From Candidatus Sericytochromatia bacterium (GTDB lineage Bacteria > Cyanobacteriota > Sericytochromatia > UBA7694 > JACMQJ01): a DNA stretch of 64,000 nt. Position 1 is the stretch's first letter. The number at the start of each line of letters is the position of its first letter. The notes beneath the pieces are model-generated. The model saw only the letters and a program-made list of their open reading frames with translations, had not been told where the DNA came from and did no database searches. The translations under genes were made by a program, and so were the position numbers. Below, piece by piece: positions 1-64,000 of this stretch. The stretch spans positions 1-64,000 of the forward strand of contig BPII01000008.1 in NCBI GenBank assembly GCA_026004035.1, in the 5' to 3' direction.

Positions 1-52
1 CCCTACTGCTCTTAAGGTGAGCAAATCCATATTTTAATAAGTTTATACTTTC

Positions 53-156
53 ATTTGAGTAATTACCTAAATTTAAAGTATTTTTTAATATAAATCTTTA
101 AAATGCTTAATATTAAAAATTTTGAGCTTATCAAAAAATAACATTAGCTTAGTACT
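53..156 (-). repeat. Dispersed repeat, copy 1 (shortened)
   Basis: This is a member of a four-copy intergenic repeat family (others near 12540, 49423 and 55893). The shared core on the plus strand reads ATATAAATCTTTAAAATGCT, followed by a segment ending in TATCAAAAAATAACATTAGC. Its orientation is opposite to the copies at 12540 and 49423. The outer arm is shorter than in those copies, and the terminal CAGTGC-type end has decayed to AGTACT. It abuts the stop codon of the EF-hand gene at 161. Confidence 0.7.
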
Positions 157-160
157 ATTA

Positions 161-636
161 CTATTTTAATAAACTACCAAGAGCACCTAAAAAACCTCCT
201 ATAACAGCACCTGTTCCTAATCCTTCTTTTCCACCTGCAACATAACCTACTGCTCCACCTACAACAGCACCTGCTAATATATCACTACCAGTTGTAGAAC
301 CATATCCCCAACCCAGCCCCAACCAGGACCAGGATAAGTAACAGGTCCATTAGGATAACCAGGATAATATGGACTTCCACCACCAGGATAAGGATAGCCA
401 GGATTACCAAAAGGATTTGTAGCATGCACTTCTCTATCATATCCTATAAATACATCTCTTCTTGCCAAAGCATGAGCGAATTCATCCACTGTTATTCTAC
501 CATCTCTATTTACGTCTGTTCTTTGTCTTGCTTGCCAATCAAAATCTAACTCTCTGTTTATACCCCAATGTCTTATAACACCATCTCTATTAAAATCATA
601 ACTAGCAGCTACTCTATATGCAAAAGGTAAATTCAT
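161..636 (-). pseudogene. Small EF-hand / glycine-zipper protein, one frameshift
   Basis: The protein would be about 158 residues. Two EF-hand-type loops are visible: DFNRDGVI near residue 14, and DVNRDGRITVDEF near residue 41, which has the canonical Asp/Asn/Asp/Glu calcium-ligand spacing. A Gly/Pro/Tyr-rich linker follows. The open frame stops at 274, but the next frame continues with a glycine-zipper tail (LAGAVVGGAVGYVAGG, then GAVIGGFLGALG) to a TAG at 161. One base is missing in a C-rich stretch near 308-313 (coding GGG where GGGG would restore frame), and the length is one base short of a multiple of three. No signal peptide is visible. Calcium binding is inferred from the loops; the zipper suggests membrane or envelope association. 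Confidence 0.6.
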
Positions 637-843
637 TTTATATTCTCCTTTAACTAATTCTTAACCTTAAGATAGTAAAAATTTTTATAAAACTTGCTAA
701 CTTAAATAATATAAATCTAAAAATTTAATATTTATTTACAAATCACAAATAAAAAAGTTAAAAATTAACTAAAAATTTACTTTCTTTTATTTATAAAAAG
801 TAATATACTTTATTATTTGTAAATCTTTATTAAGGAATATTAC

Positions 844-2273
844 TATGCAAGAAACTTTAATTAAGTTTAAGTTCTGAAGATGAAATCTTGAGTCCATTTG
901 ATAAGTGACTTAATGAATACTTGCTTAGAAAAATATCTTATAAAAAATAATTTTGTAGACAAAGATAGTTATTGATAGTTTTATTAATGATAGAAACTTC
1001 CAAAATTCAAGAAAATAAATACCAAGTTGAATGGAGCTAGCTTACGCTATAGATTATAAGAAGAAAAAACTATTGATATTTGATCCTTTATCTAAGAGAT
1101 AATTTTGAAGAGATAGACTTACCTGATAAAAGTTTTAAATTTAACGAAAATGATTGGGAAGAATGGGGAGACTCTTATTGCATAATAGATCAAGAGGAAA
1201 TTCAGAAAAAAGATCATGTAATTTTTAAACCAACTGATTTAAATGGAATAGTAATAAGAAAAGATAATAATTTTCCTTACATATACAATAGTAATTTTGA
1301 TAAACAAGTTTCTTCTTTAGTTTTGTCTAGATAATTTATTATTTGGAGCCATACCAAAAACAAAAAACTCTAGCTTGCCTTTTGATATTTTTTTATCAGA
1401 AGATAATACAAAAGATAGTTTTTACTAATAGGGACTTAGGCAAATTTTATTTATTCGATACTACTTCAAAATCTTTTATAGATGCTGTAATTTATAGGCA
1501 AGCTGGTTCTAATAAAGCTATAAACGTATTGCTATTGCTAATGACAATATTTATTTAACCGATAATACATAGCTCCTGTATTATCTGTTTATAATACTAA
1601 TACTAAAAAATTTGATAAGAAAAACTTAGGCATAGGAATGTTCTAGGTAATTTATGCTTATCACCTGATAATAAGTGGTCTATTTATAATCTAACAATTA
1701 AACCTGAGCAAAGTTTAAAACTTATCGATATTAATTCTTTTAAAGAGATCAGAAATTTTGCTTTAAAAGGAGAGTTATTTAGTTTAGGTGATTACCCTAC
1801 TGACTTGATTTCATTATCGCCTGATAATAAACATTTATTCTATGATGACTTACTTAAATGATCCTAACCCTTATACGCCTGTTATAACTGTTATTGATTT
1901 AGAAAAAGGTAAAGCTAGTAAAAGATTCTCTATAAAAGACGAGACTAAACCTATATTAATTGGGTTTTACGAAGAAAACAAATTAGGACTTGTAAATATT
2001 AGTCTTGAAAAGTTTCTCGTATAGAAAATAAACTAATGTCCATAAATGATTTAAGGGATGTTAAAAACAAATTAATAGAACTACGAAATAGTGTTGATAC
2101 AGAACAAGATCTATTAAACTTAATACTAGAGGGAAAGTACGGAAGACTTAAACGAAAATATTCAGAAGAAACTAAATGAAGAAGAGTTTTTAGAAGTTGA
2201 AGCTCAAGCATTGGAATTTGAAAATTTCGAGGAAAATCTAAAAGATGAATTCGGTGCAGGGAGTAAGACCTAA
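844..2273 (+). pseudogene. Broken beta-propeller-type protein
   Basis: The remains of one long gene are scattered over all three frames. It probably starts at the ATG at 844 and ends at the TAA at 2271-2273. Readable pieces include 1083-1334 (EEIDLPDKSFKFNENDWEEW), 1430-1500 (GKFYLFDTTSKSFIDAVI) and 1842-2024 (VITVIDLEKGKASKRFSI). Phrases such as LSPDNKHLFY and LSPDNKW recur before strand-like segments, typical of WD40/YVTN-type propellers. The last ~250 bp are Glu-rich and helical. At least six single-base shifts separate the pieces, while the residues still look normal. I recognise a propeller-like fold only, not a function. The downstream gene starts about 12 bases later, so the two were probably co-transcribed. 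Confidence 0.5.
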
Positions 2274-2284
2274 GAAAACAAAAC

Positions 2285-4659
2285 ATGTAATTCTTATCTA
2301 AAGATGCTATAAAACCTATAGTTGAAATACTAGTTGGTAGTTTTTGGCAAAAAACTCAAATAGATTTATTGGAAATAAAAGGTTATCCAAGATAAATTAA
2401 ATGAAATAGCTGAGAAAGTTAGAAAAAAACTAGAATATTATGACCTAGATATAGTAAATGTTCCAAAATTTTATGGCTCTTATCCTCTTAGAAGTCTATT
2501 ATAAATAGACAATTTATTCTTGAAATGATGGATGAAGAAGAAAGTAGAAAAAGACAAGAAGTAAAAACAGCACCTTCTAATTGTCCTAATTGTTCGGCTC
2601 CGTTACTTGGTTCTTGGGATTGTAGTGCTTGCGGTTTTTCTATTGAAAAACCTGAAGATGCTTTAAGAAAGAAAATTAGCTTCACTTAGATCATTTAGCT
2701 AATCTACAAAAGGGAAATTATTTTGTAATAGATTGCAAAAATGGTATTTTAATAGAAATTAGATCAATATGATGTTCCGGTTTGGGGTATAAATAAAGAT
2801 ACTCTTAAAATTAAAATCAATTACAGCAGCCTTTAGACTTTCAAATAGAAATACTTTGATACTTAGATTCAGAATCATCAAGTATAGTTGAAATAACACC
2901 AAAAGGTCAGATAGAGTGGGCTTATAAACCTAAAAATCCTAATGCTAAGTTAAGAAACCCTAAAGGATTAGCTGTTTTAGATGATGGACATTTAATAATA
3001 GCTGATACCGCAAATCATAGAGTTTTAGAAGTTGATCTAGATGGTGAAATAGTTTGGGAATATGGTAAAAAAGGTATCCCTGGTGACTCTCTAGTTCAGT
3101 TTAATAATCCTTCATATGTCCAAAAAACTTATGATGGAACTATTTTAGTAACTGATACAGGTAATAATAGACTAGTTGAATTTGAAAGAGTTGTTGACAC
3201 AGAGAATAATACACATAGAATTCTTAATAAACAAATTTTTTTCTTTAAAATCTCAAGCATTACAGGAAGTTAGCAAGGATTTAATTTTAGATAAACCTAT
3301 TATGGCTTTTGAAGAACTAGATTCTAACATAGTAATTTTAGATAGAAAAAGAGCTATAAGGATAAATAGAAATAATGATATTTTATGGGAATTTATTTGT
3401 AAAAATGAATGATGAAGAACTTAAGTATTGAAATTCCTGAAAGAATAACTGTTCTAAAAAATAAAGATATTTTAATAAGTGGTTCTGAAAAAGTTATTAA
3501 AATTTTACCTACAGATGAAAACAGAATTCTTTTTATATCTAGTATAGAAGAATTATCAAAAAGAACACATTTTAGTGTAGCAAAAGATAATTTCAAAAAA
3601 GCTAAAGTTGAAACACGGTAGCTTCTAATAGATATATGGGTAAAGTTGGTGATATCAAAAGATGAAATAATACTGGAAGAAAAAAAAGAAGAAGTAAAAA
3701 AAGTTAATGCAAGTAGATATATGAGGAAAGCTACTGATAAAAAAGAGCAAGAAGAAATTATTGAGGAAATACCTAAAGAAGAACTGGAAGAGCAACAAAA
3801 AAAGAAAGAACTTGATTCTTTAATAGAACAAAAAAGAAAAGAAATGGAAGATAAAACATAAAGACAATAGACCTCATATTATTTATGATAAAAATAAGGA
3901 AATACTTACCTTTATTAATACCTTGTCTATATGATAAGGAAATATTTATCTTTAATAGAGAAGGTAAAGTTTTAAGAAAAATTCCTTTGAAAGATGACAT
4001 CCTAAAAGTTGGGAAATAACCAATTTTAAAACTATTTTAATAATTTACGAGAGACTTTTTAGAAGAAATATCTATTGAGTAATAAAATTGAATTATTACA
4101 TATTGAAGGAAGTTTTAATAGTGCTACAAAATTGACATAATGGTAATATACTTAGTTACTGATAATAAAAGCTTTTTCTGTAAAAGAGATAAATAGTAAT
4201 TTAGAAATCATTTGGGAATATAAAGATACAGATAGATTTTTAATACCTTCATTATGCAAATAAAATATCTATCAAGTGGTAATGTTTTGATAACATATTC
4301 AAATGCTCATATTATTAAAGAAATTGATCATTAATTCTAATTTGATTTGGTCATTTGGTGAAAGCAAAAAATCTGGTAATGACGATAAGCATCTTTTTGC
4401 ACACTCCATTCTCAGTTAGATTGAATAATAGCTAATACTTTAATAACTGATACCAAAAATTCAAGAATATTAGAGAGTAGATCAAAGTGGTGAAAGTTGT
4501 TTGGTTGTTTAATTCAAATGATAGATATTAAAATTTCTAAATCCTTTGTATTCTACAAGATTAAAGAATGGTAATACATTACATAATTCATTCTTCTTAT
4601 AAGCAATTTTTAGAAATAGATAAAGAATGGTAAATCAAGTTTGGAGATTTGTTATCTAA
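2285..4659 (+). pseudogene. Broken zinc-ribbon + NHL-repeat protein
   Basis: A second long frame-scrambled gene. Near 2575-2640 it encodes a zinc ribbon with two CxxC pairs (CPNCSAPL and CSACGF). From about 2880 come NHL-type propeller repeats: NPKGLAVLDDGHLIIADTAN, then VLEVDLDGEIVWEYG, then GTILVTDTGNNRLVEFER. Similar phrases recur to about 4640 (for example NTLITDTKNSRILE). A Lys/Glu-rich helical insert lies at 3646-3861. The stretch 2880-3220 is clean for over 100 codons, while 3860-4660 shifts frame roughly every 60-100 bases. NHL propellers usually mediate protein or ligand binding; the exact role is unknown. The start is uncertain because the first ATG at 2285 is followed directly by TAA. 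Confidence 0.5.
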
Positions 4660-4670
4660 TAATCTCATAA

Positions 4671-5653
4671 ATGATATTTCTTTTTGATAAATACCCTCAA
4701 TTAAAGAAGTTACCTTATATAAGCTCTAGGAGAGTTCCCAACTCCTTTAATAAAAAAAGACATTTACTAATTAATAATGAACTTATGGATAAAATGTGAT
4801 AATTTCATCAAATAAGAAGTATGGTGGTAATAAGGTCAGAAAGTTAGAATTCTCTCTCGCACAAGCTATAAATAAAAAGTGCTATCAAGAATAATAACAG
4901 GTGGTGGAATTGGTTCTCATATGACAATAGCTATTTCACTATTTGCAAAGGAATATGGATATAAAGACAAACTCTATCTTATTTAAACAACCTATTAATA
5001 ACCATGTTAAAGAAAATCTTATTTTAACTAAAAAATTAAGTGATAGTATTAATATTAGTGATAATTATTTTTTCTTTATTAAAAACTTTATAGTTGAAAT
5101 AATAAAATACTCAATAAAAGATAAAAAAATACCTTATGTAATATTACCAGGAGATACAAATGTAATAAGTAATTTAGGTTATTTAAATGCTTTTTATGAA
5201 ATAGAAAAACAATTTATAGAAAGTAACAAAAAATTTCCTGATTTTATATTTGTAGCTGGTGGTTCAGGAGGAACATTAACAGGGTTACTATGTGGTTTAA
5301 TATTATCAAATAAAAGCTCAAAAATTATTGCTTCCTGTGTTTCTAGTAAATTAATTTTAAATTACTTTAATATAGAAAATCTTGTAAGAAAAACTTTTAA
5401 GTTTTTAAACAAATATAATATTGATACACCAAAATATAATATTAATGATTTTTTAGAAATAGATTTCAGCTCATTAGGAAAAGGATATGGATATTTACAG
5501 ATAATTCAATTAAAGCTATGGAAATTGCTAAAGTTAATAATATAATATTAGATCCTACTTACACATCAAAATCATTTTCTACTTTACTTAGAATATGATA
5601 AGAAATTTAAAAATAAAACTTTTTTATTTATTAATACTTACTGTGGTAACTAA
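4671..5653 (+). pseudogene. Broken PLP enzyme, D-cysteine desulfhydrase / ACC deaminase family
   Basis: A probable start at 4671 gives MIFLFDKYPQLKKLPYIS. The next frame gives LGEFPTPLIK, then SKKYGGNKVRKLEF, whose Lys in GGNKVRKLE is the PLP-binding lysine region of this family. TGGGIGSHMTIAISLFAKEY follows. A clean stretch at 4960-5500 contains YVILPGDTNVISNLGYLNAF and FVAGGSGGTLTGL, the glycine-rich phosphate-binding loop. The C-terminus (DPTYTSKSFSTLL, then a shift) ends at a TAA at 5651-5653, overlapping the 3' end of the opposite pspA-like gene by four bases. Several single-base indels at 4700-4960 and 5500-5600 break the frame. The family releases ammonia from D-cysteine or related amino acids; the substrate cannot be told here. 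Confidence 0.6.
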
Positions 5654-6359
5654 AGTTTTTTTTCTATATTTATTCCTTCTTTTTTTAATGCCATTTGTCT
5701 TTTTAATTCTTCTAACTCGCTTTTTTGCTGCAAGATTTGTAGCTTTTTGTTTTATATTTTTTAATTTAACATCTAAATTTTGAGATGCAATTTCTTTATT
5801 AACTTGTACTTCTGCTTCAAGTTTTTGTATATCTTCTCTTACTGAAGTAAGAGCCTTAAGGTCAGCATCAACTGATAAACTTGATAATTGCTCTTGTATT
5901 TTTTTTTGTACCAAAGCATTTTCTCTTTTTGCAAGCATTTTTTCTTTTTCTGCTTTTAATTTTTCTATCTCAGCTTGAAAAGCTATCAGATTAGACTTTG
6001 CTTCTTCAGCTTGGTTACTTAACACTTTCAAGTTCTGCTTGTATTCTTTCTATGTCAGCTGTCAAAGCGTTTTTTTGTTCTATTAGTAATAAAGAAACTT
6101 CATCATCACCTTCTTGTATAGCTATAGGTAATTGTTGTTGAATTTCCTTAAGCTTTTGTGATTTTTCTTCTAATTCTTTTTGAAGTTTATTTCTTAAATA
6201 AACTATTCCTGAAACAGCTTTTAATAGTTTTTGATGTTGCTCTACTCTCTTATTTATAGCTGCTTCATAAACTAATTCAGGATTATTTTTTTCTAAGCCC
6301 TCTACAAATAAACTTAAAAATCCTTTCCATAAATTAGATAATCTTGAAAAAAAACTCAT
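5650..6359 (-). pseudogene. pspA: PspA/IM30 (Vipp1-like) membrane-stress protein, two frameshifts
   Basis: The start gives MSFFSRLSNLWKGFLSLFVE, an amphipathic N-terminal helix followed by long coiled-coil helices (QHQKLLKAVSGIVYLRNKLQ), the hallmark of PspA/IM30 proteins that form rings or filaments on the inner membrane under envelope stress. The frame ends at 6015, and the coiled coil continues in the next frame (LSNQAEEAKSNLIAFQAEIE). A second shift near 5712 in an A-run restores a natural end (SELEELKRQMALKKEG) with a stop at 5650. Removing one base at each site gives 235 residues, normal for the family. The start is supported by an AGAGG-like site just upstream. The gene is either genuinely broken or carries two consensus errors. 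Confidence 0.7.
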
Positions 6360-6437
6360 TTTTTACCTCTTAAAATTTCTTATTACTATTATAACATAAC
6401 CATAACTAATCAATTTATTTTACATAAATATTAATTT

Positions 6438-8029
6438 TTATTTTTTAACTACATTAAGTCCAAGCTTTTTAATTGCTTCATTAAAAAATACCTATGCCAT
6501 GTTTCATTTTTATAAATACCTTTAACTTTAAAAGGTATATAAAGTATTTTCAAATATGCTTTTAAAATATTTAGGATGAAATTTTTTCATCAAAATGTTT
6601 TAAGCCAATTTTCAGTTTCAATTCCAAATTTATCTAGTGAATTATATATATTAGAAAAAGGTCTAACTTGAAAAGTTCTAACAAGTTATTTTAAATTTAT
6701 TTAATTTATTTTCTCTTTTGTATTTTTTATAAAATTCTAATGATTGCTCAAATGTTTCTAAAAAATCTCTTTCTGTTTCTCCTGGATAACCAACAAATAA
6801 ATTTACAAAAGTATTTACATTGTTATCTACTAAATAATTAATAGAGTTTATAATCTCTTGATTAACCTTTTTTTTATTCATATCATTCCAAAGTTTCCTG
6901 TGAAAATGATTCAACACCAAGTATTGACACAAACAAACCATTTCTACTTAACATCCTTAACTAAATCTTCTTTTAATTGTGCTCTAAAAAATATCCTCCC
7001 CAATTAAATTTATAGATATTTGAACTTAAAATATTAGAAAAACTCTTCAAGCCATTGATTAGAAGAGTTTATTAAACTATCTGATATGCTAAAAGTATTA
7101 ATATTATGTTTTTCATAAAGTATTTTCATATCATATATAAACTTTTTCAGGGCTCTCTCTCTCTTAAATTTTTTTCCAAATAAACTATGTTCAGAGCAAA
7201 AATGACATCTAAAAGGACAACCTCTATTTGAATATACAGATATTAATTTAGGATTAAACAAGTTTAAATCTATATCAGAATAATCAGGTGTTGGTAAATC
7301 TTCTAAATTCATATTTTGTGAAAAAGTATCTAAATTATAAATATTTGATAATGTTTTAACTCCGATTATATTATCAACATTTTCATTATTAACTATTGAA
7401 GTGATTATTTTATAAAAAGGTTCTTCACCTTCTCCTATAACAACATAATCAGCTATTCCTGATAATAATAACAATTCTCTACTAGTTTTTACCCTGTGTT
7501 ATCTGTGGTCCTCCAAAAACGATTTTTGTTTTAGGATTATTATTTTTAATAAGTAATGCCATAATTACAGATAAATAAAAGTTTGTGGTATATAAACTAA
7601 ATCCTATTAAATCGTAATTTTCAAAATATTTTTAAATTTCTTAGTGGCAAAATAATTTGTTTTTTTTAATTTATTTATTATAAAATCAGGTAAAAAACCT
7701 CTTTCTAGTGCCCACACCTTAGCTTGTTTTTCATTTCGGTTCTAATATACTTTTTATAGTTTTATTATCTTGATAATTCTTTATAACAGATGCTATTAAA
7801 GGTAAATCGTATATATCACTAACCATATTGATTTTTAAAGGTTATATTTGGTAAAGTTGAATTTCCCCATATATCATTTGATTCTTTATCTAATCTTAAA
7901 TCTATTGTTCCTTATTTCAATATTTTTAATTTTTTCTTTTATATATGCTGATATACATGCATTACCTAGATGAGGAATTAAGAAATCATTGTCTTGAAAA
8001 GATGGTAATACTGAAAGTAAAATTTTCAT
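6438..8029 (-). pseudogene. Broken B12-binding-type radical SAM protein
   Basis: The start codon at 8029 directly follows the transaldolase stop (TAA then ATG). The N-terminus reads MKILLSVLPSFQDNDFLIPH, as in cobalamin-binding radical SAM enzymes. Other frames give GFSLYTTNFYLSV and VFGGPQIT (B12-binding domain), then a clean stretch with YVVIGEGEEPFYKII and NRGCPFRCHFCSE, the CxxxCxxC motif for the [4Fe-4S] cluster that cleaves SAM. Further on, NTFVNLFVGYPGETERDF is the usual TIM-barrel strand. The end is NEAIKKLGLNVVKK. Many single-base indels break the roughly 530-residue protein. Reaction and substrate are unknown; relatives include methyltransferases and cofactor-biosynthesis enzymes. 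Confidence 0.65.
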
Positions 8030-8992
8030 TTATAATTTACTTTTTATATAATCTTCTAATTTTATAATATCTTTAGAAAAATTTCTTATACCTTCAGAAA
8101 GTTTTTCAGTTGCCATCTGATCCTCATTAAGTAGCCATCTAAAAGTTTTTTCATCTATAATTTTATATTCATCTTTACAATTTTTTTCAGCATAGTCTTT
8201 TGACAAATTTAAATCTAGTTTAGAATAATTGTTTTCTAATTCTGCTAATAAATTTGGGCTTATGGTTAATAAATCACATCCTGCTAACTCTTTAATTTGT
8301 CCTGTATTTCTAAAACTTGCACCCATAACAAAAGTTTTTATATTGTATTTTTTATAATAAGAATAAATTCTTTTTACTGATTTAACTCCCGGATCTTCTT
8401 TTGGTTCATAATAATCTTTTTTTTCAAAATTTTTATACCAATCTGTTATTCTTCCAACAAATGGTGAAATTAAAAATACATTTGCTTGAGCACAAGCTTG
8501 AGCTTGAACAAAACTAAATAAAAGAGTTAAGTTACAATGTATGCCTTCTTTTTCAAGTTCTTCAGCTGATTTTATTCCTTCCCAAGTAGACGCAATTTTT
8601 ATAAGTATTCTGTCTTTTTTGATACCTTCTTGATTATACATTTTTATTAATTTTTTAGCTTTATTAATTGTTCCTTCGATATCAAAAGATAATCTAGCAT
8701 CTACTTCTGTTGATACATATCTTGGAACTACTTTAAGAATTTCTACTCCAAAGCTAACAAATAATTTGTCTATAATATTTGTTAAAAGTTCATCTTCACT
8801 ATTAGAAATATTTTTTCCATATTCTATAGCTGAATTTACTATACTTTGATATTCTGGCATTTGAGCAGCATTATATAGTAAAGATGGATTAGTTGTAGCA
8901 TCAGTAGGCTTATATTTACTTATAGAGTTTATATCTCCTGTATCAGCTACAACAGTAGTATATTCTTTCAATTGTTCTAAAACATTTTTCAT
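8030..8992 (-). CDS. tal: Transaldolase
   Basis: This 320-residue cytosolic enzyme moves a dihydroxyacetone unit between sedoheptulose-7-phosphate and glyceraldehyde-3-phosphate in the non-oxidative pentose phosphate pathway. The N-terminal [10 protein letters not shown] motif is present, and the Schiff-base lysine is K132 in [11 protein letters not shown], the same number as Lys132 of E. coli TalB (317 residues). GRITDW and [10 protein letters not shown] are further family motifs. A strong AGGAGG site sits just upstream of the ATG. The broken radical SAM gene begins on the base after this stop, so the two formed a transcription unit. The gene is intact and confidently named. Confidence 0.95.
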
Positions 8993-9019
8993 AAATAACC
9001 TCCTTGAATATAATTGTAT

Positions 9020-9048
9020 AGTATAATGAATATTTTTATTAAGTTTAA
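9020..9048 (-). promoter_or_regulatory. Putative sigma-70 promoter for transaldolase
   Basis: Read on the minus strand, TTAAAC (9048-9043) is followed by a 17-base spacer and TATACT (9025-9020). This is a fair -10 match with a weak -35, placed about 27 bases before the transaldolase ATG and upstream of its AGGAGG site. It overlaps the last codons of the upstream gene. Confidence 0.4.
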
Positions 9049-9683
9049 CTTTTAGATAATGCCCAAGAAAATCTTGATGGAAAAATACATACTTCTAATA
9101 TAAGGCTTAGTATTTTTATATAATCTTCTATTTTTACTAAATTACTTATATCTTCTATTTCTTGTTCTATAAGTCCTATCTCAGACATTATATTTACTCT
9201 TTGAGCTTCTAATGAGTTTAATTCTGAATTTAATCTTGTTCTTTTAAAAAAGTATGTAAAGAAATTCTTTTTAGCTATTTCTATTTCTTTACTTTTAAGT
9301 TCTATTTTCTCATCTAATTCTTCTAAACTTTTTTTGCATTTTTTAAATTTCTCGCTTAATTGTTCTAAACCTTTATTTAAATCATTATTATATTTTTGTC
9401 TATAAATATCTCCTTTACCATCATGAAAATCTTCACTTAAACTAAATAACATTGTTCTTGCTAAGTGCAAAATTGACAAATTTTCTCTGTCTAAATCAAG
9501 ACCAAAAATTATACACTTTATTGTTTTTTCAGTATTACCGTTTAATAAGCTTGATAATGCACCTTGATAAATATCACTTGAATCAATATAAACAAAATCC
9601 AATCCCTTTAGATATCTTGCTGACTTAACTTCACCAAGTGTTTTTAGTAAAACATTTTTTAAAGGAACACTTTCTTTTTTCAT
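9045..9683 (-). CDS. Hypothetical coiled-coil protein
   Basis: I do not recognise this 212-residue protein. Residues 1-95 look globular ([20 protein letters not shown], then [20 protein letters not shown]), with no signal peptide or membrane span. Residues 100-180 are Lys/Glu/Leu-rich and predicted coiled coil, with a short aromatic patch ([11 protein letters not shown]) in the middle. The last 30 residues are hydrophobic ([14 protein letters not shown]). It lies upstream of transaldolase on the same strand and may share its transcript, but a separate promoter candidate sits at its 3' end. It is divergent from gatB. The frame is clean and codon use matches its neighbours, so it is likely real. 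Confidence 0.65.
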
Positions 9684-9786
9684 TTAAAAAAAAAATTGAA
9701 TATAGATTAATATTACCAAATAAAAATTAATATTAAAATATTATTATGCTAAAATTTTAGAAAATATTTTGGGAGATTTTAAAATT

Positions 9787-11241
9787 ATGGAATATGAAAG
9801 TATAATTGGACTAGAAGTTCATGCTGAATTATTAACTAAAACAAAAATATTTTGTTCTTGTCCAGCTGAATTTGGAGGGAATCCAAACACACACGTTTGT
9901 GAAATTTGCTTAGGAATGCCCGGAGTATTACCTGTATTAAATAAAAATGTTGTAGAATTTTCTTTAAAAGCAGCTAGAGCTTTGAATTGTAGTATTCTTG
10001 AAGAATGCAAGTTTGATAGAAAAAATTATTTTTATCCTGATTTACCAAAAGCTTATCAAATATCACAATATGATAAACCAATAGCTGTAAATGGATTTAT
10101 AGAAATCAATTCTAATGGTAATAAAAAGAAAGTAGGAATAACGAGAATACATATGGAAGAAGATGCTGGAAAATTAGTTCATGTTGGTTCTGATAGATTA
10201 TCCGGTTCCACTCATAGTTTAGTTGATTATAATAGAGCTGGAGTTCCACTTATAGAAATAGTAAGTAATCCTGATATGAGGTCAAGTGAAGAAGCAAAAG
10301 CTTATATGGAAGAATTAAGAAACATACTTTTATATATAAAGGTATGTGATGGAAAAATGCAAGAAGGTAGTTTAAGGTGTGATGCTAATGTTTCTGTAAG
10401 AAAAAAAGGTAGCGAAAAATTTGGAACAAAAGTTGAAATAAAAAATTTAAATTCTTTTAAATCATTACAAAGAGCTATTGATTATGAAATACAAAGACAA
10501 ATTGAAGAGTTAGAAACAGGAGGTAAAATACTTCAAGAAACTAGATTATGGGATGAAAATAATTCATGCACGATATCTATGAGAGTGAAAGAAGAAGCTG
10601 ATGATTATAGATATTTTCCTGAACCTGACTTAGTAAGTTTATTTATAAGTAGTGAGTGGATAAAAAATATTGATGAAAATCTTCCTGAATTACCTAAAAA
10701 TAAAAGAGAAAGATATATAAATCAATTAGGATTATCTGAATATGATGCTACAACAATAGTCAATTCTATTGAATTAATGGAATTCTTTGAAAATACTATA
10801 AAGTTGCAAGTAAATCCTAAATTGGTAGCTAATTGGCTTATGGGTGATATTTCAGCTTTTCTTAAAGAAGAAAAAATTGAATTAAAAGATACAAAATTAA
10901 AACCAGAGATTCTAAAAGAAATGATAGAATTAATAGAAAAAGGGATAATAAGTGGTAAAATAGCAAAAGAAATATTACCTGAAATGATAAAAAATGGAAC
11001 TAATCCTTTAAAAATAGTTACTGATAGAGGACTTACACAAATAAATAATGAAAATGAAATTATAAATATTGTTAAAAAGGTTATAGAAAAAAATCCTAGT
11101 CAAGTAGAACAATTTTTAAATGGTAAAGAAAAAATTATTGGATTTTTAGTTGGTCAAACAATGAAGGAAAGTAAAGGAAAAGCTAATCCTGAATTAGTGA
11201 ATAAAATATTATTAAATGAATTGAATTTTCTAAAAAAATGA
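9787..11241 (+). CDS. gatB: Aspartyl/glutamyl-tRNA amidotransferase subunit B
   Basis: GatB is the kinase/amidotransferase subunit of GatCAB, which converts Glu-tRNA(Gln), and often Asp-tRNA(Asn), to the amide form. Its presence implies the indirect route to Gln-tRNA. Signatures include [20 protein letters not shown] near the N-terminus, a paired-cysteine zinc-type site (CSC then HVCEICLG), and [17 protein letters not shown]. The C-terminal YqeY-like tail domain is present. The chosen ATG at 9787 (484 residues) has GGGAG about 11 bases upstream; a longer frame from a TTG at 9769 would swallow that site. The stop overlaps the next start (ATGA). gatA and gatC are not in the window. Confidence 0.95.
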
Positions 11242-12167
11242 CTTTTTTAACCGTTACTCTAAATGCATCAATAGATAGAACCACTTTTATAAATGGCTTC
11301 AATATAAATAAAATAAATAGAAGTGATACACCTATAGAATCAGCAGGTGGTAAAGGACTTAATGTTGCAAGAGTTCTTAATATTTTAGAAAAAGATGTAT
11401 TAGCTACAGGATTTATTGGGGGATACTATGGTGAAAAACTAAAATACTTAATGGAAAAAGATAATATAAAAAATGATTTTTATCAAATAAAAGGTGAAAC
11501 TCGCTTTTGTCTTGCTATTGTAGATAAAAAAAATAATACTTTGACAGAAATAAATGAAAATGGGCCTAATATATCAAAAGAAGAATTTGAAGATTTTTTA
11601 AAAAAACTGAAATTTATCTCTAAAGGAAAAAAATTTATTATACTATCTGGTAGTGTTCCAACATCTTTACCAGAAGATACTTATTTTCAAATAATCAACT
11701 ATCTAAAAGATTTAAACATTCCTTGTATTCTTGATGCTAGTCGTAAATATCTTAAAAAAGCTATTCAATCAAAACCTTTTCTAATAAAACCAAATCATGT
11801 AGAAGCACAAGATTTATTAGGTTATGAATTAAACACTATCGATAACATACTTAAAGCTTTAAATGATATAAAAAACTTTTGTGAAATGGCTGTAATAACA
11901 TATCAAGATAAAGGATCATTTATTTATTATCAAAATAATATATTACAATTTATACCACCAAAAGTAAATATTGTAAATACTGTTGGCTCTGGTGATGCTT
12001 TTTTAGCAGGATTAGTGGCAAAACTAGAAGAAAACAAGGATTTAGAAGAAATAGGAAAATTTGCAACAGCTTGTGGAACAGCAAATGCTTTAACACAAAG
12101 AGCAGGATATTTAAAAAAAGAGGATTTATTCACTATTTATAAAAATGTAAAAGTAATAAAATTTTAA
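11238..12167 (+). CDS. PfkB-family hexose-phosphate kinase (1-phosphofructokinase / tagatose-6-phosphate kinase type)
   Basis: A 309-residue ribokinase-fold kinase. The substrate motif GGKGLNVAR lies at residues 37-45, and the C-terminal PfkB signature [12 protein letters not shown] holds the catalytic base D253. Length and the opening [11 protein letters not shown] match the FruK/LacC branch, which phosphorylates fructose-1-phosphate or tagatose-6-phosphate using ATP. The two cannot be separated from sequence alone, and no PTS or tagatose gene is nearby. The start overlaps gatB by four bases and the stop overlaps the next gene by one, so translation is probably coupled. Confidence 0.85.
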
Positions 12168-12532
12168 TGAAAGATGATTTTAGAGAAAATGAATATCTAC
12201 TTGCTGCTTTATCTTATTTACCATTTATAAGTATAATTCTATTATTATCACCATTAAGAAAATATTATTATATAAGATATAATTCTGCTCATGCCTTTAT
12301 AATATATACTTTAAGTTTATTTTTATTTACAATATATATAAGTTTATACTTTATAATCAGAAATTTTTTCAAAGATACTTTCTTACTAGATATTTTATTT
12401 GGAGTAGTTTTATCACTACATATTATAATTAATTTTACAATATGCTTATACTTTTCTATAAAAACTTATAATGGAAAATATATTATACTTCCTTTAGTTA
12501 CCAAAATATATTATTTGATATTTAATAAATAG
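12167..12532 (+). CDS. Small membrane protein (DUF4870/Tic20-like)
   Basis: A 121-residue protein with about four hydrophobic spans. The opening LLAALSYLPFISIILLL, followed by a charged turn and YNSAHAFIIYTLSLFLF, resembles the DUF4870 membrane family, where an ALSYL start and a conserved His after the first loop are typical. Its function is unknown. The start codon overlaps the kinase stop (TAATG), placing it last in the gatB-kinase unit. A dispersed repeat begins eight bases after its stop and may mark the end of the transcript. Confidence 0.7.
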   Translation: MKDDFRENEYLLAALSYLPFISIILLLSPLRKYYYIRYNSAHAFIIYTLSLFLFTIYISLYFIIRNFFKDTFLLDILFGVVLSLHIIINFTICLYFSIKTYNGKYIILPLVTKIYYLIFNK

Positions 12533-12539
12533 AATTTTT

Positions 12540-12682
12540 GGCACTGAGCTAATGTCATTTTTTGATAAGCTCAAAATCATTTAATAGTAAGGCATTTTAA
12601 AGATTTATATTAAAATATATTTTAAATTTAGTGTTTATAAGCTTTTGAAGATAATTTTTTTTCTATAACTCAATTCCAGTGC
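12540..12682 (+). repeat. Dispersed repeat, copy 2 (full length)
   Basis: This is the best-preserved copy. It opens with GGCACTGAGCTAATG and closes with CAATTCCAGTGC, so the ends form a short terminal inverted repeat (GCACTG / CAGTGC) about 143 bp apart. Near the left end TGAGCT and AGCTCA can pair around a 15-base loop. It carries no coding capacity. The right end overlaps an upstream in-frame GTG of the decarboxylase frame, which is one reason to reject that longer start. Confidence 0.75.
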
Positions 12683-12786
12683 TCCAGTACCAAGGTATTT
12701 TATTTTTTAATATTTATAAATATTTAATATCATTTTTAGTATTTTCAAATATATTTAAAATCTTGAAAATATTATGGAATATTATA

Positions 12787-14289
12787 ATGATTGAAACATA
12801 TATATATAATTCAAAAAATACTTTTATAGAAGCTCAAAAAAGAGCACCACTTTTTGAGGCACTAAGAGACTATATAAAAAGAGATATGGTAGCTTATCAT
12901 ACACCAGGACATAAACAAGGTAAAGGTGTTGATAAAGAAATGCTTGAGTTATTAGGTGAAAATGTTTTTAAAATAGATTTAACAGAAATACCTGAAGTTG
13001 ATAATTTACATGATCCTGATGGAGTAATAAAAGAGGCTCAAGAATTAACAGCTTTGCTATATGGTTCTGATAAAAGTTTTTTTCTAGTTAATGGTTCAAC
13101 AACTGGTAATAACGTAATGATAATGACTGTTTGTGATCCTGGTGATAAAATTATAATACCAAGAAATATACATAAATCAGTTTTAGGTGGAATAATATTA
13201 AGTGGTGCTATTCCTATATATGTTCCTGCTTTATGGGATAATGATCTAGGCATATATCATGGAATAGATATAGACAAATTAGAAGAAGCACTTATAAATA
13301 ATCCTGATGCAAAAGGTGTATTACTTGTTAATCCTACTTATTACGGTATTTCTTTAGATTTAAAAAAAGTTATTGATTTAATACATAAGTATAATAGACC
13401 TGCTTTAATAGACGAAGCTCATGGACCTCATTTTCATTTTCACGAAGATTTACCTATATCAGCTCTAAAAGCTGGTGCCGATATGGTAGTTCAATCAACA
13501 CATAAAATATTATCTTCAATGACTCAAAGTTCTATTCTTCATTTAAAAGAAGGACGAGTTAATACTAAAAGAGCAAAAAATATTTTGCAATTAATACAAA
13601 GTACAAGTCCTTCTTATGTTTTAATGGCATCTTTAGATGTAGCAAGAAGACAGATGGCTTTGCATGGTAGAGAGCTATTAGAAAGAACATTACAATTAGC
13701 TGAAGATGCAAGAAAAAGACTTAATAAGATAAATGGTATATATTGTTTTGGAAAAGAAATATGTGGTAGTTATGGTGTTTTTGATATAGATATTACAAAA
13801 TTGGTTATAAACGTTTCTAAATTAGGTATATCAGGATTTCATGCACTAGATATTTTGGATAGAAAATACAATATTCAATCAGAAATGGCAACATTATATA
13901 ATGTTTTAGAATTAGTAACAATAGGAAACGATAAAGAAGATTTAGATAGACTTGTAAATGCTATTGAGTGTATTTCAAAAGATGAAACATTAGAAAAGGA
14001 TTTAAGAGTTAATTCAAAAGCTCCACCTGTTCCTTCTATACCAAAATCAACTATGTCTCCAAGAGAAGCATTTTTTTCTACAACAGAAAAAGTTCCTTTT
14101 TATTCCTCTATAGGTAGAATATGTGCTGAAATAATATCACCATATCCTCCTGGTATTCCGATATTAGCACCAGGTGAAATAATAAATGAAGAAATTGTGG
14201 ATTATTTACAACTTATATATGAGCATGGAGCTTTTATAAATGGTCCAGAAGATATAAGACTTCAAACTATAAAAGTTGTAAGAGAATAA
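12787..14289 (+). CDS. Orn/Lys/Arg decarboxylase, small type
   Basis: A PLP-dependent fold-type I decarboxylase of 500 residues, close to the usual ~490 of the short bacterial and cyanobacterial branch that makes agmatine or cadaverine for polyamine synthesis. Motifs are VAYHTPGHKQGKG near residue 36, LVNGSTTGNNVMIM (PLP phosphate loop), DEAHGPHFHFH (PLP-ring aspartate) and QSTHKILSS with the Schiff-base lysine K240. The C-terminal GRICAEIISPYPPGIPI is typical. The ATG at 12787 is chosen because the upstream extension is hydrophobic, not family-like, and starts inside the dispersed repeat. Arginine or lysine as substrate cannot be decided here. Confidence 0.9.
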   Translation: MIETYIYNSKNTFIEAQKRAPLFEALRDYIKRDMVAYHTPGHKQGKGVDKEMLELLGENVFKIDLTEIPEVDNLHDPDGVIKEAQELTALLYGSDKSFFLVNGSTTGNNVMIMTVCDPGDKIIIPRNIHKSVLGGIILSGAIPIYVPALWDNDLGIYHGIDIDKLEEALINNPDAKGVLLVNPTYYGISLDLKKVIDLIHKYNRPALIDEAHGPHFHFHEDLPISALKAGADMVVQSTHKILSSMTQSSILHLKEGRVNTKRAKNILQLIQSTSPSYVLMASLDVARRQMALHGRELLERTLQLAEDARKRLNKINGIYCFGKEICGSYGVFDIDITKLVINVSKLGISGFHALDILDRKYNIQSEMATLYNVLELVTIGNDKEDLDRLVNAIECISKDETLEKDLRVNSKAPPVPSIPKSTMSPREAFFSTTEKVPFYSSIGRICAEIISPYPPGIPILAPGEIINEEIVDYLQLIYEHGAFINGPEDIRLQTIKVVRE

Positions 14290-14326
14290 ATATTTACAAA
14301 AAATTAACAGTATATTTATAAAATAA

Positions 14327-14354
14327 TTGACATTAATATTACTCAAAATATAAC
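14327..14354 (+). promoter_or_regulatory. Putative sigma-70 promoter of the plus-strand pilin operon
   Basis: A perfect -35 hexamer TTGACA (14327-14332) is followed by a 16-base spacer and TATAAC (14349-14354). It lies about 70 bases before the first pilin ATG at 14427 and is the best promoter match I found in the window. Confidence 0.5.
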
Positions 14355-14426
14355 TAAAGTTATATTTACTTTATATCTAATCGATATATAAAATTAAAAT
14401 AGAGTATTGTAAATTGCTTTATAAAT

Positions 14427-15269
14427 ATGATAAAAAGAAAAAATGCTTTTACATTAGTAGAGACAATTACTGCTTTTATTGTAATGCTATTAGTTGTTTC
14501 TTCTGTTTCACTAGCTATAACTTTGGCTTTAAAAGTAAATAGAGAACAAAAAATGACTAATGTTGCTCAAAGTATTGCTACTGATATTATAAATAAATTA
14601 GTTAGAAATCAGTCTTTTGAGTATTTATATAATTACACTGATACAAATGGTTTTTCTATAAAAAATAATGGTGTTTATTTGGCAAATTTAACTGTTAATT
14701 CTGATACTGGTCAATATACTTCAACGGCTAATTTAGGTGTAGAAATTGATAAAGGTTTTGTTAAAATACCTATTTCATCAGAAATAAATGCTAATGCAAT
14801 ACAATCACAAACTTTTCCAGATTTAAAATTGTTAGAAAATGGAACTGCTACATTAAAATTATATCCAATAGTAGTAGCATACAATAATGGAAGTGAAATA
14901 ATACCTATTTCTGCAACATCTACAAATGTTGGTATTCCTATTATTTCAGATACAAAAATAGCTGTAAAAGCAGTTGTTAGATGGGGAAAAATAAATCAAA
15001 GTACAGGATTACCCGCATTTAAAATAGAATCATCTACAGTAGTAAGTCAAAATGGATTATATAGTATTCCTACTACTGTTGCTAATAATTCTAGTAGCTC
15101 ACCATCTTCTACACCTTCCAGTAATCCTAGTGATGTTCCAACATCAACACCAACACCTGCACCTACTCCTACTCCAAGCCCATCACTATTACCAAGTGGT
15201 GCTTCTTGTACTTCAGGTAGTCAGTGTCAATCAGGACAATGTATAGGTAATCCTAAAAAATGTAAATAA
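14427..15269 (+). CDS. Type IV minor pilin (PilV-like) with Cys-rich tip
   Basis: A 280-residue prepilin-like protein. The N-terminus MIKRKNAFTLVETITAF has the basic leader, a cleavage point before FTLVE (with Ala rather than Gly at -1) and the Glu at +5 of mature pilins, then a single hydrophobic helix. The middle is a Ser/Thr-rich beta domain. From about residue 217 comes a Ser/Pro/Thr linker, then a final Cys-rich motif CTSGSQCQSGQC ending in a fourth Cys. The prepilin peptidase gene is not in the window. It is first of four genes on this strand, with the next start only three bases after its stop. A tip or adhesin role is inferred. Confidence 0.8.
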   Translation: MIKRKNAFTLVETITAFIVMLLVVSSVSLAITLALKVNREQKMTNVAQSIATDIINKLVRNQSFEYLYNYTDTNGFSIKNNGVYLANLTVNSDTGQYTSTANLGVEIDKGFVKIPISSEINANAIQSQTFPDLKLLENGTATLKLYPIVVAYNNGSEIIPISATSTNVGIPIISDTKIAVKAVVRWGKINQSTGLPAFKIESSTVVSQNGLYSIPTTVANNSSSSPSSTPSSNPSDVPTSTPTPAPTPTPSPSLLPSGASCTSGSQCQSGQCIGNPKKCK

Positions 15270-15272
15270 TTT

Positions 15273-16022
15273 ATGGATATAAAAAATATGAAAGTAAAAA
15301 CCAAAAATAAAAAGGGATTTACAGTTACAGAATTACTAATAAGTACAGTTCTTACTGCTATACTATCAGTAATAGCGACTTCTCTTTTTTATCAATTTGT
15401 TGCATATTCAAATACAAGTATAGCTCAAAATAATTTAGATTCTGACTTAAGAGTTTTGCTACAAAGACTTGAAGCTGAAATAATCCCAGCTAGAAAAATT
15501 CTTTCTTCATATATTCCACCAATAGAATATGGTTCAGCATCATCAACAATAACAACTACAAATAATAGATTGATACTAGAATTACCTTCGTACGATGCTC
15601 CTTTTAATTCTACAAATAGGGATATTGCTATTATAGAATTTAGTCCTAATACTTCATCAAATCTAAGTAATCCTCAAACTGGAAATATTGGTAGTTTATT
15701 ATTTACATATATACCTGCTGTTGATAGTAAAAGAAAAAAAATAATAAAAGCAAAGTTAAATTCTTATGTAAATGATAAAGAAAAAGCACCAAACGCAACA
15801 TTTTCTTCATACAATATGTTTAGATTTTACAAAAATGTAATTCAAGATCAAGGAAGTTATAAGGTGATACAATTACAAGAAGTAACAGATCCATCTGATT
15901 ATCAAAATGCAACAGTAATACAGACAAAAATTGTTTTAAAAAATAGATTTAATGAAGAAGTTTATAACGTTTCTCAAAAAGAAAACTATTTTAGATTAAG
16001 AAATGCTTTTACAGGAGGATAG
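15273..16022 (+). CDS. Type IV minor pilin (PilW/PulJ-like)
   Basis: A 249-residue prepilin. The leader KTKNKKG is cut before FTVTELLISTVLTAILS, with Glu at +5 and a hydrophobic assembly helix. The region after the helix (NNLDSDLRVLLQRLEAEI) is the amphipathic extension typical of PilW/PulJ minor pilins. Two starts are possible, at 15273 and the ATG at 15288; both keep the leader intact. The ORF lies between two other pilin-like genes and its stop is one base before the next ATG, so the trio is probably co-transcribed. Confidence 0.8.
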   Translation: MDIKNMKVKTKNKKGFTVTELLISTVLTAILSVIATSLFYQFVAYSNTSIAQNNLDSDLRVLLQRLEAEIIPARKILSSYIPPIEYGSASSTITTTNNRLILELPSYDAPFNSTNRDIAIIEFSPNTSSNLSNPQTGNIGSLLFTYIPAVDSKRKKIIKAKLNSYVNDKEKAPNATFSSYNMFRFYKNVIQDQGSYKVIQLQEVTDPSDYQNATVIQTKIVLKNRFNEEVYNVSQKENYFRLRNAFTGG

Positions 16023-16023
16023 T

Positions 16024-17293
16024 ATGAAAAAAAATAAAGGTTATGCAATGGTAAGCACATTAGCTATATCATCTGTTTTGCTTCTTGCTGTTGGTGTCAT
16101 GATGTATAAAATTAATTCAAATACAAAAGATATTATAAGAGCAAAATTAAATGCTCAAGCTTTAAATGTAGCTGAAGAAGGTATTGAACATACTTTAAAC
16201 TGGTTGAATGTTCAAAACACTTCGACACAAACTCCACCTTTATTAAATACTTTATTAACTTCAAATTTAAATTTACCAGGTGTTATATCTACAAATAATG
16301 TTTTTAAATCTGTAAAAGAAAATGGAGAATTTGAAATATTTCTTTCTTCAACAGGAACAGCTACCTCTACTTTTGACTTTGTAGAAGTAAAATCTATTGG
16401 ATATATTCCTAGTAAAAATAATTTTAGAGCTAGAAAAATTGTTAAAACAGTCGTAGAAAGACCTTTAGTTGCTAATGGACAAGGAATAGATTCAGCAATG
16501 CATACTGATGGAACTATATCTGTAGGTAATGGTAAAACTAACTCAGGAAATAGTCCTATTCCAACAACATTTACATCAGAAGGACATATACACTCTAATT
16601 CAACTATAAGTTTAGGTGCTAATGCTCAAATAAATGGAGATATTACAGCTGTAAATGGTATAACAGGTCTATCTTCTGATAAAGTAACAGGAACAGCAAA
16701 TCCAAGTGCAAGTCCTATTCCTGTTCCTCAAGCAAAATATGAAATTGATAGTACCCCTTGTATTATGACATTAATAGGAACTAAAAAAGAAATATGGACC
16801 ACCTTTAGGTAAGACAGCTTGTACATATACAGGTAATTTACCTGCTAGTAATAATGATAAAGTTATAATATCTGGAAATGTATATGTTACTGGTTCTGTA
16901 TCTTCAAATGGACAAACAACATTTGAATCTGATCCTCTTTTACCTTTATCAAAATTGATTGTAGAAGGTGATGTAGGTTTTAGTGGAAATGCAACTGCTA
17001 CTCCATTAACAAGTAGATTAATGGTAGTCTCTAGAAATGGTAATGTTACAATTAGTGGTAATGGAACTATTTATGGTATTATTTTTCAAGAAAACCCAAA
17101 TAAAACAGTAACATTTAATGGACAAGGAAATAATCCTATAGGTCTATTTGGTGCAATTTTGTCTAAAGGAAGTATTAATATAAATGGTCAAGTTTCTGTT
17201 ATTAGAGATTTAACATTATCAAGTATGCAAGATTTAACAGATGATAGAAATAAAAGAATAGTTAAAGTAAAAACTTGGAAAGTAGAAAATTAA
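16024..17293 (+). pseudogene. PilX-like pilus assembly protein, one frameshift
   Basis: The start at 16024 is set by an AGGAGG that overlaps the preceding stop. The protein opens MKKNKGYAMVSTLAISSVLL, a PilX-type N-terminus, then AEEGIEHTLNWL. The frame stops at 16812, but one base removed near 16788-16795 lets it continue (GPPLGKTACTYTGNLP) to a stop at 17293, giving 422 residues. The distal half has repeating short beta motifs (VEGDVGFSGNA, GNVTISGNGTIYG), resembling polymer-like beta-solenoid segments. The rest of the gene is clean, so this could be a consensus error or slippage rather than true loss. Confidence 0.7.
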
Positions 17294-17327
17294 TTTAATA
17301 AAATAATAAAATAAGAAAGAAGTTTTA

Positions 17328-18548
17328 ATGAACAATAAGGTAAGATATACACTATTATTTTTAATTATAGTAGCTTTAATATTTCTAATTTCAAAAGTTT
17401 TTAAAAGTGATGGAATAATAAGTGGTTATGTTTATAGTACTCAAAATCCTGATGTACCATTAACAAATGTATTAATAACTATAGACGATAAGAAAACTAT
17501 TCCAAATAATCAATTGACAGGTGCATATATACTACAAAATATAAAAAAAGGTGAGCATACATTAAAATTTACAAAACAAGAATTTAAAGATGAAATAAAA
17601 GTAATAGAAGTAAAATCAGGAGAAAGTATTAAACTAAACGTATATTTAAAACCAAAAGATGAAATAAAAAAGATATCAAGTAATAGTATAGTAACTGCTA
17701 ATATAGGTGGAAATACAATATCAATAATAGATTATAATACAAGAAAAGTAACATATTCAATAGAAAGTGGTATAAAACCTTATGATATAAAAATATTTTC
17801 AGATAGAAAATTAGCTTTTGTATCTAATTTTGGAGAAAACACTATATCAGTAATAAATTTAGACAAATATTCTGTAGAAAAAAAAATACAATTTGATGCT
17901 GGTTCTCAAATTACAAAACTAGAAAAAGATAATTATAATTTATACTTGTATGCTTTATTATCAGGAAAATCTAAAATAGCATTAATAAATACAAGAGATT
18001 ATAAAATAAGTAAAGAAGTAATATCATCAAATCCAATAATAGATTTTGAAATAGATAAGAGTAATGGAGATATTATAGTATTGACAGATAGAAGTTTAGA
18101 TTTATATAACTCTAGTGGTAATCTAATTAAAACAATAAATTTATTACAATCAAGTAATTCTGCTATGAAAGATATTATTCCATATTCTTATAATGAATTA
18201 ATAATTTTAACTAGTTCAAATCCAATAAAAATAAATGTATCTACAGAAGAAGTGACTATTCTCCCGATAGAAAATATAACAGCAGGTATTTTTAATAACA
18301 ATTCAAGTATATTCTATGCACTAAAGGAAAATAAACTTTTAATTTACGATTATCCTACTTTTGAATTAAAAAAATTCATAGAGTTAAATTTGCCTAGACC
18401 AAATAAATTAAAGTTTTCACCATACAATCAAGAATTACTTATATCTTCTGATATAGCAAATTTTATACAGGTATTTAATACATCATCAGAAACATTAGAA
18501 GCAAATTTTGATGCTTTTATTACTATTAGTTCTTTTGATTTTATCTAA
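17328..18548 (+). CDS. Membrane-anchored YVTN-propeller protein with carboxypeptidase-regulatory-like domain
   Basis: A 406-residue protein with an uncleaved N-terminal span (TLLFLIIVALIFLISKVF), so it is likely anchored and facing outward. Residues 30-105 look like a carboxypeptidase-regulatory-like beta sandwich (IISGYVYS, then GAYILQNIKKGEHTLKF). Residues 110-400 carry YVTN-type propeller blades (ANIGGNTISIIDYNTRKVTY, then FVSNFGENTISVINLDKYSV). It is the last gene of the plus-strand pilin unit, 34 bases after the PilX-like gene. Its stop overlaps the convergent minus-strand gene by eight bases. An adhesive or binding role alongside the pilus is inferred. Confidence 0.7.
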   Translation: MNNKVRYTLLFLIIVALIFLISKVFKSDGIISGYVYSTQNPDVPLTNVLITIDDKKTIPNNQLTGAYILQNIKKGEHTLKFTKQEFKDEIKVIEVKSGESIKLNVYLKPKDEIKKISSNSIVTANIGGNTISIIDYNTRKVTYSIESGIKPYDIKIFSDRKLAFVSNFGENTISVINLDKYSVEKKIQFDAGSQITKLEKDNYNLYLYALLSGKSKIALINTRDYKISKEVISSNPIIDFEIDKSNGDIIVLTDRSLDLYNSSGNLIKTINLLQSSNSAMKDIIPYSYNELIILTSSNPIKINVSTEEVTILPIENITAGIFNNNSSIFYALKENKLLIYDYPTFELKKFIELNLPRPNKLKFSPYNQELLISSDIANFIQVFNTSSETLEANFDAFITISSFDFI

Positions 18549-19305
18549 TATCTAATGAGTAATTAAACTTTGAAAAAATATTTTTATCAAACATATAAAT
18601 ACTTATATAAAAATTTTTATATGATGAAAATATCTCAAATCCACCATAAATATAATAGTTATTATTGTATTTAAAATTAATAGGAACAAGATTTTTAGAC
18701 AAAGTTTTAGAATAAAAATTTAATTTATTAATATTTTCAGGTAATTTTGGTTTATATATATTTAAAGGTATTTCAAATAAAAGCTTATTACTATTTTCTT
18801 CTAATTCTTCTTTAGAAAAATCTTGAATGTTATAAAAATTTTGATTGCTTTCAATTCTCTTTAGATATAAGTTTTGATTATTTATTTCAGGATAATAACA
18901 TATAAGCTTATAAGTATTTACTTCTCTATTATTAAAAAATTCTTTATTTGAAAACTTAATAATTAATAAAGAATTACCTGTTTCATTTAAGGTGGTAAAT
19001 ATTATTTTATCTGGATTTTTTAAATAATTATATTTAAAAGAATCTATATTAATAGTTTTATTATCAAATAAAGCTACTGCTTCTTTTAAATCTTTATTTA
19101 AATTTTGGAAAATAATATTTGATTCTAATTTAAAAATATTTTCTTTATTTTGTTTTTCAGAGAAACTTTGAATTGATATTAAACTATTATAAATCAAGAG
19201 AAAAATAAAAATAAGAATAGTAAAACTTATAATAATTTCTACTAAACTTAAACCCTTACAATAATTTTTTTGATTTAAGTTCATTATAAAAACTACTTTG
19301 TTCAT
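18541..19305 (-). CDS. Type IV minor pilin (PilW-like), minus-strand set
   Basis: A 254-residue prepilin with a leader ending YCKG before LSLVEIIISFTILIFIFLL, Glu at +5. After the helix an amphipathic segment and a long Asn/Lys-rich beta domain follow. Two starts are possible: the ATG at 19305 overlaps the upstream gene by 50 bases, while the ATG at 19284 gives a more usual leader length. It is the last gene of the minus-strand pilin set and overlaps the plus-strand propeller gene tail to tail. Confidence 0.75.
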   Translation of the reverse strand: MNKVVFIMNLNQKNYCKGLSLVEIIISFTILIFIFLLIYNSLISIQSFSEKQNKENIFKLESNIIFQNLNKDLKEAVALFDNKTINIDSFKYNYLKNPDKIIFTTLNETGNSLLIIKFSNKEFFNNREVNTYKLICYYPEINNQNLYLKRIESNQNFYNIQDFSKEELEENSNKLLFEIPLNIYKPKLPENINKLNFYSKTLSKNLVPINFKYNNNYYIYGGFEIFSSYKNFYISIYMFDKNIFSKFNYSLDIR

Positions 19306-21082
19306 TTATAAGTTTTTTATTAGAAATAATTTTTAAAGATTCTGTCGTAGAAGGTATTAAATCTAACATTTGTTCGCTAAAAGGATATTTTGAAAAAGAG
19401 TTATCATAAGAATAATCAAAAGTTGGATTTGTATTAATATTAAAATTTCCAGTTGAAAAATTAGTTTTTCCTATACCAATAAAAGAACCTCTTATTTTTA
19501 TTTTTTGATTAGAAAAATTTTCAGATAATCTATATAAATTCAGTAAAAAATTATTTGAATTTATGTTATTTCTAAATCCTGATATAGCTGTAAAATTGTA
19601 AGTTGTATCTACAGGTGGATTATAATAATTAATATTCCAACTGTTAGATAATAGATTTATAGAATCAGAAATAATTATTGCAGGTCTCCATAAATCATAA
19701 GTCGGATTACCATAATAATCATTATCCTCATTAATGTCGTTACCATTTATAACTTTATGTAGATTGAAATTACCTTGAATATATACAGGATTATTACTAA
19801 CAAACAATAAAGGATATAAAAGTTTTGATGCATTTTTTAATAAAAAACCATTAGGTACTCTTAAATTATCTGGTATATTGTCATCTGGGTTTAAATCCTT
19901 TATAGCATCATTTCTTGATGCATATATAATAAAATCTTGTGCATTTAATATTGATTGTAATTTAAAAATATCAATACTTGTAACTTTAACATTTTTGCCT
20001 TCATTATTATCGAAAAAAGATATTTCATCAAAAGTATCACTAGGAAGATTAATTGTATTAAGATTAATAGTTTGAGAATTTTTATTATTAAATTTTTCTA
20101 TTGTTTTAATAAAAACTTCATTATTATTATAAAGTAATTTGATAGTTGTAATTTCTTTTTTGCCATTTATGTCAAAAGATATCAGTAATTTATATTTTGA
20201 ATTTTTTTCATAAAAAGAATTTCTTTCTATTGACAAAAAATCTAATATACTTTTATGATTAATATCATGGTATCTATTTAAAACTTTACCTTTCCAATTG
20301 TCTATTGATTTTGTTATCCAGTTTTCAGATTTACTATCATTTGTATTATTTAATTCTTTATCATACCCATATATATCTTTTATAAAAACTTTACCATTTA
20401 AAGAGTTACCATTTATTCTTCCTTTAATAATATCTTTTGATGATGTTATTTCAGAATCTAAAAATATTTTATCTTCAGTATCTATAAACAAATTACCATT
20501 TGAGTGAATCTTACCTTTATATGTTAAAGATGTTTTAGAGAAAATTTCTAAATCTTCATTAAAAAATAATCCATAGTTAAACAAGCTTAATCTAGTAATT
20601 TCTAATTGAGAATTTAAAGCTGTCCATATTTTATTATCTAAAGTAGAAATAGAATCTATTTCATAAATTTTTTTTGATAATCCATTTATTCTTAAATCAT
20701 TAACCCAATTATAATCTTTTATTCTATAAAAGATATTTCTTTTAATATTCTCATCATTATAAAAGTATTTATAGTAATTGTTTAAGTTGTCATATTGTTC
20801 AGCTGAGAAAATACTATCATCAATATTATTAAAAATTTCTTTATTAATGTCAATTTCAGGTCTAAATTTATAATATGTAATATAGTAATTTTTATTTATT
20901 TTACTTAAAGATTTTTTCAAAGCACTTTCAGCTAGTAAAAAAGATTTATTTATAGATTTATTTCTATTTATAAAAAAATAAGTATTGGATGAAAAATATA
21001 GCAAATTTAAAGTTATAAGTATTATAATACTAGATATAAATAAAACAGTTGCTAAAGCAAAACCATTTTTATTATTTTTCAC
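19256..21082 (-). CDS. Large PilX-like pilus protein
   Basis: A 608-residue protein. The N-terminus MKNNKNGFALATVLFISSII, with a hydrophobic helix, matches PilX-type minor pilins, and LLAESALKKSLSKI is the usual follow-on helix. The rest is a long Asn/Ile/Asp-rich beta region with polymer-like phrases (YKGKIHSNGNLFI, then KIRGSFIGIGKTNFSTGNFN) comparable to those in the plus-strand PilX-like gene. It is much longer than ordinary PilX, so an adhesin-like distal domain is likely. It overlaps its upstream neighbour by four bases. Confidence 0.75.
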   Translation of the reverse strand: MKNNKNGFALATVLFISSIIILITLNLLYFSSNTYFFINRNKSINKSFLLAESALKKSLSKINKNYYITYYKFRPEIDINKEIFNNIDDSIFSAEQYDNLNNYYKYFYNDENIKRNIFYRIKDYNWVNDLRINGLSKKIYEIDSISTLDNKIWTALNSQLEITRLSLFNYGLFFNEDLEIFSKTSLTYKGKIHSNGNLFIDTEDKIFLDSEITSSKDIIKGRINGNSLNGKVFIKDIYGYDKELNNTNDSKSENWITKSIDNWKGKVLNRYHDINHKSILDFLSIERNSFYEKNSKYKLLISFDINGKKEITTIKLLYNNNEVFIKTIEKFNNKNSQTINLNTINLPSDTFDEISFFDNNEGKNVKVTSIDIFKLQSILNAQDFIIYASRNDAIKDLNPDDNIPDNLRVPNGFLLKNASKLLYPLLFVSNNPVYIQGNFNLHKVINGNDINEDNDYYGNPTYDLWRPAIIISDSINLLSNSWNINYYNPPVDTTYNFTAISGFRNNINSNNFLLNLYRLSENFSNQKIKIRGSFIGIGKTNFSTGNFNINTNPTFDYSYDNSFSKYPFSEQMLDLIPSTTESLKIISNKKLINEQSSFYNELKSKKLL

Positions 21083-21789
21083 TGTTCATTTACTCCAATA
21101 GGTATTGGTATTATTGAAGAAAGTGAACATAATGGCTTACTATTTACTAAATCTATTGAATTTAAATTATTTTTATTAGCATAGTAAATATATAGTTTTA
21201 TAAATTTGTCATTGACTATTACAGGTGATCCTATTGGATAATCATACTTAAGACCATTTCTACCTTTTTCTGGTGAAGTATCATCTACAAGAAAATTTTT
21301 AGCATTATCATTAAAATTTTTAATATATACAATTTCTTTACTTTTATTATACATATTATATATAATAACAGATTTTTCTAAATTAATTCCAATTTCTGTT
21401 GGTCTCTTATCTATAAAAACTACAATATTATTACCTTTATTTATAGCTTTAGTTGTAAAAGCAATATCATTCTTAACAATTAATTTATATACATATTTTT
21501 TTAAATTATCTTTTTCTTCATTACTTATAGATTTAAATTTAAAGTTTGATAAATTTTCTATTTTATCTGATAGATTTATAAAATCATCAGTATTTATTAT
21601 TGATTTACTTAATTCGTTGATAAATTTTTGAGATAAAGAATTTGCTTCTATTACATCTTTTTCATAATTGCTTAGTTTAAATTTAGTTATTAAAACAGCA
21701 TTAACACCTGTCATGACAATTATGAGTATTACTATAGAAACTAAAAGTTCTATTGAGGATATCCCCTTTTTTATTCTTTTTAATATCAT
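21079..21789 (-). CDS. Type IV minor pilin (PilV-like), minus-strand set
   Basis: A 236-residue prepilin. The leader MILKRIKKG precedes ISSIELLVSIVILIIVMTGV, with Glu at +5 and a long hydrophobic helix. The C-terminal domain has no recognisable motif. It is the first gene of the minus-strand trio, and its stop overlaps the start of the large PilX-like gene. A short divergent intergenic region of about 100 bp separates it from the sensor kinase, so both may share regulatory DNA. Confidence 0.75.
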   Translation of the reverse strand: MILKRIKKGISSIELLVSIVILIIVMTGVNAVLITKFKLSNYEKDVIEANSLSQKFINELSKSIINTDDFINLSDKIENLSNFKFKSISNEEKDNLKKYVYKLIVKNDIAFTTKAINKGNNIVVFIDKRPTEIGINLEKSVIIYNMYNKSKEIVYIKNFNDNAKNFLVDDTSPEKGRNGLKYDYPIGSPVIVNDKFIKLYIYYANKNNLNSIDLVNSKPLCSLSSIIPIPIGVNEQ

Positions 21790-21892
21790 GACAAATAAAT
21801 TTTATAATTAAAATTATAGTATAATTAAAACAATTATAATATTATAACAACTTAAAGTTTGATAATAATTTTACTTTTTTGACAATAAATTG
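21790..21892. promoter_or_regulatory. Divergent promoter region between pilin set and sensor kinase
   Basis: This 103-base AT-rich gap separates two divergently transcribed genes. On the plus strand TATAAT occurs at 21820-21825 and 21835-21840. On the minus strand TATAAT can be read at 21819-21814. No convincing -35 box pairs with any of them, so the assignment rests on the -10 elements and the geometry. Confidence 0.4.
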
Positions 21893-23260
21893 ATGTTTTT
21901 TGTTTTTTTGTTTATTTTTTTACTCATATTAAATTTATATTTTTTGTTTAAAATAAAAAATGAATATGATAAAAAATTAATATACATAATACTTATATTA
22001 TTAATAGTTTTATCTGTGAATTATTTTTACTATTCCAACAATATAAGCAGGTATATAATAAATATAGTTATTTTAGTTATATTTTTTATAAGTTTCTTTA
22101 TTTACAAAAAAGAACTTTTGAAAAATGAAGATACAACAAAATCTTTATTTAATACTTCTATAATAATTATTTTTTCTGGAATACTTACAAGTATTATTAT
22201 AACATACATAGGTTATGTACATTCTTATGAATATGTTAAATATAATGCAGAAAGAAACATTTACTTTATTTTTGATTTAATTAACCATAAAAATATTGAT
22301 AAAAAAGAAATAATAAATTATTGGAATAATTTAAAACCATTTGAAAAAGATAATGATATTTATATTTTAGACAAAAAAAATAAAATTATTTTTTCAAGTA
22401 ATATAGATGATTTTATAAATAAAAAAAACTTATTTTTGTATGATAAATATTTTAATAATTACAAAATTGTTATTTCAATAAATAAAGAAATAATCAGGGA
22501 AAAATCTTTAAAAATTATATTACCTTTAATTGTTTCTATATTATTTATATCATTAATAATATTACCTTTAGGTACTTTATTATTAAAAATAGTTTATTCT
22601 ATACAAGAAAATAAAATAAATGCAAAAAATAAAGATTTAATAATTATTTCTAAAAATTTGGAAGAATCTTTAAAACAAAAGGAACTATTATTAAAAGAAA
22701 TACATCATAGAGTAAAGAATAATCTACAAGTTGTATTTAGTCTTATTGGATTACAAATAAATTCCATAAATGATGAAAATACAATTAATAATCTTTTAGA
22801 AATTCAAAAAAGAATAAAATCTATGTCAATAATACATGAAAAATTATACCAAACAAATGATTTATATAAAGTGAATTTCAAAGAATATATAGAAGAACTT
22901 TCAAAATATATAATTAATTCATACAATTTAAATACAAAAGTAAATCTTGAATTAGATTTAGAAGAACATTTCATACCAATAGATAAATCAATACCTTGTG
23001 GTTTAATAATAAATGAAATAATATCAAATTCACTAAAACATTCTAAATGCGATAAGATAAAAATTTATTTTAAAAAAGAAGAAGATAATTATATACTACA
23101 AATAAATGATAATGGTCATGGAATTAATAATATTCAAGATATTCAAAAATACAACTCTTTAGGTTTAAAACTTGTTAATAAATTGTCAAGACAACTGTCA
23201 AGTAATATCGTTTATAAAAATAATAATGGTCTATGTTTTAAACTAATTTTTACTGTATAA
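21893..23260 (+). CDS. Membrane sensor histidine kinase, HisKA_2 type
   Basis: A 455-residue kinase. At least four hydrophobic segments lie in residues 1-100, then a roughly 90-residue external or PAS-like region (DIYILDKKNKIIFSSNIDDF) and another span near 200. The dimerisation domain has KEIHHRVKNNLQVVFSLIG; the His before RVKN (H272) is the expected phosphoacceptor. The ATPase domain has NEIISNSLKHS (N box) and INDNGHGI (G1). HisKA_2 kinases often pair with unusual response regulators, and two follow immediately downstream. The ATG at 21893 is preferred to an adjoining TTG at 21890. Confidence 0.85.
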   Translation: MFFVFLFIFLLILNLYFLFKIKNEYDKKLIYIILILLIVLSVNYFYYSNNISRYIINIVILVIFFISFFIYKKELLKNEDTTKSLFNTSIIIIFSGILTSIIITYIGYVHSYEYVKYNAERNIYFIFDLINHKNIDKKEIINYWNNLKPFEKDNDIYILDKKNKIIFSSNIDDFINKKNLFLYDKYFNNYKIVISINKEIIREKSLKIILPLIVSILFISLIILPLGTLLLKIVYSIQENKINAKNKDLIIISKNLEESLKQKELLLKEIHHRVKNNLQVVFSLIGLQINSINDENTINNLLEIQKRIKSMSIIHEKLYQTNDLYKVNFKEYIEELSKYIINSYNLNTKVNLELDLEEHFIPIDKSIPCGLIINEIISNSLKHSKCDKIKIYFKKEEDNYILQINDNGHGINNIQDIQKYNSLGLKLVNKLSRQLSSNIVYKNNNGLCFKLIFTV

Positions 23261-23291
23261 TTTAATTATTATTTTATTAAATTTTAAAAAT

Positions 23292-24029
23292 ATGGGTAAA
23301 ATACTTATAGTAGAAGATGACGAACAATTGCTATTTATAATTAGTAAATATCTTGAAAATATTGGTTTTCAAAATATAACAGCTTTTAATGGGAAGGAAG
23401 CAATTGATTTATTAAATACACATAAAGATATTAATTTAGTAGTAGCAGATTTAATTATGCCTGTATTAGACGGTTTTGAATTATGCTCTTATATAAGAAA
23501 TAATGAAGATTTATCAGATTTACCTATACTTATAATAACTGGTCAATCGGATATGTACTTCAAATGTAAAGCATTTGAATCAGGAGCAGATGATTATCTT
23601 ATAAAACCTGTAGATTTTGTTGAATTTACATTAAGAATTAAAGCTCTTTTAAGAAGAACAAAAAAACAATATATTGAAATTAAATCAAATAATAATCCTT
23701 ATAACTATAGTAATGTATCAGTAAAATTAGAGAATGGTATAACACTATATATTGATAGAAACACTTCAAATGTAAAGGTTGGAAATAAAACAGCATATTT
23801 AACATCATCAGAATTAGATATATTGCAATACTTAATATTAAAAGGTACAAAGCCAACTAATACAGATGAAATATTACAAAATGTTATGAAATATCCAAAA
23901 GGAAGTGGTAATCCTGTTTCAGTAAGAACTCATATAAGAAATATTAGAGTAAAATTAGAAAAAGATCCTGATAATCCTGAAATAATAGTAAGTGTACCTA
24001 AAAGGGGATATATTATAAAAATTGACTAA
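23292..24029 (+). CDS. OmpR/PhoB-family response regulator
   Basis: A 245-residue regulator. The receiver domain starts KILIVEDDEQ, with the phosphoacceptor D53 in VVADLIMPVLDG and the conserved Lys in DDYLIKPVD. The C-terminal winged helix (residues 155-243) includes LTSSELDILQYLILKG and VRTHIRNIRVKLEKDPDNPE, then VPKRGYII, all typical of Trans_reg_C. It is expected to bind DNA when phosphorylated. It lies 31 bases after the HisKA_2 kinase and overlaps the next regulator by eight bases, so the three are likely one operon. Confidence 0.9.
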   Translation: MGKILIVEDDEQLLFIISKYLENIGFQNITAFNGKEAIDLLNTHKDINLVVADLIMPVLDGFELCSYIRNNEDLSDLPILIITGQSDMYFKCKAFESGADDYLIKPVDFVEFTLRIKALLRRTKKQYIEIKSNNNPYNYSNVSVKLENGITLYIDRNTSNVKVGNKTAYLTSSELDILQYLILKGTKPTNTDEILQNVMKYPKGSGNPVSVRTHIRNIRVKLEKDPDNPEIIVSVPKRGYIIKID

Positions 24030-24891
24030 AATACTTATAGTAGAAGATGAAGCGATATCATCTTTATTTTTAGAAGAATATTTAGAAAAACTTGGATATA
24101 CAATATTAGAAACTGTTGATAATGGTAATGATGCTTATACTTTGGCAGAAAAATATTTACCAGATTTAATAATAATGGATATAAATATAAAGGGTAAAAT
24201 TAATGGTATAGAAACAGCTGAAAAAATATATTCAAGTTTTGGAATACCAATAATATATTTAACAGCCTATTCAGATAAGGATACAGTTGAAAAAGCTATA
24301 AAAAGCGGTTCTTTTGCATATTTACTAAAACCAATAGATGAGAAGTATCTTGAGCCAACAATAAAAATAGTTTTAGAAAAATATAGAAATGAAGAAAAAC
24401 TAAAATTTGAAACTAAATTATTAAACAATGTAATAAATAAAATGGATACAGCTCTTATATTTACTGATATAAAAGGTAATATAAAATTTATAAATGATGA
24501 AATAAAAAGTATTTTAAATGAAAAAATTAATATTACAAATATAACTGATTTATTTTTTGAAGCAAAAAATTATATTTATGAATTACAAAATCTTGAAGAA
24601 AATACTATTTGTAAGAAAATTTACTTTGATAAAAAAATATTACACATAAATATTTCGAAAGTAGAAGATGAAAAAAATAGATTATATGGATTTATTTTTA
24701 ATTTTGGTCATAATATTAAAAACAAAGGTAGCCAATTGAGTATATGTTCATTTTGTAAAAAAATAAAAGATAATTCTGGAAAATGGTTTGATATAGAAAA
24801 ATATGTACAAGAAAATTTTAATATAGCATTTAGTCATGGAATATGTATTGATTGCACTAATAAATATTATTCTGATGTTATAAAAGATTAA
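24022..24891 (+). CDS. Response regulator with PAS-like middle and C-terminal Cys-rich domain
   Basis: A 289-residue protein beginning with TTG at 24022, inside the end of the previous gene. The receiver domain has D53 in IIMDINI and the Lys of FAYLLKPID. The middle (residues 135-230) resembles a PAS fold (NVINKMDTALIFTDIKGNIK). The final 50 residues (SICSFCKKIKDNSGKW, then SHGICIDCTNKYY) carry two Cys pairs, a module often found at the end of receiver and PAS signalling proteins, possibly metal-binding. There is no DNA-binding domain, so the output is probably by protein contact. Confidence 0.8.
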   Translation: MTKILIVEDEAISSLFLEEYLEKLGYTILETVDNGNDAYTLAEKYLPDLIIMDINIKGKINGIETAEKIYSSFGIPIIYLTAYSDKDTVEKAIKSGSFAYLLKPIDEKYLEPTIKIVLEKYRNEEKLKFETKLLNNVINKMDTALIFTDIKGNIKFINDEIKSILNEKINITNITDLFFEAKNYIYELQNLEENTICKKIYFDKKILHINISKVEDEKNRLYGFIFNFGHNIKNKGSQLSICSFCKKIKDNSGKWFDIEKYVQENFNIAFSHGICIDCTNKYYSDVIKD

Positions 24892-25178
24892 TTTCTAATT
24901 ACATAAAAAGTAATGAAAGTTATCAAGAAAGTTGTGTTTATATATATTTGAAATCAATCTATAAAATGTTTTTGGGATTTTCATACACAAGATTTAAGAT
25001 AACTCTCTTAATAGTTCCAATAACCTATCTCTTCTGTATTTAAACTATACAAAAACTTAATTTAACATGCATTATTTATTATGAAAATTGGTATTAGAAT
25101 TTATAGTATTGAAAAGTTATTATCACTTATATTTAGCTTATAATTTAGATAATTAATTTTTTCTGTTAAAATATATTT
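24892..25178. other. Intergenic region before the TPR gene
   Basis: A 287-base gap with no ORF, tRNA or repeat that I can see. It is AT-rich with a short, more mixed stretch around 24960-25040. A possible TAAAAT -10 element lies near 25168, just before the TPR gene start. Confidence 0.4.
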
Positions 25179-26591
25179 ATGAAAAAAATATTTATAATTT
25201 TATTTTTACTGATAATTACCATTAATAATAGTGCTAATACTCAAAGAAGAAAAAATATAATAGTAGAACAAATACCACAAAATATAAATAATGTAAATGA
25301 TAAAAAAATACAAGAAATAGATAGTAAGTTTTCAAAAAATTTAGATGATATTATTAAACAAAATGAAGTTTTGAAAAATGATATTAAATTACTATCAAAT
25401 CAGGTTGATAATTTATCAAATCAAATAAATCAAATAAAAAATATTAATCAGGAAAAAAAAATTTATGATTATATTGATGAAAATTTATATTCTATATTAT
25501 TGTTAGCTTTAATTTTTATTTTAACTCTTATATATTTATTGTTTATAATATTAAGAAAAAAACTCAATAAAGAATTAAATCAAGTTCTTGATAAAGAATT
25601 AAAAGAATCTAAAAAAGAACTATTAAAAGAGTTTAGCTCAAGTGAAAAAGAATTTTTTAACTTATCAGAAGAATTATCTAAAAAGAAAATAGAAGAATTA
25701 GAATTAAAGTTAAAAGAAAAAGAAGATGAGTTTAAAAATAAAATAGATTCAATAATAAATCAATTAACTAGCAATTTTGAGAATATTATAAATGAAACTA
25801 TTAAAAGTAAAATTCAAGAAAATGATAAATATATAGAAGAATACTTAGCAAATAAAAAAGATTTTATAATAGAAGAAATTCAGGAGAAAATACCACTAGA
25901 TAATGTAAATGATGTTTTATTAACACTTACACAAGATAAGGGACTATTAAAATCTATATCAAATAAAGTAAAAGAAATTATTAACCTTCAAAAAAATGAG
26001 CTTGAAGATTTATTTTTATTAAAGAAGAAAGAAATTTTATCAGATATAGAAATTTACCATATTTCAAACATACATTTTAATAATGGAAATAATTTCTTTA
26101 GAAATAATGAGTATGAAAAAGCTATTGATGAATATCAAAAAGCTATAAAAACTTATCCAAGCTTTTATGGTGCATACATAAATTTAGCAAAAGCTTATGA
26201 AAAAATAGGAGATTTAGAAAAAGCTATTGAAAATTATAAAAAAGCTATAAATATAGATAAAGATTATTACAAAGCATATTATAATCTTGCAAATATTTAT
26301 ATGAATCTTGATTTATTAGATAAAGCAGAAGAATATTTAAATAAGTATATAGAAAATAATAGTAATGTTCATTATAAAATTTTTAATAAACTAGCAGAGA
26401 TTTATATAAAACTAGGAGATAAAAATAAAGCAATTCAATTTATAGAAGAGGCAATAAAAATAAATCCAGATAATATAGATTCTTTCTTCATTATTTCAGA
26501 AATAGAGGAAAAAGATAAAATAATTGAAATATATAAAAAATACAATTCCCAAGATAAAACTTTAAATAAATTAGAAGAGTTAAGTAAATAA
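25179..26591 (+). CDS. Signal-peptide, coiled-coil and TPR membrane protein
   Basis: A 470-residue protein. MKKIFIILFLLIITINNSAN looks like a signal peptide, and a second span (LYSILLLALIFILTLIYLLF) lies near residues 105-130. A coiled coil fills residues 40-85 and 130-280. TPR units occupy residues 290-460 (NNEYEKAIDEYQKAIKTYPS, then LEKAIENYKKAINIDKDYYK). The TPRs are expected to dock partner proteins. The stop overlaps the next gene by one base (TAATG), so the M1-like protein is a likely partner. Confidence 0.7.
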   Translation: MKKIFIILFLLIITINNSANTQRRKNIIVEQIPQNINNVNDKKIQEIDSKFSKNLDDIIKQNEVLKNDIKLLSNQVDNLSNQINQIKNINQEKKIYDYIDENLYSILLLALIFILTLIYLLFIILRKKLNKELNQVLDKELKESKKELLKEFSSSEKEFFNLSEELSKKKIEELELKLKEKEDEFKNKIDSIINQLTSNFENIINETIKSKIQENDKYIEEYLANKKDFIIEEIQEKIPLDNVNDVLLTLTQDKGLLKSISNKVKEIINLQKNELEDLFLLKKKEILSDIEIYHISNIHFNNGNNFFRNNEYEKAIDEYQKAIKTYPSFYGAYINLAKAYEKIGDLEKAIENYKKAINIDKDYYKAYYNLANIYMNLDLLDKAEEYLNKYIENNSNVHYKIFNKLAEIYIKLGDKNKAIQFIEEAIKINPDNIDSFFIISEIEEKDKIIEIYKKYNSQDKTLNKLEELSK

Positions 26592-28273
26592 TGACGAAAT
26601 ATACTTTATTTTTTACAATATTTTTTTTAATAAATATATTTAACTTAGCTTATTCTCAAGAAAATAATAATTTTTATAAAATAAAAATAGAAATAAATTC
26701 TCAACAAAGAATAGCTTATGCAGAAGCTGAAATTGATATTTATAACTCATCAAATATTAATTTAAATTCTTTATATTTTAATCTTGGATTAAATAATAAC
26801 TATGGAACAAAGATTAATATTAAAGAAGTAAGTAATTCAAATAATAAGAAATTACAAGGTTATTTTTATAAATATGAATATTTAGACGATATGAAAGAGG
26901 ATATAACAATATATAAAGTTGATTTAGATAAACCTCTTGAAAGTAATAGTTTTATTAAATTAAACTTTATATATGAAATAACAAACTTTTCTAAAATAGA
27001 TGAAATAATATTTTTTGATGATAGTATTTATGATGATTATAATGGTAGTTGGTATCCTAGATTAATAAATTTTAGAAACAATCTTTGGAAAAAAAAAGAT
27101 TTTGTAAATAATAATTATGAAGTTGAAGTTATAGTTAATTCTAATGAAAACGTTGTTTCAAGTGCATTCGAAATAGAAAATCAATTATTAAAATTAACTC
27201 AACAAAAAAGATATTTGTATAAAATAAATAATTCAAAAAACTTTTCTTTAGCAATAAGTAATTATATTGTTCCTGAAAATAGATTAATACAGAATAAGAT
27301 TAATTTAAAAGTTTATTTTAAAAATAATAAAGGGACTAAATGGTATAAGAAGAAATATGAAATAGCTGAAGATATAATAAATTTTTACTATAAAATATTT
27401 GATTTTTATCCATATAATCAATTAAGCATATTACCAGGACAAGGAAATATTCAAGGTGGTTATTCAAATTCTAATTTTATAGTTTTAAATGATTATATGG
27501 AAAATTTTAAATTTGAAACAGATGTAGAAAAATATATATCTTTTTACTTATCATACTTTATAGCTCAACAATATACAAGTTTTTGTATAAATGAGATTTC
27601 AGATAACCCTAAATGGATAAGTCATGGATTAGCTTTATATTTATCTTATCTTTATTTAAAAGAAAAAAAAATAAAAGATGATTATATTAGAGAAATAATA
27701 AGTTATTATATAAATGCTAGTAAATCAGGATTTAATACTCAAATTATTAGAGATTATGAAGAGTTTAAATATGGTTTATTTGATTGGAAAAATATAATTG
27801 AAAAAAGTAAGTCATTTGAAATTTTTAAATTACTGGAAAATATTATTGGTAAAAAAACTTTTTTAAAAATAATTTTAGATTTTTTTAAAGATTATAAAAA
27901 TAAAAGTATAAATACAGAGATATTTACAGATTTTTTAGAAGCTAAATCTAATAAAAACTTAAAAGATTTCTTTTACAATTGGCTATATACTTCAAATTAT
28001 ATTGACTATGCTGTAACTAAAGTTATTCAAGAAAAAAAAAATAATAAATTTAAAGTAAAAATTTATATAAAAAAATTAGGGCAAATAGAATCTCAGATGC
28101 CTATTTTAATAACTTTGAGAAGTGGAGCAAAAGTTTTTAATTTTTATGACGGAAAACAAAAAGAAGCAGAGTTAATATATGAATATAATGAGCCTGTAAC
28201 GTATGTTGAAATTGATTATTTTAATAATATACCTGATATAAATAAATCTAATAATAAAATTGGAGTTCAGTAA
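26591..28273 (+). CDS. M1-peptidase-like protein lacking the zinc site
   Basis: A 560-residue protein with a signal peptide (TLFFTIFFLINIFNLAYS), an N-terminal beta domain and a helical domain laid out like M1 aminopeptidases. Where the family has HExxH, this protein has YFIAQQY (residues 322-328), and where the third ligand Glu lies (WLNEG-like) it has WISHG (342-346). All zinc ligands and the general base are therefore replaced. The GAMEN-like exopeptidase loop reads IQGGYSNSN. It is probably a binding or scaffold pseudo-enzyme. It overlaps the TPR gene and precedes a subtilisin. The M1 assignment is by pattern and spacing, not a search. Confidence 0.65.
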   Translation: MTKYTLFFTIFFLINIFNLAYSQENNNFYKIKIEINSQQRIAYAEAEIDIYNSSNINLNSLYFNLGLNNNYGTKINIKEVSNSNNKKLQGYFYKYEYLDDMKEDITIYKVDLDKPLESNSFIKLNFIYEITNFSKIDEIIFFDDSIYDDYNGSWYPRLINFRNNLWKKKDFVNNNYEVEVIVNSNENVVSSAFEIENQLLKLTQQKRYLYKINNSKNFSLAISNYIVPENRLIQNKINLKVYFKNNKGTKWYKKKYEIAEDIINFYYKIFDFYPYNQLSILPGQGNIQGGYSNSNFIVLNDYMENFKFETDVEKYISFYLSYFIAQQYTSFCINEISDNPKWISHGLALYLSYLYLKEKKIKDDYIREIISYYINASKSGFNTQIIRDYEEFKYGLFDWKNIIEKSKSFEIFKLLENIIGKKTFLKIILDFFKDYKNKSINTEIFTDFLEAKSNKNLKDFFYNWLYTSNYIDYAVTKVIQEKKNNKFKVKIYIKKLGQIESQMPILITLRSGAKVFNFYDGKQKEAELIYEYNEPVTYVEIDYFNNIPDINKSNNKIGVQ

Positions 28274-28290
28274 ATTTGCATAAAGATATT

Positions 28291-28319
28291 TTACACTTAA
28301 ACAAGTTTTTAACTATAAT
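28291..28319 (+). promoter_or_regulatory. Putative promoter for the subtilisin gene
   Basis: TTACAC (28291-28296), a 17-base spacer, then a perfect TATAAT (28314-28319), placed 18 bases before the ATG at 28337. The leader would be only about ten bases, with no clear ribosome-binding site. Confidence 0.45.
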
Positions 28320-28336
28320 TAAATATATATTAAATT

Positions 28337-29623
28337 ATGAAAATTAATGTAAAAGTAATAATACCAAAAATAATTACAACATTATTTGTAATAAGTACGT
28401 CATGTCAAAGATTAGACATATACAATGAACAATTACAAAGTAAAAATTTTCAAGAAATTATAATAAAAAGAAAAGCAAATTTTTTAAGTCAGGATTATAA
28501 AGTAAAAATAAATTCTTCTAATTATGTAAAAAATATAAATAAATTAGGTATAGATGTCATTAAAGTTCCTGATAATAAAAATATTTATGAATATATAAAA
28601 GAGTTATCTAATGATCCGAGTGTAGAATATGCAGAACCAAATTACATAAGAAAAATAATGCTTTATGAAGGTGATTTAAATAAAAATGACAATGATAAAT
28701 ATTCTAAAATATCTTCTAATTTGAATATTTTCAAAAGTATTTTTAATGATCCAGATATTGATTTACAATATGGTCTTAATGTTGTTAAAGCTAATTTAGC
28801 TTGGCAGATTACAACAGGAACGCCACAGATTAATATAGCTGTTATAGATACAGGAGTTGATTTAAATCATCCTGATTTAAAAGATAATTTAACAAGAGGT
28901 TATACATCAGTTAGAGGAGTAGCAACACCAATTGATGATAATGGTCATGGAACTCATGTATCTGGAATAATAGCAAGTATAGCAAATAATGAAAGAGGAG
29001 GAGTTGGTTTATCACCTAAATGTAAAATTATGCCTATAAAAGCATTAACAGGTAAAGGTGAAGGTAATGATTCTGATATAGCTGAAGCTATAATTTGGGC
29101 AGTTGATAATGGAGCTAATATAATAAATCTTAGTTTAGGTGGACCTAATGCTGGTAAAACATTAGAAAATGCAATAAAGTATGCTTATAATAGTAATGTT
29201 CTAGTAGTTGCTGCTATGGGTAATAATGGTCAGAGAGTAAAAAACTATCCTGCTTCATATAAAAATGTAATAGCTGTAAGTGCTACTGATGCTAATAATA
29301 AATCAGCTTCTTTTTCAAATTATGGTGATTGGGTATCGGTAGCTGCACCAGGTCTAAGAATATATTCCACATTTCCAACATACAAGGTAGAATTAAGTAG
29401 ATTTAATCTTCCATTAGGTTATGCTTCAATGAGTGGGACATCAATGGCAACTCCTTTTGTATCAGCTTTGGCTGGATTAATTTTAAGCAAAGAACCAAAT
29501 TTAAAAAGAGCTGATATAAGAAGAAAAATAGAAACAGGTGCTAATGATATTGATAAAAATGGATATGATGAATTCTTTGGATATGGAATAATAGATGCAT
29601 ATAAATCATTGACAATTAATTAA
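28337..29623 (+). CDS. Secreted subtilisin-family serine protease
   Basis: A 428-residue S8 peptidase. An N-terminal hydrophobic segment ends in VISTSC, a possible but non-canonical lipobox. Residues 35-115 resemble an inhibitor-type propeptide (PSVEYAEPNYI). The catalytic triad is D171 in AVIDTGVDLNHPD, H204 in GHGTHVSGI and S369 in SGTSMATPFVSALAG. The oxyanion Asn is in AAMGNNG. The fold appears complete, so it should be active once the propeptide is removed. The convergent downstream gene is only 14 bases away. Confidence 0.9.
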   Translation: MKINVKVIIPKIITTLFVISTSCQRLDIYNEQLQSKNFQEIIIKRKANFLSQDYKVKINSSNYVKNINKLGIDVIKVPDNKNIYEYIKELSNDPSVEYAEPNYIRKIMLYEGDLNKNDNDKYSKISSNLNIFKSIFNDPDIDLQYGLNVVKANLAWQITTGTPQINIAVIDTGVDLNHPDLKDNLTRGYTSVRGVATPIDDNGHGTHVSGIIASIANNERGGVGLSPKCKIMPIKALTGKGEGNDSDIAEAIIWAVDNGANIINLSLGGPNAGKTLENAIKYAYNSNVLVVAAMGNNGQRVKNYPASYKNVIAVSATDANNKSASFSNYGDWVSVAAPGLRIYSTFPTYKVELSRFNLPLGYASMSGTSMATPFVSALAGLILSKEPNLKRADIRRKIETGANDIDKNGYDEFFGYGIIDAYKSLTIN

Positions 29624-29627
29624 GAGT

Positions 29628-29645
29628 AAATCTATATCTAGATTT
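29628..29645. terminator. Weak inverted repeat between convergent genes
   Basis: AAATCTA (29628-29634), a TATC loop, then TAGATTT (29639-29645) can form a seven-pair AT-rich hairpin in the 14-base gap between the subtilisin stop and the opposing gene's stop. No T-tract follows on either strand, so termination here is only a possibility. Confidence 0.2.
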
Positions 29646-31461
29646 CTAAAGAAAATGTTAAAATATTGTTACTTTCTGATACTTTTTTAAAATTATATTT
29701 CTCTAATAGTTTAAGCATTGGTATATTTGAATAATCAGTTTTTGCAATTAAAGTTTTAATTTTCTTACTTTTAGATAATTTAATTATTAATTCAATAAGA
29801 TGAGAACCTATACCTTTATTACAAAAGTCATTATCTACAATTAAGTTAATTTCAGATTTTGCATCTTGTAATAAAGAATATCTAGCTAAACATATCATAT
29901 TTGCATAAGGAAACTGAGAATCAAAGCCACCTATTACAAAATGATTTGCTTCATCAAAATTTATGTAATTTTGTATTTTATCATGTGAAAAATTATCAAT
30001 ATAGTCTTTGTATGTGTGATAAATAGCTTCTCTATTTTGATTATAAAAAAACTCTTGTATTTCTTTTTCATCAGAAGGTAATAAATATCTAAAATATACT
30101 TGAAAATCTTTAAATTTTTTAGAAGGTAGTTTTATTTCTATATCTTTAGTAATTGTTTTCTGATCTAAATAAACATAGTGTTTTTCTTTCATGTAATCAA
30201 GCAATTCTTGTCTAAAATCGGGGTGAGCTATTTGTATTAATGCTAATCCTCTTTCTCTTATTGTTTTTCCGTACAAATGAGCAACACCATATTCAGTAAC
30301 AACATAATCAACATCACCCCTTGAAGTAACAACTCCTGCACCTGGAGAAAGCTTTGAAACAATTCTTGAAATTGAACCGTTTTTTGCTGTAGAAGGTAAA
30401 GCTATAAATGAACGCCCACCAATAGATCTTTTAGCACCTCTAACAAAATCAACTTGCCCACCTATACCACTAAAGAATCTTGTTCCTATGCTATCAGCGC
30501 ATACTTGACCAGTAAGATCAACTTCTAAAGCAGAATTTATTGAAACCATATTATTATTTGATGCTATTATAAAAGGATCATTTACATAATCAGAAGGTAA
30601 AAATAAAAAATCTTCATTATTATCCACCAAGTCATATAATTCTTTATTTCCCATTATAAAACTTGTAACACTTTTACCCTTATGAATATTTTTGTAAGAA
30701 TTAGTTATATTACCATTTTTGTATAAAGGTATTATTCCATTAGAAAACATTTCAGTATGTATTCCCAAATCTTTTTTACTAGTTAGGTTAAGTAGTACAG
30801 CATCAGGTATTTTACCTATACCTAATTGTAAAGTATCTCTATCTTTTATTAATTTAGAAATATTTTTTCCTATTTCTAATGAAACATCATCTAGTTTATT
30901 ACTTCCTATTTCAATTAGTGGTTCATCATGTCTTACTAAGTAATCAAAATGTTCTATTGAAATTTGAGATTTTCCAAATGTCTTTGGCATATACTTATTA
31001 ACTTGAGCTATTACTATATCAGCATTTAAAATAGCTGATAGCTCTATATCTACGCTAATGCCTAGAGAAAGGATATTATTATTATCTGGTAAAGATGTTT
31101 GAACTATTGCACAATGTATTGGAAAAAATCCTGAGTTTATTAATTTAGGTATTTCAGATAAAAATATAGGTGTGTAATCACTTAATCCATTTTCGACAGA
31201 TTTTCTGACATTATTACCTATGAAAAAAGCATTATGTCTAAAATTCTTTTGATATTTTTCACTAGCGTAATCAGCGTTTCCCATTGTAAGAAGATGAACG
31301 ATTTCATTATCAGAAAATCTAGAACTATGATTAACTAATTCTTTAACTAAATAGTTAGGTTCAGCACAACCTGAACCTATAAAAATCCTCTTTCCTTTTT
31401 TTATTTTACATATAGCTGTTGTAGCATCAACAAATTGTGGTGTTTTAGGTATTCTTTTCAT
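29638..31461 (-). CDS. Acetyl-CoA hydrolase/CoA-transferase fused to a GNAT domain
   Basis: A 607-residue two-part protein. Residues 1-430 match the acetyl-CoA hydrolase / 4-hydroxybutyrate CoA-transferase family: IFIGSGCAEPNYLVKEL, then LGIGKIPDAVLLNL, HTEMFSNGI and SIGTRFFSGIGGQVDFVRGA. Residues 455-607 are a GNAT acetyltransferase domain, with the acetyl-CoA loop NKGIGSHLIELI near residue 545. CoA-transferase/GNAT fusions are known in bacteria. It starts 17 bases inside the upstream cyclic-nucleotide-binding gene, so the two are co-translated and nucleotide control of acylation is plausible. Substrates are unknown. Confidence 0.85.
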   Translation of the reverse strand: MKRIPKTPQFVDATTAICKIKKGKRIFIGSGCAEPNYLVKELVNHSSRFSDNEIVHLLTMGNADYASEKYQKNFRHNAFFIGNNVRKSVENGLSDYTPIFLSEIPKLINSGFFPIHCAIVQTSLPDNNNILSLGISVDIELSAILNADIVIAQVNKYMPKTFGKSQISIEHFDYLVRHDEPLIEIGSNKLDDVSLEIGKNISKLIKDRDTLQLGIGKIPDAVLLNLTSKKDLGIHTEMFSNGIIPLYKNGNITNSYKNIHKGKSVTSFIMGNKELYDLVDNNEDFLFLPSDYVNDPFIIASNNNMVSINSALEVDLTGQVCADSIGTRFFSGIGGQVDFVRGAKRSIGGRSFIALPSTAKNGSISRIVSKLSPGAGVVTSRGDVDYVVTEYGVAHLYGKTIRERGLALIQIAHPDFRQELLDYMKEKHYVYLDQKTITKDIEIKLPSKKFKDFQVYFRYLLPSDEKEIQEFFYNQNREAIYHTYKDYIDNFSHDKIQNYINFDEANHFVIGGFDSQFPYANMICLARYSLLQDAKSEINLIVDNDFCNKGIGSHLIELIIKLSKSKKIKTLIAKTDYSNIPMLKLLEKYNFKKVSESNNILTFSLEI

Positions 31462-31915
31462 TATTTTTTTCCTGTATAACTTCTATTAATTTTCGCCTTG
31501 TTGCTTGTAGCCTTTTTAACATAATTTTTGAAAATCTTTTTTGTAACTCATAAGCAAGTAATAAATTTACATTACATTTCTCATAAAATTTTTCAACATC
31601 AAATTCTAATAACTCTGTATCTTCAATAGCTCTTGCTGAAAAATTCCACTTATATGGTGGAAATTGCCAGGACCAACCTAGTATCTCACCATTATTTATA
31701 ATTTCTAAACTAATTATTTTATTTTCAATTTCAAATTCTAAAGAAACTTTTCCTTTAATTATTAAATAAAACTTCTTAGCTTCTTCACATATTTTAAATA
31801 TATAATTATCTTTATTTACTTTTTTTATTGTTGCACTTTCAGAAATCAAATTTATATTATTTTGACTTATACCTGAAAAAAATTCTTGTTCTTTTAATAT
31901 TTGACTTATTTCCAT
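31445..31915 (-). CDS. Cyclic-nucleotide-binding domain protein without DNA-binding domain
   Basis: A 156-residue protein consisting mainly of a cNMP-binding beta barrel: NINLISESATIKKVNKDNYI, then KKFYLIIKGKVSLEFE, GEILGWSWQF and a C-terminal helix. The phosphate-binding cassette is atypical (WSWQFPPYKWNFSARAIED), lacking the usual GE...L...RxA/S, although the ARA part remains. There is no helix-turn-helix, unlike Crp. Its stop lies inside the start of the CoA-transferase/GNAT gene, arguing for a direct partnership. An adenylyl cyclase is encoded 5 kb upstream on the same strand. Confidence 0.8.
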   Translation of the reverse strand: MEISQILKEQEFFSGISQNNINLISESATIKKVNKDNYIFKICEEAKKFYLIIKGKVSLEFEIENKIISLEIINNGEILGWSWQFPPYKWNFSARAIEDTELLEFDVEKFYEKCNVNLLLAYELQKRFSKIMLKRLQATRRKLIEVIQEKNNEKNT

Positions 31916-31996
31916 TTTATTAATTTCAAATAATTGATAATTAATTATAAATTAAAAAAATTTATTTGCATACTAAATTAAAGTAGAACTTTTTTA

Positions 31997-33820
31997 TTAG
32001 AAAACATAAAAAATTTCATTACTAAAATGTATAAGTAAGTAAAAATAAATATTTTTACTATTTTCAATAAACTGAATATATAAATTTTGTATTTTATTAT
32101 TTTCAAATAATGATTTAGCTTTATTTTTCTCTATAAATATTTGTCCATGAAAAGTTTTTTGAAAATCTATGATATTAAGTATTTTTTCAACTGTAATATT
32201 TCCAATAAATGAAAATGAGTTATTTTCTATAGAGTAATTTATAGCTGAAAAATCAGCTTTACCTATAATATAGGCTTCTTTTTTTATAAATTTTTCCTTC
32301 ATTCTTAAAATGAATTCTTCATAAGTTTCAAAAGGAGTTTTAAATGTATCACCTAAATTTAGTAAATTTCCATCTTTTAAAGCTATATTTAACTTTAAAG
32401 ACTTTTCATCAGGTTTTAATGGCTTTATTTGTAATCTTGCAGTTTTTATACCTAACAATTTTTCTTCTTCTAACACTTGATTTTTAAAATCTAATTCTAT
32501 CAAGTTACTTTTGAATATTAAATAAAATTTATAATCTGTTATTTTAAAAAATCTTACATATAGATGTAATTGTGTTTTTAATTTGTATATTTCTTTAGCT
32601 AATTCTAAATCAATCTTTATTATTGTTAATAATTCTTTTTTTATTTGAAAATATTTCAAAAACTTATCACAAGTTATATAAGCTTTTACCTGTATGCTAT
32701 TATCTTGTAAATTATAACTATCAAATATTAGTTCAATATTTCCTATATTTATATACTCATAATTTATTATTCTATTTTCAAATTCTTTTTCAATACTATT
32801 AACTTTATTTTGATATTCTTCTAAAGTTTCAAAAGGTGATTTTTCTATTTTTTCTTTTTCTAAATTTATTTTTGAGCAATCATAATAAGGTATTTTATTT
32901 AAAATACTTAAAGTTCCATCACCTGAAACTGTGTATATATTTTTACCATCACTACACAAATCACTAACCCAATCAGAATGAACTTGTAAAGTATCTACAT
33001 TATCAAAGTTATTTAAATCCCATAACTTTATTTGCTTATCATCGCTTACTGATATTAATCTACTAGAGTCTATAAGTAATTTCCATATAACAGATTTATG
33101 AGCTAATATTTCTTTTGATAAATTGAATTCATCATCCCAAATTTTAATATATCTATCTCTACCTGCTGAAAATATATATTTATCAGAAATAGCTATTGAA
33201 TTTATAGTTTCGTTATGTGCTTGAAATTGATTTATAAGTTTAAATGTTTTTAACTCATAAATATTTATATTACCATTACCTAAACCAACAAAAATAAATT
33301 CTTTTGTGTTGTCAAGACACATTGGGCTACTTTCAAGATTTTTTATTACTTTAATTATTTTTTTTAAATTTAAATCCCACATTTTTATTGTTCTATCTAG
33401 ACTATATGAAATAAATATATTTTCTGTTATTTTATGTAATCCATAAACATGATTTTCATGACCTAAAAAAGTTAATAATAGCTTTTTATTTTCTATATCC
33501 CATACTTTTATTGTTCTATCAGATGAGCAAGATAATAATTTTCCATCAAGAATTATTAAAGAATATATTGAGCTATTATGAGCGCTTTCAAAAGTATATA
33601 AGTTATTTAAATTAATATTATATATTTTTATAGTTCCATCTTCAGTTCCAATAATTATATTATCTTTATAATTTAAACAACATAAAATATCTTTTTTACT
33701 TAATAAAATATTTTCTTCTAAAGATAGAGTGAATACTTTAATTAAATTTTCATAGTTTCCACTACTAGATAGAAAATTTTTTTTATATTTATTTTTTCTT
33801 TTTATTATTAATTCATGCAT
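31997..33820 (-). CDS. WD40-repeat protein with duplicated C-terminal domain
   Basis: A 607-residue protein with no signal peptide. Residues 45-315 form about seven WD40 blades (GTIKIYNINLNNLYTF, then SSDRTIKVWDIENKKLL and ISVSDDKQIKLWDL). The rest has two related units, each opening with a similar phrase: SPFETLEEYQNKV near residue 327 and TPFETYEEFILRM near residue 495, followed by matching beta strands. WD40 propellers scaffold protein complexes. It sits between the hybrid kinase and the cNMP protein on the same strand, so a role in that signalling run is possible but unproven. Confidence 0.8.
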   Translation of the reverse strand: MHELIIKRKNKYKKNFLSSSGNYENLIKVFTLSLEENILLSKKDILCCLNYKDNIIIGTEDGTIKIYNINLNNLYTFESAHNSSIYSLIILDGKLLSCSSDRTIKVWDIENKKLLLTFLGHENHVYGLHKITENIFISYSLDRTIKMWDLNLKKIIKVIKNLESSPMCLDNTKEFIFVGLGNGNINIYELKTFKLINQFQAHNETINSIAISDKYIFSAGRDRYIKIWDDEFNLSKEILAHKSVIWKLLIDSSRLISVSDDKQIKLWDLNNFDNVDTLQVHSDWVSDLCSDGKNIYTVSGDGTLSILNKIPYYDCSKINLEKEKIEKSPFETLEEYQNKVNSIEKEFENRIINYEYINIGNIELIFDSYNLQDNSIQVKAYITCDKFLKYFQIKKELLTIIKIDLELAKEIYKLKTQLHLYVRFFKITDYKFYLIFKSNLIELDFKNQVLEEEKLLGIKTARLQIKPLKPDEKSLKLNIALKDGNLLNLGDTFKTPFETYEEFILRMKEKFIKKEAYIIGKADFSAINYSIENNSFSFIGNITVEKILNIIDFQKTFHGQIFIEKNKAKSLFENNKIQNLYIQFIENSKNIYFYLLIHFSNEIFYVF

Positions 33821-33851
33821 AAAGCTTAATTATATCAAAGTTTTTAATTGA

Positions 33852-34196
33852 TTAAACTTGACTAATTAATAATTTATCTATCCACTTTTGAATAACATCT
33901 TTAAAAGAATTTTGAGTTATTGGTTTTGTTATAAAGTCATTAATTCCAATTTTAAAAGACTTTTCTTTTTCTTCAGCTATAGAAGATGCTGTTAATGCAA
34001 TTATTGGTATGTTTTTATCTAATTTTCTTATTTCTTCTGTTAAATCATAACCACTCATTTCTGGCATTTGAATATCTGTTATAATTAAGTCAAAATTATT
34101 ATTTTTATATTTTTCTAATGCAATTTTACCATTTTCAGCTGTTGTTATGGTAATGTTTGGAAATATATTTTTAAAATATGTTTTTATAAGTAGCAT
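33852..34196 (-). CDS. Receiver domain, detached 3' part of the hybrid kinase
   Basis: The open frame (114 residues) covers most of a receiver domain: FDLIITDIQMPEMSGYDL holds the phosphoacceptor Asp, and NDFITKPITQ the conserved Lys. On its own it lacks the acidic N-terminal strand. Reading upstream in the same frame gives LNILVAEDNNVNMLL, which supplies it and joins the end of the kinase frame. The two parts are split only by one missing base in an A8 run at 34264-34271. It is best regarded as the C-terminal receiver of the kinase at 34253-36598. Confidence 0.65.
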   Translation of the reverse strand: MLLIKTYFKNIFPNITITTAENGKIALEKYKNNNFDLIITDIQMPEMSGYDLTEEIRKLDKNIPIIALTASSIAEEKEKSFKIGINDFITKPITQNSFKDVIQKWIDKLLISQV

Positions 34197-34252
34197 ATTT
34201 ACATTATTATCTTCAGCAACAAGTATATTTAATTTATAATCTTTTATTTGTT

Positions 34253-36598
34253 CTACATCTTCATTTTTTTTAAATTATTTGAATTGTTAGTAAAAATATT
34301 AATAATATCATCTTTAAAAATAGGTTTAACTATATTTTTCAAAACATTTTCTTTTACAATTTTTTCTCTGCAAGAATTATTTAGAATAACTAATTTACTA
34401 TTTTGAAATTTATCTAGTACATCTTGAATATTTTCAAAATTATTATCTAATATAATTAAATCAAATTCACCATTTATATTATCAGTATTATCTAAAAACA
34501 TTGCATTTATATTTAAATAATCAAAAATCTTTTTAAGAAAATCTAAATTTTTTTTATAATTTGATAATACAAGTATTTTTTCTTCTATATTTAGATTAAA
34601 TTCTTGATTATTTTTTGATAAAGACTTAACAACTATATCAAAATAGAAGTTACTACCTTTACCTAACTCACTCTCAACTTTTAATTTACTATTCATTAGT
34701 TTGAGTAATTTTTTTGAGATTGAAAGCCCTAATCCTGTTCCTGCATATTTTTTATTGATTGAATAATCTGCTTGTTTAAAAGGATTAAATATTTTCTTTA
34801 TATCTTTTTCAGATATTCCTATTCCTGTATCTATAACAGAAAATCTAAATTTTTTTAAATTATTATCTAATTCTTCTAAAAGTTCAACTTTTAAAGTTAC
34901 ATCACCACTTGAAGTAAATTTTATTGCATTATTAAGTAAATTAATTAAAACTTGCTTAAACCTTAAATAATCTATGTAAATTATGTCATTTAAATTCATT
35001 GGATAATCAAATATTAGTTCTACATCTTTTTTATGAGCTGAATACTTTACAACATGAGATATTTCTTTTAATAATTCCAAAATACTTACTTCAGAAATTG
35101 ATAATTCCATCTTTCTCGATTCTATTTTTGAAAAATCTAATATGTCATTTATAAGTCCCAATAGAAAATTAGCTGATTGAAAAACATTTGTCATGTATTG
35201 TTTTTGATCTTCATCTAAATTAGTTTTCATCATTAAATCACTAAAACCTATTATTGAATTTAGAGGAGTTCTTATTTCATGACTCATATTTGCTAGAAAC
35301 ATTGATTTTGCTTTATTAGCATCTATTGCTTTTTGTTTTGCTTCTTCCAAAGATTTTTGATATTTCTTTATTTCAGTAATATCTTGAATTACTGATAAAA
35401 TATATTCTTTGTTATCAATATCAGTAAATTTAACACCACTTAATAGAACAGGATATCTGTATCCTTGTTTATGAATATATTCTTTTTCATATGGTCCATA
35501 CTTACCATAAGTATTTAAAAGTCTTAATTGCTCCATTTCTTTTTCTTGATATTCTTTAGGTGTTAAATCCCAATAAGACAAATTATATATTTCTTCTTTA
35601 GAATATCCTGTTGAATTTGCAAATGAATTATTAACATCTATAAAATCACCTGTTTTAAAATCATTTAAAGCTATACCAACAGGGGATAATTCATAAATAT
35701 TTCTAAATTTTTTCTCACTTATTTTTAATTCATTTTCTAAATTTATTTTCTCTGTAATATCTCTTAATATTGATTTTATTAATTTTAAATTACCATTATT
35801 ATCTCTTTCAACTATTACTGAACCTTCTACAGTTATCTTCTTTCCACTTTTAGTCTTCATAGAATATATTACTTTATCAGGACAATCAATTTGATTACTT
35901 TTTATACAAGAAAATAAATTTATACAATGTTCAAAACTTTCTTCATGTATTACATCAAATAAATTTAAATTTTTTATTTCCTCATCATTATATTCTAATA
36001 ATCTTTTCCAAGAATTATTTACTTTCAATATTTTACCTTCAGAATTTAAAATATGTATTAAATCTGATGTTCCTTCAAAAATTGATGTATAAGACTGTTC
36101 ATTTTCTTTAAAAATTAATAAATTTTTTCTTGCTTCTATATTAAACATTACTTGTTTAGCTAAATTTTCTAATGCTTTTCTTTGATCATTTGATAATTTT
36201 TTAGGTTTATAATCTATTACACATAATGAGCCTAAAGCATAACCATTTTTTGTTATTAAAGGATTACCTGCATAAAATCTTATCTTAGGTTCATTTATAA
36301 CAAAAGGATTATTTTTAAATCTTTCATCACAAGTTGCATCTTCTACCTCTAAAATATTTTCTTGTAGAATTGTATGATTGCAAAATGCTACATTTCTTGG
36401 TGTTTCTGATATATCTACACCGACTTTTGATTTTATCCACTGTCTATCTTTATCAATAAATGTTATAAGAGATATAGGAGCTTCACATATAAAAGAAGCT
36501 AGCTCAACAATACTATCAAAATAATCTCCTGGTAAAGAATCAAGAATATTATAAGAATATAATTCTTTTAATCTACTATCTTCATTATTAATAAGCAT
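34253..36598 (-). CDS. GAF-PAS-PAS hybrid sensor histidine kinase (frame lost near the 3' end)
   Basis: A 781-residue soluble kinase. An N-terminal GAF domain (DRQWIKSKVGVDISETPRNV) precedes two PAS domains (from about residues 165 and 295). The HisKA domain has ANMSHEIRTPLNSIIGFSD with the phosphoacceptor His, the ATPase has NLLNNAIKFTSSG and GTGLGLSISKKL, and a receiver-like domain follows without a clear phospho-Asp pocket (FDLIILDNNFEN). The frame ends just after an A8 run at 34264-34271. One extra A would fuse it to the receiver at 33852, giving 915 residues. It may be a consensus error, a mutation or transcriptional slippage. Confidence 0.85.
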   Translation of the reverse strand: MLINNEDSRLKELYSYNILDSLPGDYFDSIVELASFICEAPISLITFIDKDRQWIKSKVGVDISETPRNVAFCNHTILQENILEVEDATCDERFKNNPFVINEPKIRFYAGNPLITKNGYALGSLCVIDYKPKKLSNDQRKALENLAKQVMFNIEARKNLLIFKENEQSYTSIFEGTSDLIHILNSEGKILKVNNSWKRLLEYNDEEIKNLNLFDVIHEESFEHCINLFSCIKSNQIDCPDKVIYSMKTKSGKKITVEGSVIVERDNNGNLKLIKSILRDITEKINLENELKISEKKFRNIYELSPVGIALNDFKTGDFIDVNNSFANSTGYSKEEIYNLSYWDLTPKEYQEKEMEQLRLLNTYGKYGPYEKEYIHKQGYRYPVLLSGVKFTDIDNKEYILSVIQDITEIKKYQKSLEEAKQKAIDANKAKSMFLANMSHEIRTPLNSIIGFSDLMMKTNLDEDQKQYMTNVFQSANFLLGLINDILDFSKIESRKMELSISEVSILELLKEISHVVKYSAHKKDVELIFDYPMNLNDIIYIDYLRFKQVLINLLNNAIKFTSSGDVTLKVELLEELDNNLKKFRFSVIDTGIGISEKDIKKIFNPFKQADYSINKKYAGTGLGLSISKKLLKLMNSKLKVESELGKGSNFYFDIVVKSLSKNNQEFNLNIEEKILVLSNYKKNLDFLKKIFDYLNINAMFLDNTDNINGEFDLIILDNNFENIQDVLDKFQNSKLVILNNSCREKIVKENVLKNIVKPIFKDDIINIFTNNSNNLKKMKM

Positions 36599-36649
36599 AT
36601 AAAAAAATTATATACAAAAAAAATTAATTTGTCATTTTTACAATATAAG

Positions 36650-38644
36650 TTAATTCCATCTTGTACCTTTATTTGTTTTAGACCATTTTGTTTCTTTTCC
36701 ACTACTTTTAGCCCATCTTGTACTTTTTATATTATCATCTTCTAATAAGGTAGCTTTACCTTCTTCACTTATTGATAAAACTTCATAGACATGTAATGCT
36801 TCTGATTTTCCTTTTACTGGAGCAGGTCCCAAATTTCTAACATTGACTTTATTAGAAACAAGCTCATAAGTTGAATGACTAATAATTATAGAAGTGTTAA
36901 ATTCTTTATTTAATCCTTCTAATCTTGAAGCTGTATTTACAGTATCACCAATAGCCGTATAATCCATTTTCAAAGGAGAGCCAAAATTTCCTACCAAAGC
37001 TTCACCTGAGTGTATTCCTATTCTTATTTGCATTGCTATTGAACCTTCAGAAACCCATTTTTGCCTTAATTCTTTCATTTTTTCTTGCATTTCTATTGCT
37101 GTTTTTACACATCTAAAAGCATCCATTTCTTTTCCTTCTGAGTAGACACTACCATAGATTGCCATTATTGCATCACCTATATATTTATCAACAACACCAT
37201 TATTATTAAATACAATTTCAGTCATAGCAGTTAAATATTCATCAAGAATTCTTTTCACTTCTTCAGGAGGGAATTTTTCTGACATTGTTGTAAATCCTGC
37301 TATATCAGAAAAAAATAGAGTTATAAATTTTTTATTACAAACATCTAAACTAGGAACTTGTTCAGGATTTTTTAAAGCTTCTTCTACTAATGCCGGTGAC
37401 ATATATCTTTTAAATACATTTCTTACTCTTCTCTTTTCTCTTTCTTCAATAAAAAATCTATATGAATAGATAGTAGAAAAAGCTACTAACATACATAATA
37501 TTGGGGTAGATGTTTCTATATCATATCTATATAATATAAATGAGGAAAAACTTACTACTATATAAATAATTGAAATACTTACTAATGCTAAAAGACCTAT
37601 AAAATTATTTAAATATATAAATAAAAATGTTGCTAAAATAGATAAAATAGTTATTATAGTTATATTCACTAAATTACTAGCTTTTTTATATTCTATTTCA
37701 TTTATAACTGTATCTAATGTAGCTGCATGTATTTCTACTCCAGGCATAAGTTGTGGTGTTCCTTCTCTTGTATAATTAAAAGGTGAAGCATGGTTATCAT
37801 GTAAAACTTCAGCTGTAGCTCCTATTAGGACAATTTTATTTTTAAATAAATCTTTATTAGATATCTTATTACCATTTTCATCTATTTCTTGAATCTTATC
37901 TAATAGTAAATTACTATAAGATATTGTTTTATATGTTTTAGGACCACCTGCAAAATTTATTAATATAGTTTCATCTTTATATTTTTCTTTAACTCTATTA
38001 TAAATGTTTTCATCATATATTTTTAATAATTGTAAATTTAAACTAGGTTCAAATTTTTCATCAATAGTTTGCGTTGTAGGAAGCATATCACCAATTGATC
38101 TTAATAGTTTTGTAGTTCTAATAACTCCATCTATATCTTTATCTACATTTACAATACCATAGTTAATTTTTCCATTAAGCATTTCTTCATAAGGTTCTGG
38201 TATAGTAAGAGATAGTGCTTCTTGAGTATTAATTGAACTACTTGAGATTTTACTACTTGTTCCTGTTGATAACATGCTACCTAGAACAACTTTTCCCGAT
38301 TTTTTTATAGATTCAGCAAATTGTTTATCTTCATTAATATTTCTTGAAAGATTACTAAAAATTACATCAAATCCAATAGCACTTGCTCCATAAGAATTTA
38401 ACTTATCAACAATTTGTGCATGATATGAACGAGGCCATGGCCAAACTCCTAAATCATCCATAGATATTTCATCTATCGAAATTATAACTATATCTTTTGA
38501 ATATTCTCTGTATCCTCTTATATCAAACTTTTTATCATAAATTTTTAATTCAATAATTTGTCCTATTGTAGAAAACTTGTAAAAGAACAAAAAAATTAAT
38601 ATTGATAAAAAAGAAATTAAGATTTTTGTAACAAGTTGTTTCAT
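36650..38644 (-). CDS. CHASE2-containing class III adenylyl cyclase
   Basis: A 664-residue membrane protein. An N-terminal span is followed by an extracellular CHASE2 sensor (IVIISIDEISMDDLGVWPWP; KIVLIGATAEVLHDNHASPF), three more spans around residues 325-400, and a class III cyclase domain (430-610). Metal-binding Asp residues are in TLFFSDIAGFTTMSE and DKYIGDAIMAIYG. The substrate pair looks like Lys (NKKFITLFF) and Asp (LKMDYTAIGDTVN), favouring ATP over GTP. The tail ends in three related Trp motifs (TRWAKS, TKWSKT, TRWN). It should make cAMP in response to an outside signal. Confidence 0.9.
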   Translation of the reverse strand: MKQLVTKILISFLSILIFLFFYKFSTIGQIIELKIYDKKFDIRGYREYSKDIVIISIDEISMDDLGVWPWPRSYHAQIVDKLNSYGASAIGFDVIFSNLSRNINEDKQFAESIKKSGKVVLGSMLSTGTSSKISSSSINTQEALSLTIPEPYEEMLNGKINYGIVNVDKDIDGVIRTTKLLRSIGDMLPTTQTIDEKFEPSLNLQLLKIYDENIYNRVKEKYKDETILINFAGGPKTYKTISYSNLLLDKIQEIDENGNKISNKDLFKNKIVLIGATAEVLHDNHASPFNYTREGTPQLMPGVEIHAATLDTVINEIEYKKASNLVNITIITILSILATFLFIYLNNFIGLLALVSISIIYIVVSFSSFILYRYDIETSTPILCMLVAFSTIYSYRFFIEEREKRRVRNVFKRYMSPALVEEALKNPEQVPSLDVCNKKFITLFFSDIAGFTTMSEKFPPEEVKRILDEYLTAMTEIVFNNNGVVDKYIGDAIMAIYGSVYSEGKEMDAFRCVKTAIEMQEKMKELRQKWVSEGSIAMQIRIGIHSGEALVGNFGSPLKMDYTAIGDTVNTASRLEGLNKEFNTSIIISHSTYELVSNKVNVRNLGPAPVKGKSEALHVYEVLSISEEGKATLLEDDNIKSTRWAKSSGKETKWSKTNKGTRWN

Positions 38645-38681
38645 TTTTACCTTTAATTTAAATAAAAATATTTTTTATTTT

Positions 38682-39110
38682 TTAAAATGGTGGTGCATCA
38701 TCTACAACATAATCAGAAAAGTCATCTACAGATTTATTATTAACTGATTGACTATTTTCATTTTCACTTTCACTTCTAGGAGAAAGTAGCTGAAAACTAC
38801 TACCATAAACAAAAAATCTGCTTCTTTTTTCATTAGTTTGTTTATCATTCCAATTATCAATCCTTCCTGAACCAACCACACTTACTAAAGAACCTTTTTT
38901 TATCATTTCAGCAGCAAGTTCAGCTTGTCTTCCCCAAAATTCACAAGTAAACCAATCAGTAATATAATTACCTTGACTATCCTTTATTGGTCTATTTACC
39001 GCTAAATTAAATCTTGTAAATGCTTTGTTTGGATCCTGATTTACATATTTCATTTCAGGGGTAGCACCAACTCTACCTACTAACATAACTATGTTATTTG
39101 CTTGTGTCAT
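38682..39110 (-). CDS. ssb: Single-stranded DNA-binding protein
   Basis: A 142-residue SSB with one OB fold. The opening NNIVMLVGRVGATPEMKY, then FTRFNLAVNRP and DWFTCEFWGRQAELAAEMIK, are standard. The C-terminus is an acidic tip ending DDAPPF, the protein-interaction motif that recruits replication and repair enzymes. It follows a small hypothetical gene by 24 bases and is 37 bases upstream of the cyclase on the same strand. A GGAGTTT-like site precedes the start. Confidence 0.95.
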   Translation of the reverse strand: MTQANNIVMLVGRVGATPEMKYVNQDPNKAFTRFNLAVNRPIKDSQGNYITDWFTCEFWGRQAELAAEMIKKGSLVSVVGSGRIDNWNDKQTNEKRSRFFVYGSSFQLLSPRSESENENSQSVNNKSVDDFSDYVVDDAPPF

Positions 39111-39134
39111 AAAAAACTCCTAAACAAATATAAA

Positions 39135-39395
39135 CTAATCATTATTTTTTGTTCTAAATCTAGAAATATCAGCTATTTTAGATGATTGTTCTTCTTTGCT
39201 TTCTTTAATAGGTGATATAAGATTTGTTAAATTGTTAGCTGAATCTTCTATCATTTTTGCAAATATGAAAAATTCGTCTGTTTCAAAATAAACTGCTACT
39301 TTTCCTATATTTACAACTACTTTATTTTCACTTTGAACTCTCCATGTATATCCTATTTCGCATTCTCCAATAGTTACAAAATCATCAATATCCAT
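39135..39395 (-). CDS. Small hypothetical protein
   Basis: The ATG at 39395 gives 86 residues (MDIDDFVTIGECEIGYTWRV); a longer frame opens with TTG at 39422. A compact beta-rich core (KVVVNIGKVAVYFETDEFFI) is followed by a charged, probably disordered tail (KESKEEQSSKIADISRF). There is no signal peptide or membrane span. I do not recognise the family. It lies directly upstream of ssb, so a nucleic-acid or replication link is possible, though nothing in the sequence shows it. Confidence 0.6.
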   Translation of the reverse strand: MDIDDFVTIGECEIGYTWRVQSENKVVVNIGKVAVYFETDEFFIFAKMIEDSANNLTNLISPIKESKEEQSSKIADISRFRTKNND

Positions 39396-39487
39396 AAAAT
39401 AAATATCCAAATAACTAAACAATTAGTATTTTAACTTTTTTTAACTATTATAGTCAATATATAAATTAATTTTATTTGTAATTTTTC

Positions 39488-40375
39488 CTACCTAAATTTA
39501 TAAGGATGCCATGGAATAATAAAAGAGGATAAAATTATCATTATTATTGTCAGATAAATATTTGATTTAAGAAAAATAGTTAAAAAAACAACAATAACAC
39601 AAAATGTATATTTTATTAAAGTAAATGTAAAATTATATATATTTATTTTATCAAAATAAAAATTATCACTAATAATTAAGTATCTTAATAAAATAGTCAG
39701 AAAAGAAACAATGCTTATAATTGTTATTTTATCAATATCATAACTTGGAATTATATAAAATATCTCTTTCACAAATAAAGGAGTTATAAAAGGTAAAATA
39801 AAAAATAAGTATGGTAGTAAAATTTTTGAATAAATTTGTCCCATGTTTAAAGATATTTCTTCAGATAATAAGTTATTGTCTAAAATCCTTATAAAAGATT
39901 CATCTCTCTTATTTGGAAAATCCATTTCTATAATATTTCTATGTATAGAATACAATTTTAAAAATTGTCCAATAAATGTTCCTACAAAACAAATTAATAA
40001 ATTTGTTTTTAAATAATCTTTTAAAAATATTAAAAATACTATTATTGGTATTTCCAAAATAAACAATGGTAAAAATATTCTATATTCATAATTAATTTTT
40101 CTAAAAAAATTCTTTTTTCCCAAGTAATATGAAATTTTTTGAATAATTTTAAATTTGTTTTCTAAAAAATAACCTAAAATGCTAAACAAAAAAACATTTA
40201 GATATATATAAGAAAAAAAATTATTAATAGATAACATTCTAATATACTCATTGTTTAAATTCAAACTTATATAAATATCATTGTTAATACTTCTATAGTA
40301 TAAGGTAGATATATTTATCTGAAAAAAAAGAATTATAATAAAAGAAATAAACCAAATTAAAAATAAGTAAAACAA
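39488..40375 (-). CDS. Multi-spanning membrane protein
   Basis: A 295-residue hydrophobic protein with about seven or eight predicted spans, starting FYLFLIWFISFIIILFFQI. Short basic loops (KIIQKISYYLGKKNFFRKIN) suggest cytoplasmic faces. No transporter, enzyme or assembly motif is visible. It starts three bases after the stop of the acidic coiled-coil gene, so the two are likely co-expressed. The family is not recognised. Confidence 0.6.
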   Translation of the reverse strand: MFYLFLIWFISFIIILFFQINISTLYYRSINNDIYISLNLNNEYIRMLSINNFFSYIYLNVFLFSILGYFLENKFKIIQKISYYLGKKNFFRKINYEYRIFLPLFILEIPIIVFLIFLKDYLKTNLLICFVGTFIGQFLKLYSIHRNIIEMDFPNKRDESFIRILDNNLLSEEISLNMGQIYSKILLPYLFFILPFITPLFVKEIFYIIPSYDIDKITIISIVSFLTILLRYLIISDNFYFDKINIYNFTFTLIKYTFCVIVVFLTIFLKSNIYLTIIMIILSSFIIPWHPYKFR

Positions 40376-40378
40376 TAT

Positions 40379-42226
40379 TTATTTGTCTTCATCTAATGAT
40401 TTTAATGACAAATCAATCTCATTGTCTAATGATAAATCATCAAGAGGTAATTCATCATCAAATTTTTCTTCCTGTTGTTTTTCTCCTTTCAATGGTGATA
40501 TTTCAGATTGTAATTCAGATACTATTTTCAAATTTTCAATATTAGTTGTCCTTATATTAAAAGCTCCTTCAGCTTCACCTGTCTTTTTATTTAAATCCAA
40601 AGTAGTTTCTATTTTTATATCTTTTTTATCAAGAGCAACAGTTTCTTGTTCAAGTTCTTCTTTAGGTTCTTCTAGTTCTTCTTCTATAGGTAATTCTTCA
40701 AGAGTAGCTATTTCTTGTTCTGGTTCTTCTTTAGGTTCTTCTAGTTCTTCTTCTATAGGTAATTCTTCAAGAGTAGCTGTTTCTTGTTCAAGTTCTTCTT
40801 TTAGGTTTTCAAGTTCTTCTTCTATAGGTAATTCTTCAAGAGTAGCTATTTCTTGTTCTGGTTCTTCTTTTAGGTTTTCAAGTTCTTCTTCTATAGGTAA
40901 TTCTTCAAGAGTAGCTATTTCTTGTTCTGGTTCTTCTTTTAGGTTTTCAAGTTCTTCTTCTATAGGTAATTCTTCAAGAGTAGCTATTTCTTGTTCTGGT
41001 TCTTCTTTTAGGTTTTCAAGTTCTTCTTCTATAGGTAATTCTTCAAGAGTAGCTATTTCTTGTTCTGGTTCTTCTTTTAGGTTTTCAAGTTCTTCTTCTA
41101 TAGGTAATTCTTCAAGAGTAGCTGTTTCTTGTTCAAGTTCTTCTTTAGGTTCTTCTAGTTCTTCTTCTATAGGTAATTCTTCAAGAGTAGCTGTTTCTTG
41201 TTCAAGTTCTTCTAAATCTACCTCTTCCAGTGTTAATTCTTCATCTAAGTTTGTATCTAGTAATTCCTCATCTGAAGGTAACTCTTCTTCGTTTATACCT
41301 TCTTTATAATCAAATTCAGAAATAGATGATATTTCTTTATCTTGTTTATCTTGCTTTAATGTTTTTAGAAAATCTTCTTCCGTTAATTCTTCTTCTAGTG
41401 ATGACATTGTGTCTTTATATTCAGAAATTTGTTTTTCTAGTGAGTTTATTTTTTCTTGTAAAGATTCTATTTGCTTGTTAGCTTTCAATAGTTTTTCTTC
41501 ATATTCTTTTAATTTTTCATTATCTAATGTACTAGTTTGCATGATAGTAGGTTGAGTAGTAGTGCTATCAATATCAGCAACTCTTTTTTCTAAAACATAA
41601 ACTTTAGTTTCTAATTCATTTATTTGTTTTAGATATTTATCTATTTGAATGTTTTTAGCTTCTATTGTATTTTTTAAATCTAATTTTTCTCTCTCCTTAT
41701 TATTTATTTCTATATTTTTTTGTTCTATTAATTTTTTAAGCTCTGGTAATTCAGCAATATTTTTCTTTAGGTTTAAGTTTTCCTCTTCAAGTGTTTTAAC
41801 CATTTTATTTAAAACAGATATTTCATGCTCTTTTTCTTGTAAATTATTTTGCATTAATTTTAATAAATCTTGATTTTCCAAGTTTTGATTATCATCATTA
41901 CTTGCTAAAGATGAAAGGCCTGTTATTTTTATATTAGAACTTATTTCTTTTATTTGATTTTTTAAAAATTCATTTTCTTCTAAGATCTCTTTATGTTTTT
42001 TTATTAAAGGCCTTAAAAATGATTTTACTTCTTCTAAATATTTTTGTTTTTGCTTAACATTAAATTGTCTAAGTAATTCATTTTTTTGTCTTAATCTATT
42101 TATTTCCATTGTTAAGGCAGCATTAGCTTTTTGAGGATCTTCAAAATCATCTATTTCTTCAGACTCTGTTTTATCCCCTAATTCACTTTCTAAATCTTCT
42201 TCTAAGTCTTCATCAAAATCAACCAT
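40379..42226 (-). CDS. Acidic coiled-coil protein with eight tandem 23-residue repeats
   Basis: A 615-residue, very acidic protein with no signal peptide. Residues 30-280 form a long coiled coil (NAALTMEINRLRQKNELLRQ). Residues ~348-531 are eight copies of a 23-residue unit built on LEELPIEEELENLKEEPEQE. A short tail ends ELPLDDLSLDNEIDLSL. A GAGGAG site precedes the ATG. The repeat array is likely to vary in number through replication slippage. The function is unknown; such proteins often act as spacers or scaffolds. The Ser-rich frame opposite the repeat is an artefact of the Glu codons. Confidence 0.75.
   Translation of the reverse strand: MVDFDEDLEEDLESELGDKTESEEIDDFEDPQKANAALTMEINRLRQKNELLRQFNVKQKQKYLEEVKSFLRPLIKKHKEILEENEFLKNQIKEISSNIKITGLSSLASNDDNQNLENQDLLKLMQNNLQEKEHEISVLNKMVKTLEEENLNLKKNIAELPELKKLIEQKNIEINNKEREKLDLKNTIEAKNIQIDKYLKQINELETKVYVLEKRVADIDSTTTQPTIMQTSTLDNEKLKEYEEKLLKANKQIESLQEKINSLEKQISEYKDTMSSLEEELTEEDFLKTLKQDKQDKEISSISEFDYKEGINEEELPSDEELLDTNLDEELTLEEVDLEELEQETATLEELPIEEELEEPKEELEQETATLEELPIEEELENLKEEPEQEIATLEELPIEEELENLKEEPEQEIATLEELPIEEELENLKEEPEQEIATLEELPIEEELENLKEEPEQEIATLEELPIEEELENLKEELEQETATLEELPIEEELEEPKEEPEQEIATLEELPIEEELEEPKEELEQETVALDKKDIKIETTLDLNKKTGEAEGAFNIRTTNIENLKIVSELQSEISPLKGEKQQEEKFDDELPLDDLSLDNEIDLSLKSLDEDK
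40634..41185 (-). repeat. Eight tandem 69-bp in-frame repeats
   Basis: Eight consecutive 69-base units encode 23 residues each. Five share LENLKEE-type centres and three share LEEPKEE-type centres; the two types are arranged EEP, five ENL, then two EEP along the protein. Four consecutive inner units are identical at the protein level, pointing to recent duplication or gene conversion. The whole array keeps the reading frame. Confidence 0.9.
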
Positions 42227-42371
42227 AGAAACTCCTCAGCTATAAATTTTTAATAAGATTTAAATTTTACTAGAAATATAATTCGATAGATTATATCATA
42301 AATATATTTTTTTATGTATTCTCTTTAAATTTTTTTTTAATTATAAATAACACAAAATATTACTTTTCTAG

Positions 42372-42377
42372 TATAAT
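42372..42377 (+). promoter_or_regulatory. Putative -10 box for the ferritin-like gene
   Basis: TATAAT lies 38 bases before the ATG at 42415. The -35 position (42349-42354, AACACA) is a poor match, so only the -10 is offered. An AAGGAGC ribosome-binding site follows about nine bases before the start. Confidence 0.35.
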
Positions 42378-42414
42378 AGTATCTTAAGGTATTAAATTTA
42401 TTAAGGAGCTTTTT

Positions 42415-42873
42415 ATGTTTTCTAATATAGATAAAAAAGAAGTTGCAAAAGCTTTAAATAAAATACTTGAATCTGAATTAGCAGGAGTAGTTTGTTATAC
42501 TCATTATTCACTAATGGTTTATGGATATAATAGAATACCAATAGTTTCTTGGTTAAGAAATCAAGCTCAAAGCTCTTTAGCTCATGCTAATGAAGCAGGA
42601 GAATTAATAACATCTTTAGGAGAGCATCCTTCTTTAAAAATAGCTAATTTATTAGAAACTCATAAGCATGATATAAGAGACATTTTGTTAGAATCATTGG
42701 ATATAGAAAGAAAATCTATAGATTTGTACAAAGACTTATTAAATTTAGTCAAAGATAAATCTGTATTGTTAGAAGAATACGCCAGAAAAATGATTGCTGA
42801 AGAAGAAGCACATTGTGCTGAAGTTGATAAAATGCTAAGAAAACCCGGAGATGTAGAGTCATTTTCAAATTAA
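42415..42873 (+). CDS. Bacterioferritin-like ferritin-fold protein
   Basis: A 152-residue four-helix protein. Helix A has LESELAGVVCYTHYS and helix D has EYARKMIAEEEAHCAEV, the EExxH metal-ligand pattern. Helix C has DIERKSIDLYKDLL with a plausible bridging Glu. In helix B, canonical bacterioferritins have ExxH with a heme Met; here the sequence is SSLAHANEAGE, so neither the Glu nor the Met is at the usual place. It probably stores or handles iron without heme. AAGGAGC precedes the ATG. The stop overlaps the next start (TAATG). Confidence 0.8.
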   Translation: MFSNIDKKEVAKALNKILESELAGVVCYTHYSLMVYGYNRIPIVSWLRNQAQSSLAHANEAGELITSLGEHPSLKIANLLETHKHDIRDILLESLDIERKSIDLYKDLLNLVKDKSVLLEEYARKMIAEEEAHCAEVDKMLRKPGDVESFSN

Positions 42874-43703
42874 TGAGTGTTTCTATTGATGAAATACTAA
42901 ATTCTTATTTAGAAAACAATAAAGATTTTGATTCATCTATTTTTTTTAAAAATATAAATGATGATTTTGATAAAGCACAAGAAGCATATTTACTTGGATT
43001 AAAATTTTATGAAAAAAATATATTAGGTCTAACAGAAAAGTTATTTGAGTTTTCTTTAGATATATTACAAAAGTTAAATAAAAATTTTGAATTATCATTC
43101 TTATTACATTCTTTAGCTTCACTAAAGTTTAAAAATAATAATATAGAAGAAGCTAGACTATTATTTAAAAAGGCTTTATCAATAAAAAAAGATTTAAATG
43201 ATAATTTAGGAATATCATTAGTACTAAAAGATTTGGCTTATTTGGAAGAATCTAATAATAATATTGTTGAAGCAATTAAACTAAATAAAGATAGTATAAA
43301 GTATTTGCTAGAAGAAAAACTTTTAGATGATTTACTTTCTGTGTTTTTAAAATTAATGGATTTGGATAAAGAAAACAAAAAAAATTATTTGGCTCAATCT
43401 CTTTACTTATGTTTGAATAATAATTTAAGTATAGAATCAGTTTTTTTAATTGTAGTAGAATTTACAAAAGAATTTGGAATTGAAAATGAAATAATACCTT
43501 TAATTGTATCTACTTTAAATTTAGTATATACAGCAAAAAATAATATAACTCCAGAAATAAGTAAAGCATTTTTAGAAATAATTTCAAGTTACGCTTTTAT
43601 AAATAAAATAGATAATTTAACTGAATGGATTATAAAAGAAAAATTAGATGATATAGAATTTTCTTTTAAGAGATTAGAAATATTTATAAATAGTCTATTA
43701 TAA
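42873..43703 (+). CDS. TPR-like helical repeat protein
   Basis: A 276-residue soluble protein made of helix pairs. Tetratricopeptide-like units are visible around residues 70-150 (FLLHSLASLKFKNNNIEEAR, then NIVEAIKLNKDSIKYLLEEK). There is no enzyme motif or signal peptide. The one-base overlap with the ferritin-like gene suggests translational coupling and a shared task, perhaps in iron handling or stress, but this is inference from position only. No terminator is evident after it. Confidence 0.65.
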   Translation: MSVSIDEILNSYLENNKDFDSSIFFKNINDDFDKAQEAYLLGLKFYEKNILGLTEKLFEFSLDILQKLNKNFELSFLLHSLASLKFKNNNIEEARLLFKKALSIKKDLNDNLGISLVLKDLAYLEESNNNIVEAIKLNKDSIKYLLEEKLLDDLLSVFLKLMDLDKENKKNYLAQSLYLCLNNNLSIESVFLIVVEFTKEFGIENEIIPLIVSTLNLVYTAKNNITPEISKAFLEIISSYAFINKIDNLTEWIIKEKLDDIEFSFKRLEIFINSLL

Positions 43704-43987
43704 CCTATAAGATTTTTTAAAAAAGAATAAAATAATACTAAATAACATAAAATAAGAAATAAATAAGTTATACTATAATGATACCAATTTATTAAATTGA
43801 TAGTACATTAAAAGTTAATGTTTTTTATAGTTACAATTTTGTTTAATTATACTAAAATTCTTATATGTCAAGTAATTTATTAAAAACTTATAGTTTTTTT
43901 TAATTTTTTATACTTTATTTTTAACTATTAATTATGCACCATTTATTATAAATTGGTATAAGATAATTAACTATTTGAAATTTATTA
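43704..43987. other. Convergent intergenic region, no gene seen
   Basis: A 284-base AT-rich gap between the TPR-like gene and the FliI-type gene, which end toward each other. It has short A and T runs and near-palindromes (for example TACCAATTTATTAAATTGATA) but no convincing hairpin with a T-tract, no ORF and no copy of the dispersed repeat. Confidence 0.4.
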
Positions 43988-45370
43988 TTAAGTTAATCCA
44001 GCCCAACTTGCTGTCTTAGTACCTAATTGTATAATAGCATTAACAGTATCTTGAAACGCTGTAGGTTCTAGTATACCTTGTTTTCTAAAACTATTGACTT
44101 GATCAATCATACTTATTGCATGATCTATTTGTGCATTACTTCCTCTTACATAAGCACCTATATTAATTAAATCTACAGCTTCTTTATATGTAGCCATAAT
44201 ATTTCTAACTTCAGAAGCAGCTCTTTGATGTTCTTTTGTTGCTAATTGTGTAAATAAACGGCTTACACTTGGTAGTGGATCAATAGCAGGATATATATTT
44301 TGAGATGCAATTTTTCTATCCATAACTATATGTCCGTCTAATATACCTCTTACACAATCAGCTATTGGTTCATCCATATCACCACCATCAACTAAAACTG
44401 TATAAATAGCTGTTATTGAACCTTTATCTCCCATACCTGTTCTCTCAAGTAATTGTGGTAACAATGCAAATACCGAAGGAGGATAACCTTTTGAAGCTGG
44501 TGGCTCGCCTATTGCTAATCCTATTTCGCGTTGAGCCATAGCAAAACGAGTTACGGAATCCATCATTAAAAATACTTTTAATCCTTTATCTCTAAAGTAT
44601 TCAGCAATAGCAGTTGCTGTATATGCTGCTTTAACACGCTCTAAACTTGATGTATCAGATGTAGCAGATACAACTACAGACCTTTTTAACCCTTCTTCTC
44701 CTAAAGAATCTTCTATAAACTCAAGAACTTCTCTACCTCTTTCTCCAACATTACAAACAACTGAAATATCACATTTAGCATTTCTTGCTATCATACCGAG
44801 TAAAGTACTTTTACCTACACCTGAACCAGCAAATAATCCAATCCTTTGACCTTCACCAAGTGTAAGCAATCCATCTATAACTCTTACACCTGTTGGTAAT
44901 ACTGTGTCTATTCTTTTTCTTTTCATTGGATTTGGTGCAGGTCTTATTAATGGATACATATCTTCAGCAACTATTGGTCCTTTACCATCTATAGGATTAC
45001 CTAATCCATCTAAGACTCTTCCAAGTAATCCTGGACCTACTTTAACAGAAACCTCTTTATTAGTAGCTACAACTTCGCAACCAGCACCTATACCCTCTAT
45101 ATTCACAAGTGGCATTAATAGAACTCTTCTAGCTTTAAAACCTACAACTTCACAAGGATAAACTTTTGTTTTATCAGCTGATTTAACGTAACATAGCTCA
45201 GCTATTCTAACACCTTGTAGTAAAGCTTCTATTATCAGTCCTATTACTTGAACTACTTGACCTCTTGCTCTAACAAGTTCAGAATTTTTTAAAGCAACAA
45301 AATAATTTTGATAATCAAAATTATGTTCAAAGTAATCAACTCTTTGAAGCATTTTCTCATCTACAGGCAT
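43988..45370 (-). CDS. fliI: FliI/SctN-type export ATPase
   Basis: A 460-residue ATPase of flagellar or type III export. The Walker A loop is AGSGVGKST at residues 181-189. Further motifs are CNVGERGREVLEFI, VFLMMDSVTRFAMAQREIGL (Walker B) and GEPPASKGYPPSVFALLPQL, which separate FliI/SctN from F1-ATPase beta. It assembles as a hexamer at the base of the export gate and is held by a FliH partner, encoded nine bases upstream. AGGAGG precedes the start. No other flagellar or injectisome core gene is in the window, so flagellar versus injectisome use is undecided. Confidence 0.9.
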   Translation of the reverse strand: MPVDEKMLQRVDYFEHNFDYQNYFVALKNSELVRARGQVVQVIGLIIEALLQGVRIAELCYVKSADKTKVYPCEVVGFKARRVLLMPLVNIEGIGAGCEVVATNKEVSVKVGPGLLGRVLDGLGNPIDGKGPIVAEDMYPLIRPAPNPMKRKRIDTVLPTGVRVIDGLLTLGEGQRIGLFAGSGVGKSTLLGMIARNAKCDISVVCNVGERGREVLEFIEDSLGEEGLKRSVVVSATSDTSSLERVKAAYTATAIAEYFRDKGLKVFLMMDSVTRFAMAQREIGLAIGEPPASKGYPPSVFALLPQLLERTGMGDKGSITAIYTVLVDGGDMDEPIADCVRGILDGHIVMDRKIASQNIYPAIDPLPSVSRLFTQLATKEHQRAASEVRNIMATYKEAVDLINIGAYVRGSNAQIDHAISMIDQVNSFRKQGILEPTAFQDTVNAIIQLGTKTASWAGLT

Positions 45371-45379
45371 ATAAACCTC

Positions 45380-47095
45380 CTATTCTTTAGAATTTTCTTC
45401 TGAAACTTCTTCTTCATTTTCATCGTATTGATCTTTTATTCCATTAAATATTTCTTCAACTATTGCCAATTGAGTGTGAAATTGTCCATCTACAGTTCCT
45501 GAATTAGTTTCTATAATACAACCACCTCTTGGGACAGCATAATGTCCTGTAATAATAAATTCTTGAACATCAGGTAATATACCTCTAAAATATCCTTCTT
45601 TTGGTAAAATCAAATCTAGATCAAGAGGATTAACTTTTATAAGAACTCTTTCTAAATCACTAACTCGTCTTATTGCTCTATCTAATGTTTTTATACAGAT
45701 TTCTGGTCTTGCCATTATCTCTTCTTTTATAAGCATATCTGCTAACTTAATTGTTAATTTTATAAGTTTTCCTTCATTATCTTTTACAGCTGTAGGAAAA
45801 GCATTATGTAATTGATTTAGAGAATTTGTTGTATCCATTAATAATTGTGCATTTTCTTTTATTGCTTCTTCCCTACCCTCTTGATAACCAATATTAAATC
45901 CATCTTGTGTTGCTGCTTCAACTATTTGTTGATGCTGTTCTTCAGCTGCTTGAATTATTCTAGCAGCTTCCATATTAGCTTCAGATATTATTTGTTCAGC
46001 TTGATTTTTATATTCATTTAGTAAATTTTCACCATCTATTTTTGCTTGTTTTTTTATTCTTTCAGCTTCTTGATTTGTAGTTTGTGCCTCTTGTATAATT
46101 CTTTCAGCTTGTTCTTCTGCCTCTTCTATTAATTTCAAACTCCTAGAATAAGCTTCATCTAAAATTTGTTCTTTTCTAGAAATAATATTGTTAGCAGCAT
46201 TAATTAAATGTTTATCTTCATTCATTTTATTTTTGTAAAACTCTATAGTTTTTTGTATATGTTCTTCAGCATCCTTATTTATTAATTCTCTTTGTTTATT
46301 AAGAACACTTTGTATATGTTCTTCAACTTCGTTTAATAAATCTTCTTTTTCCTTATTTATTAACTCTTCATAAAAATAAGAATTTTGTTCTATAAGGGTT
46401 TTTATATTTTCTTCTAATTTTTCAATAATTTTATTCATAGAGTTAAAATCAGGTGCTTGACTTATTAATTGAGTAGCACTTGCAAGGAGTTCATCTCTTT
46501 GCTCTTGTGTTAAAAATTCTTTTTGAGAAAAATCAAGTTCTATATCTCTATAATTATCAATAAAAGAAGGTAATTGAGTATTTCTAGTTATTTTTGTATC
46601 CCTCCAAGATTGAACAGCACTAAAAGAACTTTCTAGCAAATTAAAAGCAGTTGAAAAATCATCAACTAATGCCTCACCTTCAGAAAGTTTTTTTTCTTCA
46701 ACTTCTTCAATTTCTTCCTGATTAATTTCATCAGCTATTAAACTTTCTATGTCTTCATATTCTGTTTGTATTTCTTCCTCTGTTTGTAATAAATAATCTT
46801 CTTCTTTTTTGCTTAATGTACTTCCTCCTATTAATATCGGCTTACCAATATATATATCATGTTCTTCGTCATATATTAGATCTTCTTCTTCTTCTTCTTC
46901 TGCTGCTTCATCTTTAAAATTTATTTCATTATCACTTTCATATTCTTTTTCTATTTTATCACCTAAAATAATTTCTTCAGAATATTCTATTTCTATTTCT
47001 TCTTCATTATATTTTTCAATAAAATCAATTTCTTCACTATTAAATGATGAATCTGAAGTTTCTAAAAACTTTATTTGACTAGCTTTTAATAACAT
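45380..47095 (-). CDS. fliH: FliH/SctL-like stator with long acidic N-terminus
   Basis: A 571-residue protein, more than twice the usual FliH size. Residues 1-150 are Glu/Asp-rich and probably disordered, with a GAA-repeat-encoded Glu run. Residues 210-400 form a long Glu/Gln/Ala coiled coil (EEAEEQAERIIQEAQTTNQE). The C-terminal 180 residues are the FliH domain (KLTIKLADMLIKEEI, then RGGCIIETNSGTVDGQF). FliH regulates the FliI ATPase and links it to the export gate. The adjacent fliI gene supports this. Confidence 0.8.
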   Translation of the reverse strand: MLLKASQIKFLETSDSSFNSEEIDFIEKYNEEEIEIEYSEEIILGDKIEKEYESDNEINFKDEAAEEEEEEDLIYDEEHDIYIGKPILIGGSTLSKKEEDYLLQTEEEIQTEYEDIESLIADEINQEEIEEVEEKKLSEGEALVDDFSTAFNLLESSFSAVQSWRDTKITRNTQLPSFIDNYRDIELDFSQKEFLTQEQRDELLASATQLISQAPDFNSMNKIIEKLEENIKTLIEQNSYFYEELINKEKEDLLNEVEEHIQSVLNKQRELINKDAEEHIQKTIEFYKNKMNEDKHLINAANNIISRKEQILDEAYSRSLKLIEEAEEQAERIIQEAQTTNQEAERIKKQAKIDGENLLNEYKNQAEQIISEANMEAARIIQAAEEQHQQIVEAATQDGFNIGYQEGREEAIKENAQLLMDTTNSLNQLHNAFPTAVKDNEGKLIKLTIKLADMLIKEEIMARPEICIKTLDRAIRRVSDLERVLIKVNPLDLDLILPKEGYFRGILPDVQEFIITGHYAVPRGGCIIETNSGTVDGQFHTQLAIVEEIFNGIKDQYDENEEEVSEENSKE

Positions 47096-47225
47096 AATAT
47101 TCTAAAATGAATTTTATAATAAAATTTTACCATGTTAAAATTGAAAAAATAAACTAAATTTTATAATTTATTATGAAATTTATATAAATCATAGTATAAT
47201 TTCTTAAAAATATTTTAAGTTTTAT

Positions 47226-48170
47226 ATGACTGAATATATAATAAAAAGATTACTTTTAATACCTGTAACTTTAATTGGTATATTTACAATATCTTTTTTA
47301 CTTCTTTATATAGTTCCTGGCGATCCTGTTGCTACAATAGTTGGACAAAGAGCAGATATTGAAACTATAAAAGCTATTAGATCTGAACTAAATCTTGATA
47401 AACCTTTATATATTCAGTATATAACATATTTAACTAAACTATTACAAGGAGATTTAGGAAAAAGCTTTATAAGAAGTGAATATGTATTAGATGCTATATT
47501 AGAAAGATTTCCTGCTACATTAGAACTTGCTTTATCAGCTATAAGTATTGCTATAACTATAGGTATTCCAATAGGTGTAATATCAGCTGTTAAACAATAT
47601 TCATTTTGGGATAGATTTTTTATGATTTTTGCAATAGCTGGAGTATCAGCACCGGGCTTTTGGGTCGGACAAATTTTAATTTTATTGTTGGCTTATAACT
47701 TAAAATTACTACCTGACGGTGGTTATTCTGAATATTTTCCTGAAAATATTAAATTTTTAATATTACCAGCGTTAGCACTTGGAATAAGAGAGGTAGCTGT
47801 AATAGCTAGATTAACAAGATCTAGTATGCTAGAGGTAATTAGACAGGATTATATAAAAACAGCAAGAGCCAAAGGAGTATCTGAATTAATTGTAATAACA
47901 AAACATGCTTTAAGAAATGCTCTTATTCCTATTGTTACCTATATAGGAATGGATATAGGCTATCTTTTAGGTGGTGCTGTTATAACTGAGACTATTTTTA
48001 CAAGACCAGGTATAGGGTTACTAGCTGTCCAAGCATTAAGAGATAAAGATATACCAATAGTTTTAGGAACAGTTTTATTTTCTTCATTACTAATAGTAAT
48101 TGCAAATTTAATTACTGATTTATCCTATGCTTTACTTGATCCTAGAGTTAAATTAAGTCAAAAATCATAA
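47226..48170 (+). CDS. ABC transporter permease, DppB/OppB family
   Basis: A 314-residue inner-membrane permease for peptides, nickel or related substrates. The start MTEYIIKRLLLIPVTLIGIF, then LLYIVPGDPV, is diagnostic. The cytoplasmic EAA-type loop is DYIKTARAKGVSELIVITKH, which contacts the ATPase subunits. About six spans are predicted. A TATAAT lies at 47195-47200. The partner permease, ATPases and binding protein are absent from the window, which is unusual for this family. Its stop overlaps the convergent NDH-2 gene by six bases. Confidence 0.9.
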   Translation: MTEYIIKRLLLIPVTLIGIFTISFLLLYIVPGDPVATIVGQRADIETIKAIRSELNLDKPLYIQYITYLTKLLQGDLGKSFIRSEYVLDAILERFPATLELALSAISIAITIGIPIGVISAVKQYSFWDRFFMIFAIAGVSAPGFWVGQILILLLAYNLKLLPDGGYSEYFPENIKFLILPALALGIREVAVIARLTRSSMLEVIRQDYIKTARAKGVSELIVITKHALRNALIPIVTYIGMDIGYLLGGAVITETIFTRPGIGLLAVQALRDKDIPIVLGTVLFSSLLIVIANLITDLSYALLDPRVKLSQKS

Positions 48171-49379
48171 ATAGATTTGATTAGATAGCCAATCAAATAA
48201 AACATTTAATTTGTTTTTGTTATCATTTAATTTTATAAGATGTATTATTTTCCACAAAAGCCATCCATAAAACCCCTTAAACTTATATCCCTTTATATTA
48301 CTTATTCCAAAATTTTTACCGATTGTAACCAAATTACCTTTATGATTATACTTAAATGGCTTACTATATTTAAAAAGTCTAGTTTTGGAATATATATTAT
48401 TTGCTACGTTTTCAGCTTGCTGAATAGCCATTTGAGCTGTAGTATAATTTTCTTTTGAGTTAGGGTTATATGCTATATCTCCTATAACATAAACTTCTGG
48501 ATAATTTAAAGGATTTAAAAAGTCATCTACAATTATTCTTCCATTTGAATTTTTTTCTAAATCTAAATTTAAAACTAAAGGATTAGGTTTAATACCTGCT
48601 GTCCATATTAACATATCAATATCTATAATTTCTTTTTCAATTCTATTATTTCTTTTAAAAGTTATTTTATTATTGTAAAAATCTATTACTTCTGTTTCTA
48701 ATAAAACTTCAATACCCAAATCTTTAAGTCTATTTAATGAAACGTTTGAGAACTCATCATCTTTAAATTCTTGTAGCAATTTATCAAATTTTTCTACTAA
48801 AATTAATTTTACTGGTATATTATTTTTAAATAAAACTTTAAGTTTATCTATATAAAATTTAATATTTCCTATTAATTCTAATCCTGTAGCACCACCACCC
48901 GCTACTACAATTTTTAATTCATTTTTTTTAATAAAAATTTTTTTTATATTTTCTCTTATTATTACTGCATCTTCTAAAGTTTTTAATGTGAATGAATTTT
49001 TTTCTAAATTTTTATTACCATAAAAATTTGTAACACTACCTAGTGATAAAACTAGGTAATCGTAATTTATTCTATCTATATCTGTTATTACTTTTCTATT
49101 ATCAAAATCTATAGTATTAACTTTTCTTTTTAAAAAAGTAAAATTATTAATGCTTTCTTTTAATTTTTCAATAGGATATACAATATTTTCTGGGCTTACT
49201 TCATAAGTTGCTACTTCATGCAATAAAGGTGTAAATAAAAAATAATCAGAATTGCTAATTAAAAAAATTTCTACAAGTGAATTATTTTTTAATAAATTAG
49301 ATAAATTTATTAATGTTGATATACCACCAAAACCAGAGCCTATTATACAAACTCTAAATTTTTTATTTATTGAAAACAT
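48165..49379 (-). CDS. ndh: Type II NADH dehydrogenase-like FAD oxidoreductase
   Basis: A 404-residue flavoprotein with two dinucleotide-binding motifs: VCIIGSGFGGISTLINL for FAD near residue 10, and IVVAGGGATGLELIG for NAD(P)H near residue 157. VYVIGDIAYNP and TAQMAIQQAENVANNI are typical NDH-2 quinone-side motifs, and the C-terminal part may be a membrane anchor. NDH-2 passes electrons from NADH to quinone without pumping protons. Together with the CcoG-like gene it suggests aerobic or microaerobic respiration. Confidence 0.85.
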   Translation of the reverse strand: MFSINKKFRVCIIGSGFGGISTLINLSNLLKNNSLVEIFLISNSDYFLFTPLLHEVATYEVSPENIVYPIEKLKESINNFTFLKRKVNTIDFDNRKVITDIDRINYDYLVLSLGSVTNFYGNKNLEKNSFTLKTLEDAVIIRENIKKIFIKKNELKIVVAGGGATGLELIGNIKFYIDKLKVLFKNNIPVKLILVEKFDKLLQEFKDDEFSNVSLNRLKDLGIEVLLETEVIDFYNNKITFKRNNRIEKEIIDIDMLIWTAGIKPNPLVLNLDLEKNSNGRIIVDDFLNPLNYPEVYVIGDIAYNPNSKENYTTAQMAIQQAENVANNIYSKTRLFKYSKPFKYNHKGNLVTIGKNFGISNIKGYKFKGFYGWLLWKIIHLIKLNDNKNKLNVLFDWLSNQIYL

Positions 49380-49422
49380 AATTTTAATTTTTTGCTACAA
49401 ATATTATAATATTATATCTTAG

Positions 49423-49560
49423 GAACTGAGCTAATGTTATTTTTTGATAAGCTAAAAATTCTTTAACAATAAGCATTTTAAAGATTTATATTTAAAAATA
49501 CTCTAAATTTAGTATTTATAAGTTTTTAAAGGTAATTTTTATATAACTCAATCCCAGTGT
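49423..49560 (+). repeat. Dispersed repeat, copy 3 (full length)
   Basis: Same orientation and length class as copy 2. It opens GAACTGAGCTAATGTTAT and closes CTCAATCCCAGTGT, keeping a partial terminal inverted repeat (ACTG / CAGT). The central AAAGATTTATATTTAAAA block matches the other copies. It lies between the NDH-2 gene and queF. Confidence 0.75.
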
Positions 49561-49774
49561 CAACAAATATTAGCTTTTAGAAATTGTGTCGGGGAATGAG
49601 GTATTATACTATAAATAAATATGTTTTTAAAAATATATCTAGCAGTTAAAAAGTCTATTTTATAACTCATGTTTAGTTTTATTTATTTATATTAAAAAAA
49701 TAAATATATTCCAATAATTAACTTTACATAAAAGCTATATTTTTATTTAGAATTACAAAAAAGGAGAATAAAAA
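49561..49774. other. Leader region upstream of queF
   Basis: With copy 3 of the repeat, this completes the 395-base gap between the NDH-2 gene and queF. It contains a locally GC-richer patch (GTCGGGGAATGAG near 49588) and an AT-rich inverted repeat near 49683-49712. I looked for a preQ1 riboswitch and saw no recognisable one. An AAGGAG ribosome-binding site lies at 49759-49764, about ten bases before the queF ATG. Confidence 0.4.
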
Positions 49775-50170
49775 ATGTATGATAATTTAAAATCATTAGG
49801 TAATAAAGTATCAATTCCAGATAATCCTGATAAAACTATATTAGAAACATTTGATAATCCATCACAACATAGAAAATATACAATAGTTTTTAATTGTCCA
49901 GAATTTACTCATATATGCCCTGTTACAGGACAACCTGATTTTGCAAAGATTACTATAAATTATGTTCCAGATAAAAAATGTATAGAATCTAAATCTTTAA
50001 AATTATATTTAGGATCTTTTAGAAATCATGGTTCTTTTCATGAAGCTGTAACTAATAGAATATTAGATGATATTGTAAAAGTAGCAGAACCTTTTGAAGC
50101 TAAAGTTATTGGAAATTTTAATGCAAGAGGTGGTATAAGTATAGATGTTATTGCAGAGTTTAAGAGATAA
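49775..50170 (+). CDS. queF: NADPH-dependent preQ0 reductase QueF
   Basis: A 131-residue enzyme that reduces 7-cyano-7-deazaguanine to preQ1, the last free-base step of queuosine synthesis for tRNA. The thioimide-forming C48 lies in EFTHICPVTGQPDF with D55, and H89-E90 in NHGSFHE complete the active site; all four are offset by seven from B. subtilis QueF. The short, unimodular length fits the YkvM type. AAGGAG precedes the start. Its 3' end overlaps the CcoG-like gene by 26 bases. Other queuosine genes are not in the window. Confidence 0.95.
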   Translation: MYDNLKSLGNKVSIPDNPDKTILETFDNPSQHRKYTIVFNCPEFTHICPVTGQPDFAKITINYVPDKKCIESKSLKLYLGSFRNHGSFHEAVTNRILDDIVKVAEPFEAKVIGNFNARGGISIDVIAEFKR

Positions 50171-51380
50171 AAAGATAATAGGTAATTATAATATTACAAA
50201 AAAAAGAAGGATAGTACAAAGCTCTTTCTTATTACTTTACTTTTTATTCCCATTATTAAATATTTTTTATATTGATATAGAAAATAGAACATTTATTCTT
50301 ATTGGTAAAACAATAGATATTAGTAATTCCATAATATTTTTAGTTGCTTTTATAATATTACTTTTTTTTGTAATTGGAATGTCTATAGTTTCAGGAAGAA
50401 GTTTTTGCGGTTGGATTTGTCCTCAAAATTTTCTTTCAGAAATGATTAATAAATTTTTAGTAAATAAAAAAAGTAAATTAAATAATACGTTTGCAATATT
50501 GTTTTCTTTAGTATTTTCTTTATTAGTATCCATAAATTTTATGTTTTACTTTGGTAAAAGAAGAGATATTTTTAATCAAATAGTTAATTTTAGTTTAAAT
50601 AATAATATTTTAATTTTTAGTATATTTTTTTTCTTATTAGTATTTTTAGGTATTGGAGTATTTAGACATGACTTTTGTAAATATGCTTGTCCTTATGGAA
50701 TAATGCAAGCTTCAATATCTGATAAAACAACTCTTAGAGTAAGATTTGAAAAAGAACGGTCAAAAGATTGTATAGATTGTAATCTTTGTAAGAATATTTG
50801 TTATATGGGAATAGAACCAAGAAAACTATATCAAAATGAACCTGGCTGTGTTAATTGTGGTCTTTGTATAGAAGAATGTCAGAAAGTTTTAGCACCACTA
50901 AATAGAAAAAGTATGCTAACTTTTTCTAGTGTTAAATCAGGATATGGTAAAGATTTAATTAATAATAAAGGATTATTTATCATTTCTATAATGTTATTTT
51001 CATTTATAGTATATTTCTTATATTTGTTTATATACCTACCTGATATTAATATAGTTGTATCAAGAGATGAAAATGTTGTTTCTATTTTAGATGAAAATAA
51101 TAATATAAATAGTAGATTTATAGTTAGTTTGTTAAATCAAAGCTCAAAAGAAAAAAATATATTTTTAAAAGTAGAAAATATTAGTAATGAATATATTTCA
51201 GTAATACCAAATAATATAAAAATCAATCCAGGGGAAAGATATATTACTTATATAATTTTTAAAGCACCTAAAAACTCCATGAAAAAAGGAATAAATAAAT
51301 TTGATATAAAAGTTGTTGACAAAGAAAATTACAGAGAAATAAATAAAACTTATAATTCTATTTTTATTCCTTTTGAATAA
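50145..51380 (+). CDS. ccoG: Cytochrome oxidase accessory protein CcoG (FixG/RdxA)
   Basis: A 411-residue membrane ferredoxin-like protein needed for maturing cbb3-type oxidases. Five or six spans carry cytoplasmic iron-sulfur motifs: CGWICPQNF, CKYACPYGIMQ, CIDCNLCKNICYMGIEPRK and CVNCGLCIEECQ. The C-terminal ~100 residues are an Ig-like domain (NPGERYITYIIFKAP). The start at 50145 lies inside queF, an overlap of 26 bases. The oxidase subunits themselves are not in the window. Alternatives such as NapH-like ferredoxins share the cysteine pattern but not the Ig tail. Confidence 0.85.
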   Translation: MLLQSLRDKKIIGNYNITKKRRIVQSSFLLLYFLFPLLNIFYIDIENRTFILIGKTIDISNSIIFLVAFIILLFFVIGMSIVSGRSFCGWICPQNFLSEMINKFLVNKKSKLNNTFAILFSLVFSLLVSINFMFYFGKRRDIFNQIVNFSLNNNILIFSIFFFLLVFLGIGVFRHDFCKYACPYGIMQASISDKTTLRVRFEKERSKDCIDCNLCKNICYMGIEPRKLYQNEPGCVNCGLCIEECQKVLAPLNRKSMLTFSSVKSGYGKDLINNKGLFIISIMLFSFIVYFLYLFIYLPDINIVVSRDENVVSILDENNNINSRFIVSLLNQSSKEKNIFLKVENISNEYISVIPNNIKINPGERYITYIIFKAPKNSMKKGINKFDIKVVDKENYREINKTYNSIFIPFE

Positions 51381-51410
51381 ATAAACAAATAATATGATAG
51401 TATTTTAAGA

Positions 51411-52109
51411 ATGGAAATAGATATTTTTTTTATAATAATAGCATATCTTGTTTTTTTAATCTCTATTGTTATTCATGAAGCATCACATGCATTTGTAGCA
51501 AAATTAACTGGTGATGATACAGCTTATATATCAGGTCAATTAACATTAGATCCAATACCACATATAAAAAGAGAGCCACTAGGAATGGTTTTCTTTCCAA
51601 TGCTATTTTTATTTTTAAATGGATGGCCGTTTGGTTGGGCATCTACTCCTTATAATATTGAATGGGCTAAAAATAATCATAGAAAAGCAGCTTTAATGGC
51701 TCTAGCTGGACCTCTTTCTAATTTACTATTAGCTATTTTATCAGCATTGATATTAAAGTTTGGTATTTATAAAGGTATTTTTAACAATAATGATTTAATA
51801 GCAAGTATAGGCTATCTATTCAAACCACATACACAACCTTTTTCTGATTCATATTTTTCTGGAATTGTTAAAATGTTAGGTATTATGTTTGACCTAAATA
51901 TGATTTTATTTGTATTAAATATGTTACCTATACCAACTTTTGATGGAGGTTATTTTTTATCAATATTTTTAAGTAAAAAAAGTGCTATAAAACTTATAGA
52001 GTTTATGTCAGAACCTATTTTTGCTTTAATAATGATAATTTTTTTATGGAATTTTTTTGGATATATTTTTTATCCAATTTATCTTCTTTTTGTAAATATG
52101 TTTTTTTAA
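51411..52109 (+). CDS. Site-2 protease family metallopeptidase (M50)
   Basis: A 232-residue membrane peptidase with about five spans. The zinc motif HEASH is at residues 22-26, and the third ligand lies in NMLPIPTFDGGYF. This is the short, PDZ-less bacterial branch, whose members cut membrane-bound signalling proteins within the bilayer. It lies 31 bases after ccoG and 46 bases before a lipoprotein gene, all on the plus strand. The target is unknown. Confidence 0.85.
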   Translation: MEIDIFFIIIAYLVFLISIVIHEASHAFVAKLTGDDTAYISGQLTLDPIPHIKREPLGMVFFPMLFLFLNGWPFGWASTPYNIEWAKNNHRKAALMALAGPLSNLLLAILSALILKFGIYKGIFNNNDLIASIGYLFKPHTQPFSDSYFSGIVKMLGIMFDLNMILFVLNMLPIPTFDGGYFLSIFLSKKSAIKLIEFMSEPIFALIMIIFLWNFFGYIFYPIYLLFVNMFF

Positions 52110-52155
52110 AGATTTTTATTGTATAATAATTTTATTAATATTTTTTAGGAAAATA

Positions 52156-52908
52156 ATGAAAGTATTAAAATATTTTTCTATATTTGTTATAAGCTTCTCT
52201 ATCTCTTCTTGTAATTTTTTAAAAAAAGATGATATTCCTTATGAACTAAAAGATACATGGGGTGAAAATGGAGATTGGAGTAATAATAAAGATAATAAAA
52301 AAAGTCAAGAAACTAAAATTGAAGAAGTAAAAAAGGAAGTTAAAAAAGTTAAAGATATTAAAGAAGAAGTAAAAACAGAAGAGCCAAAAAAAGAAGATGT
52401 AAAAGTTGAAGATGTAAAAAATAATGATGATAAAAAAGATTTAGTAAAAGATAATTCAAGCTCTCAAATAGAACAATCAAAGTTTAAAGATGATAAATTA
52501 GAAGTAGCTTTAGATGTAGCATCTTGGGAAAAAGAAGATTCGGTAAGTAAGATAAGGTTATTTTCAAAAAGTTTTGAAAATGATAAAGTAATGCTATCAA
52601 TGGCAAATTTAAAAGGTTTAAATGATAAATTACTTGATAAATCTTTTAAAGACAAATATATAAATGCTTTAAAAACTAATTTGAAAGATTTTCAGTTAAT
52701 TTCTAATTCAGAAGAAAAATATTCTAATAAAAATTCTTGGGTTATTTCGTACATAACTACAAAGGATGATTTAAAATTACAGCAAAAACAAATCTTTATT
52801 CCTAAAAAAGACAATACTTTGTTAATAAATATAGTTTCAACTGAAGAAACTATGTTCAAAGCAGAACCAGAGATATTTAAAACTTTATCTACTTTAGAAG
52901 TTTATTAA
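52156..52908 (+). CDS. Lipoprotein with Lys/Glu-rich linker
   Basis: A 250-residue lipoprotein. The signal peptide ends in SISSC, a plausible lipobox. Residues 45-110 are a low-complexity Lys/Glu/Val linker (VKKEVKKVKDIKEEVKTEEP). The C-terminal 140 residues form a compact alpha/beta domain (ISYITTKDDLKLQQKQIFIP) resembling small PsbP or DUF-type envelope modules, but I cannot name it. A TATAAT at 52122-52127 and an AGGA site support the start. The stop overlaps the convergent kinase gene by four bases. Confidence 0.7.
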   Translation: MKVLKYFSIFVISFSISSCNFLKKDDIPYELKDTWGENGDWSNNKDNKKSQETKIEEVKKEVKKVKDIKEEVKTEEPKKEDVKVEDVKNNDDKKDLVKDNSSSQIEQSKFKDDKLEVALDVASWEKEDSVSKIRLFSKSFENDKVMLSMANLKGLNDKLLDKSFKDKYINALKTNLKDFQLISNSEEKYSNKNSWVISYITTKDDLKLQQKQIFIPKKDNTLLINIVSTEETMFKAEPEIFKTLSTLEVY

Positions 52909-54629
52909 GAATTTTCATTTATTGGAAGAGTAAATATTACTTTAAATTCATCATCTTCATAACTTATAAATATTTTACCTTTCATAAGTTCTATTAGTGC
53001 TCTAGTTATATAAAGACCTAAACCAGTTCCACCTGTTGTTCTTGTTAAATCATTATCTAATCTTACAAACTTATCAAATAGAGTGTCTAGTTTATCTTTT
53101 TCTATATATTTACTTTTATTTGAAAAAATAAATTTAGCATAATTATTCTCTTTTGTTACCATTATTTTTATAATAGATTCTTTAGGATAATTATATTTAC
53201 AAGCATTTTCACATAAATTAAGAATTATTTGTTCAAATCTGTCAGAATCACAATAAACATATTTAACATCAGAAATTGAAATTTCAAACTTACAAGATGG
53301 GAAAAATTCTATTATAGAATATAAAATATTTTCAAATTCTACATACTCATTTCTTAATACTAGTGTGTTACCTTCTATTTTTGGAACAACTAGTAAATCT
53401 TCTACCATACGAGATAATCTATCTACTTGTGAAGATATTATTTTTAATAATTTTCTTGTAGTATCTTTATCAAAATTTGCATCTTTTCTCATAAGAGTAC
53501 TTGCAAAACCTTTTATACTTGTAAGAGGTGTTTTAAATTCATGACTTACTGTGTCAATTAAATTAGATTTAAATTTATCCAATTTTTCTATTTTTTCAGC
53601 CATTACATTGAACTCATCAATCATTAAATCAAATTCTTTGGGTATAAATAGTAAATTTGCTACTACCTTGTCAGAGTAATTACCTTTTGAAAAAGCTCTT
53701 ATTGATTTTAAAAATGATTTAACAAATTTACTTTGATATGAAGATATCCATAAAGCCATAAATAAACTAAAAGATAGACTAATTAAAGCACCTATTATAA
53801 TCTTAATATGTTTATTTGCTATTTCTTTATAATATTCATCTAAACTATGTATTAAACAAACAAAAAGATTTGGTTCAGAAATTTTTGAATAAGTAATAAT
53901 TTTATTGCTTAATTTTATAATACCTATATTACTATTTTTTTCTAATTCTTTTTTTAGAAACTCTTTGTATACAAATATATTTTTGGGATAATTTAAAACT
54001 ATGTCTTCACTTATATCATAAATAAAAGGTTCTTCATTATATTTAAATACATATTCACTATATTTATTAAATCTATTAAGTTTTAAAGTAGCAAATATAA
54101 AGCCAGATATATTCTTATTTTTATCAAATACAGGATATATAATACATAAATTGTTACTATATTCTTTTAAGTATATGTATAAATAATCCTTATTTTTTAT
54201 TTTATTTAAAATACTTTCTTGATTTATTTTGAATCTTTTTGTATCTGTAATATAGAAATTATTATTTTCCTGAATCCATACTTTACTATGATTAACATAA
54301 GATATAATTTCAATATCCGTATAAGTTTTTAAAACATTACTAAAAGCATTTCTTATAAAATTATCGTTTTTATCATATATTATTCCTGAAATTAATTTAA
54401 TTATTTTAGAATTTAAATCTATATAAAGTTTTACCTTGTTAGAAAAGCTTTCTACAAGTAATAAATTTTTTCGTTCTATTAAATTAATAATATCATTACT
54501 CATAAAATTATAGTTTATTATTGATAATAAAAAAATTGGAGTTGCTGATACCATTAATCCCATTGCTACAAGATATGTTCTAGCGCTAAATTTTCTGAAA
54601 AATTTAAATATGTAATTTATTTTTTTCAT
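52905..54629 (-). CDS. Membrane sensor histidine kinase
   Basis: A 574-residue kinase. A first span (LVAMGLMVSATPIFLLSII), an extracellular sensor of about 240 residues and a second span (IIIGALISLSFSLFMALW) precede a HAMP-like linker. The HisKA box is DTVSHEFKTPLTSIKGFAST, and the ATPase has NLCENACKYN, then GTGLGLYITRALIELM. It belongs to the classical HisKA class, unlike the HisKA_2 kinase at 21893. It overlaps the VWA gene upstream by 26 bases, and no response regulator is adjacent. Confidence 0.9.
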   Translation of the reverse strand: MKKINYIFKFFRKFSARTYLVAMGLMVSATPIFLLSIINYNFMSNDIINLIERKNLLLVESFSNKVKLYIDLNSKIIKLISGIIYDKNDNFIRNAFSNVLKTYTDIEIISYVNHSKVWIQENNNFYITDTKRFKINQESILNKIKNKDYLYIYLKEYSNNLCIIYPVFDKNKNISGFIFATLKLNRFNKYSEYVFKYNEEPFIYDISEDIVLNYPKNIFVYKEFLKKELEKNSNIGIIKLSNKIITYSKISEPNLFVCLIHSLDEYYKEIANKHIKIIIGALISLSFSLFMALWISSYQSKFVKSFLKSIRAFSKGNYSDKVVANLLFIPKEFDLMIDEFNVMAEKIEKLDKFKSNLIDTVSHEFKTPLTSIKGFASTLMRKDANFDKDTTRKLLKIISSQVDRLSRMVEDLLVVPKIEGNTLVLRNEYVEFENILYSIIEFFPSCKFEISISDVKYVYCDSDRFEQIILNLCENACKYNYPKESIIKIMVTKENNYAKFIFSNKSKYIEKDKLDTLFDKFVRLDNDLTRTTGGTGLGLYITRALIELMKGKIFISYEDDEFKVIFTLPINENS

Positions 54630-55614
54630 CTATATTTGATATTAAAAATTCTATTATTAGAAATATAAAAGCTATAAATAGAAAATATTGAAATATTTCA
54701 TTCCATATTTTTTTTTGGTAATAAGATCCATTTAAATTATTTTGATTTCTTATTCCTTTAAAATAAATTGTCTTTATATCATCATCTGTAAAATCTGATT
54801 TTACAAAAAAACCATTTGTATTATTAGATATAAATTTAAGATTTTTTGTTTCTAATTTGCTTATAACAATATTATTATTTTTATCTTTTTTGTAACTACC
54901 ATCTTTAAGTTTTATAGCTGATCCGTTTTCATCTCCAACACCAATAGAGAAAATTTTTATATTTCTTTCTTTAAATTTATTTATGTATTCATTAAAATTT
55001 TGATGAGTATCTTCACCATCAGAAATTATTATCATATACTTTTCTTGTTTATCATCTTTAAAAGTTTTTAAAGCAATGTCAAATAAATTTGAGAAAGAAG
55101 TTCCTTTTATTGGTATTAAATCAGTATCAATATAATCTAAAAACATCTTTAGTGCAGAATAATCAGAAGTAAAAGGACATTGTAAAAATGATATTCCAGA
55201 AAAAATTATAAGACCTACTTTTTCACCTTGTAAATTATCAATTAAATCTATTATTTCTCTTTTACCTCTTTCTAATCTATTAGGTTGAACATCTTCAGCT
55301 AACATACTATCTGAAATATCTAAAGCAATTAATATATTAGATTTTGAAGAGTATATTTTTTCTAATTTATAGCCATATTTTGGTTCTGTTAAAGCAAATA
55401 TTGAAAAAATAAATACTAAGATTATAAAAAAAGTTTTTAATGGATAATATTTTTTGTTTAAGAAAACAATGTTTGAATTAAAATTTTTTAAAATAGATTT
55501 TCTTTTATTACTAGAAAAGTAATGTAAAAAAATTAAAAATGGTATTATTATGATTAGAGAATACAAATATTTTAAATTTTGATTATATACAACTAAGTTA
55601 TAAAAGTTTAGCAT
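54604..55614 (-). CDS. BatA-like von Willebrand factor A membrane protein
   Basis: A 336-residue protein with spans near residues 16-30, 60-75 and at the C-terminus (YFLFIAFIFLIIEFLIS). The VWA domain carries a complete metal-ion site: DISDSMLAEDV, TSF and ISDGEDT. BatA-like proteins usually sit with a MoxR ATPase and BatB/BatD and act in envelope stress; none of these is in the window. It overlaps the kinase downstream, suggesting co-expression. Metal-dependent protein binding outside the membrane is inferred. Confidence 0.8.
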   Translation of the reverse strand: MLNFYNLVVYNQNLKYLYSLIIIIPFLIFLHYFSSNKRKSILKNFNSNIVFLNKKYYPLKTFFIILVFIFSIFALTEPKYGYKLEKIYSSKSNILIALDISDSMLAEDVQPNRLERGKREIIDLIDNLQGEKVGLIIFSGISFLQCPFTSDYSALKMFLDYIDTDLIPIKGTSFSNLFDIALKTFKDDKQEKYMIIISDGEDTHQNFNEYINKFKERNIKIFSIGVGDENGSAIKLKDGSYKKDKNNNIVISKLETKNLKFISNNTNGFFVKSDFTDDDIKTIYFKGIRNQNNLNGSYYQKKIWNEIFQYFLFIAFIFLIIEFLISNIDEKNKLHI

Positions 55615-55734
55615 AATTCTTATTATACTAAAAAATTTTTGATAAAAAAAATCATATTTTCTTTATACTTTAATCACTTAGATTCATAGATTTAAGTGTT
55701 AAAATAGTGTTATAAAGATATGGAGAATATAAAA

Positions 55735-55910
55735 ATGATAATTAAAATTTTGCTAAGCTTTTTATTTTAACATCATTTTTAACGTCATGTTCTACTTACT
55801 TAAAGACAAATAATACTTTAAATAGTATTAATGATTTTAATTATAATATAGTAAATAAACTCAATATAAATGTTAAAACTATACCTAATTTAAATAGAAA
55901 AAATTGCTGA
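55735..55910 (+). pseudogene. Lipoprotein gene remnant
   Basis: ATG at 55735 preceded by GGAGAA begins MIIKILLSFLF and stops at once. One frame over, the signal peptide continues ILTSFLTSCSTYLK with a lipobox-like SFLTSC, then an Asn-rich stretch to a TGA at 55908-55910. The end coincides with the start of the dispersed repeat, which may have truncated it. The remaining ~58 codons give no functional clue. Confidence 0.4.
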
Positions 55911-56008
55911 TAAATACTAAATTTAAAGCATTTTTTTAATATAAATCTTTAAAATACTTACTATTAGAGGATTTTGATCTTATCAAAAAATAACATTAGC
56001 CCAGTGCC
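55893..56008 (-). repeat. Dispersed repeat, copy 4 (truncated)
   Basis: Same orientation as copy 1. The core CTAAATTTAAAGCATTTTTT and the closing AACATTAGCCCAGTGCC are retained, ending at 56008. The left arm with the other inverted terminus is missing or diverged. It separates the lipoprotein remnant from the MenE-like gene. Confidence 0.7.
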
Positions 56009-56057
56009 ACTATCTTATCAAGTAAAAAAATGTTTTTAGCTAACTTTTAATTTCATT

Positions 56058-57126
56058 TTAAGGTTTTATAGTTTTAATCTTATCTATTTTAGACGAATTT
56101 GTATATTCAAATTTATCAATAAAAAAAATCTTTTTAGGAATTTGATATTTATTTAATTTAGTTTTCAAATATGAAAGTAATGAATTTTCAATCTCTCTAT
56201 TATATTTGTTTTCTATAAATAAATTACAAGTTTCACCAAATTTATCATCATTTAATTTTCCTATAAAAAAATTTGAATAATAATTTATTTTATAAAAATA
56301 TTCTTCAATAATTTTTTCTATTTCCTCAGGAAAAATCTTATATCCACCAGAATTTATTACATTATCTATTCTTCCCTTTATTAAAAAATGATTTTCATTA
56401 AAGATTTCAGCTAAATCATTTGTAACTAAATCATTATAGTTAGTTATATTACCATTTATGACTAAACAATTTCTACTATCAGTTTTTACTTTTATATCCC
56501 CAAGTGTTTTAAAATATTTATCTTTTATGTTTCTTAAAGCTATATGTGAAACTGTTTCAGTCATTCCATAAGCTGAATAAATTTCATTATTTAAATTTAT
56601 TAGTTCTTGCTCATTAGAATAATTTAAATTAGCTCCTCCAATTATTATCTTTTTTATTCTTTTTAAATCATTTATTTTTTTTTCTTTTTATTATTTCAAA
56701 TATTTGTAATGGCACAAAAGCTGAAAAGTCAAAATTCACATCGTCATTTAAAAATTCAAATGGATTTGAACAAGGTTTTACTATATGAATATTCATTCCT
56801 ATTTCCAAAGCTCTTATAAGCATCATAAAACCACCAATGTAATCAGTTGATATACAAAGTAAGCAATTCATATTTTTTTGTAAATTCAAAAACTTTTTTG
56901 TATTTTCTATACTTATTAAAATTTTTTTTCTATCAATCTTTATTTCTTTTGATTTACCAGTTGAACCTGAAGTTTTAAATAAAAAATATTCTTTATAATT
57001 TATCCAATCATAAACTATATTAAATATTTTTTTTTCTAATTCAGAAAAATTACTAATTTTATTATTTTTAACAATATTTTCTATATCATTTAAATAAAAG
57101 TTATTATCAAAAATTCTAATAATCAT
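56058..57126 (-). pseudogene. menE: MenE-like O-succinylbenzoate-CoA ligase, one frameshift
   Basis: Corrected length is 355 residues, fitting the short MenE type. The adenylate-forming P-loop LFKTSGSTGKSKEI lies near residue 50, with DYIGGFMMLIRALE after it. The frame breaks in an A9 run (56675-56683); deleting one A joins to INDLKRIKKIIIGGANL, then YGMTETVSHIALRN, IKGRIDNVINSGGYKIFPEE and a final SSKIDKIKT, whose Lys would be catalytic. MenE activates OSB in menaquinone synthesis, fitting the quinone-linked NDH-2. No other men gene is nearby, so related AMP-forming ligases are possible. Confidence 0.7.
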
Positions 57127-57152
57127 TTGATAATATTTCTTGATAAATATCT

Positions 57153-58340
57153 TTATATAATTTTTACATTATTAATCCAATTTCTATTTTTCAAAACATA
57201 TTCTCTAGCATTTAATCTCATTTCATTATAATTATCTATATTTGTTATAACTTGATATAATTTTTTTGTTAAATCATCAATATTTTCAGATTCAAATAAT
57301 ATTCCATTATAACCATCAATTATAAATTCATTCATAGCTTTTAAATTACTTGCTAATACAACTTTTTCACAAGCCATAGCCTCAAGTGGTTTTAAAGGTG
57401 TTACATCTTGAGATGTTTTTGAATTTATTCTTGGAAAAACAAAAATATCTATAACTGAATAATACTTTAAAACTTGATTATAATCTACTCTTCCAGTAAA
57501 AGTTATATTATTTAAATCTAATTCTTTAGATAAATTTTTTAAGCTTTCAAGATGAGTTCCACTTCCAACAATTAAAAAATGAACATTTTTTAATTCTTTA
57601 AGATTATTAGCTGATTTTACTAAATATTCAATACCTTCTATTCCAATAATACTACCAATAAAACCTATTACAATTTTTTCTTCTATAGAAAACTTTTTTA
57701 AAATATCAATATCTTTTTGAGTTTTAAAGAATTTTCTTGTATCAACAGCATTAGGAACAATATATATTTTTGAAGCCTCTATTCCTCTACTAATTACATC
57801 ATTTTTTAAATTTTCATTTATACAAATAATTTTATGTGCCTTTTTAAAAGTAAAATTTTCTAAATATCTTACTAAATTATATTGCCATCTTTTAAATCCT
57901 CCTTCTGAATATACATTATCTTCCCAATTTGATCTATATTCGTATATAAACTTTTTTTTGTTTTTTTTAGCAACTAAATAGGAAGGTATCCCACAAAAAA
58001 ATATTGCATGAGCGTGTATAATATCTGGATTTAATTCTTTGGTAACTTCATCTAATTTTTTATAAAAATAATACATTCTAAATGCTTTTTTAATTCTTAA
58101 AAAAATACTTTTTTTCGGTGTTAAGTCTTTTGCATACTTATCATATATGTAAGTTCTATAATATTTAACACCGTTGATTTCTTCATAAGTACTATTCTTA
58201 TTTAAAGGTTCTTGTATATGAGATGTTATTACATAAGGTTCTAATCCAATCTCTTTTTGCATTTCAACAATAAATTTACTTCTTATTGATGATCCACTTA
58301 TATTTGGTATAGATTGATATAAAACATGTAAAATTTTCAT
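57153..58340 (-). CDS. GT4-family glycosyltransferase
   Basis: A 395-residue GT-B enzyme. The N-terminal domain opens KILHVLYQSIPNISGSSIRS and contains ELNPDIIHAHAIF; the C-terminal domain has IVPNAVDTRKFF, VIGFIGSIIGIEGIEYLV and PLKPLEAMACEKVVLASN, whose Glu binds the sugar nucleotide. A short deletion of frame at the end (T5 at 57161-57165) replaces a natural KLYKDIYQEILSNDY tail that would stop at 57116, overlapping menE by 11 bases. The core is complete and may still work. It probably adds a sugar to surface glycan. Confidence 0.8.
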   Translation of the reverse strand: MKILHVLYQSIPNISGSSIRSKFIVEMQKEIGLEPYVITSHIQEPLNKNSTYEEINGVKYYRTYIYDKYAKDLTPKKSIFLRIKKAFRMYYFYKKLDEVTKELNPDIIHAHAIFFCGIPSYLVAKKNKKKFIYEYRSNWEDNVYSEGGFKRWQYNLVRYLENFTFKKAHKIICINENLKNDVISRGIEASKIYIVPNAVDTRKFFKTQKDIDILKKFSIEEKIVIGFIGSIIGIEGIEYLVKSANNLKELKNVHFLIVGSGTHLESLKNLSKELDLNNITFTGRVDYNQVLKYYSVIDIFVFPRINSKTSQDVTPLKPLEAMACEKVVLASNLKAMNEFIIDGYNGILFESENIDDLTKKLYQVITNIDNYNEMRLNAREYVLKNRNWINNVKII

Positions 58341-58447
58341 AAACTATAACTTTTTATATTATTCAAAATATATTAAATAATAAGCTTAAACAAATAATAA
58401 ACAATATTCAATAAATAAAATTTGATTAAATTTTTTAAATGCTTTAG

Positions 58448-59543
58448 TTATTTAATGCTGTTTTCATTTTTATATTTATAAAAAAAATCTTTTAGTTTTA
58501 TTAAACAATAAATTAATTTTTCTTTTTCAATTCCAAAACCTAATCTAAAAAAATTTTTATATTTTTTATCATATTTATTTCCAGGTAAAAGTAATATACT
58601 TTTCTGCTTTTCTAAATCTATGCAAAATTTTTCAGTGTCAAAATTAGTTTTTACAAAAATAGTAAATCCAGCATCAATTTTAACATGTTCTAGGAAATCA
58701 AAGTTTAGTAAAATTTTATAGTTTTCTTTTCTTATATCATTAGAGATTTTTAAATAATACTCCTTATTTTTCAAAACATTTATTGCTAATTGTTCAGAAA
58801 AAACATTATTACATAAAGTAGTATAATGTCTTAGAGTTTAATAACTTTATTTATAATTTCTTTTTTCAGCTACTATCCAACCGATTCTTATACCGGGCAA
58901 TCCATAAGACTTTGATAATGAAGATACTACTTATTTTGTTTTTATACCAATCGTAAAAAATATCATTACTTAATTCTTTATATACTTCATCCGATATTAC
59001 TTTAATATTGTATTTTCAATGGATATGTCCTTTAATACAAAATATTCTTCTTTCTGTTAAGTCTATTCCTGTTGGGTTATTTGGAAAATTTATAACTATT
59101 ATATATTTTGGCTTATGTTTTTTTATTAAGTATTCAAGATATTCAAAATTTGGTCTAAAATTATCTTCATATCTTATTTCCCAATCTATTATTTTTGTTC
59201 CAAAAGACTTAAAAATATTAAACAAGCCATTGTAACATGGTTTTAAACAAATAATTTTTTCTTTTTTTGTAGAAAATAGAATTTGTAAAATAAATAAACT
59301 TTCTATTGCACCATTTGTTACTATAATATTTTCTTCTTTAACATTATAAATGCTAGCTAAAATTTTTATTAATTCTTTTCTACCTTTAGCTTGAGAATAT
59401 GGAAAATCATATATTAATTTTAATAGTTCTTTATTTTTCTTTGTAAAGAAACTTGGAGATATACCACTAGATGATAAGTTATATTTTGAAGTAAATTCAT
59501 ATTTTAAATACCATTTTTCTATATCAAATCTTGTTATTTGCAT
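58448..59543 (-). pseudogene. Broken fold-type I aminotransferase
   Basis: The clean N-terminal part reads RFDIEKWYLKYEFTSKYNL, then FPYSQAKGRKELIKILASIY and INFPNNPTGIDLTE, as in class I/II aminotransferases. Around 58870-58945 another frame gives SLSKSYGLPGIRIGWIVAEK, holding the PLP lysine. The C-terminal part is clean again (GFTIFVKTNFDTEKFC, then FFRLGFGIEKEKLI), including the Arg that binds the substrate carboxylate. Several indels and stops lie in 58780-59040. The opening resembles the branch that includes capreomycidine-synthase-like enzymes, but the substrate is unknown. Confidence 0.65.
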
Positions 59544-59591
59544 ACTATTTTGTTTATACTTATAAAAAATTGCCTACTTAGTAAATAAAAA

Positions 59592-60584
59592 CTACTTATT
59601 TATTTTTATAATATTAACATTAGATTCATTTAATATATCAGAAGCACTTAGATTTCTTGTATCGGTAACTACTTGATTAATGACTTTACCATCTTGAATT
59701 CTTATTTTTCTAAATGTAGATTGATTTTCTTTTATAACCATAACGGTTAAATTAGGGTTAGATTGATTAGGGGTTATTTCATCTCTTATTAAAGCTACAT
59801 TTTCATTCCCAAATACTTTCTTTGCAATATTTCCAATTGGATTTAAAAATACTGGATTTATTAAACTAGAAATTAATATATTATATGCTTCAAGTGCTTG
59901 TTCTCTATTTATATCTCCATTTGAAATAAAATTTGTTATACCATTGATTATAATATTTTGCTGACTTTTTATCCCTTCTAAAACTTTTTTAGTATCATCA
60001 CTTGGTATGACATTTGTGAATTGTCCTAATTGGGTAACAAATAATTCTAATGCTTCAGAAGATTTAAATATTTTAGCCAAAGTTACTATTGCTTCATCAG
60101 TAATCATTCCTTTTAAAGAAGAGTTAGGAGAGTTTGAAATTAAAGATTGAGAAGTTTCTAAAGTAGCTTGATATATTAGTAAATTATTATTTATTCCTCT
60201 CAACATATTAGATAAAGAATCTGAATAAATAGAATTAAATTCTGTAAATAAAGAATTATTTTTATCCTGAATATTATTCAATGAGGTAGCTAGAATAACC
60301 ATTGGTGTTAATAGTTTTGTTTTCATTTCATCAAAAGCTGAAGAATCTATTGGTATTGAATTAAATTTTAAAACTAATGTATTGAAAGCTATTTTACTTT
60401 GATTTAAAGCATTTTGTATTGTAATTTCATTCTGATTTTGAGAATTTTGTAATTGATTAATTACATCATCAGATAATATAGAGCTAGGAGAAGCACTAAT
60501 TACTTGTTGTTCTGTAGATATTATATTACCATTACAAGAACTAGTTGTTAAAAAACAAAATAATAATAAAGCAATTTTTTTCAT
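59592..60584 (-). CDS. Hypothetical lipoprotein
   Basis: A 330-residue protein. The signal MKKIALLLFCFLTTSSC ends in a plausible lipobox. The mature part is mainly helical (ENALNQSKI-like and SSALMRG-like stretches: SLSNMLRGINNNLLIYQATL), with Gln/Asn/Ser-rich linkers, and ends in a small beta domain (TVMVIKENQSTFRKIRIQDG). I do not recognise the family. It lies between the broken aminotransferase and the giant repeat protein on the same strand and is intact. Confidence 0.65.
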   Translation of the reverse strand: MKKIALLLFCFLTTSSCNGNIISTEQQVISASPSSILSDDVINQLQNSQNQNEITIQNALNQSKIAFNTLVLKFNSIPIDSSAFDEMKTKLLTPMVILATSLNNIQDKNNSLFTEFNSIYSDSLSNMLRGINNNLLIYQATLETSQSLISNSPNSSLKGMITDEAIVTLAKIFKSSEALELFVTQLGQFTNVIPSDDTKKVLEGIKSQQNIIINGITNFISNGDINREQALEAYNILISSLINPVFLNPIGNIAKKVFGNENVALIRDEITPNQSNPNLTVMVIKENQSTFRKIRIQDGKVINQVVTDTRNLSASDILNESNVNIIKINK

Positions 60585-60627
60585 CTAAAAAATTATTTTA
60601 AATAACTATATATTTAGTATATCAGAT

Positions 60628-63600
60628 TTAGACAATTCCTTCTATTCTTTTAAGAGATTTTGGAAATGTATTTTGTGGTAATAAAAGAGTATTTCTTCTA
60701 TCCTTATTTTTGTAAATAGAACAAGTTAAAGATGTTATTTTAAATTTAGAATTATTTTTCAACACTTGGTATAATGTTTCTAATTCTTTATCAATTAATT
60801 CTTTTATATTTTTATTTAAAACTTTTATGCTTATTTGTAAATCTTTTTCAAAATTAGTAAAATCTATTATTATTTTATCTAATTTTTTAGTTTCTACTGC
60901 TAATGTGATATTTAATGTTTTATCACATTTTTTATTTGTTTTACTATCATATTCCTGTCTTACCATAAGCTCACCATTAAATCTTAAATCTCCCATAGGT
61001 ATAGATAAAGGAATACAAAAAACTTTTTCATTATTTATCAATATTTCTCTTGCTGATAAGTTTAAAAGAATTTTTTCTATTTTAGAAGATATTTCCGATG
61101 TATTAGATAAAACTGCTTTTAATAAGCTGTTAAAATCCATTTTATCATAAAAGTATTTATTATTTTTATCAAAATTAGATACATTATTTTGATTATCTGA
61201 ATTCATATTTTTTAAATTTTCTAGTTTTTCATAATTCTCTTTTATGATTTTTATATCCTTATTAAAATTTTTAGCTTCATTTTCTAAATCTCCAAATATT
61301 TGCTTCATAATAGAAATATTATGATAAAAATTTTCTTTATTTTCTAGTATATTTATTGAAAATAGCTTATCTATACTCTTATCAATATTATGAATTTCTC
61401 TACTAAGATTTAATAAATTATTTTTTGTATCTTTAATAATAGTCTCATAGTCACTTTTATTTTCTATATTTGAAATAAATTTTAATTGATTTAAATTTAA
61501 TGAATTTAAATTTTTATTTTCCAATTTATCTAAAGTAGTTAAATCAATTACTTTTATTCTATTTTCCAATATATCATTAAATAAAAACTTATTTCCAAAT
61601 TTTTTAGATATAATATCGTTGCTTTTTATATTTTCTAGCTTTGAAAAGTCAGTATAATAAATATTATCTTCTTCCTTGAAAATAAAAGTATTTTTATCAT
61701 AAATTGGATTATTATTTATTTCTATTTCTTTAGTTAATTTCTTAATGCTATTTTGAGATACATTATAAATGTTATTATTTATATCATTAAATATAAAATC
61801 TTTATCAATACTAATTAAGTTATTTTTATATGTTTTGTAAATATTATTGTTTTTTATAAAGAAAAACTCATTATCACTCTCTAAATAATTTTCTTTAAGT
61901 TGCTCTGAATTCTCTAGAATATCCTTTTTGCTTAAAAATTTATTTTCATTAGGAATAAAAATATAATCATTATTTTTAATAGATATTTCAGTTATATTAT
62001 TATCAAAATTACAATTCTCCAATAATAAGGATTTATCCGAGATAAAATTAGTATTGTTTAGGGTATCTTTTAAAACAACTAATTTTTTATCATTATCAAT
62101 TATTTCAGTAAAAATAGGAATTTCTTTAGACTTTTGTTCTAAAATATTCTTATCTATCAAATAGCAATTATGTTCATCTTTGATAAGAATATTATATTTA
62201 TTATTTACAATTATTTTAATTGGATCATCTAAAAATTTAGAAGTATTAAATAAATTATCATCAATATGAACTAAATTTTTATTTTTACTATCTAGGAAAT
62301 ATTTCTGGCTATTCATTTCAAAGTTAAATGAAGCATTTAAGACTGAAGATTTGTTTTTAATAACGTAATCATCTAAATCTATTTTAACAACATTATTTTC
62401 AGTTGGTAAAAGAATAGATTTATTATTATTTATGAAAATAGGCTTATCTATTTTTTCATAACTGCTACTTTCAATTTTTATATAATTTATAGTGCTACTA
62501 TTTTTGTCTTTAAATAAAACACATTCTTCATTATTAATATTTATTTTTATAGGTTGATTTAAATTTTTGTTTATTAATTTATTTTTATGATTAGTTTCTA
62601 AGCTATTACCAATTTTATTTTTGATAGAATTTTCTATATTAATTTTAAATAAAATACCATCTTTACTATAAAATATGTTTTCACTATCAATTAATGGATT
62701 ATTTAATTTTTCTAATTTATCACCTAAGTCAGAAATATTAAGTATTTTCAGTTTATTATTTTCTGGAAAAACAATTAAATCTAAATTTTCTTTTTTTATA
62801 TAAATTGGTTTATTTATATTCTCAATATTATCATTTCTTATATTAGCTTTATTTATAATCTTAAATTCATTTGAATACCTATTATCTTTTATTAAGATAA
62901 ATTCCTCATTATCAATTTTGAATTCAAGTGAATTATCTATTTTACTTAAATAATTCTTATTATTTTTTAAGTTAAATAAATAAATATTTTTATTATTTTG
63001 ATATATTAAGTTATTTTCTTGCAAAATAATATCCTTATTATATTTTGTATTATTAATATTATTTTTATTCACAATTCTGTAATTATCATTTGTTTTTAGC
63101 AATAAATCATTATTTTTGGTATATAAATAATTATCTTTAATATTTAAAGATTTCACTTTATCCAAATTAAATTTAATAATTTTGTTTTCTATATTAGAAA
63201 CATAACTATTTTTTGCTAAATTTACTATGTTATTAATTAATTTAACATTTTTCTTATTTAATAAAATATTATTCTTATTTTTTATATGTAAAATATAATA
63301 ATCATTATCTTCTATTAAATCGTTATTATCAATAATATTTTCTAAAAATAAACTAGAGTAAGTTTTTATAAACAAATATTCTTTATTATTAAATTTAATC
63401 TTTTCCATATCATTTAAAATTTTTAAATTATCAGAATTTATTTTTTTATTTATTTCAGGAAATATTACATATTCATAATCATTAATAATATTTCTAAAAT
63501 TTTTAATATCATGTTCATTGAGTTCAATTTTTGAAATATTTTTTAATAATATATTATTTTGTTTGTTTTCTAAAATAAAATTTTCTTTTTGATTTGAAAA

Positions 63601-64000
63601 TATTACAAAATCATCTTTTTTTAAATATTTTAAAATAACATCTTTTAAATGTTTATTTTCATCGTTAGTATCAATATTTTCAATAGGTATATTTTTATCA
63701 TCTGAAATAATTGATAATTTATTATTAACATAATCAATTTTTAAATTAGTTAGAGGTTTATTATCAGGGATAGATAATAAATCTTTTATAACTTTATTCT
63801 CTATCTTTATCGGTATTTTATTCTCTTCTATTATATATATATTCTTATCATCTGATATTATTTCTACTTTTGGTTTTATATTCTCTATTTCCTTATTATC
63901 TTTTACTATTTCTTGTAAATTTCCATTCTCTAATTTATTCTCTTCTTTATTTTCTATTATATTCTTATTCTCTATTATATTCTCAATTTTACTTACTGAT
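60628..64000 (-). CDS. Giant Asn/Lys/Ile-rich repeat protein with FliK-like C-terminus (5' end outside window)
   Basis: The frame is open to the window edge, so the 1,123 residues seen are the C-terminal part; an internal ATG at 63408 is not needed as a start. Most of it consists of degenerate units of about 40-45 residues (NKPIYIKKENLDLIVFPENN, DKPIFINNNKSILLPTENN, NNPIYDKNTFIFKEEDN). A coiled coil (roughly 61180-61460) precedes the last 150 residues, which resemble FliK-type hook-length control domains: VFCIPLSIPMGDLRFNGELM, then LNITLAVETKKLDKIIIDF and LQISIKVLNKNIKELIDKEL. The fliH/fliI genes in this window support an export link. Repeat function is unknown. Confidence 0.65.
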   Translation of the reverse strand, partial: SVSKIENIIENKNIIENKEENKLENGNLQEIVKDNKEIENIKPKVEIISDDKNIYIIEENKIPIKIENKVIKDLLSIPDNKPLTNLKIDYVNNKLSIISDDKNIPIENIDTNDENKHLKDVILKYLKKDDFVIFSNQKENFILENKQNNILLKNISKIELNEHDIKNFRNIINDYEYVIFPEINKKINSDNLKILNDMEKIKFNNKEYLFIKTYSSLFLENIIDNNDLIEDNDYYILHIKNKNNILLNKKNVKLINNIVNLAKNSYVSNIENKIIKFNLDKVKSLNIKDNYLYTKNNDLLLKTNDNYRIVNKNNINNTKYNKDIILQENNLIYQNNKNIYLFNLKNNKNYLSKIDNSLEFKIDNEEFILIKDNRYSNEFKIINKANIRNDNIENINKPIYIKKENLDLIVFPENNKLKILNISDLGDKLEKLNNPLIDSENIFYSKDGILFKINIENSIKNKIGNSLETNHKNKLINKNLNQPIKININNEECVLFKDKNSSTINYIKIESSSYEKIDKPIFINNNKSILLPTENNVVKIDLDDYVIKNKSSVLNASFNFEMNSQKYFLDSKNKNLVHIDDNLFNTSKFLDDPIKIIVNNKYNILIKDEHNCYLIDKNILEQKSKEIPIFTEIIDNDKKLVVLKDTLNNTNFISDKSLLLENCNFDNNITEISIKNNDYIFIPNENKFLSKKDILENSEQLKENYLESDNEFFFIKNNNIYKTYKNNLISIDKDFIFNDINNNIYNVSQNSIKKLTKEIEINNNPIYDKNTFIFKEEDNIYYTDFSKLENIKSNDIISKKFGNKFLFNDILENRIKVIDLTTLDKLENKNLNSLNLNQLKFISNIENKSDYETIIKDTKNNLLNLSREIHNIDKSIDKLFSINILENKENFYHNISIMKQIFGDLENEAKNFNKDIKIIKENYEKLENLKNMNSDNQNNVSNFDKNNKYFYDKMDFNSLLKAVLSNTSEISSKIEKILLNLSAREILINNEKVFCIPLSIPMGDLRFNGELMVRQEYDSKTNKKCDKTLNITLAVETKKLDKIIIDFTNFEKDLQISIKVLNKNIKELIDKELETLYQVLKNNSKFKITSLTCSIYKNKDRRNTLLLPQNTFPKSLKRIEGIV

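Follow-up and report, generated by a model that had tools for sequence, protein, structure and literature searches.

The ~140-bp repeat that occurs at four places in the window (the whole 64-kb stretch of DNA analysed here) belongs to a family of ~80 copies in its genome, and is most probably a MITE that an IS1-family transposase, now extinct or unassembled, once mobilised in trans. The preliminary description had listed four related copies, two of them minus one arm. All four are present and align with each other over a common core, of which 23 bp occur four times in the window, where dinucleotide shuffles predict 0.00; the arm missing from copies 1 and 4 is the right one.

66 to 153, minus strand: copy 1, without right arm (consensus 4-92, profile search)
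12540 to 12682, plus strand: copy 2, full length (consensus 1-140, profile search)
12540 to 12558, plus strand: left terminal inverted repeat of copy 2, GGCACTGAGCTAATGTCAT (from the sequence and the family consensus)
12664 to 12682, plus strand: right terminal inverted repeat of copy 2, ATAACTCAATTCCAGTG plus the last bases, the end common to IS1 relics
49422 to 49560, plus strand: copy 3, full length (consensus 1-140, profile search)
55905 to 56008, minus strand: copy 4, without right arm (consensus 1-103, profile search)

The window is part of a 2.64 Mb host assembly (46 contigs, ~75% complete), and a search of the whole of it for further copies was productive. The 23-bp left-end core has 71 genome matches at no more than three mismatches and the reversed pattern none; the terminal-repeat motif has 129, against one for its control. 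Of 292 first-look candidates in one search, the 40 best are 86-100% identical. Profile search in 349 kb fetched around matches recovers 84 copies or fragments, a number that, because the 349 kb were picked by matches, should approach the total for copies with a recognisable left end, and from which fragments keeping the right end only may be missing. The family consensus, GGCACTGGGCTAATGTTAT...ATAACTCAATCCCAGTGCC, is 141 bp long and non-coding, with no ORF; 60 full copies give a 141-bp consensus, GGCACTGGGCTAATGTTATTTTTTGATAAGCTTAAAATCC...GGTAATTTTTTCTATAACTCAATCCCAGTGCC, from which they diverge by 7.4% on average. The inverted ends already noticed in single copies recur in the family consensus as GGCACTGGG and CCCAGTGCC, identical at 15 of 19 bp, and the boundaries are sharp: flanking columns are at background composition. 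The family is thus short and non-coding, with many dispersed copies, constant ends and terminal inverted repeats, as MITEs are. Two 141-bp copies lie head to tail with a common boundary on contig C2 of the host genome, G000 (C2:159490-159750). PLSDB holds no match to the element, and core matches on five IMG/VR contigs were rejected, the element being absent from all five. The sequence family appears to be new; the kind of element is already known.

The link to IS1 comes from the ends. Terminal-motif matches that lack the MITE interior reveal a second repeat set, which ends in GGCACTGGGATTGAGTTATAGAAAAGAAATTTGAGAG and adjoins broken reading frames. A composite query built from pieces of these frames finds 15 fragments in the genome, none of them a complete gene. 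Similarity of the transposase pieces to NCBIfam model NF033558 (IS1 transposase) is weak (E 8e-6, below the model's cut-off), and the C-terminal piece has no Pfam match; the relics are 40-53% identical to transposases annotated as IS1 on Thiodictyon and Pseudanabaena plasmids, the Pseudanabaena IS1 being also among the closest known. At the right end, the relics (GGCACTGGGATTGAGTTATAGAAAA) and the MITE are identical at 25 of 26 bp, and the left ends match at 16 of 19 bp. A transposase with matching ends, as the preliminary description had hoped for, therefore exists in the form of these IS1 relics: the MITE has ends in common with an autonomous insertion sequence, all copies found of which are broken. 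No intact IS1 transposase was found in the ~75% complete assembly; an intact partner IS1 would be recognised by its left end, GGCACTGGGCTAATGTTATTTTTTG. No match was established between the MITE interior and the IS1 relics, so that a simple origin by internal deletion is not supported by match. At C16:28839 a MITE left end occurs together with an IS1-relic right tail, a junction that is either a deletion derivative or the product of adjacent insertions.

The closest IS1 relative found, on plasmid pTs417 of Candidatus Thiodictyon syntrophicum, has the tip GGCACTGG in common with the 141-bp repeat. Its tips are GGCACTGGTTCAG on either side, with 8 bp of duplicated target, ACCGCAGC, whereas the repeat has neither a duplication nor an ORF. 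One IS1 copy in another genome (G132), with a transposase 50% identical to the pieces, has tips like these and shows no evident duplication. A ~65-bp repeat, TATAATTTTTCACTCG...GATATGACAATAGTTTTTAG, repeatedly adjoins the IS1 relic ends (G000 loci L061, L117, L120, L121 and L114), where it represents either a target hot spot or a composite.

Taken as a MITE, the ~141 bp non-autonomous element would have had its ends recognised in trans by an IS1-family DDE transposase of the same genome. One or few source copies may then have been amplified into the ~80 intergenic copies, with selection presumably removing insertions that hit genes. With every IS copy found being broken, the family has probably lost its mobility, leaving it to decay under strong GC-to-AT mutation pressure.

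The location between genes, first noticed in the window, extends to the whole genome, where 63 of 67 copies are intergenic, compared with ~17% of random intervals. The arrangements of neighbouring genes are about equally frequent (20, 17, 15 and 13), with no orientation bias. Substitutions are AT-biased (16.8% of GC sites changed to AT, 2.9% of AT sites to GC), as expected of neutral decay in an AT-rich genome; the window itself has 22.9% GC. These observations bear on the other half of the earlier proposal, that the copies are a family of structured RNAs or 3' processing elements, here taken to act on mRNA and to be maintained by selection. The element is partly self-complementary and folds with modest z-scores of -1.7 and -2.5, and intergenic placement would suit such a role, but paired positions do not covary: on the fold of the family consensus, standard pairs amount to 0.888 against 0.888 in shuffles, with 19 double changes against 18.2, and the end stems are broken independently among copies. 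Rfam has no family matching the element, copies 2 and 3 have no terminator-like sites, and an orientation bias to genes is likewise lacking. Given the absence of covariation and the AT-biased neutral substitution pattern, a selected RNA structure is highly improbable. What stands of the preliminary description is the MITE reading, favoured by the dispersal in both orientations, the inverted ends, the sharp boundaries and the relics.

The insertions themselves are less typical of IS1. Target-site duplications, proposed earlier as a signature to look for, are absent: in 59 full copies, direct repeats of 2-12 bp are not enriched beside the ends or at offsets up to 12 bp from them, and none of the 59 has an 8-bp duplication with at least seven matches. 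The mean match puts the share of copies carrying an 8-bp duplication at 5 +/- 4%, and at ~12% at most. Flank shuffling by recombination or replicative inversion was rejected as an explanation, left flanks showing no excess of matches to the right flanks of other copies. A second repeat family serving as positive control for the duplication test gave 3 of 7, too few copies. Extra end motifs near copies are only weakly enriched (3 of 141 flanks in the first 25 bp, 0-2 elsewhere). The 8-10 bp duplication usual for IS1 is thus missing from the 141-bp copies, so the IS1 assignment is limited to the common ends and excludes the insertion products. Point mutation alone is insufficient to explain the missing duplications, since AT sites in the element have changed by only 3.8% per copy. 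A review of prokaryotic MITEs ties duplications to younger members and has them fade with age (PMC10969869); their absence therefore does not exclude MITE membership. Empty sites in relatives, the other expected trace, were uninformative: the 59 relatives are without the family and too distant, and repeats within the genome offer no clean empty site either. The best within-genome junction, C8:114721 inside an IS1 left end, reaches only ~15 bp past the insertion.

Three accounts of the missing duplications can be weighed against each other. The element could have moved by a mechanism that makes none, such as that of single-strand Y1 transposases (IS200/IS605 or REP type), its IS1-like ends being secondary. 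The 59 copies without a duplication fit this, as do ends able to pair into a hairpin; true terminal inverted repeats common to IS1-transposase relics, and a left flank without the fixed tetranucleotide that Y1 elements need, make it very unlikely. Alternatively, as a refinement compatible with IS1-mediated mobilisation, duplications of 8-9 bp were made and then erased by deletions beside the element. IS1 elements are known for adjacent deletions, and several copies adjoin other repeats or IS1 relics that are truncated and whose remainder is missing, which suggests adjacent deletion. Erasure nevertheless requires, for nearly every copy, a deletion that ended exactly at the tip and left the element ends intact, and we consider it possible but doubtful. 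Somewhat less likely again is an IS1-type MITE family that inserts without duplication, in a subgroup or host where both ends are joined at a single position or target bases are lost.

Beyond this genome, the family is absent from all 59 relatives searched; weak matches in nine of them, with E above 5e-5, were taken as chance AT-rich matches. Two copies, one of them 98% identical to a copy here, lie on contig BPGB01000019.1 (L048; 19 kb, 23.3% GC) of a 1.7 Mb MAG labelled Woesearchaeota, in which no other contig carries the element. The acyl-CoA dehydrogenase gene of this contig is only 69% identical to its best match in the present genome. The contig probably derives from a relative of this genome and was mis-binned; for that reason transfer between lineages is not claimed. 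Another ~140 bp family is found at 6335-6486 of the same contig and at C4:71597, C19:11862 and C3:101338 of the host genome, with 94-96% identity between the two.

Other repeats were met along the way. A MITE-like family of ~177 bp with ends TACCAATTT and AAATTGGTA has a window copy at 43783-43956 and is also inserted within 141-bp elements (C5:115294-115474, C5:135655 and C23:19405), with three of the copies sharing one TTAATAGTAA site of insertion. Inside a 141-bp copy at C20:7540-7640 (L060) lies a third small element with inverted repeats, ATACTAAACT...GTTTAAGTAT, and an apparent TA duplication. The window further holds a tandem array of nine 69-bp units (40538-41365) within a long reading frame (40379-42226).

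The assignment accounts for a repeat that stands out in a very AT-rich, little-sampled lineage of what appears to be the cyanobacterial phylum, and guards against its annotation as an RNA gene. It also exposes one odd and testable feature worth follow-up, an IS1-like family without target duplications. A narrow literature search found no IS1-related MITE, and as a type such elements may be little described. Known prokaryotic MITEs (Correia, ERIC, Nezha; PMC10969869) are similarly below 500 bp and AT-rich, with terminal inverted repeats, many intergenic copies and a related insertion sequence; the present repeat differs from them in sequence and IS family, and lacks the flanking duplications typical of younger MITEs. 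With the palindromic repeats of REP and IS200-IS605 type it shares intergenic placement, palindromic character and the absence of target duplication, but it is longer than these, bears terminal inverted repeats and is flanked by no fixed tag.
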